Positions 1 to 64,000 of a stretch of 64,000 bases of DNA are shown piece after piece; the first letter of the stretch is position 1, and every line of letters starts with the position of its first letter. The stretch is from Marvania coccoides (lineage: Eukaryota; Chlorophyta; Trebouxiophyceae; Chlorellales; Chlorellaceae): positions 62,001 to 126,000 of the forward strand of contig OY978100.1 in NCBI GenBank assembly GCA_963854735.1, read 5' to 3'. The notes under the pieces were generated by a model. It was not told the DNA's origin, searched no databases, and was given only the letters and a program-made list of their open reading frames with translations. The translations under genes and the position numbers were made by a program.

Positions 1-635
1 CCACGCGGTGGCTGGGCTACGTGCGAGTGTGGAGGGGCACCGGGAAGGTGTTTGACTCGGTGGACCTATTCCTGCCTGACGTGCAGTTTGAGACAGACTC
101 GGTGTACCTGCGTCTGCCCCCCACAGCCCGTCGCAGCGTCGAGGCGGCTGGGCTGCCGTTCAGGGATGGCGTGCACGCTGCTGCGCATGCTGTGCTCAAC
201 GTGCTGCCGCTGTTTTTGATGGCCAACCCGCAGGACGTGGGCACAGAGTGCGACAGCCCCTGGGACACGCGCTTCAAGCCTGAGCGCATTTTGATTTACG
301 ACCAGCATCCTGGCGGCATGGGTCTCAGCACAGCGGTGAGTTGTTGACCGTTTCTTCAATTTATTAGAAACCGACATTGCTACCGTGGTCGTTTATTGTC
401 CTTTAATTTTTTTCAGGCACGCCCCAACTTCACTGAAATTCTGCAGCGAGCTCTGGCGCTCGTCAGCTGCTGTCCATGCTCAGCTGAAAAGGGGTGCCCT
501 GGGTGCGTGCAGCACACCCATTGCGGGGAGTACAACGTGGTACTCAACAAGGAGGCGGCAAAGCTGGTGCTGGAGGCGGCCCTGGAGGCAGAAACAGCAG
601 GGAGCAGGGATGCAGCAGAAACCGTAGCAACGTGA
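1..635 (+). CDS. HRQ1/YprA-type DEAD/H helicase, C-terminal part (5' truncated)
   Basis: Last two exons, 1-335 and 417-635, joined in phase 0; the gene begins before the window. The second exon carries a cysteine cluster (CCPC, then GCPGC and HC within about 25 residues) after the motif HPGGMGLS. This is the DUF1998/MZB zinc region at the end of HRQ1-like RecQ-family DNA helicases, thought to bind metal and support strand unwinding in DNA repair. The intron is 81 nt with GTGAG and TTTTTCAG borders. Helicase motifs I-VI lie outside the window, so family assignment rests on this C-terminal signature alone. Confidence 0.75.
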
Positions 636-949
636 CAAAGATGTGTACAGTCGCATGCTTTAGAATGACTGATTTGCTGAAACGAACCCAGAAATTTAAT
701 TGAAGCTTGGAAAAGACAGCGAGAGTGGTCTAGGAAGGGTTACCACAAGGTATTTGTGGCAGTAAAAAGAGGTGGAAACAGGGAGAGTACAGGCTATTAT
801 TTCATATGGCAAACGCATCAATGTGCAACTATCATACTATCATACTAGAAATACGCACGTATTTATTTCTCACGCCACTCGTCATCATTATTGTTTTTAA
901 TCATCATGATGCATGACGCTGGCATGAAATTGCCCCAAATAGAACTTCA
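636..949. other. Spacer between convergent 3' ends
   Basis: About 310 bases of AT-rich sequence between the ends of the helicase (+) and the histidine phosphatase (-). No open frame of substance, RNA gene or repeat was seen. Confidence 0.6.
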
Positions 950-2248
950 TCATCGCGTCTCCCCTCCGTTGGATTCCATCTTTCCGTTGCTGCCATTCCC
1001 AACCGCTGCGTCCCCCACCACGTCGACCTCCGCCTCCATCAGCCCCTGCTGCGGCTCCAGCGCTGAGTGCCCGCCCCTGAAGTCGGTGTCTCTCCCAGCA
1101 GTCACCGTCGCTGCGCCGTCCCCCAGCACCACGGTCCGCATCTCGCAGTTTTCGTACCACCGCTGGATGCGCTCCCGCACCGGGCGCGCGTTTTCTGTGC
1201 CAAACCCGCTCAGCGTGAACCACAGAAACGCCGAGTGGGTCACCACGGCAATGTTGGTCTGCGGCAGGGTCACCAGCCACTGCAGAAACTGCCGCCCGCG
1301 CAGCACCACGCTCTCCTCCGACTCTACATTCCCGGGCTTCCAGTCGCGGTCGTCGTCGCTCTCAACGGCGGCAAAATCAACGCCAGGGAATTCCACCGAC
1401 GTCTCCCGCCTGGGGCGGCGGGAGTCGCAGGAGGACGGTCCCAGGCGCTCCCTGCACAGCTCATTGGCTACGTACTGCAGCCCAGGCCTGACGAACACTC
1501 TGCCGTGAGCACTGCGCACCTCTGGTGCCTCTTCTTGCTCCCGCATCAGCACCGCGTCCTCTGCACCGCCCTCCAGCGACCCAAACACCCCCGCCGCGGT
1601 CTCCAGCGCGCGCGTGAGCGGCGACACTATGACCAGCTCCACCGCCCGCGTGACCTCGTGGCTCAGCATGTGCTTGCCCAAGGCATGCGACTGCTGCCAC
1701 CCCTTGGAAGTCAAGTGGGCGTCGCGGTTGGCCAGCCCGATGTTGTGGAACCCCTCCCCGTGCCTGATGAAGTGCACCGTCTTGGTGTGGCAGGCGGGCA
1801 TGAGGGACAGCAGGGGGACGCCGGTGTAGTGCTTCTTGGCGTCGGTCTTTTCATCTGCGGTGCCATGTGGAGAAGAGGTGGGTGGAAACCCCGGGGAATG
1901 AGCTAACACTAGTTTGAAAAAAACCTTTAAACGCTCTCTCACCGTCGTTGATTATGTCGGAAAATTCAAGGCGTAGCTTCGCAGAGTGACGCATGTAGTC
2001 GGCGACGCCAGCGACGAGCAGGCGATCAGGTTTGGCCCCCACTTGGGCAGTGCACCTGGAGGAGGGAAGTGGGAGGTGGTTGGAAACAATGCGGCGGCGG
2101 CAAGCGTTGCAGACACGTTATTTATTATGCTAGATGATCGCCCGCGGGCCATGCATAGTTGCGCCCACCATTCCAGAAACTGCTTGTTGAGCGCTTCCGC
2201 GTGCCGCTTAAACTGCTGGACTCGGTCGCCCTTTTTCTGGTCAGACAT
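950..2248 (-). CDS. Histidine phosphatase (phosphoglycerate mutase-like) with extra N-terminal module
   Basis: Three exons on the minus strand: 2169-2248, 1943-2055 and 950-1854, giving 365 residues. The catalytic RHG triplet is at residues 95-97 (context FIRHGEG), and a second histidine lies in VVTHSAFLWF near the end of the domain, as in plant phosphoglycerate-mutase-like phosphatases. The first 64 residues come from two separate exons and form a charged helical module (an ALNKQFLEW core, then a DYMRHSAKLR helix) that the phosphatase fold does not need. It faintly recalls the NUP50-type LN..F..W / DY..H pattern, which is only a resemblance. The substrate is unknown. A shorter protein starting at MPACHTKT (residue 83) is possible. 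Confidence 0.8.
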
Positions 2249-2456
2249 CTTTTCAAAGCCCCCCCCCCAAAGGCGAAAGCCGCCACGCCGTTCTGCTCGG
2301 CACGACACGATACAGAAATGTATAGATTGTGAATGATGGGTACGAAATTGAGATGCTTTTCCTCATTGCTGGTGATGCTATTTGGTCCCATTGGGTCAAC
2401 GGATCACCAGCGCACTGCACGATCAGGCTTGCATTAATTCAACACATTGGTGCAGC

Positions 2457-4204
2457 ATGCTGGTCTCGGGGGCAGCCTCCCAGCGCCTGTCTCCCGTCCT
2501 CGATGCAGTGGCAGCTTGCAACATTTTCCCAGATTCAAAAACCATAGTGTACGTCAAAATACACGCCGTGCGCGCTTCAACACACACAAATTGATCCCTT
2601 ATTAACAAACACACCATCGCGCTTCTCCCCCCTTGTGCAGCGATAGGCCGTTGCGGGCCGCTCCTGAGACCGTCGCCGCTGCCTTTGCCGCAACCTTTTC
2701 CGACCCCAATGCAGCCGTGTACGCCGCAGCTGTGCGCGCATTTGTAGACCAGTGGTTTGACCCAGTGGGTAGCGACCTCATCGCTCCTTTTTGCAACGAT
2801 GCCGCTGCTGCGCTGCCTCCTCCGCCCCCTGGATGGCTTCCTGGCGTGTCTTCCCCCGCCGCTCGCGAGTGGGCGCTGCACCTGCACGCCATGTGGGCCG
2901 CCCTGTGCCGCGCAGCTGCCCCGGGGGTGAGGGCTCACCCCAACCGCCACACGCTGCTGCCAGCGCCTGGCCCATTCATAATTCCTGGGGCCAGGTTTCG
3001 AGAGGCCTACTACTGGGACTCGTACTGGGTGGTGCAAGGCCTGCTGGTGTCGGGGCTCGCAGATTTGGCGCGCTCGGTGGTCGGCAATTTGTTGTTTTGC
3101 GTCGAGTCCTTTGGGTTTGTGCCCAACGGCCTTCGAAGCTACTACTTGAACCGGTCGCAGCCGCCGCTGCTCGCAGCGATGGTTGAGGCGGTGTGGGAAG
3201 CTACCGGGGATGTTGAATTTGCGCGCAGAGCTCTGCCAGCGCTGCAAACGGAGCTGGCGTGGTGGCGGGGAGCGCCAAGAGCAGTCACAGTGCAGGGGCC
3301 TGGGGGGGGGCGGCACCAGCTCTCGAGGTACTGCGCGGCTTGGAGTAGACCCCGCCCCGAGTCCCACCGCGAAGACCTGGCCACGGTGCGCGCTTTTTCA
3401 CCCGGGGACAAGGAAAGTGCGTACCAACACATTGCATCAGCTGCAGAGTCCGGCTGGGACTTTTCTTCCCGGTGGTTTGCGGACGGAGAGACCCTAGCCA
3501 GCATACACACCACCACCGTCGTTCCTGCGGATCTCAACGCGCTGCTGCTGCGAGCAGAGCGCACGGCGGCGGCGCTGGCAGCCGCGCTGGGCGAAACCGA
3601 GGCAGCAGCAGAGCTGGAGGCCTGCGCCGCGCAGCGCTTGCTGGCCATTGACGCGGTGCATTGGGATCCTGCTGCGTGTCGCTGGAGGGACCGCACCCTC
3701 GTGGACGAGCCCACAGAAACGGGCGCCCCCACAAAATTGGCTGCTTTCCAAGGGGAGTGCGGCGGCGTTGTTTACGCCTCTGAGTTTGTCCCCCTGTGGT
3801 GCGGGTGCGCCGCGCCCGGCAGCGCCAAGGCGGCAGCAGCTGTGGCCGCTTTGAGACGGTCTGGATTGGCGGCGGCTGGCGGCGTTGCCGCGTCCACCCG
3901 AGAAACCGGGCAGCAGTGGGACTGGCCAAACGCATGGCCGCCGCTGCAGTCGATGTTGGCGGAAGGGTGCGAGGCGTGCGGAGGGGCAGAAGGCAAGCTC
4001 ATGGCGGAAGAGATCGCCAAGAGCTTCTTGAGAGCTGCGCACGGCGGGTGGCGGCGGAGCGGGCGCATGCTGGAGAAGTTTGATGCCAGGGACCCAGGGG
4101 CTGCAGGGTATGGGGGGGAGTATGCGTGCGTGGACGGGTTTGGGTGGACCAACGGTTTGGCTCTGGTGTGGCTGGAGAAGTACGGAGGCGAGCTTGAGCT
4201 GTAG
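2457..4204 (+). CDS. Trehalase, glycoside hydrolase family 37
   Basis: Two exons, 2457-2548 and 2641-4204, 551 residues. Hydrolyses alpha,alpha-trehalose to two glucose. The first exon supplies the family N-terminal motif IFPDSKT; the join reads DSKTIVDRPL, in frame with the big exon. Trehalase signature 1 is present as PGARFREAYYWDSYW and signature 2 as QWDWPNAWPP. A glycine-rich GYGGEYACVDGFGWTNG stretch near the C terminus matches the family end. No signal peptide is visible, so a cytosolic (neutral-type) enzyme is inferred. The intron is 92 nt with a GTACGT donor. The start at MLVSGAAS is the first ATG upstream in this frame after the neighbouring spacer. Confidence 0.9.
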
Positions 4205-4400
4205 TTTTTTTTTTTTTTTTTTTTGATTTTTTTTGGGGTTTCAAACAAAACCACGCCTGGATTGGTTTTGTTTGTTTCTCTTATCCAAACAAAAGCAGGC
4301 GTGGTTTTGTTATTTTTAATCCAAACAAAAGCAGTTGTGGTTTTGTTTGTTTTCCAATCCAAACAAAACCAGGCGTGGTTTTGCTGGTCACAAGCGCTGC
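4205..4400. repeat. Poly-T tract and clustered short inverted-repeat units
   Basis: Directly after the trehalase stop comes a T tract of about 20, then at least four copies of a unit with core CAAAACCA-GGCG-TGGTTTTG or close variants. Each core is a perfect or near-perfect 8-bp inverted repeat around GGCG, separated by CAAACAAAA/TTTGTTTG spacers. Related units lie on the other side of UBC9 at 5695-5870. Confidence 0.75.
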
Positions 4401-4936
4401 TCACAAGCGCCCATAAGCTCTCGTTCGTAGCCATAGTGACTGCAGGTCGGAAATCCCCATGAGACCGAAATCCTGCTCCATCGGACTCGCTTTCTTTTTG
4501 CTCTCTTTCCCCGAATATCGGTCTTTTTTCGCTTTTGACTTCAGTTTCAGACTCCCCTTGGCTCCCTCTATCGCACCGTGCTCCTCGACATTTCAAAAAA
4601 AAAAACACACCCATCATCACCATTTTGTCGTCCTGGTCAAAAGACAACTTTTTATTTCTCATTTTTATTTCTCAGAAAAATAAAACAAGCTTGCAAGAGT
4701 CTACACATGAATTTTCTGCTTCGCCTTTGAACTTAAAAACCTTTATCATGTATGGCTATCACAGCAAGGAGGCGACCGCCAGCACCCAAGAGTAAGGGAG
4801 GTGGGTAAAAAGTTATAGCTGCTGTGCTGTGCCCTCAGGTTGGTGGCGGGTACCTGCGGACCAAACAAACAAATTAATTAAATATTTAATGAACAATATG
4901 TTGGCCGCAGCCAAACAGAAAAAAGCTGGATTCAAC
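4401..4936. other. Spacer, 3' flanks of trehalase and UBC9
   Basis: AT-rich DNA between convergent genes, with short open frames of biased composition only. Nothing convincing seen. Confidence 0.5.
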
Positions 4937-5605
4937 TCACTGCAGCGCCTGCTCCTTGACCTTGCTTCTGTACTCGGACAGCCGCTGGGTGTAGATGACG
5001 TACGCGTCGCTCTGCGCGGGCGATTTCTCGTTGGGCGTGTCCAGCAGCTCCTGGATGCCCATCAGGATCTGCTTCACCGTGATGGAGGGCCGCCACTGCT
5101 CGTCCTCGTTCAAAATGCTCAAGCACACGGTGCCGGAGGGATAGATGTTGGGGTGGAAGAACCCAGCAGGGAACTTGCACTGCACAGTAGGGGAGGGAAC
5201 AAGGCGGTGAGGGCGGCGGCGAGCGTTCTCGAGGGAAAAGTTGGCTCGTTTGTGCCATTCATCGATGCCTGGCCTGTGCATGTTGTCGATAGAGCACCAA
5301 AGCCACATACCTTGGGAGGCTTGGCTGGGTAATCTTCACTGAACTCCATCGTCACTGGGTAGAACCCTCCCGCCCAGAGGGTGCCCTCCTTGCCCGGGAT
5401 GAAGCATTTCCATCGCATGAGGTTTGTTTCCCTGCAACAGCGGCGGAATTCAGGGCGTGATCAGGATGAAAGTGTGGTCGTTGAAATGATCGTTTTTTGC
5501 GCACCCCTTTTCGTTGGATTCCGGCCTGGCCACAAAGCCAAACGGCTTGTCCTTGCGCCATGCTTTTCGCTCTTCGGCGAGTCTGCTGCGGGAAACTCCA
5601 GACAT
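4937..5605 (-). CDS. UBC9: SUMO-conjugating enzyme E2 (UBC9/SCE1)
   Basis: Three exons: 5505-5605, 5311-5431 and 4937-5179, giving 154 residues, close to the usual 158-160. It accepts SUMO from the E1 and passes it to lysines of targets. The start [19 protein letters not shown] and the GFVARP strand match UBC9. The active-site cysteine falls in SGTVCLSIL at residue 93, the same number as in human UBC9, preceded by the FHPNIYPSG loop. The E2 core DYPAKPPK is at the second exon junction. Both introns have GT...AG borders and lengths of 73 and 131 nt. Repeats of one family lie on both sides of the gene. Confidence 0.95.
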
Positions 5606-5719
5606 TGTAAGTCAAATTGAATGAGCTTGCTCTTTCTCTGTGAGGCAATCGAGCGGAAAGCTGGTTATGCAGATTGTGTTTTATTGGTTGTGTTTGCTTT
5701 GCAATTCAAACAAAACCAG

Positions 5720-5750
<31 letters not shown>

Positions 5751-5934
5751 GTTTTCAATTCAAACGAAACCAAACAAAGCCCGGCGTGGCTTTGTTCTTT
5801 TTTTGGTTTTGTTTGTTTTTTTGAATCCAAAACAAAACCAAACAAAACCAAAACCAAAACCTTCAGCACCCCTTTTTTCTTCATTTTGAAAATTTTAATT
5901 CGCTCAATTTATGCTGGACCAAGCAAACGTATCT
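5606..5934. repeat. Upstream copy of the CAAAACCA...TGGTTTTG repeat family with a TG microsatellite
   Basis: Between about 5695 and 5870 the sequence contains repeated CAAACAAAACC / GGTTTTGTTTG motifs and CCGGCGTGGC cores, like those at 4225-4390, interrupted by about 13 TG dinucleotides at 5718-5747. It lies just upstream of the UBC9 start, so it may overlap its promoter. Confidence 0.7.
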
Positions 5935-6782
5935 CTACCTCCCCATTTTCTGTTCCAAATCAGCTGGTAAAACTCTCACAATCTCGCCTCGCTGCGTCCC
6001 AGCCGCCAGCACGACAGCTTCTTCGCCAATCATACTGGCAGGAAAGGCTCGGCCACCGGTCACAAAGGGATGCCCAGCAGCGTTGTCCTTTCGAATCAGC
6101 GCAGCAATCCGCACCTGCAAGTTAAGGGGGGCGTGGGAATTCGTGGTAATGGCCAGACGAGGCGGTATTAGCTTAAAGCACAATACTCAACACAATACCA
6201 GTTACATAGACTGACCTCGTTGATTCGCTGCGGCTTGTCTTTGTGCTCCGCCTCCAGCGCACGAATGATGCCGTACAGCGCAGCGTTGCTGATGGTCAGC
6301 GCCGAGGCGTCGGGCATTGAACACCTTTCTCCAAGCATCCCGGTAATAAAAATGAAAGAGCTCCCGGGGGAGTCCTTCAACAAGGGAAACAGGGACTGGG
6401 CCAGCACCAGGTGGGGGGTTACCCTGTCGCCAACCACCTGCAACACGTCCTCAGGGGCCAGGGAGGAGCAGGGCCCGCTTTTAAACCCACCGCCAAAGGA
6501 AGAAACAATGTGGTCAAGGTGGGGCACCAGCTGGAGGACGTCGCCTGCCAGACGCCGCATGCCCTCTTGCGACGCAAACTCCCCCATGATAAGCACGTGC
6601 AGTTGGCTGAGTCGGTGGGCTTCCCCAACGTCGTGAAGCTCCGCCAGAAGAACGGCCTTGCTGTCATCGCTGCGCACAGGGGCAATCACGGTGGCACCCT
6701 CCAGCAGGAATTTGCGAACGATGCCGCTGCCAACGATGCCAGAACCGCCGGTGATGAGCGCGTTGCAGCCTTGCAGCCGCAT
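5935..6782 (-). CDS. Atypical short-chain dehydrogenase/reductase
   Basis: Two exons, 6216-6782 and 5935-6114, 248 residues. The Rossmann nucleotide-binding motif TGGSGIVG is at residues 11-18 and begins almost at the N terminus, so no targeting peptide is present. The expected YxxxK catalytic pair reads Y170-GII-R174: tyrosine kept, lysine replaced by arginine. The strand FIFITGML precedes it where SDRs place the catalytic serine, and no serine is obvious. The protein may bind a dinucleotide without being a standard oxidoreductase. Substrate is unknown. The intron (101 nt) has GTCAGT and TTGCAG borders. Confidence 0.8.
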
Positions 6783-7526
6783 TTTTTTTTTTTGTGAAAT
6801 CGATCTCGGGAAAACAACTTGAAAAAAAAATGTGTTTATAGCCAGTCGGATCTGGCTCTACATGTATTGTTCCTTTATTATTATTTTTTTTTTATTTATG
6901 ACAAATAATAAAAATACAGACCAAAAAAAATTGTCCAAGCATTCTGCTGGCGGCGGTGCAACGACGTCATCGCCCGTCTGACCTGAGCCCCGTTACCTGC
7001 ATTAAGTGGTCTAGTGCAACGCGAGCAAGGGCACTGGAGCTCATTGACTGGTGCAAACGACAACGCTGTCAGCGCTGCTCTTCCGCTGCTGTAATAAATG
7101 GTTTGTGACCCTGCCGTCGCTGTAAGCTCGACAATTTTTTCAAGACACGCAATAATGCCCCGCGGGAGCGCTTCCACTGCCAGCATACCAACCAGAGTTA
7201 TATTTTTCGTGTTCGAGGAGCTACAACCACATTCCCACTCCTCGTGTTGCCTGCTCATCATCGCTCCCGGAGTCCCTCCTTCTTCCTTTTCCCCGCCGTG
7301 GCTTCCCAGCCATATTCCGCTTGATTTCAAAATATAAAACACACAACCAGGTTGCTTATGCCTTGATGGGGATGGAAACGCGGAATGGTCAAAACTGTCC
7401 GTTGCATGGAGGCTTGTTTTCCCTGAGATGCTTTACACGATTTAGAAAGGTCGGTATTTGTTTTGAAGACTCTAAATCAAGCCGCTTTCGTGGCCATTTT
7501 CGCCTCGGGGCTCCACTCGCCCGTCG
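6783..7526. other. Spacer with one doubtful minus-strand open frame
   Basis: Mostly AT-rich with A/T runs. A 148-codon minus-strand frame (7342 down to 6896) includes GMLAVEALPRGIIACLEKI and two CxxC-like pairs, but has no homologue I recognise and ends in a repetitive aromatic tail. It could be an exon of a small gene or chance. Confidence 0.3.
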
Positions 7527-8400
7527 TCACACTGCCATCTTCAGCGATGCAAGGCCGCGCCTTGAAAGAATACTCAACGCCAGGGTGAGGCCGGCGACTG
7601 TGGTGAGCATGGTATTTTCCTCGACGTGGCTGCTCCACGTGCCGCTACCAGCGCGGCCCGCTACCCTGTACTGCAACTCCCAGAAGAAAGGCCCCGGCAG
7701 CCGCCCATCGGCGAAATGCGCCAGCCTCGAGCGCTTGCTGTCCGCGTTAATGGTGATGAAAGTAGCGCCCAGCTGGTACGCACGCACTCTCGGGAGCTGG
7801 GCGAGCCAGGCTGAGCGTGCATGGCTTTCTTGGGGCACCTGCTGCTGCCTCCGCTCCCGCACAGAGTAATCCCTCTCCTGGCGTTGCGCCCTCGTCCGGG
7901 CATCTTCTGCGCGCTCATAGGTGCGGAAAAAGCCTTGGCTGGGTCCGAAGACGCCGCCCCTGAAAAAAACGTCGTCAAACATGCTGCTGAAGGGAAGCCA
8001 CGTCCGCCAAAAATCTGCTCGAACACGTGGGCAGCAAAGTTGTGCAGGTCTTCATCGCGGTAGTGCATCTCGTGCTCCTCCCCGACGTCCTCATTCCTGA
8101 TGAGCATGTCGTAGCTGGCGGCAACCGCTTGAAAGTGCATTGTCGCAGCTTCGCGGGCTTCCGGCGGGTGCTTGTCTGGGTGCCAGAGCAGGCACATCCT
8201 GCGGTACGCGCTCTTAATTTGGTCTTCACCCGCTCCTTCCTTCAAACCCAGCAATGAACATGAATTTTATGAAAATGGTTAATTAATAACCATTTTCACG
8301 TTAATAGTGAGAATTTGTGGTCGTCAAACCTCCAAACCTCCAAACCGTTGCTCACCTCGATCTCCAAAATGGAGAGCGCTTCGCGGCGAGAGAGCTTCAT
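7527..8400 (-). pseudogene. DnaJ (J-domain) protein gene with an apparent frameshift
   Basis: Exon 1 (8356-8400) encodes MKLSRREALSILEIE. Exon 2 starts at 8239 and completes a J domain with the HPD triplet (LLWHPDKHP). The reading frame runs through the AAHVFEQIFGGRGF segment and then must change near 7982. From there a second frame opening MFDDVFFRGG runs on to a stop at 7527 and ends with a hydrophobic segment (TMLTTVAGLTLALSIL) and a basic tail, as in tail-anchored J proteins. In the first frame the sequence turns into low-complexity residues before a stop at 7661. No GT...AG pair nearby restores the frame. Either a sequencing or assembly error, or a recent mutation; otherwise the gene looks intact. 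Confidence 0.65.
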
Positions 8401-8976
8401 GCTTGGTTTTCGCGCCTGAGAAAATGGGTAGCATGGAAATTCATTGGCAATGAAACGTGGAGGTGAACTTCGTTGGCAAAAGCGGGCGACTGCTGTGCAA
8501 CAACGAACGCCAACAACGAATTAAACGGACGCGAAAACGTTTTTATCGCAAAGAAATGAAACTTAAAAGGAAAAGCAACAGCTGCATGGAACCCAATGAC
8601 GTGAAATTATTGCCTTCAAACTGCGGAAATATAGCGTGCCGCCTCAAACAATGCGAATAGCAGGGCATTCAGATCGAATTGTGAACAGTTTCGCGGAGCG
8701 GCAGGTGGGCGGAGCTGGAAGCAAGGCTCCTCCTCGTGATTTAAGCACTGCTGCCCGCTGTATTACTACTTCTTTCAGAAATTTATTCTGTTTTGACTCG
8801 TTTCTATCCTGGCTCCATAGACAAAAACTTCATAAAATTACACATGCGTCGTTAAAAAAATATTGCCATAAAACAATTAATAGCAGAAAAAAGCAGAAGC
8901 ACAAAAAAATAGATAAGAAGAAACACAGATTCATTTTTCAACCATCCCAACCATGCCGTTCAATCAATTCCGGCCC
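8401..8976. other. Spacer between two minus-strand genes
   Basis: Upstream flank of the DnaJ gene and 3' flank of EF-G. AT-rich with A-rich runs near 8880-8935. No supported gene. Confidence 0.5.
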
Positions 8977-11390
8977 TCACTTTGTCACCTTTGCCGCCTT
9001 GGCGCCGGCCGTCAGCTGGCTCTGCGTTTCTGCGGTCACAGCGTTATGCGCATGGTACTCCATCGTAAACTCTCCCTTGCCCTGCGTCATGCTGCGCAGC
9101 GCGGTGGAGTACCCAAACATCTCGTTCAGCGGCACATGCGCGTTAATGATGACGTCATCCCCCTCAGCTTCGCTGCCCATAACGATGCCCTTGCGACGGT
9201 TGATGTCCCCAATGGCCGCGCCCTGGTACTCCTGCGGCACAGACACCTCCACGGCCATCACGGGCTCCAGCACGGTGGGGGAAGCAGCCTCGTAGGCGGT
9301 GCGGAAGGCGTACATGGAAGCCAGCTTGAACGCCAGCTCGGACGAGTCCACGGCGTGCGCTGCGCCGTCGGTGAGCACCACGCGCACCCCCTCCACGGGG
9401 TGCCCGATCAGCGCCCCCGAGTTGACCGCCTCCTTGAAGCCCTTTTCCACCGCAGGCACAAAGTTGGGGGGGATGGCGTTACCCACGATGCCGTTGGTGA
9501 ACTCAAACTTGGTGGGGTGGTCCGCAGGCAGCGGCTCGATGTACCCCACCACCCGTCCGTACTGCCCCTGCCCCCCGCTCTGCTTCTTGTGCAGGTAGTC
9601 AAAAGTGGCCTTGGAGGTGATGGTCTCGCGGTAATTCACCCGCGGTTTTCCCACCTCGCAGTCCACGTTGTACTCCCGCCGCATGCGCTCCACGTAGATC
9701 TCCAGGTGGAGCTCCCCCATGCCGCTGATGATGGTCTCCCCGCTCTCGGCGTCAAGAGTCACCCGGAAGGTCGGGTCCTCCTTCTGGAACCGATTCAGCG
9801 CCTTGGAGAAGTTGGCGGACTGGTCGCGCGCCTTGGGGGCCACCGCTAGGCTCATCACCGGCTCAGGCACGGTCATGGAGGTCATGGCCAGCCTGGCATT
9901 GCCGTCGGTGAAGGTGTCGCCAGAAGCGCACTCCACGCCAAACAGGGCCACAATGTCGCCGGCGCTGGCCTCCGCAATGTCCTCCAGCTCGTCAGAGTGC
10001 ATGCGCACCAGCCGCGGCACCTTGATTCGCTTGCCAGTGGACATGTTGACGATTTGGTCGCCCTTGCGCAGGCGGCCAGAGTACAGGCGGGTGTAGGTGA
10101 GCTGCCCAAACCGCCCCTCCTCCAGCTTGAACGCCAGCGCCACCAGCGGGCCGTTGCGCGAGCACGGCAGTGTCACCCGCTCCTCTCCTCTGTCCAGATC
10201 CAGCGCTGCGTTGTTGATATCAACGGGGCAGGGCAGGTAGTGCTCTACCCCGTCCAGCATCAGCTGCACGCCCTTGTTCTTGAAGGCAGACCCCATAAAG
10301 ACGGGGACGAACTGCAGAGCCAGGGTGGCCCTCCGAATGGCCGCCTGCATGGTCTCTGCTGGCACCTCCTCCTCCATCAAAAACAGCTCCCCCACCTCGT
10401 CGTCCACCTCCGCCAGGCGCTCCACCAGCTCCCGCCGCTTGGCCTCCACCTGCGGGGCCAGCTCAGCGGGCACAGGCACCTCCACGATGTTTTCGCCAGA
10501 GTCGCCTTCAAACACCATTGCCCGCCCGCTCACAAGGTCAACTACCCCCTTGTGGACGTCCTCCAGCCCGATGGGCACCTGAACCGCCGCTGCGTTCATG
10601 CGCAGCTTCTCCCGCAGCTGGCGAATGACCTTCCATGGGTCAGCCCCAGCGCGGTCAAGCTTGTTGATGAAAGCCAGCCTGGGGACGTCGTACCGCCGCA
10701 TTTGCCGGTCCACCGTGATGGACTGACTCTGCACCCCGCCCACCGAGCACAGCACCAGCACAGCGCCGTCCAGCACGCGCAGCGCGCGCTCCACCTCGAT
10801 GGTGAAGTCCACGTGACCGGGGGTGTCGATGATGTTGATGTGGGTGTCCTTCCACCGGCAGAAGGTGGCAGCAGACTGGATGGTGATGCCCTTCTCCCGC
10901 TCCAGGTCCATTGAGTCCATTTTCGCGCCCACGCCGTCCTTTCCTCGCACCTCGTGGATGGCGTGGATGCGGCCGGTGAAGAACAGAACGCGCTCGGTCA
11001 GCGTGGTCTTGCCGCTGTCGATGTGCGCGGAAATGCCGATGTTGCGGACGTGCTGCAGGGCGGCGCGGTCTTCGTCGCTCGCCGCCTCGGGAAGGGCGGC
11101 AAAGGGGCGGAGGTGGTGGAGGGAGGTTGATGGGCTGGAGGGGGAAACATGTTTAAAATCAAAATAAAGTGTGGGTCGACTGACGATGTGAGCATGGGAG
11201 GAGCGGGACAGTGTCATATGTGATGAAAAAAAAATAAAAAAAAAATAAATGATTACCTAAGAAAACGAAGGGTGCTGGAGGCAGGCGCAGTGAAGCCCGC
11301 GTCGATGGATGTGCCATTTAACATATTGCCAAGGGCTTGCAGCGCCCGGGCGCTCAGCCCCTGGTGGGTGCGGCGAAAAACAAGCGCCAT
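8977..11390 (-). CDS. GFM1: Elongation factor G, mitochondrial type
   Basis: Two exons, 11257-11390 and 8977-11134, 763 residues. GTPase that translocates tRNA and mRNA on organellar ribosomes. The first exon is an arginine-rich targeting sequence ([21 protein letters not shown]). The G1 loop AHIDSGKTT is at about residues 81-89, then DTPGHVD (G3) and NKLDRAGA (G4), followed by domains II-V including [18 protein letters not shown] and the [17 protein letters not shown] strand of domain V. Length and the absence of a plastid-type extension suit the mitochondrial EF-G1 group. A plastid copy cannot be excluded by sequence alone. The intron is 122 nt, donor AG|GTAATC. Confidence 0.92.
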
Positions 11391-11679
11391 CTTGGTTTGT
11401 AATTAGTGGCCCGCCGCCGCTTGAATTCGAGCTCCCGCGCACCACTGCGCCTTTCCCAGTGCAGTGGTATTAAAAAAATACTGCGATGGTGCAAAACAGC
11501 TCTTAAAATGGTGAAATTTCAAGGAACATGGAACGCAGCAAGCAACGCAGATGATTGAAAATTGCACAAAGACAGGTGATGTTCAAGGGTGTTGTGTGTG
11601 TTGACAAGACTTTCCAATAGAAGGTGATTGATAGTGCTCGTTAAACAATCCAAGTGGGCATGTATTTCTTTGATTTTAT

Positions 11680-12671
11680 TTAATTTTTAATCTTTTTTCC
11701 CACTCGCCCCGCCTCCCGCTCCGCTGCGATCAGCTTGCAGGCCACCTTGTGCTGCCACAAGTCGTGCACATTTGGCACCCCTCCCTCGCCTGCCTTTCTC
11801 AGCGCCATGCAACCCAGACGCCCGCATGGAAGCGTCCCAAGCGCTTTCGTTCAGCAAGACCGCGAGCTCCCTTCCTCGTTTCACTCAAAAGCGCCCCTGC
11901 CAGCATAAAAACCCTCATAAAACCCTCATAAATCCTGCCATGAAATTTTCAACGTCCATTTGGACAACGAGGCGATTTATTAGGCTACCCGCTGCCTCTT
12001 GCGCCAAATTCACCAAGGAACACAGAAGCTCGCGCTGCTTGCAAGTTTGCGTACACACGGTTCTTCACTTGAGAAGCTCCTGGGATGTAAACAGATACTA
12101 CTTTCACAGCTGCAGTGATAAAACCATGCATGTGCAGCAGCGGCACCCTAATATTATTGCTGCCGTGCAGTGGATCGTCACCGGACCTGCTACATACATA
12201 CCTAAATACATACTTTACACGCGACGCCAAGAGGGAAGCAAGCCAGCCAAGCCTTTCCAGCACCTCCAAGAAGTGGTTCAACTGTTCATTCAGGGGATGC
12301 ATGCCAAGGTGGCTCTGCAAAATTTCACCAACTTCCTGAAAATATTTTTCAGGTTGCCAAAAATGGGTCGTCATTAGAATACACAGCGCTCTAGGATCAT
12401 AAAATATTTCTTCCGGTGGGCTGGGCCGCAACATGTCGAGTAGATGAACAGCCACGAAGGAGAGAGCTTTTGTCAGAGACGGGTGAAATGTGGCTGGCAT
12501 TTTAAGATATCCATGGGTGGCCAGGATTGCGGAAGCAGTCTCTCTGCATGCAGCATTTACTGCACCTATATAATCGGAAGGCTCGGGTCGAGAGAAGAAG
12601 TGTATGCCACCTACACGTGGCAAAAGAGCAGCACAGGCAGCAAAAAGGCTCAAATGCACCACATACCACAA
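11680..12671 (-). CDS. Unrecognised protein with N-terminal hydrophobic segment
   Basis: Two exons, 12014-12671 and 11680-11789, 255 residues. It opens with a signal-peptide-like stretch (MWYVVHLSLFAACAALLP) and continues as a mostly helical protein with motifs such as EEIFYDPRALCIL and LNEQLNHFLEVLERLGWL, and a basic C-terminal end (GRVGKKIKN). The second exon was chosen because it keeps frame (TTCCTTG|GTGAAT to GGCAG|GCGAGG) and gives a natural helical ending. I recognise no family. The composition resembles real protein and the frame is long and uninterrupted. An upstream ATG or exon is possible. Confidence 0.5.
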
Positions 12672-13224
12672 CGAGCAAGATGCATGATTACATTAGAAGG
12701 TAATAGTACCGGGTTGGAAGCATGCATGCTCTAGCAGCTGAAGACTAGCCACATTCCAAGAATTAGTCGAGGCGTAGGAATCGATCGTCGGATAGCAATC
12801 GATCTTATATATACCGTGAATTTGGGCGTACAATGCACCCCTCCCCTCCCCCCCCCCCCTCTTTTCTCCGCGTTCTTTTCTGCCAGCATGAAGAAATAAT
12901 CCTGCTGATGATTGACGTATGGCAAGCTTTTTATTCCAATGCCCCTGAGACAGAGTTGCCAGTGTGGTTTTATGGCACTCTCCGCATGATCCAGAGTCGA
13001 TGCCTCTTCATTTGTTGCCCCCGACTGCTCTTTCCGTTGTTTATCAAATTTAGCAAAAATAATCAAGCAATATAAAACTATACAAACCATTGCATTGTAT
13101 CATACTGAACATATCAAGTTGCTGGTCAAAGGTTATCATTCCAAACAAAAATTAAAAAAACATTTCCAGTGGTGTCCTACTCCTAGAATTCCTCGTCCCA
13201 TTTAAAATTTCGATAGCTGCCTTG
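12672..13224. other. Spacer with a doubtful minus-strand frame and a C-rich tract
   Basis: Holds a C-run near 12839-12862 (CCCTCCCCCC-type) and a 119-codon minus-strand frame (13090 to 12731) without recognisable motifs. Nothing supported. Confidence 0.4.
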
Positions 13225-14250
13225 CTATGCGTCCGCCTCGCCCGCAAAGAACGCCTCCCTGATCTGCTTGATGGTGTCCTCCGGCCCGCACACCGTGTGC
13301 CCCACCGTCGCCTCGCTGGTGTAGATCTCAAAGTCGTTGCCGCCCTCAAACGTCTTGTCCCCGAAGAAGTGGATCTCGTCAAAGTCCTCCTGCACAAACC
13401 GCAGGCAGTAGGTCTTGTCCCAGCCGCGGGGGAACACGTCGAACGAGATCTGCCCCCCAACGGAGTACACCAAGTCAAGGTGCGGAAACCGAGCTTTCAG
13501 AGCATCAACGAAGCGCTTCCGCACACCCGTCTTGAGGTCATGCACCTCGAAGGCGTCGCGCTCCTGCTGGCTGCAGTTGCGCCCGATGGGGGAGACGTTG
13601 AGCATGCCGGCCCGGAACTCAATAAAGGTGCCGCGCTTGAGGGGGATGTCGTCGATCTCAGACATGTAGCGCAGCAGGAAATTAATGACCTCCTTGAGGG
13701 CTTCCTCTCCCAGGTGCTTGCTGAGAGACTGCTTGGCGATGAGGTCGCCTTGCTTGTAGGCCACCAGCCCATTCTCAGTGAACACGTAGTCAAAATCCTC
13801 CAAAACTGCAGCAAAGTGGGGATTAGAGAGAGAATACAACAGATTAAAATTGAAGGGTGAGGTGGGGCACAATTTAGGGGCCATCAGGGGAGAAAACCGA
13901 CCCTTTTCATTCCTCTGCTAAAAAGTAAATTGAATTCTCACCGCTCTCCCCCAGCTGCTCGAGCTGCTTGCTCATGTCGGAGCCGCCCACAATGCCGATG
14001 CTGATTTTTTTGCGCAGCTTGGCTAGCTCCTTCTTCATGGGCGCCTCAATGGCCTGCACCAACCAACCAAAATTCACAAGCAAAGACAACTGTCAGCGGT
14101 GACACCCAACAGGCCAGGAGGTCAGGAAGCAGCGAGGCGCCGCCAGGATCAGCTAGCTGTGATTTTTCTGATATTTATGCTCACGTTTCTGGGCACCGTC
14201 AGCGTGCCATCCACATCGAACAGAGCCAGCACTCGCTTGCCTTCAGCCAT
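13225..14250 (-). CDS. PMM: Phosphomannomutase
   Basis: Three exons: 14185-14250, 13942-14053 and 13225-13805, giving 252 residues, the family size. Converts mannose-6-phosphate to mannose-1-phosphate for GDP-mannose, feeding N-glycosylation and ascorbate synthesis. HAD motif I is FDVDGTLT with the nucleophile and acid/base aspartates at residues 12 and 14. The cap-domain segments [36 protein letters not shown] and [16 protein letters not shown], and the final [16 protein letters not shown] (metal-binding loop), all match eukaryotic PMM. Cytosolic, no targeting peptide. Introns are about 130 nt. Confidence 0.95.
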
Positions 14251-14682
14251 GGTGCCTGCAGTCGCATGTGGGGTGAAGGCGTAGTGAGTATACAGTTGTG
14301 ATGACCAATATTGATGCTGGAGAAGGAAAAAAGTGCACAAGGAGAGGCACGTTAAAAGACGGATTGCATCTTTCCCCCGAATTTTCCTCAAACTCACCAA
14401 CCTCGCGATCCACGATTGGATCAGGCAGAATATTGAATGAGTATATCAAAATGCGCGTGTAACAGCGAAGTCAAGCACCGAACTAGGTGTTCTCTTTCTT
14501 TTCTTCTACGTGTTCCTTGGAAAAAATGGCCTGCGAGCTGCAAAGCCAAATATAGTGTCTGTACATTTCATTTTAGTGACGCCGTCTCCATCGGTACCCC
14601 ACAGGCGCCGCTGGAGCAACAATTTTTCGTTGAAATCAATAATTTCGTTAATAATTTAGTTTATTGTTTATTGCATTTCACA

Positions 14683-16161
14683 ATGGCAGTCCCAGCTCAC
14701 CGCCTGGTGCAGCTTGCTGCCTTGATGCTGGCATTGGTCGCACCAGCCGTGGCCGTGCGTGAGACCAAGTACTATGACGCTCTGGGCGTGGCCACCGACG
14801 CCGATGAAGCTACAATCAAAAAGGCATACCGCCGGCAGGCGCTGCGCTACCACCCCGACCGCAACCCTGACAAGGCTGACGCGGAGCAGCGCTTCAGAGA
14901 GAGTGCGTTGCTCTATGCACATTTCCTTGCTGAACAACGCCTTTGCTATCGCCACTCCAAAATGATTTATAAATCTCTTCCCCCCTTCCTAAAAATAACT
15001 CTGGCTGCAGTCGCTGCCGCCTACGAGGTGCTGTCTGACGCCGAGAAGCGCCGCACGTACGACCGATTCGGCGAGGCAGGCCTCGACGGAAACGGCGGCG
15101 GCCCAGGCGGGCCTGGCGGACCCGGGGGATTCCACTTCCAGCACGGCGACCCCTTCAACATATTTGAGCACGTGTTTGGCGGCCGGGGGGGTGGCGGGCA
15201 GCGCGTCCAGTTCGAATTCGGGGGCGGCGGCGGCGGATTTGGCGGCATGGGCGGTGGAATGGGTGGCGGGCAGCGGTTTCACCAGCAGCAACAGCAGCAG
15301 CGAGGAGGGGGGGAGAGCCTGTACAAGGACGACGCTCTGGTGCAGGAGCTGGATGAAGACACGGTCCCTGAGGGCGACGGAGAGCACTGGGTGTGGGCGG
15401 TCGAGTTCTACGCCCCCTGGTGTGGACATTGCAGGCAACTTGCGCCAAAGTGGAGACAAGTGGCTTCCGCGCTGCACGGAGTCGTTCGCGTGGCAGCTGT
15501 CAACTGCGAGGCTCAGCAGGGGGTGTGTCAGGCGCAGGGCGTGCAGGGGTACCCAACAATCAAGGCTTTTAAGCAAGGGAAATGGGTGGAGTACCGCGGG
15601 GACCGGTCAGCGACGGCGCTGCGTGACTGGGCGTTGGGACTGCTTCCCGCAGACAGCGTCACCGGGGTGGCCAAGCCGGCGCAGCTGGACGGCTTCTTGA
15701 AGGCCAGTGCTGCGTCCAAGTGGGGCGTAGGGATGCTGCTGCTGACCGACAAGTCCGCCACCAGTGCGCTGTACAAGTCGTTGGCGCTGCGGTACAAAGG
15801 AAAACTGGCGTTTGGTGAGGTGCGCAGCGCCAACAAAGCGCTGGCGGCACACTTCAACATAACAAAGTACCCCACGCTGCTGGCGGTGTGCGGTGGGGAC
15901 GCGAGCGCCACGATTCCGTTCACCGAAGAGATGAAAAACAGCAGGCTTACCAAGTTTTTGAATGGATTCTATGGCGGCAAGCGCTGCGCTGAGGCGATCG
16001 CGCTGAGCCCCAACACCGACTTTGGGAAGATGCGCGTGTCGCAGCTGAAGCAGCTGCTGCAGGCCAAGGGGATGAGCTGCAAGGACTGCGTGGAGAAGTC
16101 GGATTTCGTGAAGAGACTGAAGGAGGTGTTTGGCGGCAACGGTGAGGAGGTGATGAGTTGA
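14683..16161 (+). CDS. ER J-domain / thioredoxin protein with MANF-like C-terminal domain
   Basis: Two exons, 14683-14902 and 15011-16161, 456 residues. A signal peptide (hydrophobic [17 protein letters not shown]) is followed by a J domain with HPD (RYHPDRNPD), a glycine-rich linker, a Q run, then a thioredoxin domain with active site WCGHC and a second thioredoxin-like domain without a CxxC. The last 40 residues ([20 protein letters not shown] and after) match the SAP-like C-terminal domain of MANF/CDNF, including its CxxC (CKDC; CKGC in animal MANF, from memory). The role is inferred as an ERdj5-like reductase or chaperone working with BiP. There is no KDEL-type tail (ends EEVMS). The 108-nt intron has a length divisible by three and no stop, so retention would add 36 residues in the J domain. 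Confidence 0.88.
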
Positions 16162-16511
16162 CGGAGCGATTTTTTTCCCTCTGATGTGACATAACTTGTG
16201 AAAATTGGGAATGTCCCGTCGCGCTCAAAGCGTCTGTTTATGGGAATGAGTTATATATCTATATATATAACTATAAGGAAGGGGTGGTTTCAGGGCGTGG
16301 GCCATGGAAGAAGAAAATACCCCATTCGTACATCTTCCCTCAGGGGGCAGAGTTATTGAATATATATGCGTTTGTGAAAATTATCTCGCTAGCTCGATTA
16401 TCGAAAGGGGCCTCGCAAGGGGCCTCGAAGGGTTTGAAACAAACCAATATGAATCGAAAATATGTCGTGTTCCACAGGCATTTGTAGCACCTTGAGCCAA
16501 CCTCAATTCAA
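16162..16511. other. Spacer with TA-rich repeat
   Basis: 3' flank of the J-thioredoxin gene and 5' flank of the lipase gene, with an alternating TA tract at about 16252-16270. Short open frames exist but no coding signal. Confidence 0.5.
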
Positions 16512-19500
16512 ATGCCGCAGCTTAAGCTCTTTAATCGGCGCTGGAGATTGGCCACGGGCGAGTCTAACACGCTTGAATAACTTTTATTTTTTTCCAATCG
16601 AAGTGGTCTCGGGATTTTCTGTCAGTATCGCTCAATCAATGCCCTCCTGTACTTCATGTTCTCACCCTGGGTATATCATCCCTTCATCCTCATTCAACAC
16701 AAATGATCATTATGTCTTTTTTTTTCCTCGCCTCAATTTTGGTTTCTCCGCCCATTCCTGCAGACACCCTCCCCGTGTTGGCCGGCTTCTTGGCCATCTT
16801 CCACGTCGCCTTCCTCGTGATCCTGTCCATTGTCACCAGTTTGACGGAGTCAAAGGACTACACCTGCGACCAGAAGTTCCAAGTTCATTTTGCGTTGTTC
16901 GGCACGCTCGCCCTCTACCTGCTGTCCCTGCTCAACGAGTGCGCCGTCGTGGGAGTCGGGCTGCGAGGAGGCCCGCTGGAGGAGCACCGCCGCTGGCTGA
17001 TTCGCCCCCTCCTCTACAACCACACCGTGCTTTGGGTGGTGACATTCGGCCTCACGTGCTTCAGCACCTACCTGGCGACTTCCCCAACTATTTCCAACAC
17101 ATGCTGGAGTAATAACCCCTGCGAATCTGTGCAGTCCATCGTCCCATCCTCCTGCACTCTGGATGGAACTGAGGTGCGGCTGACAGACGCGTGCCAATTG
17201 ATCACCAACAACCCCAACGACTTTGACCTCTGCTTCAACGAGTGGTTGGACTACGCCTCCACCGCGGCTGTGAGCTACTACGCCGGCACACGGCTAGATG
17301 GCAAGCCCGCCTTCCGGCCGGTTGAAGCTACCGCCTACCAGTGCAATAAATCCATCCAGGTGGACTCCCAACAGTTTACCGATTGGCTGATGGCGCTGCC
17401 CAACCAAGATTCGATCGATCTGGACCCTGAACAGGCGGATGAGAACGCCAGCGACAGGGTGACACTGGCGGTTGAGAAGGTGCGCTCGGCGTTGGCTAAA
17501 ATTTGTTTATTTATTTAGTTTGTTAGTTGGAAGAAAATAATTTATGGGGGTATAAAATATTTAATTACAATGAATTAATGCAGGTGTTTTTGATTTGGCT
17601 CAACATCACTGAGTCTGCCAACAGCACCGGGCAGGACGCGCCATGGTACGCGCAGTGCCAGGACGCCAGATGCCGGCGCATGATTGATGCGGGCGACAAC
17701 TGCACCGACTGGGAGGCGCTCATCAACCTTCCAGAGTCCACCAGTCGCAAAACTGCCTATCAGGCAACGGTGTACAGCAGCTGGGCGCTGCTGCTGCTAC
17801 AGGTGGTGGTGGTGTACTTTGCGTTCAACGCATTTCCAGCCTACGACGAGAAATCAGCGTGGGAGGGGCAGCTGCAGGGGTGGGGGCGGTGCTTTGGGTG
17901 CAAGCAGCAACTGCAGGAGGTTGCGACGCAGGAAGGGGAGTCCGCGACCACCGAGATTGGAGGGCTGCTGCACCTGCTGTTTGGCGCCATTGATCTGGAC
18001 CCCACTGATGAGTTTCTGGGCATGTATTTGGTTGGGGAGCGGCAGCGTGCGCGGCGGTACCGCGTCATAACTTCTGCAGTCAAGGATTTGGGGGTGGCCA
18101 GCGAGGAGAGCAGCTCTCAGGCGATGTCAAAGTCGCGCTGGCAGCGGTTCAAGGACGGCATCAAGCGCAAGAGCGAGCGATTTGTGGACTGGTTGCACTA
18201 TCGAAGTGATGTCAAGCTGGAGCGGACGATGGAGGACGCGGGAGCCCCTCAAGGCGAGTCCCACCGCAAGCTGGACGCGCTGGAGGACGGCGAGGCGGGT
18301 GGGGTTGAAGGCATAGAAGAGACGGAGGCGGCGCCAAAAGCAGTGCCGCTTCCAGCCATTTCGGAGAGTACACAGAGCAGCCCCAACTTGTCGTCTTTGC
18401 CGCCCTCTCCCTTCGACCTCCCCGTTTCTGCGTTTCCTACTGCCGTTTCTGCCGCCGCTGCACCGCTGCCGCTCGCCGCCAGACCACGCAGCTTCATCCC
18501 GCCCTCCGTGGTCCACAGCTTCGTGCGTTTAATGACGCTGCGCCCGAGGTCATCTATGGAGGTCGGGGTTTCCTCCGAGGTGGTGGAGAGTTCGGCGCTG
18601 AGCGATGGCATGAAGAAAAAACTGGTCGTGGAGGACCGCAGCACGCCGCTGGTGACGCCTGTCATCATCAAAACCCCGCCTAAGGGCGTGAACATAAGCT
18701 CGTACGAGGCTGCGCTGCGATGTGGCCTCTTCAACGCCCCAGAGGTGTCGCACGCCAAGCTGGAAGAGGCGCTGAGACTCAGCAATTTCGCCCAGGCAGC
18801 CTACGGGCTGCAGACCGTCCGCTGGAAGACAGCAAAGTGAGTAGGAAGGACAGGGCGCTTGTTTCATACAAACAGTTCTTTCCCACGCATAGTTGCTTAC
18901 TAATATTCCGTTTCGTCATTTTCCGCCCCAACTCCCTGCAGCTCTCTCATCGGGTGCTGCGAGTCCTCCATGGACTGCTTGCTGAGCTGCTTCTCTCCCG
19001 TCAACACCGAAGCCCACTTCCGCAAGCGCAACTTTGATGCCATCCTGGGCATCACGGGGGTGGACGCGGCAGACCTGCTGTACGTGTCGTACACCAACGC
19101 CGCCTTTGGCGCCCTCCCCTACCTGGTGATGCTGCACCGCCCCACCCATTCAGTCATCGTCTCAGTCAGAGGCACCGTGGGCGTCAACGACCTCAGTGGG
19201 TTTTTTTTTTTTTTTTTTTTGAGAGCCAAGCAGATATCACTGATAATGTGATACAAAACGTTTGAATTAAATTCATTTTTTATAATTTAAAGTAATTATT
19301 CTCTCACTACGCCCCCGGTCCATTGCTTTTTGCCCCCAGTTACCGACCTCCTTAGCAGCCCCATTGACGCCTCAGACTCGCTCCCCCAGTGGGTGCGTGA
19401 GGAGGCAGGCCCCGAAGCCCCACTGTTTGCCCATTCTGGCATTCTTTCTTCCACCAGGGCAGTGCTGCGCGACTTGGAGGAGAGCGGGCTGCTGGACTCA

Positions 19501-20367
19501 ATGCTGGCGCGCGCCGGCAGCCCCACTGAGTTCGCTGCCGAGCTGGACCGCAGCTTAGAGTCAAAGACGTCGGCGCAGGCGCAGTTGGAGACGATGGGGG
19601 CGGAGGAGGACGTGAAGCTGGACCTCAGGCGCGCGCAGAGCATCGTCACTGAGGCGGTAGGCAACCGTGGGTGGCGGTTGGTGGTGACTGGGCACTCTCT
19701 GGGGGCAGCGGTGGCGTGCATGCTGTCTTTCCACCTCCGCCACCACTTCCCTTCGCTGCGTTGCTTCGCGTTCTGCCCCCCAGGGGGACTGATGTCTGCT
19801 CCGCTGGCCGCCATCTCCCGGCAGTTTTGCACCTCGGTCGTGGTGGGATGCGACGCCATCTCTCGGCTCACGATCCCCAACACCCAGCGCCTCGTGGACG
19901 ACATGGTGCTGGCGCTGGCGCGGTGCAAGCGCCCCAAGCTGGCCATCGTGTTTGACATCCTAATGGGGCGGCGAAAGAACGTGGAGAGCACGCCCCCCAC
20001 GTTTTGCGCGTTCGATGACATCGGACAGGAGGCAGAAGAGGTGCTTAGAAGGTACGTGGCGACTTCCAGGCTGCACGCAGAGAGCGCCGAGCTGCGGAAC
20101 CTGGGGCTGCCCGGGCGCATCATTCACCTGCGCCCGTTTGGCCCCCCTGCGAAGCAAAAGGCGGCGAAAGGGAAGAAGAGCGAGGACCTGTGGGACGCGG
20201 TGTGGACCAGCGCCGAGGATCTGGCGCAGGAAGGCATCATGCTGAGGCTGGACATGCTGAAGCACCACCGGGTGCCCACGCTGCAGTCTGCGCTGCGCAG
20301 CGCGGTGGCCGGAGAGGTTACCCGGTTGGCCAGTGGGAGCAAAATTTCGGCGGACAACACAGTGTGA
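16512..20367 (+). CDS. sn1-specific diacylglycerol lipase-like (class 3 lipase)
   Basis: Five exons: 16512-16557, 16764-17479, 17584-18836, 18942-19195 and 19340-20367, giving 1098 residues. The start MPQLKLFNRRWRLAT mirrors the N terminus of DAGL proteins (basic RRW before the first membrane helix). Exon 2 encodes about four hydrophobic segments and a cysteine-rich extracellular-type loop with N-x-S/T sites. A long, low-complexity cytoplasmic region follows in exon 3. The catalytic serine is in VVTGHSLGAA at about residue 876, within the alpha/beta-hydrolase core. It would cleave diacylglycerol to a monoacylglycerol and a fatty acid. Intron 1 uses a GC donor (ACGG|GCGAGT), the only choice that keeps frame with exon 2. 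Intron 4 starts with a T run of about 20. Confidence 0.85.
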
Positions 20368-20789
20368 TTGATGAATAATTCTGGTTGGTTGGTTGTTTGG
20401 TTGTTTGGTTGGTTGGTTGATTGGTCGGTTGTTGGTGTTTATAAACAAATAATCTAAGCAAAAATCTGCGGTACTTCTCTCGAATCATGCCATTTTGTAT
20501 TGCTCCGTATTATCTTCGATTCTAAGGTTTTTCTTACCTTTTTCGACATACGTTGCTCTGCACGTGCGCCTTTCATGTTAAACCTGTTGAAAGAACCTTT
20601 TTTTTTTTTAACAGTTTTTTTTTTTATTAAAAATATTTCTTGCGCATTCATAGAGCAAACATGGAGAAATGTAGCGATGCAGTGTGTTGGAATGGGCAAT
20701 ATCTGTGGGCTATATCCTCACCAAAAGAGAAAAAATATCATATCAAAATCGATCCATAAAGGCAAAGCAAAAAGTATCAAAACGCCATT
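20368..20789. other. Spacer with GGTTGGTTGTTT simple repeats
   Basis: Just after the lipase stop, 20382-20430 is a run of GGTT/GTTTGGTT repeats, followed by AT-rich DNA with A/T runs near 20600. No gene seen. Confidence 0.6.
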
Positions 20790-21501
20790 TCAGTACAGGC
20801 CCGGCGTGATACCCCACAGGTGGCCGTAGCTCAGCCAGGCAAACAGCCCCGTCCCAAAAATTGAGAGCATCATGATGAGGTAAATCACAGACAGCGTGTT
20901 CCACCTACATTGGAATAGAAATTATGGGTAATGAATAACCATATAACCGTATAATACTATCTCGTCAATGCGAATATTTTGCTCCGGTCAGCGTTCAAGG
21001 CTTTGAAAAAGTGAACCATTTGAAATGCTCACCGGCCCCCTATGTAGACGTCGCCGTCCCACTGCGATGAAGATAAGTGTTGTTCGACGTGGGCCTCGGC
21101 GCGTCTTTCTGCTTCGAGATACTTCTGTCGGATGATGGCCAGCTCGTCGCCAATGCTAGAACCTCCGTGCAGCTTGGGGTTCTTCAGCTGCTCGTACTCT
21201 TCGGGAGTAAAGCCCTTCTTGCGGCGGCCGCTGATGATGGGCACAATGTCCTCATCGTCGCTCTGCAAGTTGGGTATGGCAAACGGCAGCGGAAATGCTC
21301 AAATTCTTGAAATACACATTTTTTTTCTCCTACCGGCCCCGTAAGAGCTCCAACGTGTGCCCTAAATATCTTTTGGGGTCGTTAATTGTCACTCACAGCG
21401 CGGACGACGAGGCGAGCCACCCTGACAGGGGACCTGGTTTGCAAATACGGCCTGGAAACCAGCGGACGTGGCCGCCCCAGCATAACAGATGTCAGCTTCA
21501 T
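20790..21501 (-). CDS. Small plastid single-pass membrane protein, function unknown
   Basis: Three exons: 21397-21501, 21033-21262 and 20790-20904, 149 residues. Exon 1 is a transit-peptide-like sequence, rich in R, V, S and P and ending VARLVVRA. Exon 2 is soluble and acidic then helical (RKKGFTPEEYEQL, RQKYLEAERRAE). Exon 3 is one membrane helix (LSVIYLIMMLSIFGTGLFAW) with a short aromatic tail ending GLY. All three junctions keep frame and total 450 nt. The arrangement suggests an integral thylakoid or envelope protein. I do not recognise the family. Confidence 0.65.
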
Positions 21502-21802
21502 TATTAAATGAAAAAAAATGTATCAATATTTATTTGCCAATTTAATTTACCGGCACCGCTGCCATCATGAGAGAAGTTTCGATATTTTTGTGACGTGGCA
21601 TCGCGTTGACTCCCCCGCGCAAAATTTCTTCAGCCTCCCCAAATGCATATGCGTGCAGAGTTCCCCCAAAGCGTTGAGCCGCTTCCTGTGCGGTTGCACT
21701 GATACACTACACCGCTTCCGAAACGTGTCCTCATGACCGCCTCCAAAACCCTTCAATTTTATTCTTATACATTTCAAATATCTCCAGAAATACAAGGGAT
21801 GC

Positions 21803-23040
21803 TTAAGCTGATTTCAACTTCTCCTCCACCACCGCCAGCTGCTCCTTCAGCCTGGACGCCTCCGCCTCCAGCGCCTCCTTGCTACCTGGCGGCGGCGGCG
21901 TGTACGCCTTCACCAAGTGCCTCGAAAACTCCCTCAGCGCATCCACCCCGCGCACCTCCTCCTCCAGCAACGGCATCTTCACGATGTGGAAGTCTTCATA
22001 CAGGTCGTAGAACTGCAGCAGGTACTTTTGCTGCATGCGCACGCGCGCCGCCAGCAGCTTTGAGCTGCCGACCCCCTCAGGAAAAATTATCTGGTTGATC
22101 ACCACGTTGCGGGAGTCGATCTCGAAGCGCGCCAGCTCCTGCACCAGCCGCTCCGTCTCATAGAGTGATAGAAACTCGGGGATGCACACGCACACAAATG
22201 TAGTCAACTCTGGGTCTTTAAACTGCGAGTTGACCTCCTCCACGATGCGTTTCAGCCCCTCCAGCTTGGACATCGCCTGCCCAATCACGTCCTCCCCGCC
22301 CGGGCCCGCAAACATCGAGGATGCGGTGGAAAGCAGGCCGCCAAACGAGTCACGCAGCGACATCAGTTTTGACAACCCCTTTTCCAGGGTGGTGGGGAAC
22401 TGCAGCAGGCGCAGGGTGTGCCCCGTGGGCGCGGTGTCGAACACGATGGCGGAGTAGTCCATCGACTGCACCTGTTTCATGACCTCTGCGAAGCTCATGG
22501 CCTCGTCGATGCCGGGGATGGAAGTGGAAATGTCGGAAAAGAAAGAACCGGCTTCGGCGAGGCCCTCGATGGCCTCAAGCTCGCTGGTGTCGGGGTTGGG
22601 GTCCACTTCCTGGAGAAAGAGGTTGGTAGCAATAAAAATAAAAATAGCCTTAGAAGAGGTTTGCGACTGCTATTATACCGAAGAGAAAACTTGCAATAAA
22701 GTGCAGCAATGTCATTTTATCGTATTCACAAACCAAATGCGCCGCCCCTCCTAATAAGCCACCTCACCATGGCGTACAGGTTTGCGAATCCGTCCACCAG
22801 GGTGGGGTTGCGGGTGAATTTTTGCCGAAAGGCGTCGCTCAGGTTGTGAGCGGGGTCGGTGGAAATGATCAGCACGCTCTCGCGCACCTCCGCCAGCTGC
22901 ACGGCCAGACTGCACGATGTGGTGGTCTTGCCCACGCCTCCTTTGCCGCCCACGAAGATCCATTTCAGTGATGTTTGTTCCAGCACGTTCTCGAGAGTAG
23001 GGGACAGCTCTTCAGCATCAACGAATGCCGAGTCCGACAT
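21803..23040 (-). CDS. GET3: GET3/ArsA-type tail-anchored-protein ATPase
   Basis: Two exons, 22768-23040 and 21803-22609, 359 residues. The deviant P-loop [10 protein letters not shown] is at residues 31-40; switch I ([12 protein letters not shown]), [12 protein letters not shown] (switch II) and the PLLEEEVRG strand follow. It binds tail-anchored membrane proteins and hands them to a membrane receptor using ATP. No transit peptide precedes the ATPase, so a cytosolic GET3 is inferred. The position that carries the zinc-binding CxxC in yeast and animal GET3 (after NQIIFPEG) has no cysteines here. The C terminus ends as a charged helix. The gene is divergent from HCF101, about 390 bp away. Confidence 0.9.
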
Positions 23041-23427
23041 CAATCAAGACACAGCTGGTTTTGAGGGTTTACGAAGCGTAATATAAGGACTCCACAATAA
23101 ATGATTCGAAAAAAAGATAAAAACAAAGAAACAGGCAGGTCTTCTTTGGAGTTATGCGGATACAGGATGGATTTATCAAGCCAAATCAATATGAATTAAT
23201 ACGAAATGAACGTGCCCCAAGCATTCAGCGACCTCCATCAATGCTTTGAATTTCTCAAAGCATGAGATAAATAGATAAAATCCGAGGCTCTGAAGACGTA
23301 CTTCGCATCAATTAATAATAGTATTACATTGCAAATTCATTGGCAGCACAGCCAGCGCCCGCCACCCTGAGAACATTGTTGTTGGAGGAAAACAATTTCA
23401 TTTTGTATATTTTTTTCTTCACTTGAA
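23041..23427. promoter_or_regulatory. Shared intergenic region between divergent GET3 and HCF101
   Basis: 387 bases of AT-rich DNA separate two divergent start codons, so promoters of both genes must lie here. No specific box could be identified with confidence. Confidence 0.4.
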
Positions 23428-25089
23428 ATGCAGCTGCGCGCGGGGCCCAGGGCTGCAGCAGCGAAGCTCGTCCCTACCGTGCAACGCATGCGTCCAGGCT
23501 CTCTCAACACCATCATCAAGCCATTCCTTGCCAGGCACCCCCGCCACTGCTGCAGCCGGCCACTGCATTTAGCCACCGTCATAGCAGCTAGTGATGGGGG
23601 CGCCACCGCCACCGCCCTGTCCCGTGAGACCGAGGTCCTTGCTGCTCTTTCCACCATCATTGACCCTGATTTTGGGATGAATATTGTGGACTGCGGTTTC
23701 ATCAAGGATCTTGCTGTCGAGGCCGCAACGGGCGCCGTCTCCTTCCGGCTGGAGCTCACCACCCCCGCCTGTCCCATCAAAGAGGACTTCGAGAAGGCAG
23801 CCAACGCCAACGTCGCAGCGCTGCCTTGGGTGAAGAGCGTTGCCGTCAAAATGGATGCCCGCCCCCCAGCGCCGCTCCTCCCAGACGACGGCCGCCCCGA
23901 CGGGCTGCGCTCCGTGGCGCACATCATCGCGGTTTCCTCCTGCAAGGGCGGCGTCGGCAAGTCCACCACCGCAGTGAACCTGGCGTTCACGCTGGCACAG
24001 ATGGGCGCCAAGGTCGGCATATTTGACGCAGACGTTTACGGCCCCTCCCTTCCCACCATGATCTCCCCCGAGCTGCGCGTGCTGCAGATGAACCCCGAGA
24101 CCAAAGCCATCACGCCTGTGGACTATGAGGGAGTGAAGGCGGTGTCGTTTGGGTTTGCAGGCCAGGGCAGCGCCATCATGCGCGGGCCCATGGTATCTGG
24201 CCTCATCCAGCAGCTGCTCACCACCACCGATTGGGGTGAGCTGGACTACCTGGTCGTTGACTTTCCACCTGGCACCGGGGACATCCAGCTGACGCTGTGC
24301 CAGAGCGTGTCGTTCTCGGCGGCCGTGGTGGTCACAACCCCGCAGAAACTGGCCTTCATCGACGTGGCCAAGGGCATCCGCATGTTCGCCAAGCTGGCGG
24401 TGCCGTGCGTGGCGGTGGTGGAGAACATGAGTTACTTTGACGGCGATGACGGCAAGCGCTACTACCCATTCGGCCAGGGCTCAGGGGAGCGCATCCAGCG
24501 CGAGTTTGGGCTGCCCAATCTGGTGCGCTTCCCCATCATCCCCGACCTGTCAGCGGCAGGCGATGGCGGAAAGCCGCTGGTGGTGTCGCACCCCGCTGGC
24601 TCCACCTCCCAGGTGTACCTGGAGCTGGGTGCGGCGGTGGTGCGGGAGGTGTCCAAGCTGCGACGAGCGCCGCAGAACGCGGTGCGATGGGACGCGGAGC
24701 TGCGGGCGTTCATCGTCCGGCTGCCTGGGGATGGATCGGAGGCGGAGTTTGCACTGGACCCCGCCACGGTGCGCCGCAACGACACCTCTGCGGCGTCCAT
24801 CAACGAGTGGACGGGCGTGAAGACGCTGCGCGACGAGGATGTGCCTGAAGACATTGAGCCGGCAGGCATTTCGCCAGTGGGAAACTACGCTGCGCAGATT
24901 GGGTGGCAGGACGGATTCAACCAGGTGGCACCGTACGAGCTGCTGGCGGAGCTGCCGCGGCTGGGGCCTGAAGGGCTGGCGGCACGGAGACGGCCGGTGC
25001 CGGCGGCAGCGGCGGCGGGTGGGGGCGAGATGAGCGCAGCGCAAGCCATACTGGCTGGTGCCAGAACGATGGAGGGCCAGCAGCAGTAA
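23428..25089 (+). CDS. HCF101: HCF101-like Fe-S cluster carrier (Mrp/NBP35 family), plastid
   Basis: Single exon, 553 residues. Domains in order: transit peptide (about 1-50, rich in R, A and P), DUF59/MIP18-type domain with TTPACPIKEDFE, a Mrp ATPase with P-loop SSCKGGVGKSTT and YDFPPGTGD-like VDFPPGTGDIQLT, and a C-terminal DUF971-like domain with WDAELRAFIVRLP. This exact architecture is that of plant HCF101, which carries [4Fe-4S] clusters for photosystem I and other stromal targets. The Mrp cysteines of the bacterial CxxC are not obvious, which fits HCF101-type proteins. Intronless, unlike most neighbours. Confidence 0.93.
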   Translation: MQLRAGPRAAAAKLVPTVQRMRPGSLNTIIKPFLARHPRHCCSRPLHLATVIAASDGGATATALSRETEVLAALSTIIDPDFGMNIVDCGFIKDLAVEAATGAVSFRLELTTPACPIKEDFEKAANANVAALPWVKSVAVKMDARPPAPLLPDDGRPDGLRSVAHIIAVSSCKGGVGKSTTAVNLAFTLAQMGAKVGIFDADVYGPSLPTMISPELRVLQMNPETKAITPVDYEGVKAVSFGFAGQGSAIMRGPMVSGLIQQLLTTTDWGELDYLVVDFPPGTGDIQLTLCQSVSFSAAVVVTTPQKLAFIDVAKGIRMFAKLAVPCVAVVENMSYFDGDDGKRYYPFGQGSGERIQREFGLPNLVRFPIIPDLSAAGDGGKPLVVSHPAGSTSQVYLELGAAVVREVSKLRRAPQNAVRWDAELRAFIVRLPGDGSEAEFALDPATVRRNDTSAASINEWTGVKTLRDEDVPEDIEPAGISPVGNYAAQIGWQDGFNQVAPYELLAELPRLGPEGLAARRRPVPAAAAAGGGEMSAAQAILAGARTMEGQQQ

Positions 25090-25911
25090 CAGTATTATCG
25101 CGGCGAGGCTTGAATATATTTAGCTTCATTATATTCTTGTTATTTTATTTCATTTGAAAACATCACCTCAAATATTTACTCAAGTCGCCTGCGCCACGTG
25201 GGTCTAGATACACAACCTGCAGGACCTGACTTAACTCAGCGCTCTACAGCCGCTGTGTCGGCGCAGCTTCCCACGGCTGCATGCAGCAAACGCCCCCTCG
25301 CCCGTTTCCATGCGGCAGCGCAGGGATCTTAGCGCTGGCTGCTCTGCGTCACTGTGTCTTGGTGTTGTGTGTTACGCTGACGCGTGCCTTTAAGCAGCAA
25401 GTGTGTGATATTTATATATATGAAGAGCAGAAAGCACCCAGGGTGCTGGTTCCTTGCCTCAGTCAGGAACCCAATTCGACAGAGCCAACAAACGTAAGGC
25501 ATACAAATCTAACGGCAGTGGCAACGCCCAAGAACATGTTTCATTGTATTTCTACAACACAAGGGTAGAAGAAAGGATGGGGAATGAAAATAGAAAGAAA
25601 ATCGGGAAAAAAGCCGAGCGTGGGTGGCGCAGCAGACAAGGATGCGGTGTCCCTACTGCGCCAGCCACAGGGGGGGAAAAGGAAGCTGCCACATCTCTCG
25701 AAAACGGCAAGGTACTAGCTCAGGAAGGTGAGGTCATCCCAGCTCAAAACGCAAAGAAAAAAAGTCAAACAGTACAACATTTGTGCTGCTGTCCCACCAC
25801 GCCAGCCACCTGCCCGCCCACTCCCGCACAGAGGGACCCCACAAATTTGAAAATGCGTTGTACAGAAAAAGGGAAGAATGTGAAAAAATCGATGAGCAAC
25901 AGGTTTACGCT
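25090..25911. other. Spacer between convergent 3' ends
   Basis: Lies between HCF101 (+) and the disordered-protein gene (-). Contains only lysine-rich or biased short frames. Nothing recognised. Confidence 0.5.
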
Positions 25912-28609
25912 TTAAGAGCGTGCCAAGAAGCGGGAAACAACGGCACACGCCACCCTGCGAGCAGCGCGGAAGGGCCAACTCAGCAACCGCCACAGTAGGC
26001 CACCCCGGCGGGCAGGGGAGCCCTGCTGGGGCTGCTCAGCAGCGGCAGCGGCAGCGGGCGGTGCCGCCGCCACGGCAGCAGGGAGCCCAGCGGGGGAAGC
26101 ACCTGCACAAAAGCAAGTCGCCGAAAATTTAAACTTGGTAAGCACAATCAGTCACCCAGTGCGAAGAAAGAGGGGCATGAGCTGCCGACTCAAATAGAAA
26201 TATATAGATGAAAAGGAAACGGAAAAACGATCGCGTGCTCACCGTTTTGCTCCTCTACCACAGCCACAACAGGCAGGGCCGGGTGCTGGACGTCAGGCTC
26301 CACAGCAGGGGGAGCAGGGTCTGCAAAAATGAAAGCAATGCGTGAATGAAAACACAAACTTGAGACAAAAGGTCATAATGCTGTTGGAAGGGGGAAAATT
26401 CACACGGGAAGCGAATACTAGCCGACTCACAGATCACCGGCGCATCCTCCTGCACCTCGCTCTCGACCTGGGCGTGCTCAGCCACCATGGCAGTCTCCGG
26501 GAGGGGGGAGTCGTCGGCAGCGGCAGCCGACGGGTCGTGCGGCTGGAGGAGCAGGGGGGGAGCCGTGGGGGGGAGCCGTGGGGGGGAGCCGTGCTCAGCC
26601 ACCATGGCTGTCTCATGGAGGGGGGAGTCGTCGGCAGCGGCAGCCGACGGGTCGTGCGGCTGGAGGAGCAGGGGGGGAGCCTGCAGGCGGTCCAGCTGGT
26701 CGGCAGGACGCTGCGCATCTGCATCAAATGCATAGATATAAATGACGGTGGTTACAATGCTGGGCATTGCAATGAACGTGCTGATGAGAAAGAAAAAGAG
26801 CGTCGGAATGAAAATAAACCGTCGAAAAACTCACCGCGCTGCACAGCAACGATGGGGGCCAGGTCGTCGAAGGCAGCGGTCAGAGCCACAGCTGCACCGG
26901 TGCTGGCCTTGGGCTTGGGGGAGAAGGGAACCAAAGGAGCAGCCTCGTCAGCCCACAGCGTGAGGCCTGCGACAAAAGCGATGAATAAAAATATGAGGAA
27001 TGGCGAAATGTGAGCTCCAACCTCGCATGCATGCAGGCTGGTAGTATACTGCAAGATTGAGTCCGGGGTAGGGCAGCCCACTGAGGCGCTCACCGGTGAA
27101 TGTTGGGGAGGCGGGCGACAGCTTGCGCTTGGGGGAGGTGGGGACGCTCCTGCGGATGGAGCGCAGGAACGACTCCCGGCCGGGCTTGGGGCTGGGCCCA
27201 GGCGTGGTGGGCTCCTGCTCCTCGGTCAGGGGTGCGACAGCATCTGCAAAAAGAAGCAGTACAGTACAGAACATAAGAAATGAATTTAAGAAAACACGTC
27301 ATTATGCTGCTGGAAGGGGGGGATTTTAACGGACACACTAGCCGACTCACCGGTCGCCGGCGCATCCTCCTGCACCTCGCTCTCGATCTGGGCATGCTCA
27401 GCCACCGTGGCAGTTTCCGCGAGGGGGGAGTCGTCGGCAGCAACAGCCGGGCCGTGCTGGTGGAGGAGGAGCAGGGGGGGAGCCTGCAGGCGGTCCTGCG
27501 GGTCGGCAGGAGGCCGCACATCTGCAGCGGATGAATCGAAAAAGATAAAGTTGTGTAAGATGCTGGGCATTGCAACGACATATTTTAATGAACACGAGGC
27601 GCACCTGCAGCGGAAATTTTCTCCAGCCGGTCTCGAGCGAGCTGGATGACCTGCCGGCAGGCCACGCGCAGCCGGATGCTGCTGTCGCTGGAATCCCCGG
27701 GCAGCGCGTTTTCCTCGGTCTCAATGGCGTTCAAGTGGTTCTGGACGTTGTCCGGGGTGGCGGTGGTGATCAACGCGTGAATGGATGTCACCAGCTGCGC
27801 ATGCTTTACCTTCTCGAAGAAGGTGAGGCCCTTCTGGGCGCGTGCCATCGCCTCGGGGGAGATGAAGCAGGCGGGCTCCAGGCGCTCCACCAGCTCGGGG
27901 CCCGCAAGGGGAGCATCGTCTGCACAAAATGAAGGGAGAACGCAGTGCATATACACGGTGAGAAATTTGTGCCCACATCAAATAAACAAGTTCCAGAGGA
28001 CTGCAGTTCTTTTTCTGGCCAACTCACCGACCGCCGGGGCGTCCTCCATCTCGGCCTGGTCGGTGCTGGCCTCCTCAGCGCCCTCAGGCACACCCGCATG
28101 CGCCTTGGCGCGGTGCCTCACGGCCCGGACGCGCCGTCCAGCGGCGTGGCGCACCGGAGCGTTGCCCCCGGGGAGGTTTAAGGCGGTGGGGACGGCCGCC
28201 TGGCCTGCAAAGCCAAACAAAATAAAGGAGGAGCGAAACAGTGAGCTAGACGACACACGGGAAGGTCAAATAAATGCACACAAGCGAATAAAAACGTCAA
28301 CTCACCGTTGTCAGCGCCAGCGGTGGGAGCTGGCTGCTTCGCCTGCTTGGCAGCGGGCTTGGTGTCACCCGCGGCGGCGGCCGGCTTGGACGCGTTGGTC
28401 CTCGTCGCCAGCGGCTTGCGGGCGATGGCGGGGAGGGCCACAGGCGCAGGCGCGGGGGGCTTCTCCTGGGCGGCAGCGGCGGCCTTGCGCTGCTGGTGAG
28501 CATACGCCTGCTTGGCGTCCCTCCACTTCTTGGACGAAGCACCGTCGGGCTTAGCGGCGCCGGGGGTGTACATGGTACGTGACTTACATGGTACGTGACG
28601 AGATTCCAT
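25912..28609 (-). CDS. Disordered A/P-rich protein built from repeated phase-1 exons, function unknown
   Basis: Nine exons: 28306-28609, 28028-28204, 27605-27919, 27351-27521, 27094-27243, 26835-26966, 26431-26718, 26243-26320 and 25912-26102, total 1806 nt and 601 residues. Every internal junction is phase 1, so all seven internal exons are symmetric (lengths divisible by three). Exons 4 and 7 are homologous: both start DxxxPADxxDRLQAPPLLL and end ESEVQEDAP, and exon 7 holds its core twice. Their flanking introns are similar too. Exon 3 is more structured (LVERLEPACFISPEAMARAQ, later LRVACRQVIQLARDRLEK). The C terminus is an amphipathic basic and aromatic helix (LLWRLLSWPFRAARR) that could touch membranes. 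No known domain was recognised. Confidence 0.7.
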
Positions 28610-28741
28610 GCTTGCTGAAAAGAGCAATAGGTTCCAGATCAGGAGAGAGGAGAGAAAATGCTCAAACTGGTGTGGCTGCTGCGCTCGAATAATTCTGAAT
28701 TAAATAGCAAGGCTCCCCCAGGCGACGCACCTTTGAGCGCT

Positions 28742-28788
28742 GCGCCAGGGGGACCCGGATCGGTGACCGATCCGGGTCCCCAGGGCGC
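28742..28788. repeat. Near-perfect 23-bp inverted repeat (hairpin)
   Basis: Arms 28742-28764 and 28766-28788 around a single G at 28765. The inner 16 pairs (GGGGACCCGGATCGGT with its complement) are perfect, then two mismatches, then five more pairs (GCGCC/GGCGC). Confidence 0.9.
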
Positions 28789-30016
28789 GAGTGGTGTCCC
28801 AAAATGAGCTCCTGTGGCAGCCGGCAGACACAGCACGGCCGAGGGCTCCCCGCGCCCTGTCGCCACCCCCGAGGCCTCCACAGCGGCTGGATGCGGGCGA
28901 GATAGGCCCGGAGAGGCGGCCCAGCGCGTAGAGAGCGCAGAAAATGACCTGGGCGAGAAAAAAAACGGAGCAAAGTGAGAGAGATGTACGTTTGAGGAAG
29001 TTTACGGGCAACGCGTTTGCCTCCGCAGCGCTCACCACAGCTCCTTAGCAATGCAAACGGTGCGTGGCGCGTGCCGAATACCCGCCACTAGGTCACTGCG
29101 CGAAAGTGACTCGACAGTTGCAATTCAATCGAACCGATGGACCTCGCGCGAACGCCCCTCCAGCTGCCCAAACGTAGCTGCACGTCGATGGCGATGTCCT
29201 CGAAAACACGGGAACTGGTCACCAGCTGCAACGCAACGCCAAGCCCCGCTCTGCCAGCCAAGCGCCAACTCTGCGCCAGGCAGAGGAGGATTTGAGCGCA
29301 CACCGCGGGTGGGAACCGTCTGAGGAGGGGCTCGACGCCCATACACCGAGTCTGCGGCATTTGGGGGCTCGAGCTTGGGGCCTCCAATCCTCGATCAAAC
29401 AGAAAGGCAAATCAACCGCGCGCCGCCCTGCAGTGTTGTCCTTTGGATGGGTTGAAGGGAGGCCTTGATGGGCCGGGGAGGGGCGTAGGGGTCACCTCGC
29501 AGCATTTCCGCCGCATCCAGCTGCAGTCAAGCTCCAAATGGTGCAATTTCGGCCCGCAAAACCGCAAAGCGGCGGCACCGCTCTGGGAAATCACAGAGCC
29601 GGGTAAATAAAAGACTGCGAGCGTGTTGGCGCGCAATCAGTCGATGCACGGCAATTTAGGCTCGGATTGCGGGGGTCTGCGGGCGTCCAAAGCCATTTCA
29701 GCAAGTCATGAGAGCAATGTTGCTGCCGCCCCGCGCTTCCAACAGCTCACTCAAGCCTGAGCGCTCCCTGCGTAAAACACGCAAGACATAGCGCAGGATC
29801 GCAGTGGTGCTGCCGTCTGGATACCCAGACATGGCTGCCTGAGGCAGAACGAAGAGACTGAAGAGTGGATGAGCATCAGCCAGAAAAAACCCTACTTTTC
29901 CGTATCTTGAGGAAATTTAATAGAGGGCCCACGGCTCTGATTGCATGATTCGTACAAACACATGAAGGCTGGAAAAGTATAAAGGCGCAGCGCTGTGGGG
30001 TCCATGCTTGGCAATA

Positions 30017-30047
30017 ATGTATGTATGTATGTATGTATGTATGTATG

Positions 30048-30077
<30 letters not shown>
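30017..30077. repeat. TATG microsatellite, about 15 units
   Basis: Uninterrupted tetranucleotide (TATG)n read directly from the sequence. Confidence 0.95.
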
Positions 30078-30078
<1 letters not shown>

Positions 30079-30973
30079 TAACAAAAATAAATAAATCCTG
30101 GCTTTTTCGATGAGCTTAATGCAGCTGGAAGCCCCGCCGCTAGAGAAATAAAACTGTTAGCATTCCAAGGGAGCAATATTGTGGCAAATAAATATGAACC
30201 CCAAAGAGTGGTTCTTCGTTTCTTAAAAAATGAGGTGCGGAAAGAAACGGATTTTGGAAGGGCTGCTCCTTCAAAATATGGGTCCATATTAATTTATTAA
30301 AGATTGCATACATCATCTCCAATCCTGGTTGAGGCCGCTGCCCTAGGCCACAATGATGCAACTGATTTACACCTGGGTACGACAGCGTTGAAAATCAATA
30401 ATCTTTCAGAGCTAGCTAGCCCGTGGCTCCCAACAGCAGCCTGAACGCAAGCTCAAATTGCGGCATGGGCGAGCTCGCTCTGACGCACGGCAGAAACCCA
30501 GCGCGCCATGCCCATTGATTATGTGCAAAGGAGGCTCCTTGCGAGGCGAGCGGCTGCCCAGATTGCGGCGGCAGCGCACCCCACTTTTAGCTGTAGCGCC
30601 GTGCATCGGCAGCCCCCAATGATCGGATGGCGCCCTAAATAGCCACGCATACATCGCCAGCTTGGCGTGGGCTTTAGCGATGCGGGCGGTTGGCGGCAGA
30701 GCGTTGCTCGTTGACAGGTTGCGATGCAGTTGCACCGGCATGCAGCAGAAGCTGGAGGGTGGCCCTGGACCTGTTGACAAGCCATGCATCGCCATGCTGG
30801 CTCTCAGTAGCTACACTACGCCTCCATATTCACTCGCAATAAGTCATGCTGTGGTCGAAGCGCAGCATGATTTTGAATTTTCGTCGCATTTTATCAAATT
30901 TCTCACTTCCACGGTGCTCTTGAATTTTTTTTGGTTGCATTTTCGCAAACTGCATAGTTTATTTCCTATCCAA

Positions 30974-33378
30974 ATGACGGGCAGAGGGCTGCGCGCCCGC
31001 GACCCTGTCAACTATAATGACAAACAAGGAGGCTCAATGCAGGCTGCGTGGATAAAGACTCTCAGCAAAACAAAGTCAGCCACTCCGGCAAAGAAGACAA
31101 AAAAGCGGACGGAGCGCGGCAGCCAGGGATCGGCGGAAAAAGAGAATGCCGCGACGAAAAAAGACATTCGCAAACAGGCCAAGCCCAAGCCCGCTGCGGA
31201 GGCAATCGCCGAGAAGCCAAATACCAAGAAGGTGTCCCCGCCCGCCACCAAGGCCGCGAAGAGCGCCTCCCAGCCGGCTCGCGGCAGAAATTCGGGGGTG
31301 ACAGTTGTTCCAATCGGTGCGTGTTGTGGCCTCTTTCCACTCGATCAATGTCATTTTCATGCACATTATTCTCATATTAACCCTGCCGCACCCATTTATC
31401 CACCCCTGCAGCTGACAAAAAGACACCTAAAGTGTCAGGCCTTCGCAAGCCGGAACAGGCCAAGCTCCCTCCCCTGCCCAAGCCCCCTGCGGCGCCCAAG
31501 AGCGTGCCGGGGCTGCCTGGCGTGGTGCTGCAGCCTGTCGCGGCTGCAGCCCCCTCCGCTGGCAAGCGCAAGGCCCCTTCTCCCGACCGAACTATGCCAA
31601 TTAGGCGCCCCCAACAAGAGGAGTCTTCTCCCTCCTCAGACCTGCTGCCCCCGCCCAAGCATGCGCGGCAGGCCCAGGAGATCGCGCAGCGAAAGTCGCC
31701 GCAGCAGAAGCAGCAGCAGCAGCGGCAGAGGGAACCGAAGCAGCCATCCCTGCTGCCTCCGCCGTGCCAGCAGCAACACCAGCAGCAGCAGGAGCGGCGC
31801 GATCACCGCGAACGCGCATCCAAACGCTCCCGCACGGAGGTGGTGCCGCCCCTGCCCAGTCCTCCCCCCGCCGCGGAGCTGGCTGCCGCTGCTGAGGAGG
31901 GTGCCGACGACTTTGCTTTTTCGCCGCTGCCGCCTCCGGCTGGTCTGGACCAGATCGAGGCCATGCGCCGCAACTTTTTCGCTCTCAAAGAGCAGTACGA
32001 CGCGCTGCGGCAGGAGCACGAGGAGCTGAAGACTGCGCGCATTCGCGAGGACGTCGAGTTGGTCCTCCAAGAGCAGGCTGAGCGGGTTGATGACCTCAGC
32101 AAGGCTGCCTCGGGGGTCGCAGCCCACTGGAAGGCCGAGGCGCAGCGGCTGCAGGCCATGCTGGACGAGGGCGGTCTTGAGGAGCTCGCCAAAGAGGCGC
32201 GGACGCTGCGATCGCAGCTGGCCACTGCGCAGCAGGCCTTGATTGACGTCGACGTCGCTGCCGCCCAGAAAGACAAGGCTGTGGTGGAGCTGCAGAAGCG
32301 CAACGAGCACCTGGAGCGGTGGGCGCGGGTGAAGCAGATGGTGAGCAAGTGTGTGGGCACTGAGGCGGCGGGAGTGAGCGCAGGGGTGCAGGCGCCCTCT
32401 GCCGGCGTGCCCATGATGCAAGCCAGGGCGATGGCGCCTGAAGGCGTCGCTGCCAGCGGGTCCATGATGTACCCGCACGGAGGGCTGCGCGGCGACAGCG
32501 TGAACGCTGCTGGCGGGGGTGCTGGGGCCGCAGCGGTAGGCGTTGGAGGGCTTGGCGTGGATGCCCCCTTCTCGCTGCAGGCGCAGCGCACCGTGCCGTA
32601 CGCAGCGGGCCCGAGCGGCCGCCCCGCCTCCGGCAGTGACATGCAGCTTGCGTCTGGGGCAGCTGCCGTGCAGCTGCAGCTAAATTCAGAAGCGGCAGCT
32701 GGTCAGCAGCGGCAGCAGCGGCAGCAGAACCAGGCTGGCGCTGGTGGCATCCTCACCGCAGAGTCCGTGCAGCAGCGAGCTGGAGCAGCGGGCCCCAGGG
32801 GGCGCCGCGTGCCTGCCCCTCCCGCCCCCCTGCCGTTGGTTGCTCGCCCTGGGCAGACCGCCGCTGATGTGTCCCGTCAGATCAAGTTCTACTCCAACAG
32901 CGGCAACGGCGGGCTGCCTGCGGTGCAGGAGGAGGCCGCCGCTGGCGCTGCCCCTGCCCCTGCCCCTGCTGCTGCGGTGGAGGCGTCTCCCCAAGGCGTC
33001 AACGGCAGCGTGGTCATGTCGCAGCTTAGCGTGGAGCAGCGCATGGAGATCATGCAGAGTCTGAAGGCGGAGGCGCTGCGTGGCGGGCGCTGCGTGTTCA
33101 CCCACCACCCGACTGGATTCAAGTGGGAAGAGGGCCCCGCCCCCGGTCCGTCGGAGGAGGATGAAGACGATCCTGAGTTTGCTCAACAGTACCGCCCGCT
33201 GGCGTTCGGCACTGCCCAGCCCTTCCTGGCGGCGCAGATGAACGGCGTGCTGCTGGATGAGTTCACCTACTGCAAGAGCCAGGAGGACCGCCTGAGGACG
33301 TTCATCTTCACGGCGCTGGCGCAGGCGAGGGAGGAGCAGCAGCGCCTGCAGCTGCTGCAACGCCAGCAGCAGCAGTAG
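30974..33378 (+). CDS. Q/A-rich coiled-coil protein, unknown function
   Basis: Two exons, 30974-31316 and 31412-33378, 769 residues. The N terminus is lysine-rich (KKTKKRTERGS, KKDIRKQAKPKP), suggesting nuclear or nucleic-acid contact. Then come proline and glutamine tracts (PQQKQQQQRQR) and a central coiled coil starting near LDQIEAMRRNFFALKEQYD with heptad-like spacing. A Gly/Ala/Gln linker follows. The C-terminal 120 residues look folded: CVFTHHPTGFKWEEG, QYRPLAFGTAQPFL and LLDEFTYCKSQEDRLRTFI, before a final Q run. The junction (ATCG|GTGCGT to CTGCAG|CT) keeps frame. I do not recognise the folded C-terminal domain. The lysine-rich N terminus with a coiled coil might fit a chromosome- or spindle-associated role; that is speculation. 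Confidence 0.7.
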
Positions 33379-33742
33379 TGGCGATGAGAGGCCCGCGATG
33401 GAGCATACGCATAATGACTGTGATACCCAAGTGGTTCTTTCTGGACGAGGGCACAGGGGGTGTTCTCTCTCCCTGCGTTCTTCTCCTTGTTTCTTTACCT
33501 GACGATGACCCTGGTTTGTTGTACCAGTGACGCAAGTGCCACCGACTTTAGGCATCCTTTTTCCATTTCACACCAACCAACATTCTAAACCTCGCTTCGC
33601 ACCTCTTTAAACAACGCATTTTTACTTTTAACTTTCTGACGACAAGCTGTGCTGTTGAGTAAGCAACACTTAAAATTTACATATTGGTAGTACTAGTACC
33701 CTTTCTTGTAGCGTATAATCAGTCCCATCAAACAGAACAGTT
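33379..33742. other. Spacer between convergent genes
   Basis: 3' flanks of the coiled-coil gene and VPS41. No gene or repeat of note. Confidence 0.6.
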
Positions 33743-36700
33743 CTACGCAGCAGGGGGCCCTCGCCTTGGAAATTTGCTGTTCGGGCTGGCATGAGAGCCG
33801 TGCGGCGACGGCGGTCGCAGGTGCGGCTGCGTGCTCCCACTGCCGCTGCCAATCCACACTCTCCGCCCACCTGGCCCAGCCGGCAGCACCGCTTCTGCCT
33901 CCCCGCTGCCGCCACCCCCCAAAAACGCTATTCCCAGCTCTCTTGACGCCTCGTCCGCGGTCTCCCCGCTCCTCTCCCCTCCTTTGGCTGCATCGCACAA
34001 CGCCCATCTTCCTCCTGGCGCCATCAGGTGCATGCGGGACAATGCCCGACGCAAAAGAGCGTACAGCCGGTCCCCCAGCTCCAAGCAGTCTGCCCGCAGC
34101 ACCGCGTTGCACCCTGACTGCAGCCCCAGCGTGCCACGAAACTCCACGATCACTCGAACCAGCCGGTCCCGCAGCCGATCGATCGCCAGCCCAGCGGGCA
34201 GCGCTGTCACCAGCTTGAGAGGGTCCACGGCGCCGCCGGCGTGGTCCAGCAGCGCCCCAGCCAGCGCTGCATCCCCCAGGGTCAAGCTGATGAGCAGTTC
34301 CCACAGCTCATCGTCCCGCTGCTCCTGCACAAATGCAACGGCGCCCTCCACGTCTCGCAGCCGCCCCACAATGAGGCGCAGCGCGGCGTCCGCCGACCCC
34401 ATGCGCCCCAAAATGTACACGCTCTCGCGCACCAGCCCCCGCTCCTCGCACACCCTCAGCGCAGAATCCAGGGGGTAGGCGGCGCTGACGGTGAGCAGGT
34501 TGAGCAGCCGGGGAGGGTCGTGCTCGGCGCACAGCGCCACGTGGAGCTCCACAAATGGGGCTACCAGCGCGGAGTCTCGTTTCCACAGCCAGTCCAGGTA
34601 GTGGAACAGCCGCCGCGACCACACCAGCTTGCTGGCTGTATCCCCCTCGGGGAACGTGGCGAGCCTGGCCTGCAGCGAAGCTACCACAGCGCTGGGAGGC
34701 GCTTCGTCGGAGCTTTCCACCAGCAGGCTCGCGGCTTGCACTTCGTCGAGGTCGAGGAGCTCAGCAGCAAGAGGCGCTGCGGTGGAGGCCAGCGCGTTGT
34801 TTTTGAGGTAATCGAACGCGGAGGGGCAGCGCAGCTCCAGCAGCAGGCGCAGCGCTGCGGCGTGGTTGCCAAGGTGGGAGTGCAGGGAGGCAGCAACGCG
34901 GCGGAGGGCGGCCGAGGGGGCCGCGCCGTCGGTGGCGCGGCGCAGGCGGGGAGACACCTTGGAGAGCAGCGCTGCGGCGTCATAGCAGCCGCGGGGCCAG
35001 GTCTCCACCAGCTCCTTCAGCGTTTCGTGGTCTGCAGTCGAAATAAAACGAACAAGAGGTGGGGGAGGAGAAACAGTTAGTTCTAAATAGGCATGCTGCA
35101 AAAACTACAACTACTGAATGGTTACTCATTGGATTAAACATATAAATACCTTTAGCCGAGTTGAGGCAGGCAGCCAGAGCGAGGTCATATGCTGATGCCG
35201 TCAACGCAGGGTCAGCCGTCGGCAGCTTCGGCGCCAGCAACGGCAGCTGCGCAGCCTGGCCAAAGATGTACAGCCACCGCTCCCACGCAGCTGCGTCCGC
35301 CGCCAGCAGCCGCGGCGCCAGCTCGGCGGCCTCGGCGTATCGCCCGGCTTCACACAAATGTCGCAAGTACTGCTCCCCCAGGGCCAACCGCGCGAGAGGC
35401 TTCACCGACACGTCGCTTTCGGCGACCTCCAGCGCCTCTGCGAACCGGTTGCGCTCGCTGAGCCATGCGATGCGGTCGGCGGCGCTGCAGGGCCGCCCCA
35501 CCACCGCTGACCGACGAGCCAACGCGAAGTACATCGGCTCTGCCCCCTCCGACCACCATCGGAAACCTTGGTGCTGCATTGGATGCGTTTCCGCCCCGTT
35601 TCCAGCCCTTTTATACCCCCTTTCGCCGCCATTTGCCCCGTCAAACAATTCAGTACCAGCTGGGCTTTTTGAAAGGGTAGAAGTCGGGTGCAGCTGCGGG
35701 AGGGCGGGTACAGACGGTTTCAGATCGCTTAGGGAGTAGAAAGACGCCAGCATGATGGGCGGGCACCGCATCTGCCGCCCGGAATCTGCTGTCGACGAAG
35801 AAAGCAACACCTTTCCATTCAACTCAGCCAAGGGGTCTGAAAACAGGGTCTCCCCCGCCCTATTCAACACCACAAACTCCGCCTGAGCGTCCGCACTCTG
35901 CCCCACCCTCTCCTGGGCTCTCCAAGTGAGCACCGCCAGCTGCTGTGGGCCAAAAGGTGCCACCCCTGCCACCACCACCCCCCCGGGCAATTCGAATCGA
36001 GCGCCCACTCTGAGCTCGAATTTGGCGGACGCCTGGGTGGTGACAGCACGCGTCAGAGGTGAAACGGCCACTAGCGTGGACGTTAGTGATACTGGGGTTG
36101 CTGCTGCTGCCGTATTCCCAGTCGCTGCTGCCGCTGGAGCAGGGGTTACAGGCGCCACTTCTACCGCCATTACCCACCCATCCCAAGCCACCAGCAGCTC
36201 CTGCCGCCCCACCCAATCCAGCCTGCAATCCGCTGTTGCCTTCGTTTCTGCACCTCCTGCTGTTGTGGCTGCCCCTCCTCCCGCTGCTTTGGCTGGATGG
36301 TCGACCTTTCCCACCCGCGTGTGATCTGCGGTATCGTACACTCTGACGCCCGTGTCTGTGGCCCACGCCAGCAGCGTGCCCGCCATGCGTGCCGAGTGCA
36401 CCCGCCCCTTGCCTTGAAAAAGCATCGTCTCAGAATTTCCCAGCCACCCGGAGGACACCAACACCAGGCTGCCGGTGGAGCTGCCATACACAAACTCCTT
36501 GGTCTTGCGGGAGCCGTAGCGCGGGTCAACAGCCACAGTCTGGGTCAATTGGGAAACACATACATTATTCCGTCTCCGAAAAATACAATAGTACATAGTT
36601 GAATGAAGAATTTAAAGTTATAAACCGGTGTTTTAGATTTTCCCCATGTAGGTATTCAACTGACCGTGACCGGGTGCCTGCATTTGTGCCTGCTGACCTC

Positions 36701-37146
36701 TCCAGAGTAGAGACCGTACACGACGACGTAGCCATCGGAGGAACAGCTCACCAGGGTCTCCGCCTCAGCATCGAAACTCAAGTCTGCAACAGGGCCGGTG
36801 TGCTCCTGGAAGCTGTTGACCTGGAAGCGCCCAGAGAAAAAAAGTGACATTTTTTTCGTCACAAAAATTATAATATTAAAGGAGGCTTTCTGTAAAGCAC
36901 GGATTTAAATCGCACCTTGTTGCCTTCGTAGTCCAAAAGGTGCACCTTGCCTGACTCGGTGCCCAGGGCCAGTAGCTTTGGGGAGACTGCGAATGCCGTG
37001 GCGGCGTCACGGGCAAGAATGCCCGGAACGTCTTGGTCAGATCCGAAGCGCTCGTACGATAGCTTGGGTTCGCGCTCGTTGGCAGAGCCACTGGGATCGT
37101 CGAGTTCGGCCTGGGATGGCTGGGCATCGCTTTGTGGGTCCACCAT
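33743..37146 (-). CDS. VPS41: VPS41, HOPS complex subunit, apparently lacking the C-terminal RING
   Basis: Four exons: 36916-37146, 36665-36820, 35150-36539 and 33743-35031, 1021 residues. An N-terminal WD40 propeller (LALGTESGKVHLLDYEGNK, FQEHTGPVADLSFD, TLVSCSSDGYVVVYGL, AVDPRYGSRKTKEFVYG, LLAWATDTGVRVYD) is followed by a TPR/clathrin-heavy-chain-repeat solenoid (YLDWLWKRD, LNLLTVSAAYPLDSALRVCEERGL, ESVYILGRMGSADAALRLI). VPS41 tethers late endosomes to vacuoles as part of HOPS. After LGLQSGCNAVLRADCLELGDRLY, where animal VPS41 enters a RING finger, the protein instead has a Gly/Ser/Pro-rich tail with no cysteine or histidine pattern. An unusual insertion rich in A/T-type residues lies in the propeller (AAATGNTAAAATPVS). 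Confidence 0.9.
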
Positions 37147-37405
37147 TATAATAATAATAAAAGTGATCCAATCTTATTTATTTGTAAAATGCATGTTGCT
37201 GCGTCCCGCCAGCTGATCTAACTGAGATCGCACAATGCAATAATTTAATAGTATTAAAATAAAACCAGATAAGAAGGAAAACAACTTGTGCTTTGAAAAA
37301 AAAATATTGCTGTCCACAGACAATCACACCATCTCCTACACTGTATGAATATTGATTCATTTGTTCGACATCTATTTTAACCTCGCATGCCATAGAGTGT
37401 TCGAC

Positions 37406-39376
37406 ATGGCTCTGTCCTCTTTAAATTGCTCACAAACTCTTCACATCTCAAGCACCACTCGCGTCTTTCGCACGCCTCGCTGGAGCCCCAGAGCATTGCA
37501 ATGGCGGCAAAGACACCTCGCTCCGCTCCCTCGCCAGTGTCGCATCGTGCAAGCAGCTTCCTCTTCTTCCTCCGCTGCTGGCGACGGGCCGCTGACTCCT
37601 CAAGCAAAGCTAGACGCCCTGGACCTCAACCAGCTGCAAACTGCTCTCAACGCCGCCATTGCCTCTGAAAACTACGCGCTGGCCGCCAAAATCCGCGACG
37701 TGCTGACCCTCATATTGGGGCCAGAGGCTGCTGCCGCCACCGCCGCAGACTGGCACCGACTAGGCATCCTCGACTGGCTGGCAGACAGGACCGAAGATTT
37801 GGGGTTTCGCATGCCAACAGAGGTGCAGCGCCGCTCCGCCCTCGTTATCGCGGACCGCAAAGACTGCGTGATTGAGGCTGAAACGGGGAGCGGCAAGTCG
37901 CTGTCGTTCCTGCTGCCTGTGCTCAGTCTGCTGAGCTACCCGCCAGCCGTCCCTTCCGAACACCTCAAGGGGCCTGCTGCGGTGGTGGTGGTGCCCACCC
38001 GGGAGCTGGGCGTGCAGCTAGTGATGACGGTGTACAAGCTGTTTGGCGGGTCAGTCAACCCTGGCATTCCTGGCGAGCGCTCCAACCTGTTTCGCTTCCA
38101 CGGCCCCCAGGGCCTGAAAGTGAGGGGGCTGCTGCTGCCTGAGGAGGTGGAGCTGGCGGTGAGAGAGGGCTACCTGGATGGGGTGCACGTGGTGGTGGGC
38201 ACGCCGGAGCTTCTGGCGCAATCGCTGGTAAGCTGAACTTGAAATTCACGTCAGATAGAGGGAAAATGCCAATGTATTTAATTAAGATTGATAAAAAGAG
38301 AGCTTATTAACTCAAGTATAAAGCATTTCCTGGTATTCAATGAATTGCCAGCTTGAACCTCGCAAGTGCTCTTAAGTTGTTTTCATCAATTATTCATTTT
38401 ATTCAATTTGCAGCATCGGGGAGTTGAGGACGTGCAGCACTGCCAGGCCATCGTGGTGGACGAAGTGGACGCGTGCTGCGCAGAAGCCCCCGGAGACATG
38501 GCACTCATCATGACCGCAGCGGTGGAAGGGTACTCCACCAACTCTCCAGCAGCTGTCGACGCCTCCGGGGGCTCATCATCCCAGAGGCAGCGCCCCACAG
38601 TGGTCTTGGTGGGGGCAACGATCGATGAGGAGCTGGTAGAGACTGCTGTGCAAGACGGGTGGTTGCAGGACCCTGTCAGGGTGCGAGTGGGCGCAAAAAT
38701 GAAGGTACCAAAGGGCCTGCGCCACCGCTTCATCGTGGTGCCTGGAACCACTGCAAAAGTGGGGGCCATGTGCCGGCAGCTGCGCGAGGACCTGCGCAGC
38801 AGCAGCGACGACGCTGCGCCCGCGCGGGTGATGGTGTTTGCGGACGGAGAAGTGGAGGCGAGGGCGCTGGCAGACCCGCTGAGGACTGTGCTGTGGGGGG
38901 AGCATGCCATCTCTGTGCTGCTCCCCAGCGGAGTGGAACCCATAAAAGCGCTGCACAGCTTCCGGGACAACCAAACCTCGCTGCTGCTGGCCACGCCGGC
39001 GGCAGCAAGAGGCCTGGACCTCCCTTCGGTAAGCCACGTTTACAATTTGTCGCCGCCCGGGGACGCGGCGGAGTATCTGCACCGCGCGGGGCGTGCGGGG
39101 AGGATAGGGTCCCCCGTGCGCGGCATTGTGACCACCCTGGTAACGCCTGAAGAGGTCCCAGCGCTAGTTGCAATTGGCGGGGCGCTAGGAATTGCGTTTG
39201 AGGAGAAAGAGGCGCCGCCTGCGCCTGCGCTGACTGGGGAAGGGGAGGACGTTGGGGACGTGGAGGAGGCCAAGCGATCGCTTGAGGCAATGCTAGCGTT
39301 TTCGCCGAGGGACGATAAGAATGGCGGCGGCAACGGCAGCGAATTGAAGTGGAGCAGCGGGGAGTGGGAGGAGTGA
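37406..39376 (+). CDS. RH58: Plastid DEAD-box RNA helicase, RH58-like
   Basis: Two exons, 37406-38227 and 38414-39376, 594 residues. A transit peptide (about 1-50, S/R/T-rich) precedes a UVR-like helix pair (LQTALNAAIASENYALAAKI). Helicase motifs in order: I (AETGSGKS), Ia (PTRELG), Ib/GTPELL, II as DEVD in place of DEAD, III as GAT in place of SAT, V (ARGLD) and VI (HRAGRAGR). This set matches Arabidopsis RH58-type plastid helicases. It would unwind or remodel plastid RNA using ATP. Both substitutions are conservative and keep the catalytic aspartate and glutamate. Confidence 0.85.
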
Positions 39377-39502
39377 AATATTTAATTATGATAACATTGG
39401 TTGATTAATAGGTATTGAAAATGGTAAGAAGGACAGCAAAACACGAGAAATAAAGCAGCAAGAAATGAGAGCAAACAAACACAGAGGCAGAGCCTCCCCT
39501 GT

Positions 39503-39950
39503 CTACTTTTTAAATTTATCAGGGTTCTTCGGATCGCCGTGGTGCAGCCCTTTGGGTGGTCGAGGGATGACGCCCGCTTGCCCCAGTAGCCGTGCCACGG
39601 TGTCTGAGGGCTGTGCACCCACCGCCAGCCAGTATTTGATTCGCTCGAGGTTAAGGCCCAAGTGCTTGTTGCCGTCGATGTCTGGCACAGGGTCGTAGTG
39701 GCCAACCTGATCCAAATGCCTGCCGTCGCGGGGGCATCGAGAATCAGCCACGAAGATGCGGTAAAAGGGGAGGTTCTGCAGGCGAGGGAGAGAAAAAATA
39801 GTCATGGGCAAATGGTGAGACATGGTGAAGGGGCGGCATGGCGAATTTAAGCTGTCCAGCAAAACACGTGTGTGCACAGAAATACACTCGTATAAAAGAC
39901 AGTGAACACACCCTCCGTCCGAAGCGAGCGAGCCTTATTCTGACGACCAT
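39503..39950 (-). CDS. rps16: Organellar ribosomal protein bS16
   Basis: Two exons, 39912-39950 and 39503-39775, 103 residues. The N terminus MVVRIRLARFGRR joins NLPFYRIFVADSR exactly as in bacterial and organellar S16, followed by the DGRHLDQVGHYDP and VGAQPSDTVARLL segments. It binds 16S-type rRNA in the small subunit. There is no N-terminal extension, as in other nuclear-encoded plant S16 proteins that enter mitochondria or plastids with a short uncleaved N terminus. The C terminus is longer than bacterial S16 (PDKFKK end). Confidence 0.92.
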
Positions 39951-40196
39951 TTTGATTTGTGAATTTCGGTGAGAAATTTGAGGCCAGCTGCAAGTTCGAT
40001 GTTGTTGCTGGTTTATCAGGATGTCAAAAAAATACAAAAAATATTTTATTGTGGGCTGCCAGAGCGAAATTTTGGTTTTTCTTCTTCGACAAAGATTGAA
40101 ACCAAATCTCGCTCATTTCAAGCTCAAGTTTAATATAGATTGTGGTATAAAGAATCGACCCTAGATTAAACAGGGCGCAGGGTCGCTTCGAGCGCT

Positions 40197-41251
40197 ATGC
40201 AAGGCAATATGAAGACAGCCAAGTTGCATTTTTCAGCCCCTTCAAGCTGCAGGCCTGTGCCTTTCCGCGCTGTGAAGGTGTCTGTCAAGCATCATAACAC
40301 CTCCGATGGGCCATCCACCCCCGCACCAAGCCCCTCAACCCGCCGAGCGCTGCTGGCTACTCTCACCGCTGTCCCGCTCCTCACTGTAAATAATTTCGCG
40401 CGGGCAGACGAGGCGCGGCCCACTCGCGCATTCTTCGATGTTGTAGTTGATGGAAAGCCTGTGGGCCGAATTGTGGTCGAAGTTGACCCCTCCATCGCCC
40501 CCCTAGGCGCTCGACGCTTCATGGACTTGGCGCAAGGAAAGGAGGGCGTGTCCTACCGCCGCACCCGCATTGAGCTGCTGCAAGATGGCTACTTGCAAGG
40601 TTCGTTTATCTTTTCGCCTTAATTTCGCCTCCATTCTCCATGTATTTGCTCTCCCGTCGCAGAAGTTGAACTTGATTTTTTATTTTGCTTCCTGCAGACT
40701 CTGGGCTCAAGGCGCTGTCTTACAAGGCGTCGGGCAGGACGAGCGTGGCAGGCGGCCCCGACTCTGAGCTGCTGGAGGTGGAGCTGTCGCGCTATCAGAC
40801 CAGCCACGCCGCTGCAGGCCTCGTCTCGCTCGTGGTGAGAAACGCCGAGGAGCTGGAGACCAAGGACAGGCTGGTGGCAGTCAAGGGCAAGTTCGTGACT
40901 GTCAGCGAAATTGTGTCTGGCGAGAACCCCAACGGCACTGCGTTTGCCATTACGCTGAAAGCGGAGCCCAGTTTGGACGCCACCAATCTGGTGGTTGGGC
41001 GAGTGGTGGAGGGTATGCAGGTGGTGGAAGAGTTGGCGAAGCTGCCGAGGGTGAAGGATAACTCGGGATCCCCCTTCTTTATGTGAGTTTGGTCGTTTGT
41101 ATGTTACAAAATAGGCTGTGGAAATTGAGGTTGGCGTTTCCCTCCCTGCAGGGCTGGCAAGGCGTCTGGGGACAAGAGGGCCACCGTTGCTGAGCGGGCA
41201 TTTGGAAAGCCGTTTGCCAAAATTGTAATAGAGAGTTGTGGCGTTCTCTGA
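40197..41251 (+). CDS. Thylakoid-lumen cyclophilin-like protein (CYP26-2 type)
   Basis: Three exons: 40197-40599, 40698-41082 and 41152-41251, 295 residues. A bipartite targeting region is visible: a stromal transit part, then STRRALLATLTAVPLLTV followed by FARADEA. The twin arginines and hydrophobic core indicate TAT export to the lumen with cleavage after ARA or nearby. The mature part has the cyclophilin-like core (FFDVVVDGKPVGRIVVEV, VVGRVVEGMQVVEELAKL, AFGKPFAKIVIESCGV). The canonical catalytic segment FHRIIPGFMCQGG reads instead YRRTRIELLQDGYLQ, so isomerase activity may be weak or absent, as in other lumenal cyclophilin-like proteins. Confidence 0.85.
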
Positions 41252-41651
41252 AAAAACTCGTCGTTGCACGCTGCAACGGGGATTGGTTCGACGCACCAAC
41301 AGATGACTATCAAGGCGTGACGAGAGGAAGAAGAAAATCTGAGTTGTGAGAGAGATATTGAATCCAAGGTGGTATGGAACCTACAATTTTCAATTATTAG
41401 TATTATGGACTTTTGACACTGCTGCTGAATGAACTTGCCCTGAATGTGTATTTGTGAATTTAATTTACCGCCGATGAAAAAAGCAAAAATGCTGCCGCAG
41501 CAAGTACATCATTGAATAGAGAAAGGAGAACAAGCGTAGTCATTGGTTTTATTTCAGCAAAAACAGCCAAGATAATACAGGGTTAGATGAAGGTAAATTG
41601 GGTGAAAAATAAAATATTTAAATAAATTGAAATACAATGGGGCCTCAGTAT
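41252..41651. other. Spacer between convergent genes
   Basis: AT-rich, no gene seen. Confidence 0.6.
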
Positions 41652-43715
41652 TCACATTTCTGCTGCTGGAGAGTCTTTCCCTTCAGCTGCTGCAGCAATC
41701 TCCCGTGTTACTAGCCCCACCGCCATCCCGCTGCTGCCCAGCACCACCGCTGAGGTCTGTCCCTCCGCCTCAATCAATGCCAGCGCTGCCGACAGAGTCA
41801 TGCTGTCCTGCAGCAGCAGACACCCGCGATCGGCTGCGCAAGCCAGCAGCAGCGATGGGTCCTCATCGTCGCTGCCAACTCCAGACCCTGCCACTCCCAC
41901 TGAACCTGCGATCATGCCGCTGCCGCCATCGCCAGGGCCGCCGTCACCGCCGTCCATGCTCTCTATGTCGATGACTGCAGACTCGGCAGCAACGTCTTGC
42001 AGGATGACGCCATCCCTGAGGCGCTGCTTGATGGACTCAAACAGCGCGGAGTCTGCGGGGGAAGCTGCCGCTGCCGCCGCCGCCAGGGCTGCCGCTCGCT
42101 GCCGCCTGGAGGTGGCCTTTTGCCGGGCCCTAGGGGCGGCCAGGGAGGAGATCCAGAAAGAGATGCCGACCGCCGCGAGCGTGGGCACCAGGATGAGGTA
42201 ATCCCTGGTCAACTCAAATAATAGCAATACCGCCGTCAGCGGCACACCGCAATTCGATGCCAGCATCGCTGCCACCCCCACCAGCGCGTACGCTTGCGGC
42301 GGGGACAGCGCTAGCCCCAAGGGGTCCCCCACGCCGTGCACAAACAGCCCAAATGCCGAGCCCAGCGCTGAACCGATGAAGATAGAAGGAGCGTACAGGC
42401 CGCCCTGCAGGCCACTGCCGCGCGAGATGGTGGTGGCGATGATCTTCATCACCACGATCTGTACCAGCAGCCCCGGCGCGTAGTCCCCGCTGGAAGAAAG
42501 AATGGACGATACGTTGTCAAAGCCTTGGTACAAAATCTCGGGATAACCCAGCGCTAGCACCCCCGTGGTGAGTCCCCCCAGCGCAGGGAGCAGCGCCCTC
42601 GAGGTGGCGCTGCCCGGGCCCTGCCTCAGCTCCCCAAACGCGTCTTCAGCCACGCGAGCGGAGTAAGTGAAAGAGGCCGACACAGCGCCACACAGCACGC
42701 CAAATACGAGGTAGAGAGGCAGCTCGTACAGTGACTGCAGGCGGTACTCGGGGACGCGGAAGGCGGGGGAGCTGCCCAGCCCTGCTTGCGATACAAGCGA
42801 TGCGAGCACGCAAGCCAGCAGAACCATGGCTATCACCATCGCAGACGAATCTTGCATGCGTTGGGCTTGACGTCGGGCCTGTTGTGCACCGTCGGAGGAG
42901 GCTACAGCGCGCAGGAGCTGCCGCTGCAGCACGGTTTCGACCGCGAAAAAAACGCCAGCAATTGGGGCATTGAACCCAGCTGCCACGCCCGCCCCTGAGC
43001 CAACAGCCATCAGCGAGGTGAAATGGCGCTGCGGGTTGCGTAGTGTGGTGCCCAGAGCTTTCGCGCAGCTGCGCCCGATGTCAACGCTGGGCCCTTCAGG
43101 GCCTAGAGAGGCTCCCGAGCCGAGGGTGACTGCAGCTGCCACAGCACGCGCCACAGGGCGAAATACCACTCGAAATCGCTCCAGAAGATCATTTGAGGGC
43201 TCTGAAGTGACTGGCAATGCTTCTTTTGGGCTGCCAGGCGGTGACTGCGGCGGCGGAGCGGGATCGTTGTAAGTGCCGACGGCAAGGCCAAACAGCCCCA
43301 CGAAGAGGCCGCCAAGCACCGGGGGCAACACAATTTTGGGCCACAACTCAAACTCGGAGAACTGCTGCAGCAGCTGCCGCCCCGTGAGCAGCGTTTCTCC
43401 GTGCCATACTGCGTCCCTCATTGTGTGGATGGCGTCGTTGAAAAGAACAACGCTGGCGCCGGTGGCCAGGCCGATGCCGCACGCCACCAGGATCAATGTA
43501 AACTCGGGGTCGTCGTCTTCATCGTCGTCCAAGGAGCCGACGTCTGGGGGAGAAGGGGAAGGAGAAGCAGGCGAGAAAGGTGGCGGCAGCGGTTGTTGAG
43601 CTTGCGCCTGGGCAAAGATCGCCCGGTGCTGGCGCAGGCATGACCCTCGCAGAAATGGGGTGTGTAGCCGTGGTGGTGCATAAACAGGATCTGGCGTCTG
43701 CACATAAAGTGGCAA
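41652..43715 (-). CDS. CLC chloride channel/exchanger, plant CLC-e-like
   Basis: 687 residues in one exon. Membrane helices are visible through the protein. The selectivity segments are GSGASLGPEGPSVDIG (with the gating glutamate of GPEGP retained), GFNAPIAGVFFAVE, SRGSGLQGGLYAPSIFIG and ASNCGVPLTAVLLLFELTRDY. The retained gating glutamate leaves proton-coupled exchange possible. The C terminus has a Gly/Asp-rich linker and one CBS-like half (LLLQDSMTLSAALALIE). The N terminus begins with a proline-rich, targeting-like region, consistent with the organelle location of CLC-e. The start is uncertain: a good acceptor (TTTATGTGCAG) lies just after the chosen ATG, so an upstream exon may replace the first few residues. 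Confidence 0.85.
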   Translation of the reverse strand: MPLYVQTPDPVYAPPRLHTPFLRGSCLRQHRAIFAQAQAQQPLPPPFSPASPSPSPPDVGSLDDDEDDDPEFTLILVACGIGLATGASVVLFNDAIHTMRDAVWHGETLLTGRQLLQQFSEFELWPKIVLPPVLGGLFVGLFGLAVGTYNDPAPPPQSPPGSPKEALPVTSEPSNDLLERFRVVFRPVARAVAAAVTLGSGASLGPEGPSVDIGRSCAKALGTTLRNPQRHFTSLMAVGSGAGVAAGFNAPIAGVFFAVETVLQRQLLRAVASSDGAQQARRQAQRMQDSSAMVIAMVLLACVLASLVSQAGLGSSPAFRVPEYRLQSLYELPLYLVFGVLCGAVSASFTYSARVAEDAFGELRQGPGSATSRALLPALGGLTTGVLALGYPEILYQGFDNVSSILSSSGDYAPGLLVQIVVMKIIATTISRGSGLQGGLYAPSIFIGSALGSAFGLFVHGVGDPLGLALSPPQAYALVGVAAMLASNCGVPLTAVLLLFELTRDYLILVPTLAAVGISFWISSLAAPRARQKATSRRQRAAALAAAAAAASPADSALFESIKQRLRDGVILQDVAAESAVIDIESMDGGDGGPGDGGSGMIAGSVGVAGSGVGSDDEDPSLLLACAADRGCLLLQDSMTLSAALALIEAEGQTSAVVLGSSGMAVGLVTREIAAAAEGKDSPAAEM

Positions 43716-44288
43716 ACAGTTGTGAGCCGATCATTTCGAGTTTCGAAAAGAGAGACATTTTGAATTTGGACCAAATCCCAACCTTCGATCTTCTTGAAGT
43801 ATGCAGAAATTGCGTGGCCAATGCTGCAGAGCTGCATAATGCCTTCTGAGAGAGCATTTAAAATCAACCACACAATTCAGAGAATAGCACGCCTCTGGAG
43901 TTCAGAGTGAAATAATTTTGTACATTATTCATGTATAAAAATGCAGGCATTGACTGTTTCCACGAATAAAATACCCTTTCATGTGATCAAACAAAAATAT
44001 AGAAGCAATCTCTTATAAGTGCGAGGCCACTTCTAATAACCGTAGGCAAGATTGCGGCATGTTTTAATATTTAGAGCAGGTGGGGGGAGAGAGAGAACCC
44101 CACTTCCATTTCACCGAAGGAAGAAAGCAAATTTCAGATTTCAAGGATTAGCCGCCCATCTCTTTTCGCCGCGCAGTTTATTTTTTCACGTCGCAACTGT
44201 TGCACACGTAAGACGTTGACATAAACTGACCTGTCTGTGCATAGTGGGTGCCACACCTCGCTCATATACACTTAAACACATATGCAGG
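43716..44288. promoter_or_regulatory. Intergenic region between divergent CLC and CobW genes
   Basis: About 570 bases that must contain both promoters and possibly a first CLC exon. No defined box recognised. Confidence 0.35.
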
Positions 44289-46235
44289 ATGGCCAAACAC
44301 TCAAGATCGAGGCATTGCGAGCTCCCCGTGACCGTGCTCAGCGGCTTTTTAGGCAGTGGGAAGACCACTCTGCTGCGACACATCCTCCAGAACAAGACGG
44401 GGCTGAAGTGAGAGAGGGTCTCTATCACAAATATCCCATCCCTCCCCAACATAACACCCCCCCTCTTCACATTCGCTGCTGCACAGGTGTGCCGTAATTG
44501 TCAATGACATGTCTGAGCTCAACATTGACGCCGCTCTCGTCAAGAACGGCTCCCTGATTCAAACCGAGGAGCGCCTTGTCGAGATGCAAAACGGCTGCAT
44601 CTGCTGCACCCTCCGCGAAGACCTGCTGGTTGAGGTGCGGCGCCTGGCGCAAGCCGCCCGTTTTGACTACCTGCTCATCGAGTCCACCGGCATTGGTGAG
44701 CCCCAGCAGGTGGCAGAAACTTTTGAGCTCTCCGGCCCCGACAGCGAAGCTCCCCTCAAAAGCATCGCCCGCCTGGACTCCATGGTCACCGTAGTTGCAG
44801 CAGACACCCTTCGCTCCAACCTGGTTACTCTGCAAACTCTGTCCCAGCGTGAGGGCGCCGAGGTGGCAGGGGGCGAGAGAAACGTGGCTGACCTGTTGCT
44901 GGATCAGATTGAATTTGCCAACGTCATCCTGTTGAATAAAGCTGATTTGGTTGGGGCAGACGAAGCATCGCGCCTGCAGATCTTCCTGCGCACCCTGAAC
45001 CCCGGCGCCAAGGTCGTCTTGACGGAGCACAGCAAGGCGAGAAAGAAGGCCCTTAGATGCTTTCCACTCTATTTGGCGCAACTCGTTTTGCGTTCAGCAA
45101 CTCCAATACTTTTGTTCTCTCCCTCAACAGGTGCCGCTGGACCTGGTTCTCAACACCGGGCGCTTTGACTTTGAGGAGGCCGCCAAGAGCGCTGGCTGGC
45201 TGAGGAGCTTGGCTGAAGAGCATGTGCCAGAGACCGAGGAGTGCGGTATTGCTAGCTTCGTTTTCAGGGCGCGGCGCCCTTTCCACACCACCCGCCTGTG
45301 GGCGTTTTTCAACAAGTTTTGGGGTCTGCAGGAGGTGTCGCCGCTGGGAGAAGAGGAAGAGGGTGAAGATGGTGACGTACAGCATTTGGAGACCGACGAT
45401 GGCCCAGGGTTTTACATACGTACGCAGCCCGTTTCCGAGAAAGAAGCTGCCGCCAAGCAGGCCGCGCTGCACTCTCGATTTGGCCAGGTTCTCCGCAGCA
45501 AGGGCTTCATGTGGCTGGCAGGCCGTGACGATGTCCACGGAGAGTGGAGCCAGGCGGGAGCGGTGCTGCGCATTGGGCCTGGCAGCCCCTGGTTTGCAGC
45601 GATCCCCGAGGAAATGTGGGAGGGCGTAGACGCGAGTTTTCAATAAACTAGATTTTGTCATTTGATTTTTTTAATATTTTCTACTTCTTTAAAACCTTGA
45701 AGCCTTGAAACCTTGAAACATTTTAACCTTAAAACCTCTATCTACCATGCTTTGCAGCCTGAAACCGTAAAGAAAGACATGGCGCCAGAAGTGGGGGACC
45801 GCCGGCAGGAGATTGTCTTCATCGGCATCGACATGAAGAAAGACAAGCTGACAAAGGCTCTGGAAGGGTGCATGTGCACTGTGAAGGAGATGAAGCAGGT
45901 GCGCACAAGCAACTTGTATCCCCATGTTTGTATATTAAATGCCATGGGCCAGTTAGCCCCATATTAATGGGGTGAAAAAATTGATGGGACCCTGCAGTAT
46001 TATTTTCATATAGTTTATTAGTAGCGTGAACCTCGATGGATTTCTTTCTTTCGCTTAGGGCTTGGAGAGGGCAGTGCATGGTGATCCGTTCCTGCGCTGG
46101 CCGCAGCTGGAGCTGGTGGAGGTCACTGTCTCAGCGTCTGGCTCAGAAGAAGAATCTGAAGAGGAAGAAGAAGAAGTAGCGGGGGGGGCGTACGCAGGCC
46201 CAATTACGCGCGCCAGGAAGAGACAGGCAGCGTAA
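44289..46235 (+). CDS. CobW/ZNG1-type GTPase metallochaperone
   Basis: Five exons: 44289-44407, 44487-45036, 45131-45625, 45758-45898 and 46059-46235, total 493 residues. P-loop GFLGSGKTT at residues 19-27, then the CxCC metal site in [24 protein letters not shown] and LLNKADLV (guanine motif). The C-terminal CobW domain spans [14 protein letters not shown]. Family members are GTP-driven zinc (or cobalt) chaperones. Intron 2 begins with GC (AGCAAG|GCGAGA), the only donor giving [18 protein letters not shown] as in homologues. Exon 3 ends before an in-frame stop, so splicing to exon 4 is needed for the full CobW domain. The tail is acidic ([11 protein letters not shown]) then basic (TRARKRQAA). 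Confidence 0.88.
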
Positions 46236-46390
46236 GCATGCCCAGGCAATTCACATTGCACAGTTGTTGTAGCGTTTCTGTGTTTATGAATGCATGCATT
46301 GTCGTTTATGAAGTCATGAAAATGGAACCCCGTAGCATTACATATACTGTATTATTCATATTGTCAGCGCCAATCAAACGATTGCTGGTA

Positions 46391-47913
46391 TTATCCACCG
46401 CTCGTCTTTCCTGGAGGCGGAGGGGAGCGCAGCGGCCAGAATTCCATTATGTGCCTGCTGCCCTCCCCCTCGTCCTCAAATATCACACCAAAGATCGCTT
46501 TGTCCACCTCTTCCTCTTCCTCCGCTGCTTCTGGCCATGCGTACACCACCATTGTCGCTCGCACCCACTCCGGCTCCCACCTCCCACGGTTCCGATTGAT
46601 CTGTCCCATAGCCCTAGAGAAAATGGCTGCCACGGGCCTCTCCTCCAAATGGACAAATTGCAGGCCGTTGTCTTGCGAAAAACTGAGGATAGGGCGCCCT
46701 CCAGGCTCGCCTGGAAGAGGAAACGGGTCGTCTCGGGATGCATCGTAGGGCCCTCCTCGCACGCCCTGGCTGATGTCCACCACAAAAGAGAATTTGCTGG
46801 CAGGGACGTTGGGATCGCCAGTGAGTTTTAGGGCCTCCAAGCGCGGCACAGAGTGAATGGGACACAGAGGCGGCGCCGGGTCGTCGGCTGCGGCGGCGTC
46901 CAGCTGTACAACTTCGATGCCGTGGCCCCCATAGACCTGCAAGGCAAGCCATGCACAGAAATTGATACAGGCGCTAAACTTAAGCTATTGCAACAGTTTG
47001 GAGCTGAAGAATATGTATACAGCTTATTTTTTGCTGAAGAAATTACAGCAATCAACACACCGCACAGTATATGCCAGGGGCTGGGCTGGAGACTGGAAAG
47101 TCTTTTGTGAAGATCGGTGAAGTGATAGGGGCAACCCCAGCTCGCTTAAAAACGCAATTCGGCATTGCTGTTAGGCTTGAAAATAGCTTCAACGTCTGCT
47201 CGGAGCCGCCCCACGACAGCTCGAAGCGACGCCAGTCGCCGAGATGCCCTGGGAGGGCGGTGTTGAAATGAGATGAGAAATCAATGATGGCCCTTTCTTC
47301 GCAAATTTGCCCTGCCCGCGCTTCCACTTTCAGCTGGCAGACAGGCCTCTGGGCATACGGAAAAGAGAAAGACGGAAGGATGAGATGGAAAAGGGCCAGA
47401 AAGAATGCCACCGCTGGCAGATGGCCACGTAAGGGAGATATAAGCATAAATACTCACAGAAAACCAACGCAATGCACTTTGTGGCCAGGGGCGTTCCTCG
47501 TAGACCTGTGAAAACTGCAACCGGAGTACCAATGAGTTGTCAGGAGCCTGCACCACATCCGCCATCACGCCCTGTGGGCCCCAGCTTTCGAGGTTAGAGC
47601 TGTGCCACAGGCCCTCTGGCCAGAACTTCAGGGCGGTAAGAGCTTCCGCAGTGCCCCTCGTGGTGCGAGTCCCCAATGCGTCTTGCACTGCAGCAGCGGC
47701 GGCACCAGGAATACGGCTGCGAGGGTCTTGCTTGGCAATCCACTGTTCGACCTGGGGTCGCCAAGCTTCATCGCGGTTGATAATGTCTGCGATGAGCCGG
47801 CAAGTGCTCGCCAAGCTCAACAAGTCTTGGGCAGCTAAATTGGAAGCGATCTCCAAAACACAGCTTCCCGGAATATCCATCAGCCCTACCTCGACTATGG
47901 GCTGGATGTCCAT
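46391..47913 (-). CDS. F-box protein with plant-type C-terminal domain (partly uncertain exons)
   Basis: Exon 1 (47458-47913) opens with an F-box-like helix set (MDIPGSCVLEIASNLAAQDL, LASTCRLIADIINRDEAWR), which would bind SKP1 in an SCF ubiquitin ligase. Exon 2 starts at 47348 (RPVCQLKVEARAG) and runs to an undetermined donor near 47150. The last exon (46391-46936) begins VYGGHGIEVVQLD and is a beta-rich domain with an acidic stretch (EAAEEEEEVDK). I could not find a donor for exon 2 that joins this exon in phase 0, so an extra small exon between 46937 and 47150 is likely. The substrate is unknown. Confidence 0.65.
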
Positions 47914-48665
47914 TTCGTCAAGCACAGAAAATAAATAGATTTCCCAATGCTGTTTTGCAGCCAAAATTAGAAAATTTGACAGTGAAATGCTTCCTGCATC
48001 CGCCACTGCTGTTGTTCTCTGCTGCCATTCCCAAGATTGTGCCAACGCCCATCAGATTCTCTTTCTTCCAAATATGATCCTAAAGTACACCGATCGCTAA
48101 AATTCTCTGCAGTGCTTCGCTGGGCACCTGGCCATAGCTCCTCTCCTCGACGGTGGAGACAGCAAGCCGTCAATCAATTGTGCCTGCCCGCCTGCCCTTC
48201 AAGTAGTAACGAGCACGAAGCGAACAGAAAGTATGCCGTCTCTCAAAATTAATATTTCTAGTTTGTATGACAAGAAAACACCTGAAGCCAGGAGGAGTTT
48301 CACCGCCTCGACACCGCCTGGAGCCTTTTCAGGCTGCATCGAAAGCGGATTTCCTGACTATATATGTAGATGCATCTCAGGGCCAATATTATCTCAATGA
48401 GTATACAATTAGTGGGGTTCAGTTCAACTTCTATGATTTGAACAAATTTTGAAATGAAAAAATTCACGGGAAAGCAAGAATCAGGCTTCCCAACCATTGG
48501 AAACGGAATATAGATCTCCTAAATTTATGAACATGGTATTGAGAAGCATTCATCAATGCGCAATTTATTTCGCTTGACAATTAACAAAATTTACAGGTCT
48601 TATTGAAGGTTTTATTGAAAATCCAAATGCATGCGCCATTTTAATCAATTTATTAAAAATATAAA
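47914..48665. promoter_or_regulatory. Divergent intergenic region between the F-box gene and GART
   Basis: About 750 bases holding both 5' flanks. A possible in-frame extension of the F-box protein upstream to 48045 exists (MAQSWEWQQR). The rest is AT-rich with no recognised feature. Confidence 0.4.
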
Positions 48666-49626
48666 ATGCAAATTGTTTGCTTTACCAAACTTCCGGCGAT
48701 CGGCCGATTTGCTCGACCAACAAATCATCATTTGAATTTTTCAGCAGGCCAGTTTTGCGCAATCGAGGCCTCCTGGCTGCCGCGACAAGCCGATGCTGCC
48801 AGCTGCCGCCCATCGCTGCACGTCAGGGCATCAGCCGCCACCCCTCCAGACGTCGGCACAGCAGCGCCGCCTCCTGCCCCACCACGAAAAAAACGGCTGG
48901 CTGTGTTCGTCTCAGGCGGGGGATCCAACTTCCGAGCCATCCACGCCCAGATTTTGGACGGCACAATCGATGCAGAGGTGGCAGCTGTCGTTACCAACGC
49001 CCCGACGTGCTCTGCTGCCGTCTACGCTGCCAGCCATCACATCCCTGTCATAGTCTACCCTGCGCCCAAAAGCGACCCCTCAGCTGGCCTCACATCGCAT
49101 GAGCTCGTTGACGCCATGTGCAGGGTAAGCCAGCCCTCGCCCAAACGCATCCTTCACTCACCCCCCCCCCCCCCCCCCCCGCACCCCGAACGGAAAACTA
49201 ATTATTTGGTTCCTCATTGTCCTTCAGACTCATGCCGTGGACTTTATTGTGCTAGCAGGCTACATGAAGCTGGTGCCCGCCGCCCTGGTGCGTTGCTTCC
49301 CCCGCGCCATGGTTAATATCCACCCAGGCCTGCTGCCTTCATTCGGCGGCAAAGGGTTCTACGGCAGTCGGGTGCACGCCGCTGTCATCGCCTCTGGCGC
49401 GCGTTTTTCAGGCCCCACGGTGCACTTTGTGGACGAGGAGTACGACACGGGGCCCATTCTGGCGCAAGCGGTGGTGCCAGTGCTGCCTACCGACTCGCCA
49501 GATGCTCTGGCTGGGCGAGTGCTGCAGGAGGAGCACCGGCTGTACCCAAAGTGCGTGGCGGCGGTGGTGGAGGGGCGGGTGACGTTCCGGCATGACGGCA
49601 TCCCCATCATATGGAGTGCGCACTGA
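48666..49626 (+). CDS. purN: Phosphoribosylglycinamide formyltransferase (GART, plastid)
   Basis: Two exons, 48666-49124 and 49228-49626, 285 residues. Transfers a formyl group from 10-formyl-tetrahydrofolate to GAR in purine synthesis. A transit peptide of about 70 residues precedes the core, which starts RLAVFVSGGGSNFRAI (P-loop-like phosphate-binding loop). The catalytic asparagine and histidine are in NIHPGLLPSF and the aspartate in EEYDTGPI. Plant GARTs are plastid enzymes, in agreement with the N terminus. The intron contains a C run of about 20 at 49161-49182. Confidence 0.93.
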
Positions 49627-49919
49627 AAAGAATCGCCCCGTGTCGACACGTGGAATGCCACCTGGCAAGGTGGAAAGGTTTTTCATTTTTACAAATTTTT
49701 CTCGTGATATCCTTCGTGGAAATATATCGGTTTGCGGCTGACGCGTTCTCTAAATATCTAATAAAAAAAATCCAGTCAGAGTTTAGCGACTCAAGCGGCG
49801 TTCAAGCAACGCAAACAAAGTAACAATCTCATCGGTTGAACACAGCTTTGCGAAACAGGTTCCCTCCCCGTTCTGCCTTGTCGCCACAAAAAAACACAGC
49901 ATTTTAGTTGTGTAGAGCC
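49627..49919. other. Short spacer between tandem plus-strand genes
   Basis: 293 bases, no gene seen; the promoter of the four-domain fusion gene must lie here or in the preceding gene. Confidence 0.5.
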
Positions 49920-52900
49920 ATGGCTGTCGAAGTGGCTATCGACCCGGACGCCAAGGCGTTTGCTGCACTGCAAGGAGCCACTATTGAGGAGAAAATCGAG
50001 ACCTCGATCCACAAAGACAAGTAAGCGAACCCCCTCGCGTTTAACTGCTGCTGAAATAAAGAAAGCGGCACCGTAGCTAGCCCACCTTTTCACCATCGTC
50101 CCACATATTTTCCGCCTCTGCAGGGTTGTCGTTTTTGGCCGCTCCACTTGCCCGTGAGTACAGATTTTTCAGCCGGACACCAAAACATATGCAATTCAAA
50201 TCTCTGCGCCACGTATTTCAAATCGCAACATATGGGTTTAATCATTGTTCTATACTGTTAACACATTTAGTTTTCTGCCACCGCCGCCGCCTCTTACCCG
50301 TCTCCTCTTCGCCCTTTCCCATACGTCCTTCCTCCCGTTAGGTTCTGCATAGAGGTGACCCGCACCCTGGCCGACCAGGGCGTGCACTTCACCTACTACC
50401 GCATCGACCTCTTCTCCGGCGATGTAGCGCAGCCCATCATGCACGAAGCGCTCAAGAACAAGACCAACCAGCGCACTGTGCCCTACGTCTACGTCAACGG
50501 CAACCTGCTGGGCGGATGCGACGCCACGAAGGCCCTCATCTCCACCGGCGAGTTCGACAAGCTGCTCGGCGCTGGGGGCGCTGCCAACGGTGAGGAGGCC
50601 GACCTAGAGAAGGGCCCTGCGGTGAAGACTGTGGGCGTCGATGTGGACTCCACCAAGATCATCGGCTCCCTCCTGGAGTTCCCCAACACAGTGGATGGCC
50701 GCGTCATTCGGTTGGTGGCCACCCAGGTCTTCACACTGGCCGTCATCATCGCCGCCACCGCCTTCAATGAAGACAAGAAGTGGCAGTGGCTGTCGGTGGC
50801 GCTGCTGGTGGATTTTTGCCTGCGCTTCTACGGCGGCGCCAGCATCTCCCCGCTGGGCAGCATTGCGATGTTTACTGTGGCCGTGTGGGACCTGATGGGA
50901 CCTCGCCTCTTCGGCCGCGTCACCGGGCCTGTGTGGGGCAGCGGCCCGCCGAAGCAGTTTGCGGTGGCTGTGGGCATTTTCTTCAGCGCCGTCGTCGTAG
51001 TTTTCCAGTTCACCGAGGTGTGGCAGGCGGCCAGCGTGTTTGCAGCGGTGCTGGCCTTCTTTGCCGCCCTGGAGGCCTTTGTCAACTTCTGCGCCGGCTG
51101 CTGGTGAGCAGGTTACCGCATTTGTTGCCATGCAGACCAATTTGTATTTAAATGGGCTTTCTCCTTCCTTTCCTCACTTCCTCAACTGTTTTTTTGAACT
51201 CTTCAAATTTTTCAAGGGTGTTCGGCTACGCCATCAAGTTTGGCATCATCCCCGACTCCATCTACATCGTCCACATCAACACCCTGCCCGAGACCAAGTA
51301 CACCTGGACCGAGTGGACCAAATTCGTCAACCCTACGCCCCCGGTGCGCAGCTCTCAGCAGTTCCGCGACCACGCCAAGAAAACTAAAATTGACCTGCAC
51401 TACAAGACGGGAAAGACCGACGATTGGGAGCGCGAAGACTTTGACTACGTCAAGCACTCCAAAATCGCGTTCTTCTCCGCGGTGGTGGGCGTCGCCGCCA
51501 TCCCCGCTCTGTTCAAGTTCATGGCCATGTCCCCTCGCTTTGCCACCCCCGACCTCGTGTGGCAGGTCCTCACGTTGCTGTCCCTCATTTTCACCACCTT
51601 CTTCACCCTGCCCTACGCCCTCAAGGCCATCAAGTACCCTCACAAGATCAGGCAGGAGTGGCAGCATCCCGCCATGAACAACGCGTTCAGCGTGCCCTCA
51701 ATGACGCTGGTGGTCTACGCCTTCCTGGCAGCAGGAAATTACTCCACAGCGCTGGCGCGCGTTCTCTTCTGGGCGGGATCTTCAACCGCCACCCTGTTGG
51801 CCCTGATCATTGTGGGAAATTGGCTGTCAACGCTGCGCCACGAGGGCCACCCTAACGGCGCGTGGCAGATGGCGCCCGTTGGCCTTTATATCTGCTCGGT
51901 GGTGGGACCCATTGTGGACCCCTCCTACACCCAGGTCTCCTACCTCTTCTTCGGCTTTGCCAGCATCATGTGCGTTGATGCAACCTTGAAATCTTGTTTT
52001 GAAACAGAGCGGAACAGGCTACCGAAGAAGCTATTTTTATTTACATGTTTATTTTATTTTCAAATGAAAATTTTTCAACCCTCCTCTCTTATCAACCAAC
52101 CAACGGGATGTTGCAGGTACATCACGCTGTTCGTCATGAACTTTATCCGCACCGCCGTGGGCCACAACGCCGACCCCAAAGCGCGGATGTTTGCCGCCAT
52201 TTGGATGGCAGCGCCCTCCGTCGCCTCCATCGCATGGACCGTACTGGTCAACACCGAGCTGGGCCAGCCTTACGTGATGGACCCCATAGCCAAGACGCTG
52301 TTCTACATTGGCGTTTCCATGGGGCTGCTCAACGTATGGATGGTGTGGCGGCGCTTCCTGTGGACTGACAAGTTCTTCATGCAGATGTGGGCGTTCGGCT
52401 TCCCCACCGCCGCGCTGGCCTGGGCGGCTGTGCTATACGACACAACCATACAGACTGCACTCTCAAAGGTCCTGGCGTCCTGCCTCATCGCATTGGCCTC
52501 CATGGTTGCCCTCACCCTCACAGTGAGTCACTGCCAATGCGGTATGCTGCAGTGCGCAACGCCTTGCTTTGATGGTAATACTAATATTACGCATTTTTTT
52601 CCTCGTGCAGTTCCGTACTTTCGGTGGCGTGGCTCGCATGAAGGTCTTCGTGCCGGAGCACAAGTAAGTTTCAAATTCGCTTGCAAAAATCAAATTATAA
52701 GCATGCACCCATTTTCGACTTCTTGTACTCTTCTTAAATGCGCAGGTGGGGTCCCATGAGCCACCTCCCCCTCGCCCAGGAGGCCATGCGTGCCCTGCTA
52801 CAGCGCATCACCTCCGCAGCAGATTCGCTGGCTGACGACCCCTCTAACACCAGACTGGCCGCCTCTTTGCGTTCCAACTGGTGTACCTTCACCACCATCA

Positions 52901-53648
52901 ACTCCTTCTACTCCTACATCAAGCGTGAGGTTTGCTTTGCGCGCATTGGCAACTTCTTCCCGGGACACCAGGCCGAGGCCCAGGCCAACAACGCCAAGAT
53001 GATCGAGGAGCAGCAGAAGATCGACGCAATGGTCGCTGCTGGGCCCAAGGCCGATCCCGCCGCTTTCAAGAACGCGATCGCGGACTTTGCGTCCCTGGCG
53101 CGTACAACCTTTGACCACGTTGAAGGTAGGCTTGCTTAATGCATTTTTATGCGGGCTTTAATGCCCTGCGAATGCGATTTGTGTTCAGCAGCGTCCATAG
53201 CGTCTCAAACAATTTCTTTTTTATTTTGTTGCAGACCACATCAGGCCTATCATGCGGCGCTACGTGCCCGGACCCCTGCAGGTGAAAATCATGGTGGACT
53301 GCTGGGATCTGGGGGAGGAGAAGGGCGATGCTGCCTGGTGGGCTGTGCTACCTGCTGTCGTGTCGGCGCTCCCCATGCAGGGCCAGCGCCTGACCTACCT
53401 GCGCGCTTTCCTGTGGGCTATGCCAGCACGGTGCCAGCAGATTGGCACCATGGTAGCCCTGGGCGTGGATCCTGTTACTTGGTAAGACTTTATGTTTTCG
53501 ACGAGGATGCTGCATTATAAACAATGGTTATTTAATTGATTTTTTACCGAGTTTCATTTTTGTTTTTTTGCATCTTTTCAGGTATCGCCTGAAGCATGCA
53601 ATGCCTGAGATCATCCCCCGCGGCGAGGAGGGCTGGAAGCGCTTCTGA
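49920..53648 (+). CDS. Glutaredoxin / DUF4395 / SLAC1-TehA (TDT) / hemerythrin-like four-domain fusion
   Basis: Nine exons: 49920-50020, 50124-50153, 50342-51103, 51217-51969, 52117-52522, 52611-52663, 52746-53125, 53235-53481 and 53582-53648, total 2799 nt and 932 residues, every junction in frame. Glutaredoxin: CPFC at residues 43-46, TVP at 89-91 and GGCD at 101-104. DUF4395: about 161-303, starting VDGRVIRLVATQVF, with DFCLRFY, SPLGS and CAGCW. TDT/SLAC1-TehA channel fold: about 365-690 (YPHKIRQEWQHP, MFAAIWMAAPSVASIAW, WAFGFPTAALAW). HHE-like domain: about 705-930, with NFFPGH, DHVEDHIRP (H826, D829, H830) and the PEIIPRGEEGWKRF ending. Several iron-ligand histidines of true hemerythrins are missing. 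Inferred as a redox- or oxygen-responsive anion transporter; substrate and membrane are unknown, and no targeting peptide is obvious. Confidence 0.88.
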
Positions 53649-54786
53649 ACATAGAATGGGCGCAGGTCGGTATTCTACTTTGTCCTCTTTTTTTAAACCC
53701 CTTTACTTTCCTTCCTGTACATAGAATGCGTCATTTAATCAAAGTTTGCTGCAACCAACGCTTTTTGTACTTCGGGTACATTCACATAACTCAGCTATAA
53801 ACTGATGCTGCACAGCAACCAATAATTTACAACGAAGTGTTTGTGCTTTATTTTCATATGCCTTGCGTTATGTCTCCCCTCAGGCCTGTCTGTCGATCTG
53901 TATTTGTTTCTACATTTTCTGGTTGGTTGCACATGTACAGGAGGAAAATAAATCTCAGTATACCAAGGCATGACATGAAAGCAGCAGTACACATGCAAAA
54001 ATCGTCAGTATCTGCGAGTCCCGTTCTCCAGTTCTCTATTTCGCTGTGGACACCATCAGCTGCTCTTCGGTGTTCCTCAGCCGCTGCAGACCCTGCTCGT
54101 GGGTGCCCACCAGCCTGATGGCCACCCTCCGTTGCAATGAAGTCGACACGTAGGCCTCCTCAGCGTCGCTGCCGTCGGTCTCAAAGGACTTGTATCGAGC
54201 CTGAATTGCAGCCGCCACAGTTTGGCCCAGGTCGGCGCTATCCTGCAGCTTTGAGAGGCGGACCAACGAGCCCGCAGCGGCACCCTGCGGCAGGAAAAGT
54301 AGCGGCGCCCGCCGTGGCTGCCGTCGTGTTTGCCACGGGACGCGTCGTCCCACTCCAGCCCGGCCCATGCGCCCTGCTGCCTCTCCACCTGATCATTGTA
54401 TCTGATCGTAGCAGATTGTCTCCCCACAAATAGACGGGCTCCAACTGCAGGGGCGCCTTTCTATGACCATTTACAGTTTAAAAACAATTTTGGACGGTAC
54501 ATGTACAGCATCCGGTATATTGAGGAAATCCTGGGGAATTTGAGTTATTGCGGGTTGTTTTTTCGATGCCTGTTAGGTATTATCTCTGATTTGGAAGTGA
54601 AGGCGGTTGGGTGTTCTCTGAACGCCATAGGCTGTGAAAGAGAGAGGGTTGTTTTTTCCAATGATTCACGAAAAGTCTGTATCGGGCTGGTTTCTGGCTG
54701 TTTTTTCATTTTTTTGCCGCCGAAACCGACAGTAGTGTGTTTTAAGTTTACCTGCCCTTGTTTCATCTTCTCTGCTTTCTGGCAAA
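53649..54786. other. Spacer with a possible short minus-strand gene and duplicated fragments
   Basis: A minus-strand frame from 54368 to 54036 (110 codons) is rich in plausible helix (LGQTVAAAIQARYKSFETD, GLQRLRNTEEQLMVSTAK) and could be the last exon of a small gene; I do not recognise it. Its 3' end and flank (54003-54103) recur at 56657-56757, and neighbouring motifs near 53883 and 53966 recur near 57013 and 57112. Confidence 0.4.
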
Positions 54787-56344
54787 ATGCTCTCATCAAG
54801 TTGGACAGCCCTGCGGCCCGGCGCAGCCTCCCTAGCCGCAAGACCGTTACCTCCGACTCTAAGTTACACATCGCGTCTCTCTTTTCCGCGGCGGCCCATC
54901 GTGGCAGCGTCCAAGAAGCCCCCCAATCAGCAATCAAAACATTTTTACGACAGGGAGAAGGAGATTGGCACTCTTATGGGTACGCTTGACCGCAAGCCAA
55001 CAGAACTTCGTGTATTTATTGGTCCAAGAAACGCCGGCAAGTCGGTAAGGTTTTTTATTTTGCTGTAAATCTTCTGCGCATTCTCTAAGGCAAGCAATTC
55101 TGTTGAATTCATTTGGCTCAGGCAATTTTCAAAGAAATAGCGCGGAGGAGGCTTGCTGCCCAGAGCGTCGCAGGCGAGGGCCCCCCTCCAGTTCTCATAC
55201 TTAACGCCCGCGTGAAAGACGTGAGCTCTCCCCTGCAGCTGTCAAGGAACCTGAAGGAGCTCATTCTCAAGGACGCGAATCTGCAGAAATGGTGGGAGTG
55301 GCCGGTTCATGCGGAGAGCTTGAACCTCACTCTGCCTGGCGTGGAACTGAAAACATTTTTCCAGGAGGCTGCAAGCAAATCGCCAATGGACTCCATCATC
55401 GCATCGTTAACGGCTTTCCTAGAAGCAGTGCGGCCGCTGCCTGCCAAGCCTGTTTTTATCATTGACGAGGCCAACCTGCTGATGAACTGGACTGAGGAAG
55501 GCGAGGGGAACCCTGAGCTGCAGAAGCTGCTGCACTTTGTGGTTTCAGCGACCAAAGAAGAGCAGCTGGCGCACTTTTTGATGGTAACCTCGGATAACTT
55601 TTTAGTGTCCTGGCTCATGAAAAGCAAGTCGATCATAAAAGGGATGGGGGGTCCGCTGTGTTTCAAATTCATTTTTTTAAACCCTCATAATGCCCCAATA
55701 TTTGTTTCATTCCCCATTTTTGCATTGCAGAGGGCTTGTCTAGCGGCCAGTTCACCGTGGATGTCATAGGGGACTTGCCCACTGAGCATGAAGCACGGCT
55801 GTTTGTGGAGGATCTCGCCAGCTCTGGTGATGGGCTGCCGCTGACCACGGCTGACGACGAGGTGGATACGTGGGACAAGGTGTACGGCGTGTGCGGAGGA
55901 AATATCGGGCTGCTGCAGCAGTGCGCCAGCGCGGCCATGGCTTGGGGCTGGGAGAACGCTTCGGACAGCATTCTTAGGATTGCTGCAGCAGAGGTTGAAG
56001 CCGGTTTAGAACCCGAGGTACACATGACAAGCAACAGGCGTGCGCCCCCAGCATGGACTGCAGAGCAGTTCAAGACCGTGCTGCGTGCGATTGCGCGCTC
56101 GCCGCCGTACCATGCCGTTTTCGAGGCCGATTTGAAGAAGAAGCTTGGCAGCACTGCGCTGATGTCGTTGGTGGAGTGGGTCAAGGTGGCGCTGCGGCCT
56201 TACTCTGCCCTGGCTGAAGACCTGCCGGCGGAAGTGTGGGGCGATGACAAGCTGGCCAGGGTTTATACCATGCCATCGCGTGCTCATCTGAACTACGTGC
56301 TGAAGATGGATGCAGCTGGCGAGCTGGAGACGGCGGGTAGCTGA
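54787..56344 (+). CDS. Organelle-targeted archaeal-type P-loop ATPase
   Basis: Three exons: 54787-55044, 55122-55650 and 55731-56344, 466 residues. The N terminus (about 1-45) is a serine, arginine and proline-rich targeting peptide. The Walker A motif GPRNAGKS ends exon 1 and Walker B is VFIIDEAN in exon 2, followed by a sensor-like strand (FLMVTSDNFLVSWLM) and a lid region (VIGDLPTEHEARLF). The order matches archaeal ATPase (Arch_ATPase/STAND-like) proteins, which plants and algae carry as organellar versions of unknown role. The winged-helix-like C terminus starts near WTAEQFKTVLRAIARSPPY. The exon 2 donor (ATGGGGG|GTCCGC) was chosen to restore phase with exon 3. Confidence 0.75.
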
Positions 56345-57959
56345 AAATCTGTTTTTTTGCGTCTGGAATTAGAGATTGCATATGCCTCCCTTGTGTTGCT
56401 GTTTTATCGGCAATGGCGCGCCGCCTTCTCTTCATTGCATTTGATCCGTTGTTGTTTTTAATTGTTGTATTAAATTTTGTGTACTATACGTGTAGATTTT
56501 CTTTCGTTGAAATGATTTTGTAAGAAAAACATGATAATTATGATATTTAATGAGCTGTTGTAGCATAAGCTATCGCCCACACAGCCCTCTCTCCCTTCCT
56601 TGCCGACGCCCCATCAGCGGCAGTCTATTCATTAACAACACCTCCCTGGTCAATCGTCAGTATCTGCGAATCCCGTTCTCCAGTTCTCTTTTTCGCTGTA
56701 GCCACCATCAGCTGCTCTTCGGTGTTCCTCAGCCGCTGCAGACCCTGCGCGTCCTCCTCAGCAGCGCTGCCCTGCCCCCGCCAGTCCTCTCCACCTCCAC
56801 CCTCGACCCATTACCCACGTCAAAATATCACAGCTCCCTGTCGTCGTCTCCTGCGGTACGTCCTCTGCATTGCCTGAAGGCGGTAATAGCTTATGGGTTT
56901 AATGGGTTTAATGGGTTTAATGGGTCTATGTTTGAACCTCGAATACATTCCAAATCTGATGATGTGCACAGATTGCACGCAGCAACCGAGCGTTTTCCCT
57001 TTATTTCTCCCCTGGCCCGTCTGTCGATCTGTAGTTTTTTCGTTTTTTTTTTTTTTTTTTCCGGTTTATAAAAAAATGAGGTAAAGAAAGAAAAGGAGAA
57101 AGATGACTTAAAGGCATGAGAAAGCAGCAGGCAACATGCAACGACCGCTTTTCCCGTCATTTGTGTCATTTCATGAAGGTCAGGACAATAATGGGTTTAA
57201 TGGGTTTAATGGGTAGCGCAGCCCATGGATTTCTTGAAGGGGCGCTATATTTTGCGTAAAAATTCGTCGTCATGTGAGGGAGAGATACCAAGAGAGAAAG
57301 ACAAAGATAAAATCGCCATCGACCCCCACGAAGTGTTTGTGCAAAAGAAAAGAAGAGAACCAGTAGGAAAAGGAATTTTTGAGTACAAAGCGGAATAATT
57401 TGCAGGCTGGAGATTGGCTGACTGCAAATGTATATATATATAGCGGAATGGGAAAAAATCTGACAGTGACGTAGTCATGGTTCCATGCCGTGCGAGAAAA
57501 AAGGAAAAAAAGAAAGGACGAAAGAAAGAAAGGAAGGAAGGAAGGAACGAAGGAAGGAAGGAACGAAGGAAGGAAGGAACGAAGGAAGGAAGGAAGGAAG
57601 GAAGCAAGAAAGAGACATTTTTTTAATTTTAGAATTGAATTCACCACTGGCTGGGAAAATGGGAAGACGAAAAGAAAAGAGAGAAAAAGTAAGGGGAAAA
57701 GAGACGAACCTCCAAACCTCCAAACCTCCAAACCTCCAAACCTCCAAACCTATACCAAACAAAGAAAAGACAAAGAAGAGAAAAAGTAAGGGGAAAAGAG
57801 ACGAACTATACCAAACTTGAAGTGAAGACTAAGGCAATAGCATTACCATGGTTCAGAATTTTTTTCAATTGCCCAATACCTCAGTAGGAGATGTTAAACC
57901 ATTGTAAAACCTTAAACCTTAAATATACTCCGAGAATAATTAAGGATTATATTAATATT
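56345..57959. repeat. Repeat-rich spacer
   Basis: No gene supported. Contents in order: a copy of the 54003-54103 fragment at 56657-56757; four 9-bp TTTAATGGG units at about 56893-56928 and two or three more at 57190-57215; a T run near 57040; a GAAGG-rich tract at 57515-57605 with GAACGAAGG variants; and a 29-bp exact direct repeat (57680-57708 and 57777-57805, starting GAGAAAAAGTAAGGGG) whose first copy is followed by about five CCTCCAAAC units (57709-57750). Confidence 0.75.
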
Positions 57960-59510
57960 TCAAGAAGGCTTTCCACCTCCTAATCCGAGTAGAATGGCTA
58001 GCACATCGGCAGCTGCAGCAGCATCGCTGCCGCCCCCTGCCATCGTCGCTGCATGAAGGTCTCCCTCTTGCCTCGGTGGTGCGGAGACGGGGGCAGCAGA
58101 AGACGGACCTCCACCCCCTCCATGGGGTGGCCACGGCAGCTGCTGGTGCTGCTGCTGTTGGTGGCGCTGAGCTGCCCATTCAGGAGCAGCAGCAACCGCA
58201 GTAGCAGCGCCTGCGGGGCGCTGCATCGGCCGCTGGAAAGCGCTGCCTCCTGCGCCAGCAGCAGTGTGGGGGAGAAGGCTTTGCAGCAAATATGACGCGT
58301 TTGCAGACAAACCGCCGTCCATAACGACTGGCTGCGGCGGATAGAGCTGCTCATGCCCGCCTCTGAGGCCCAGGCTTGAAGGGCTGCCGCTGTGCCGACC
58401 CTGCTCCTGCCGCTCGCTTCTTCTATCGCCGCCCCAAGAAAAATCAGCAAGCGGGCCCGTCGCAGCGCGCGGGGACCCTCCAAACGAACCAATCATCCTC
58501 TCAGGGACTCCTTGCTGCTGCGCAGCTGCAAAGGGTGAAACAGGAGCCCCGCCGCCGCCGCCGCCGCCGCCGCCTCCAGAATGAGCAGCAGCGGAGCCGC
58601 CCGCCACCATCGCTTGCTGCTGACGCTGGCGCTGAATGACGGGGAGAAGGGCCTTGATCATGTTCTCGTGGTTGATCCCGTGGTCAACCCCCAGACCTCC
58701 CGACTGAACTGCAGGCCCATTTGGTAGCGGTAGAGGCTGCTGCTGCTGCTGCTGCTTCTGAGGTGGCGTCCGCTGATGTGTCTGTCTTTGAGGCGGCTGC
58801 GGGAAGCGCATAGGCGGCGGCTTCTTGACGTGCGCCGGCGGGCATGCGTCAGGATTCAAGGCTGCCGCCAGCTGCGAGATGAATGGGGCGCCAGGTTGCC
58901 ACGGCAAGGGTTGGTTCCCCAGCGCCGCCCGTCGCTTCGCCTCTTCCAGCTGCGTCCGCATCTCGGCGATGCTCTGCAACAACCGCTCCTTGCGGCTTTG
59001 CGGCTGCTGGTCGTCTGCTATCAATTTTGCCACCCACGCTGAGTGAAGGCGCTGCAGCGTAGAAAGCTCGCCTACATGCCATGTCAGCTTTTTTTGCAGC
59101 CCGGTCATGCGCATCTGCAGCTTGGATGTGAGCTGGTTGAGGGCGGTGAGCAGGCCGTGGAGCTCTGCTTCGGGGTCTGCCTGGGACTGCTGGCCCTCGC
59201 CTAGGGCCGCCTCTGGAATGTTCGTCGCGGGCTGATTGAGGGCGGCGAGTGGGCCGTGGAATTCTTGCTCAAATTCTGCCTGGGGCTGCAAGGCATCGCC
59301 TTGTGCTGCCTCTGGAACGTCCGTCGCGGGCACTGCGGGCGTCTGCAGTTGTTCAGGGGGCTCCATCAAAGCGATCGTTGCCGGACTAGGGTGGTCTTCC
59401 TTCTTAAAGCGCGTCCGGCGGTCGGAAGGTCCAGCCCCAAGAACTTCTTTGAAAAGCTGGGCCTCCTCTGCCGTACGCTTTACGTTCGAACTCGCAGGGC
59501 ATTTATCCAT
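57960..59510 (-). CDS. Low-complexity G/Q/A-rich protein with internal duplication
   Basis: 516 residues in one exon from MDKCPASSNVKRTAEE. A tandem repeat of about 33 residues is visible (ATDVPEAAQGD...FHGPLAALNQP followed by ATNIPEAALGE...LHGLLTALNQL). A coiled-coil-like region follows (LQKKLTWHVGELSTLQRL, LLQSIAEMRTQLEEAKRRA), then proline, glutamine and glycine runs (ten glycines). The C terminus has an AAAAADVLAILLGLGGG segment. It has no recognised domain; composition suggests a nucleic-acid- or condensate-associated protein, which is speculation. The frame stays open upstream to 60071 but the composition there looks non-coding. Confidence 0.55.
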   Translation of the reverse strand: MDKCPASSNVKRTAEEAQLFKEVLGAGPSDRRTRFKKEDHPSPATIALMEPPEQLQTPAVPATDVPEAAQGDALQPQAEFEQEFHGPLAALNQPATNIPEAALGEGQQSQADPEAELHGLLTALNQLTSKLQMRMTGLQKKLTWHVGELSTLQRLHSAWVAKLIADDQQPQSRKERLLQSIAEMRTQLEEAKRRAALGNQPLPWQPGAPFISQLAAALNPDACPPAHVKKPPPMRFPQPPQRQTHQRTPPQKQQQQQQPLPLPNGPAVQSGGLGVDHGINHENMIKALLPVIQRQRQQQAMVAGGSAAAHSGGGGGGGGGGAPVSPFAAAQQQGVPERMIGSFGGSPRAATGPLADFSWGGDRRSERQEQGRHSGSPSSLGLRGGHEQLYPPQPVVMDGGLSANASYLLQSLLPHTAAGAGGSAFQRPMQRPAGAATAVAAAPEWAAQRHQQQQHQQLPWPPHGGGGGPSSAAPVSAPPRQEGDLHAATMAGGGSDAAAAADVLAILLGLGGGKPS

Positions 59511-60033
59511 ATGTACTATATGCAGGCTGTGGGTAGCCAATGCCGGTCGCCAGACCCGTGTATTGAATGCCCGAGGGATCGAGGGGAAAATACTTGACAA
59601 ATCCAACAAATTCCGGTTCAGGCGCGTTCTATACGTTATTCCAGCAGTGTCGGATCTTGAGTTGTGCGTACACGTCACAGCGAGCGAAGCCGCTGAAAAA
59701 GGGCAATACTTTATGAGGGTGCGGGAAAGAGACGGGCCTCTTTCATTACCAAAGCCCCTTTCATGAGAATCAAAAGCGTATTTTTGAGATGGTAATCGTG
59801 AGAAAAAATTTGACCAGCAATAATAGTGTTTGGGCTTATCAAAAGAGAAAAATCCGTTGTTTGACAATACAATGTGACTTCTTGGGGACCTGGGTTCTTG
59901 GGGACTTCGTAACCTCCTCGCTTCTTTTAACTGGCAATCTGATCGAAGACGAGCGTCTAATATTACATTGCGATTATCAGGCGTGCCAAACTGCGAGATT
60001 TTTCTCCTTTTCAAAAGACACATCAGCTCTTGA
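59511..60033. other. Spacer upstream of the low-complexity gene
   Basis: About 520 bases between the chosen start at 59510 and the end of the DUF1995 gene. The minus-strand frame is open by chance or as an N-terminal extension. Nothing else seen. Confidence 0.4.
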
Positions 60034-61567
60034 TCAGCTCCGCCAGCTGTTGCTCTGCTCCAGCTCTTCATCGTCCTCCCACCACGTAGAGGTCTTGTAG
60101 CCAGACCTCAAGAACGCCATCGCCGACCCCTCAGCCTCGGTGTCTAGCCCCATCGCCCGAGTCAGCTCCGCCTTGAACTCGCCCAGACCGTACCTCCGCT
60201 TGGCATCCTCTGCACCAGTCGGAGCATACATAGGATTAAAAACACGTCAATTTCCAGCGTGTTCAAGTCGAATACAAAGCACAGCGCGACTGTGGCCACA
60301 GAGCAGTAAAATCGAAAGGGGCACTGCCAATCCACAGGTTACTACTGCTTGCTACTCAAGCTGAAATGAAAGAAATGGCGCTCATTTACCCACCTGCCAC
60401 ACATGCGTACACCCCGTTGTCCTGCCGCAGCATCACTTGCCACGGACCGGGGTACTCCCTGAACAGTGCCCCCGAGTAGTTGATGATGAAGGGCGCCACA
60501 GCCACGGTCTTGGAGTAGTCGCGCTGGCGAATGTAGAACACGGGCTTGAAGAGCGACAGGAAGCGGTACTGCAGGTCTTTGGGGGGGAAGCCCAGCAGGC
60601 CGAGGTCCGCCCTCAGAGTGTCCAGCTCCATATTCCAGCTCACGATGGGCCTGGCGCCCACCTTGGCGGTGGTGTAGGACTCCAGGTCAGCCAGCTCCAC
60701 GGTGGAGGCGTTGACGGCGATGAAAATGTTGGCTGCGGCGGCTGTGGCGTCGGGATCAATGGCCGAGTCCTCGCCGCCAGAAAAAATGGAGGCCAGACCC
60801 GCCAGGAAGTCCTGCTTGCCCTCCTGCAAGTGGCCCAGGCTCACGCCCTCGCTGAGCTCCAGGGAGGACTTGAATCTGTAATAAAATTGTACGTATTTGT
60901 TGAGAATACGGGGTGAAAACAACTGGGCTGTATTGCGGAGAAGGGAAGGGCAGTAGGATAGGAAAAGAGGGCGTGTGAGCCTCACAGTTTGAAGGCTCTT
61001 CGGAACTCGATGGCATCTGGCAGCAGCAGGTGCACCCGCTTTCCGGACTTGGCGTGGATCTGGCGGGCGGCAGCCAACGCCAGCTGGACATTGGCGTCGA
61101 TGAACAGATCGGAAGAGCCCTTGTAACCTGCAAATTTATTAGGGGAATTAGAAAGGGAAGTGTATGGGCGTGCGACCGCTCTACGCGCAGTGTCAATTGA
61201 GCTGCTGCAGCTAGCTCTCACCATCTACATTGCTGACCGCCGGGAATTCCACCTCCATTCGAGTCAGGCCGTCCCCCAGGCCCACCATAATGGCCCGCAC
61301 CGCGTCGCCCAGCAGCTCGGTGTAGGAGCTCGGTCGGTAGGTGGTCCTCCCGGCGCGTCGATCCTCGGAGGGAGTGGAAGCAGTGCTTGCTTGATCTCCT
61401 CCACTAGCCAACACTTGCGTGGACCACACGGTGCGCCCCTGTGACTGGTCCTGGCCGCGATGGGCTGTGCGGGCACCAATATGGGCCGGGACAAAGGGCT
61501 GCACGCCTGGCGATGGCACCAGAGACGGCTTGTTCCTGCCACAAAAATTTATCCTCGAAAAATTCAT
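60034..61567 (-). CDS. DUF1995 plastid protein (LPA3-like)
   Basis: Four exons: 61222-61567, 60986-61127, 60394-60875 and 60034-60209, 381 residues. The DUF1995 core starts in RTTYRPSSYTELLGDAVR and continues through LTRMEVEFP, YKGSSDLFIDANVQLALAA, VHLLLPDAIEFRRAFKL and LELSEGVSLGHL. DUF1995 includes LPA3, which helps photosystem II assembly, and related plastid proteins. The upstream 115 residues look like a transit peptide and linker (MNFSRINFCGRNKPS). Downstream, the strand WQVMLRQDNGVYACVA and the acidic WWEDDEELEQ end complete it. A slightly earlier in-frame ATG at 61594 gives nine more residues. Confidence 0.85.
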
Positions 61568-62175
61568 TTTGATTTCACTCGGCTGGCTGCCCAACTCGAG
61601 GAATTTTGTTTTAGTTTGGTTTAAAAAAATAAAAATGTGCGGAATAGCGTCTATTAAAAAACAATGAAATTTGAGAGCTGCACCGGTGGTACCTGCCGAT
61701 TGCAGATTTCTAATCTGATTTGGGCGGGGGTAAGCGTATATTTTAATTCTAGAAGGTCAAAACATATCGTTCATCACACGCGAAGGCAGCAAACTTGTGC
61801 TTCAATCAAGTTTATTTTGAAAATCACATATCCCCCAAAATAGTGTGATGAAGCCTGAACTTCTTTGCAAAACTCATAAATAAAGCAAAGTGCGACATTT
61901 TCACGGCATCTTCCCCAATGGCGCGGCATGTAGCCAGAGGATGATGCTTCTTCTGCCGAAACTGCTGTTCGGCGTCTCTAACGCTGGCTGGGCCTCAATG
62001 GACCAGGCGTTGCTGGTCGTTGCATGTGTGAGTGAGTCGTCTTTCTTTGCAATATCTTTCAGCTGCCACCAGAAGGGCTTGGGCATGCAGGCCTCCCTTT
62101 CATGACCGCCTGCAAACAAAATCGAAATAAGAAAACGCTGCATTCTTGATAGGAGGGACGTGTTGCCATGCGAAA
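61568..62175. other. Spacer with a minor minus-strand frame
   Basis: AT-rich. A 92-codon minus-strand frame (62179 to 61901) with a CAG acceptor-like site at its front could be an alternative last exon of the ABA4 gene, but no donor supports it. Confidence 0.35.
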
Positions 62176-63061
62176 TCAACTATATCGTGCCTTGGTTGCT
62201 TCATGCGACAGGAGCCCCAGCGGCGCCAGCGTGAGGCACAGCAGGAGGGTGTGCAGAGTGGGGATGTCATTGTCCATCCCTGAATTGAAAAAATATATAT
62301 GGAAGTGAAAAAAACATACATATATATGAATATTAACTAATGTGGTTGATTTTCAGAGAACGGTGTGGTGCAAACTAACTGGGAACAAGAAAAAACAGTA
62401 TGTTGTTTTTCTTCTTCTTCGACACACCGTCCAAGTATACAGTTCTGGCTGCAAACAGATTGACAGCCAGGATGTGCACCCACAGCGACGCCGCGGTGGC
62501 CACCCGCGAAAACAGGGTGACAATGCCCGTCAAACTGGGAAAGAATTGGGGTTTGAACCCGCCTTTGAGCCCCTCCGCCAAGCTGCCAGGCAAGATCAAA
62601 CTGAAGGTGTCTGGCTGCCAAGACCACCCCAGCAACACCCCGTAAGCGATGGCCACCGGGAATATGCCCAGGGGGGACGAAATGAGCTGCCGAGTGCGAT
62701 GCCAGTGGGGCAAGGCAATCATTAGAAAGGTCTGGGCTGCCACAAGCGCGGTGCTGCCGGCGAACAGGACAGTCGAAGCAGTTAGATGAGGGATGACTGC
62801 TGCAGCGGTGGGTGATGTCGTAGGCGTCTTTGCTGCGTTAAAATGAGAAGCGTTGCTGTTGCCAAACAGGCCGTGGCTGGTGTGAGGTGGGGCCGTGCCA
62901 CTGAGCACTGCTGCTGAGGCCCGTGAAGATCGCGTCGATCGACGAGCCAACCTTGTCTTGCGCATTGGCAGGCGCACGAGAAGGGTGATCTGCAGGAGGC
63001 TGGGTTTGGAGGTTTGAGAATTGAGAGCGAAGGGTTGTTTCATCGCTTGCAGGAGTGACAT
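62176..63061 (-). CDS. ABA4: ABA4-like DUF4281 protein (neoxanthin synthesis)
   Basis: Two exons, 62428-63061 and 62176-62279, 245 residues. A transit peptide (about 1-70, basic and serine-rich) is followed by a DUF4281 core: LMIALPHWHRTRQL, LPGSLAEGLKGGFKPQFFPS, LFSRVATAASLWVHILAVNL, FAARTVYLDG joined to DIPTLHTLLLC and LAPLGLLSHEATKA. This is the ABA DEFICIENT 4 type of plastid membrane protein, needed for neoxanthin in Arabidopsis. Three or four hydrophobic helices are present. An upstream ATG at 63076 would add five residues. The intron of 148 nt has a GTGTGT donor. Confidence 0.85.
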
Positions 63062-63280
63062 TTTTGAAAACAACAAGACAGCGTAGCGCTTGACGCTGAT
63101 CGATGAGTGTATCTTGTTGTTGTATTTATTGAAAATTATTTAAGTTGAAATGGCTGCAAGGCAGCGACCCTACATTTTTTTGAAAGGATATCTGGATTTC
63201 CATCTTTTTCATTGCCCGCTCGTCGCCAGTCTTAAATTAATAAGAATTATACAACCAAATTCTGCAATTACATACCAATC

Positions 63281-63910
63281 ATGATGTTGGCACCCAGCCC
63301 GGCAATCGGCTCCCGTGCCACCAGCAGGCTGCCATTTAAATGTTGCTCTGCGCTCAAGGCACAAAGCGGCGAGCTCAGACCAGTGAAGAAGAACACAGTG
63401 GGGATTTACGGCGGCGTGCTGCTTGCCGGCAGCTCCCTGGGAGGCGCCGCTTTCGCCGAAGAGGCTGTTTCCGCCGCCAGCGATGCCGTGACAACCACTG
63501 CGGCCGAAGTGCAGGCAGCAGCGGCCCCTTTTACGACCACAGCGCCTGTGCCTGATGACCCCATTATCTCCGCCATGTTTTACATCGCCGTGGGCGCCCT
63601 AACGGTTGTAACCCTGGGCGTACGTAAACTTTCTTTGAAAACTGCATTGATTCTTCTCAGCCAACTGAGTATTTGTACTATTTGGCATTCTTACTTTTCA
63701 CAGGTGGCGTATCTTTCTTTTGTGACCTGGAACGATTCGCGAACAGAGGAAGAGGACCGCAAACGAGTGGGCAGCGGCGGCAGCAACATTTCTTCATCCT
63801 TCAGAAGCGCCCCCAAGGCTGCGACCTCCAGCGGGGACGAATTGGATGGCCGGCCCAGAAAGAAGAAGAGCGCGCAGACGCCCAGCAGCAGCAAAGGATT
63901 CGGCAAGTAG
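63281..63910 (+). CDS. Small thylakoid-type membrane protein, function unknown
   Basis: Two exons, 63281-63619 and 63704-63910, 181 residues. A transit peptide (MMLAPSPAIGSRATSRLP) is followed by a hydrophobic segment (GIYGGVLLAGSSLGGAAFAEEA) resembling a lumen-targeting or cleavage region ending AFA-EE. A further membrane helix lies at PIISAMFYIAVGALTVVTLG / VAYLSFVTW. The C terminus is charged and serine/lysine-rich (RPRKKKSAQTPSSSKG). The 84-nt intron has no stop and a length divisible by three, so both spliced and retained forms keep frame. I do not recognise the family. Confidence 0.65.
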   Translation: MMLAPSPAIGSRATSRLPFKCCSALKAQSGELRPVKKNTVGIYGGVLLAGSSLGGAAFAEEAVSAASDAVTTTAAEVQAAAAPFTTTAPVPDDPIISAMFYIAVGALTVVTLGVRKLSLKTALILLSQLSICTIWHSYFSQVAYLSFVTWNDSRTEEEDRKRVGSGGSNISSSFRSAPKAATSSGDELDGRPRKKKSAQTPSSSKGFGK

Positions 63911-64000
63911 CGATTCAACTGAAACATATTATGGAAAGATGTGGATGTGGTTGCGGGCATGGAGGAACAACTGGATTTAATAATGACTAAAACGCGTTAA
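63911..64000. other. 3' flank at window end
   Basis: Only 90 bases after the last stop; nothing identified. Confidence 0.5.

Follow-up and report, generated by a model that had tools for sequence, protein, structure and literature searches.

A predicted green-algal SLAC1-type channel fused to glutaredoxin, DUF4395 and a hemerythrin-like module devoid of diiron ligands

Gene structure and neighbouring genes

The window, a 64,000-nucleotide stretch of Marvania coccoides DNA (contig OY978100.1, positions 62,001 to 126,000), carries a gene on its plus strand at 49920..53648 with nine exons, eight introns and a product of 932 amino acids. The exons lie at 49920-50020, 50124-50153, 50342-51103, 51217-51969, 52117-52522, 52611-52663, 52746-53125, 53235-53481 and 53582-53648; all features of this gene given below are on the same strand. 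When the gene was rebuilt from the window sequence, all eight introns proved to be GT-AG and the nine exons joined into a single 932-residue frame, reproducing the span, strand, exon set and protein length of a first-pass annotation. Upstream lies a formyltransferase gene (48665-49626; Formyl_trans_N E 2.5e-34 for the frame 49129-49623), probably of the PurN type, whose apparent intron contains a C tract at about 49162-49180. The downstream gene (54787-56344) has a weak ATPase_2 match in the frame 55107-55766 (E 7e-4, under the cut-off) and may encode a P-loop ATPase.

The protein combines a glutaredoxin domain, a DUF4395 membrane module, a SLAC1/TehA channel domain and a C-terminal hemerythrin-like module. 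This four-domain fusion, proposed in the first-pass annotation, is borne out by Pfam matches for the first three domains, by relatives with the same layout and by the structure model of the closest full-length ortholog, P0001, which has a hemerythrin-type four-helix bundle at its C-terminus. Protein searches with the window protein (30), its paralog (23) and a 15-row alignment (10, with one repeat) yielded at least 62 distinct relatives, a lower bound given that about 8000 candidates were scored per search. The named sources are all green algae: Nannochloris sp. 'desiccata', Micractinium conductrix, Micractinium sp., Raphidocelis subcapitata, Myrmecia bisecta, Gonium pectorale, Chlamydomonas incerta and C. 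schloesseri. According to precomputed annotation, 11 of the 62 carry all four Pfam domains (P0028, P0039, P0047, P0051, P0054, P0055 and P0057-P0061).

Full-length relatives (P0001, P0002, P0010, P0014 and P0016) share 61-70% identity with the window protein over 99-100% of the query, the best being P0001 and P0002 with 69-70% over the same coverage. Because such proteins occur in other genomes, a chance in-frame assembly is ruled out. A gene model that wrongly merges two neighbouring genes, one for glutaredoxin-DUF4395 and one for SLAC1 and the hemerythrin-like module, would have to invoke the ATG in intron 3 (51152..51154), which is in frame with exon 4 and is a possible alternative start (stop-to-stop frame 51152-52759), and the 13 of 30 relatives from the first protein search whose predicted models lack the glutaredoxin domain. 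Against it, full-length predicted relatives also come from other genomes and contigs, and P0054, a named MMETSP transcript with an open reading frame of 944 amino acids that is marked complete, holds all four Pfam domains, which places them on a single message in one relative or more. The exon junctions are conserved as well: six of the eight are gapless in 25/25 relatives of the group to which the window protein belongs (clade A, see below), and the early junctions at aa 34 and aa 44 are gapless in 12/16 and 13/17 of the relatives long enough to reach them. We therefore regard a wrong merger as extremely improbable. An additional, shorter transcript from the ATG at 51152 is possible but unsupported.

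Glutaredoxin and DUF4395

The glutaredoxin domain (aa 35-99; 50125..50507) matches Pfam above the curated cut-off (E 1.2e-12), while NCBIfam glutaredoxin models match under their own cut-offs. Its active site C43-P-F-C46 is interrupted by intron 2, with the cysteine codons at 50149-50151 and 50346-50348, and is followed by TVP (aa 89-91) and GGCD (aa 101-104); the TVP and GG motifs are those that we take to bind glutathione. Together with the fold in the P0001 model, the profile match and these motifs place the domain among class I dithiol glutaredoxins. Compared with class I proteins of the CPYC/CPFC type such as Arabidopsis GrxC5 and wheat Grx, the domain differs in being tethered to a membrane protein.

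The adjoining DUF4395 module (PF14340; aa 161-302; 50691..51229) is recognised by Pfam with E 2e-19 (70.7 bits against a cut-off of 24.5) and contains the motif FC294-A-G-C297 (cysteine codons 51090-51092 and 51099-51101). This CxxC is invariant in 60/60 algal rows. Because the CPFC glutaredoxin with TVP and GGCD and the DUF4395 CxxC are all retained, redox-linked control of the channel is plausible from the sequence, although the CxxC could instead be structural.

Bacterial DUF4395 proteins resemble the algal module in DUF4395 itself with its C-x-G-C motif and, at some loci, in a thioredoxin-fold partner; they differ in being mostly short frames in the loci examined, whereas the algae have a fused glutaredoxin. 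We searched 36 bacterial loci with Pfam, 29 of them from the best 30 matches of a 296-genome survey (96 genomes positive) and seven from seed genomes. The cysteine motif was present in 35/35 frames (first match CLGC in 33, CVGC in one, CRCC in one), and with one query each a thioredoxin (15) and/or rhodanese (7) match was found within 1.5 kb at 16/36 loci. At one locus, L103, thioredoxin and rhodanese Pfam matches flank DUF4395 and are the only two of that kind among ten neighbour frames scanned. In a second, Tsukamurella-seeded set, C-x-G-C is kept in 80/80 loci, a set that was partly seeded with this motif, and 0/80 loci have thioredoxin or rhodanese matches no more than 4 kb away. Hence, the association appears to be confined to part of the DUF4395 family. 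Algal SLAC1 or glutaredoxin profiles had no match beside bacterial DUF4395 in the 80 and 36 loci (E 1e-3). Plasmid searches for DUF4395 returned one record with the algal query and three with a bacterial query.

The SLAC1 channel domain

The anion-channel fold assigned in the first-pass annotation stands on a Pfam SLAC1 match (PF03595; aa 380-687; 51461..52619; E 4.5e-28, 98.8 bits against 27.9), on the ten-helix SLAC1/TehA fold in the P0001 structure model and on many relatives. The NCBIfam tdt model also matches (E 7.8e-22), yet under its own cut-off. Among solved structures, plant SLAH/SLAC1 channels are nearest to the channel part by sequence. F644 (codon 52400-52402; position counted by hand) aligns with AtSLAC1 F450, presumably the pore gate phenylalanine, and phenylalanine occupies this position in 60/61 rows, the exception being P0059 with leucine. 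Identity with plant SLAC1/SLAH and bacterial TehA (PF03595, TDT superfamily) is 15-20%, and compared with these proteins the window's chain adds glutaredoxin and DUF4395 at the N-terminus and a hemerythrin-type module at the C-terminus.

The hemerythrin-like module and its tail

The C-terminal four-helix domain spans approximately aa 703-833 (52747..53248). The domain searches suggested by the first-pass annotation succeeded for glutaredoxin, DUF4395 and SLAC1 but left the hemerythrin (HHE) domain below detection: Pfam PF01814 has no match in the whole window protein or in its 238-residue C-terminal piece. The same model scores above its cut-off of 25.3 bits in relatives of the same layout (P0028, 32.4 bits; the paralog described below, 29.3 bits) and under it in the ligand-poor P0029 (19.1 bits). 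However, when the C-termini of clade A (23 rows) and of the other rows (30) were compared profile to profile, they aligned over 230 columns with E 2.7e-60; 11 of 64 proteins, including P0027 and P0029, were left out of this comparison as short or without the start motif. Together with the bundle in the P0001 model, a structure prediction that also has the SLAC1 fold, this alignment is the basis for the homology of the window protein's C-terminus with HHE domains. The clade-A C-terminal profile alone had no match to BRUTUS-like HHE units (hhalign probability 1.7 and 13).

All six positions of the diiron motif H-HxxxE-H-HxxxE are substituted in the window protein, namely Q713 (52777-52779), Y757 (52909-52911), K761 (52921-52923), N784 (52990-52992), T823 (53107-53109) and V827 (53119-53121). 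The first-pass statement that several iron ligands had been lost was therefore too cautious. Moreover, H708, H826 and H830, which it had taken for remaining ligand histidines, fall outside the ligand columns and are present in 15, 11 and 16 of 26 clade rows. Every one of 26 clade-A rows lacks at least five of the six ligands, and Q, Y and K are fixed at three of the positions; a histidine persists at the third position in 2/26 rows and at the fourth in 1/26. Since the four histidines and both HxxxE glutamates are all replaced, the proposed sensing of O2 or NO by the window's protein is unlikely, and we rejected it on the ground that the ligands are gone. In the related BTSL2, a Glu-to-Ala change at such sites abolished iron binding, as reported in PMC12022348.

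Cysteines are fixed or nearly so in this part of the clade-A proteins. C765 (52933-52935), four residues past a lost glutamate, is present in 26/26 clade-A rows and 0/34 others. A conserved helical tail follows (about aa 834-932; 53249..53645) that ends in PEIIPRGxxGWKRF and contains C851 (53300-53302; 26/26 clade-A rows, 6/33 others) and C895 (53432-53434; 25/26 clade-A rows, 3/33 others). Because the two tail cysteines turn up in other rows too, C765 alone is clade-specific. A second CPFC motif was noted near residue 880, in the region of the metal-free bundle, in P0011, P0017 (Micractinium conductrix) and P0024. The P0017 sequence contains a complete second glutaredoxin inside the dead bundle, and the position of the motif suggests the same for P0011 and P0024. 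The near-fixed cysteines and the second CPFC motifs suggest that the clade-A module shifted from metal to thiol chemistry. Counting against such a shift, the HHE module is less conserved within clade A (mean identity 53%) than the channel (67%) and the tail (74%), a pattern that a mere spacer would also give; within clade B, HHE and SLAC1 are at 64% and 63%.

A second copy and the loss of the diiron ligands

In the 22.46-Mb assembly (15 contigs), a six-frame search found DUF4395 and SLAC1 in just two genes, the window's and one on contig C6, in what was a loose, exon-wise first look that could miss small exons. The C6 paralog (minus strand, 6563 to 2794 of locus L010; copy B) has seven exons, one GC-AG intron and 986 amino acids, and its domains follow in the same order: a glutaredoxin under the Pfam cut-off with the active site CAYS, then DUF4395, SLAC1 and hemerythrin, these three above it. 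It keeps an intact diiron motif, as does the HHE domain of most relatives, so the idea of O2 or NO sensing would fit this paralog rather than the window's copy. Identity between the two proteins is 29% for the SLAC1 domain and 15% for HHE. Near-identical direct repeats (L010 2086-2695 and 7307-7919; 300 nt at 97%, 103 nt at 98%) lie on either side of the paralog, as if a neighbouring stretch had been duplicated around the gene.

Both kinds of relative are also present in Nannochloris (P0002, P0032) and Micractinium conductrix (P0017, P0037). A quick tree of the DUF4395 and SLAC1 columns (61 rows; 3 of 64 left out as too short) recovered clade A as one group of 27 rows with SH-aLRT 100, adjoined by P0027 and P0029 of Raphidocelis (SH-aLRT 93, unstarred branch), in which four of the six ligands are absent. 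If clade A and these two proteins are scored as dead, the dead-HHE state needs one change on the tree, a count that omits P0050 and P0062 (region absent) and scores the partly decayed P0046 as intact. A duplication confined to trebouxiophytes, with copies A and B united as one clade, is one possible history (p-AU 0.41). P0046, from Myrmecia bisecta, lies outside clade A and has alanine aligned with the first HxxxE glutamate and isoleucine with the third histidine; its decay is apparently independent, as far as the alignment indicates.

The glutaredoxin differs between the copies, too: the CxxS active site and sub-threshold score set copy B apart from class I glutaredoxins, and the second active-site cysteine is serine in 8/12 clade-B rows. 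It is still cysteine in 10/14 other rows, and the ligand-poor P0027 of Raphidocelis has CPYS and CPYT, so the link between a live HHE and a weakened glutaredoxin is loose. A partition in which one copy lost redox and the other lost iron is, on these alignments, a tendency only.

Comparison with hemerythrin-type iron sensors

The HHE-intact relatives have the motif H-HxxxE-H-HxxxE in common with the iron sensors BRUTUS/HRZ and FBXL5, and the beginning of their tail can be aligned with the sequence that follows the HHE in a BRUTUS-like frame of the Marvania genome. This frame (locus L007, contig C10, minus strand) contains two or more HHE units together with zinc-finger-type sequence rich in cysteine; the HHE alignment suggests that it is BRUTUS-like, and it is possibly the iron-sensing ubiquitin ligase of the alga. 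The best PDB match of the intact-HHE profile is FBXL5 (E 2.8e-7); ScdA and YtfE are also among its matches (E 3e-4 to 5e-3). Sites of the BTS type are reported in PMC12022348 to react with both O2 and H2O2. In contrast to BRUTUS/HRZ and FBXL5, the algal module is fused to a channel and not to a ubiquitin ligase, and the window's copy is without ligands. Pfam found no CHY zinc finger, RING or F-box in the window's protein, six relatives and the paralog, and membership in the family of BRUTUS-type ubiquitin ligases was rejected for want of ligase domains. By its sequence, the window's protein is neither a hemerythrin by motif nor a BRUTUS-type ligase.

Proposed function and alternatives

We found no published description of the glutaredoxin-DUF4395-SLAC1-hemerythrin combination in the open-licensed PMC literature. 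The first-pass view that the full set was not known in one chain holds in this sense, but the protein is no one-off and belongs to a conserved green-algal family. The component families are known; what appears to be new is a SLAC1-family member with fused sensor domains, and the relatives seem to form a genuine family of such sensor-bearing channels.

The most likely reading, to which we give an even chance, is that the window's gene encodes an anion channel or transporter of the SLAC1/TehA fold with built-in control, the redox-only paralog, with its HHE input lost, of a green-algal family that has two members in this genome. The cytosolic glutaredoxin would sense the glutathione redox state and pass it to target thiols. 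These may be the juxtamembrane CxxC of DUF4395, the cysteines fixed in the tail and the one-time HHE module, or both, and their state would set the opening of the SLAC1 pore. Nitrate, chloride, malate and sulfite are candidate anions for the predicted channel. In the ancestral channel a second input might have come through a diiron site responding to iron, O2 or peroxide; it would still be present in the HHE-intact relatives, whereas in the window's lineage the bundle would have been retained without metal, to serve as a scaffold or a thiol switch. If true, such an anion channel would read thiol and iron or oxygen chemistry directly through its own domains; plant SLAC1, by contrast, is activated by phosphorylation according to PMC11432348. 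For the uncharacterised membrane family DUF4395 there would be a specific role, open to experiment, alongside proteins of the thioredoxin fold. Furthermore, the paralogs form a natural pair with metal ligands present or absent in which the effect of a hemerythrin sensor on the protein it controls could be studied, and the Chlamydomonas and Gonium relatives bring the question close to a genetic model.

Other functions and arrangements are less probable to differing degrees. Some TDT proteins export sulfite, such as yeast Ssu1, and the protein could likewise be a sulfur exporter in which glutaredoxin and CxxC perform persulfide or thiol chemistry and the TDT domain exports, for example, sulfite without redox gating. 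The thioredoxin- and/or rhodanese-type genes near bacterial DUF4395 in 16/36 loci would suit this function, but the association is restricted to one of two sets (0/80 in the other), the fusion is without rhodanese and the nearest solved structures of the channel part are those of plant SLAH/SLAC1. We consider a sulfur exporter unlikely. Equally doubtful, in our estimate, is a combined history in which an ancestral two-input channel was duplicated, the window's copy became a metal-free thiol switch, the other kept its ligands, and the two may form a mixed trimer that integrates both inputs; in one lineage (P0011, P0017, P0024) a second glutaredoxin would even have entered the dead bundle. Taken by itself, a mixed trimer of the window's copy and the diiron paralog, one subunit reading thiol redox and the other iron or oxygen, appears slightly more doubtful still: two complete paralogs exist here, both kinds also occur in Nannochloris and Micractinium conductrix, and the PDB entries 9m7s and 9m7w describe mixed trimers of plant SLAH1/SLAH3 in their titles, but an identity of just 29% in SLAC1 and 15% in HHE speaks against co-assembly.

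Two further alternatives assign other roles to the HHE module and stand well below the redox-controlled channel. It is very improbable that the module of the window's protein has kept a sensing function for O2, NO or iron through a non-canonical site of leftover histidines; histidines are indeed present at 708, 826 and 830, but besides being variable in the clade and outside the ligand columns they accompany HxxxE motifs whose glutamates are now Lys and Val. A nitrogen version is improbable but somewhat less so; here the intact HHE would act like YtfE, as nitrite reductase or NO sensor, next to a channel for nitrate or nitrite, with the window's copy as the non-enzymatic form. A report whose title presents YtfE as a nitrite reductase (PMC9052748) and the presence of ScdA and YtfE among the PDB matches of the HHE profile lend it some weight; against this, FBXL5 scores better, and the module aligns with the BRUTUS-like HHE units and with some of the sequence beyond them.
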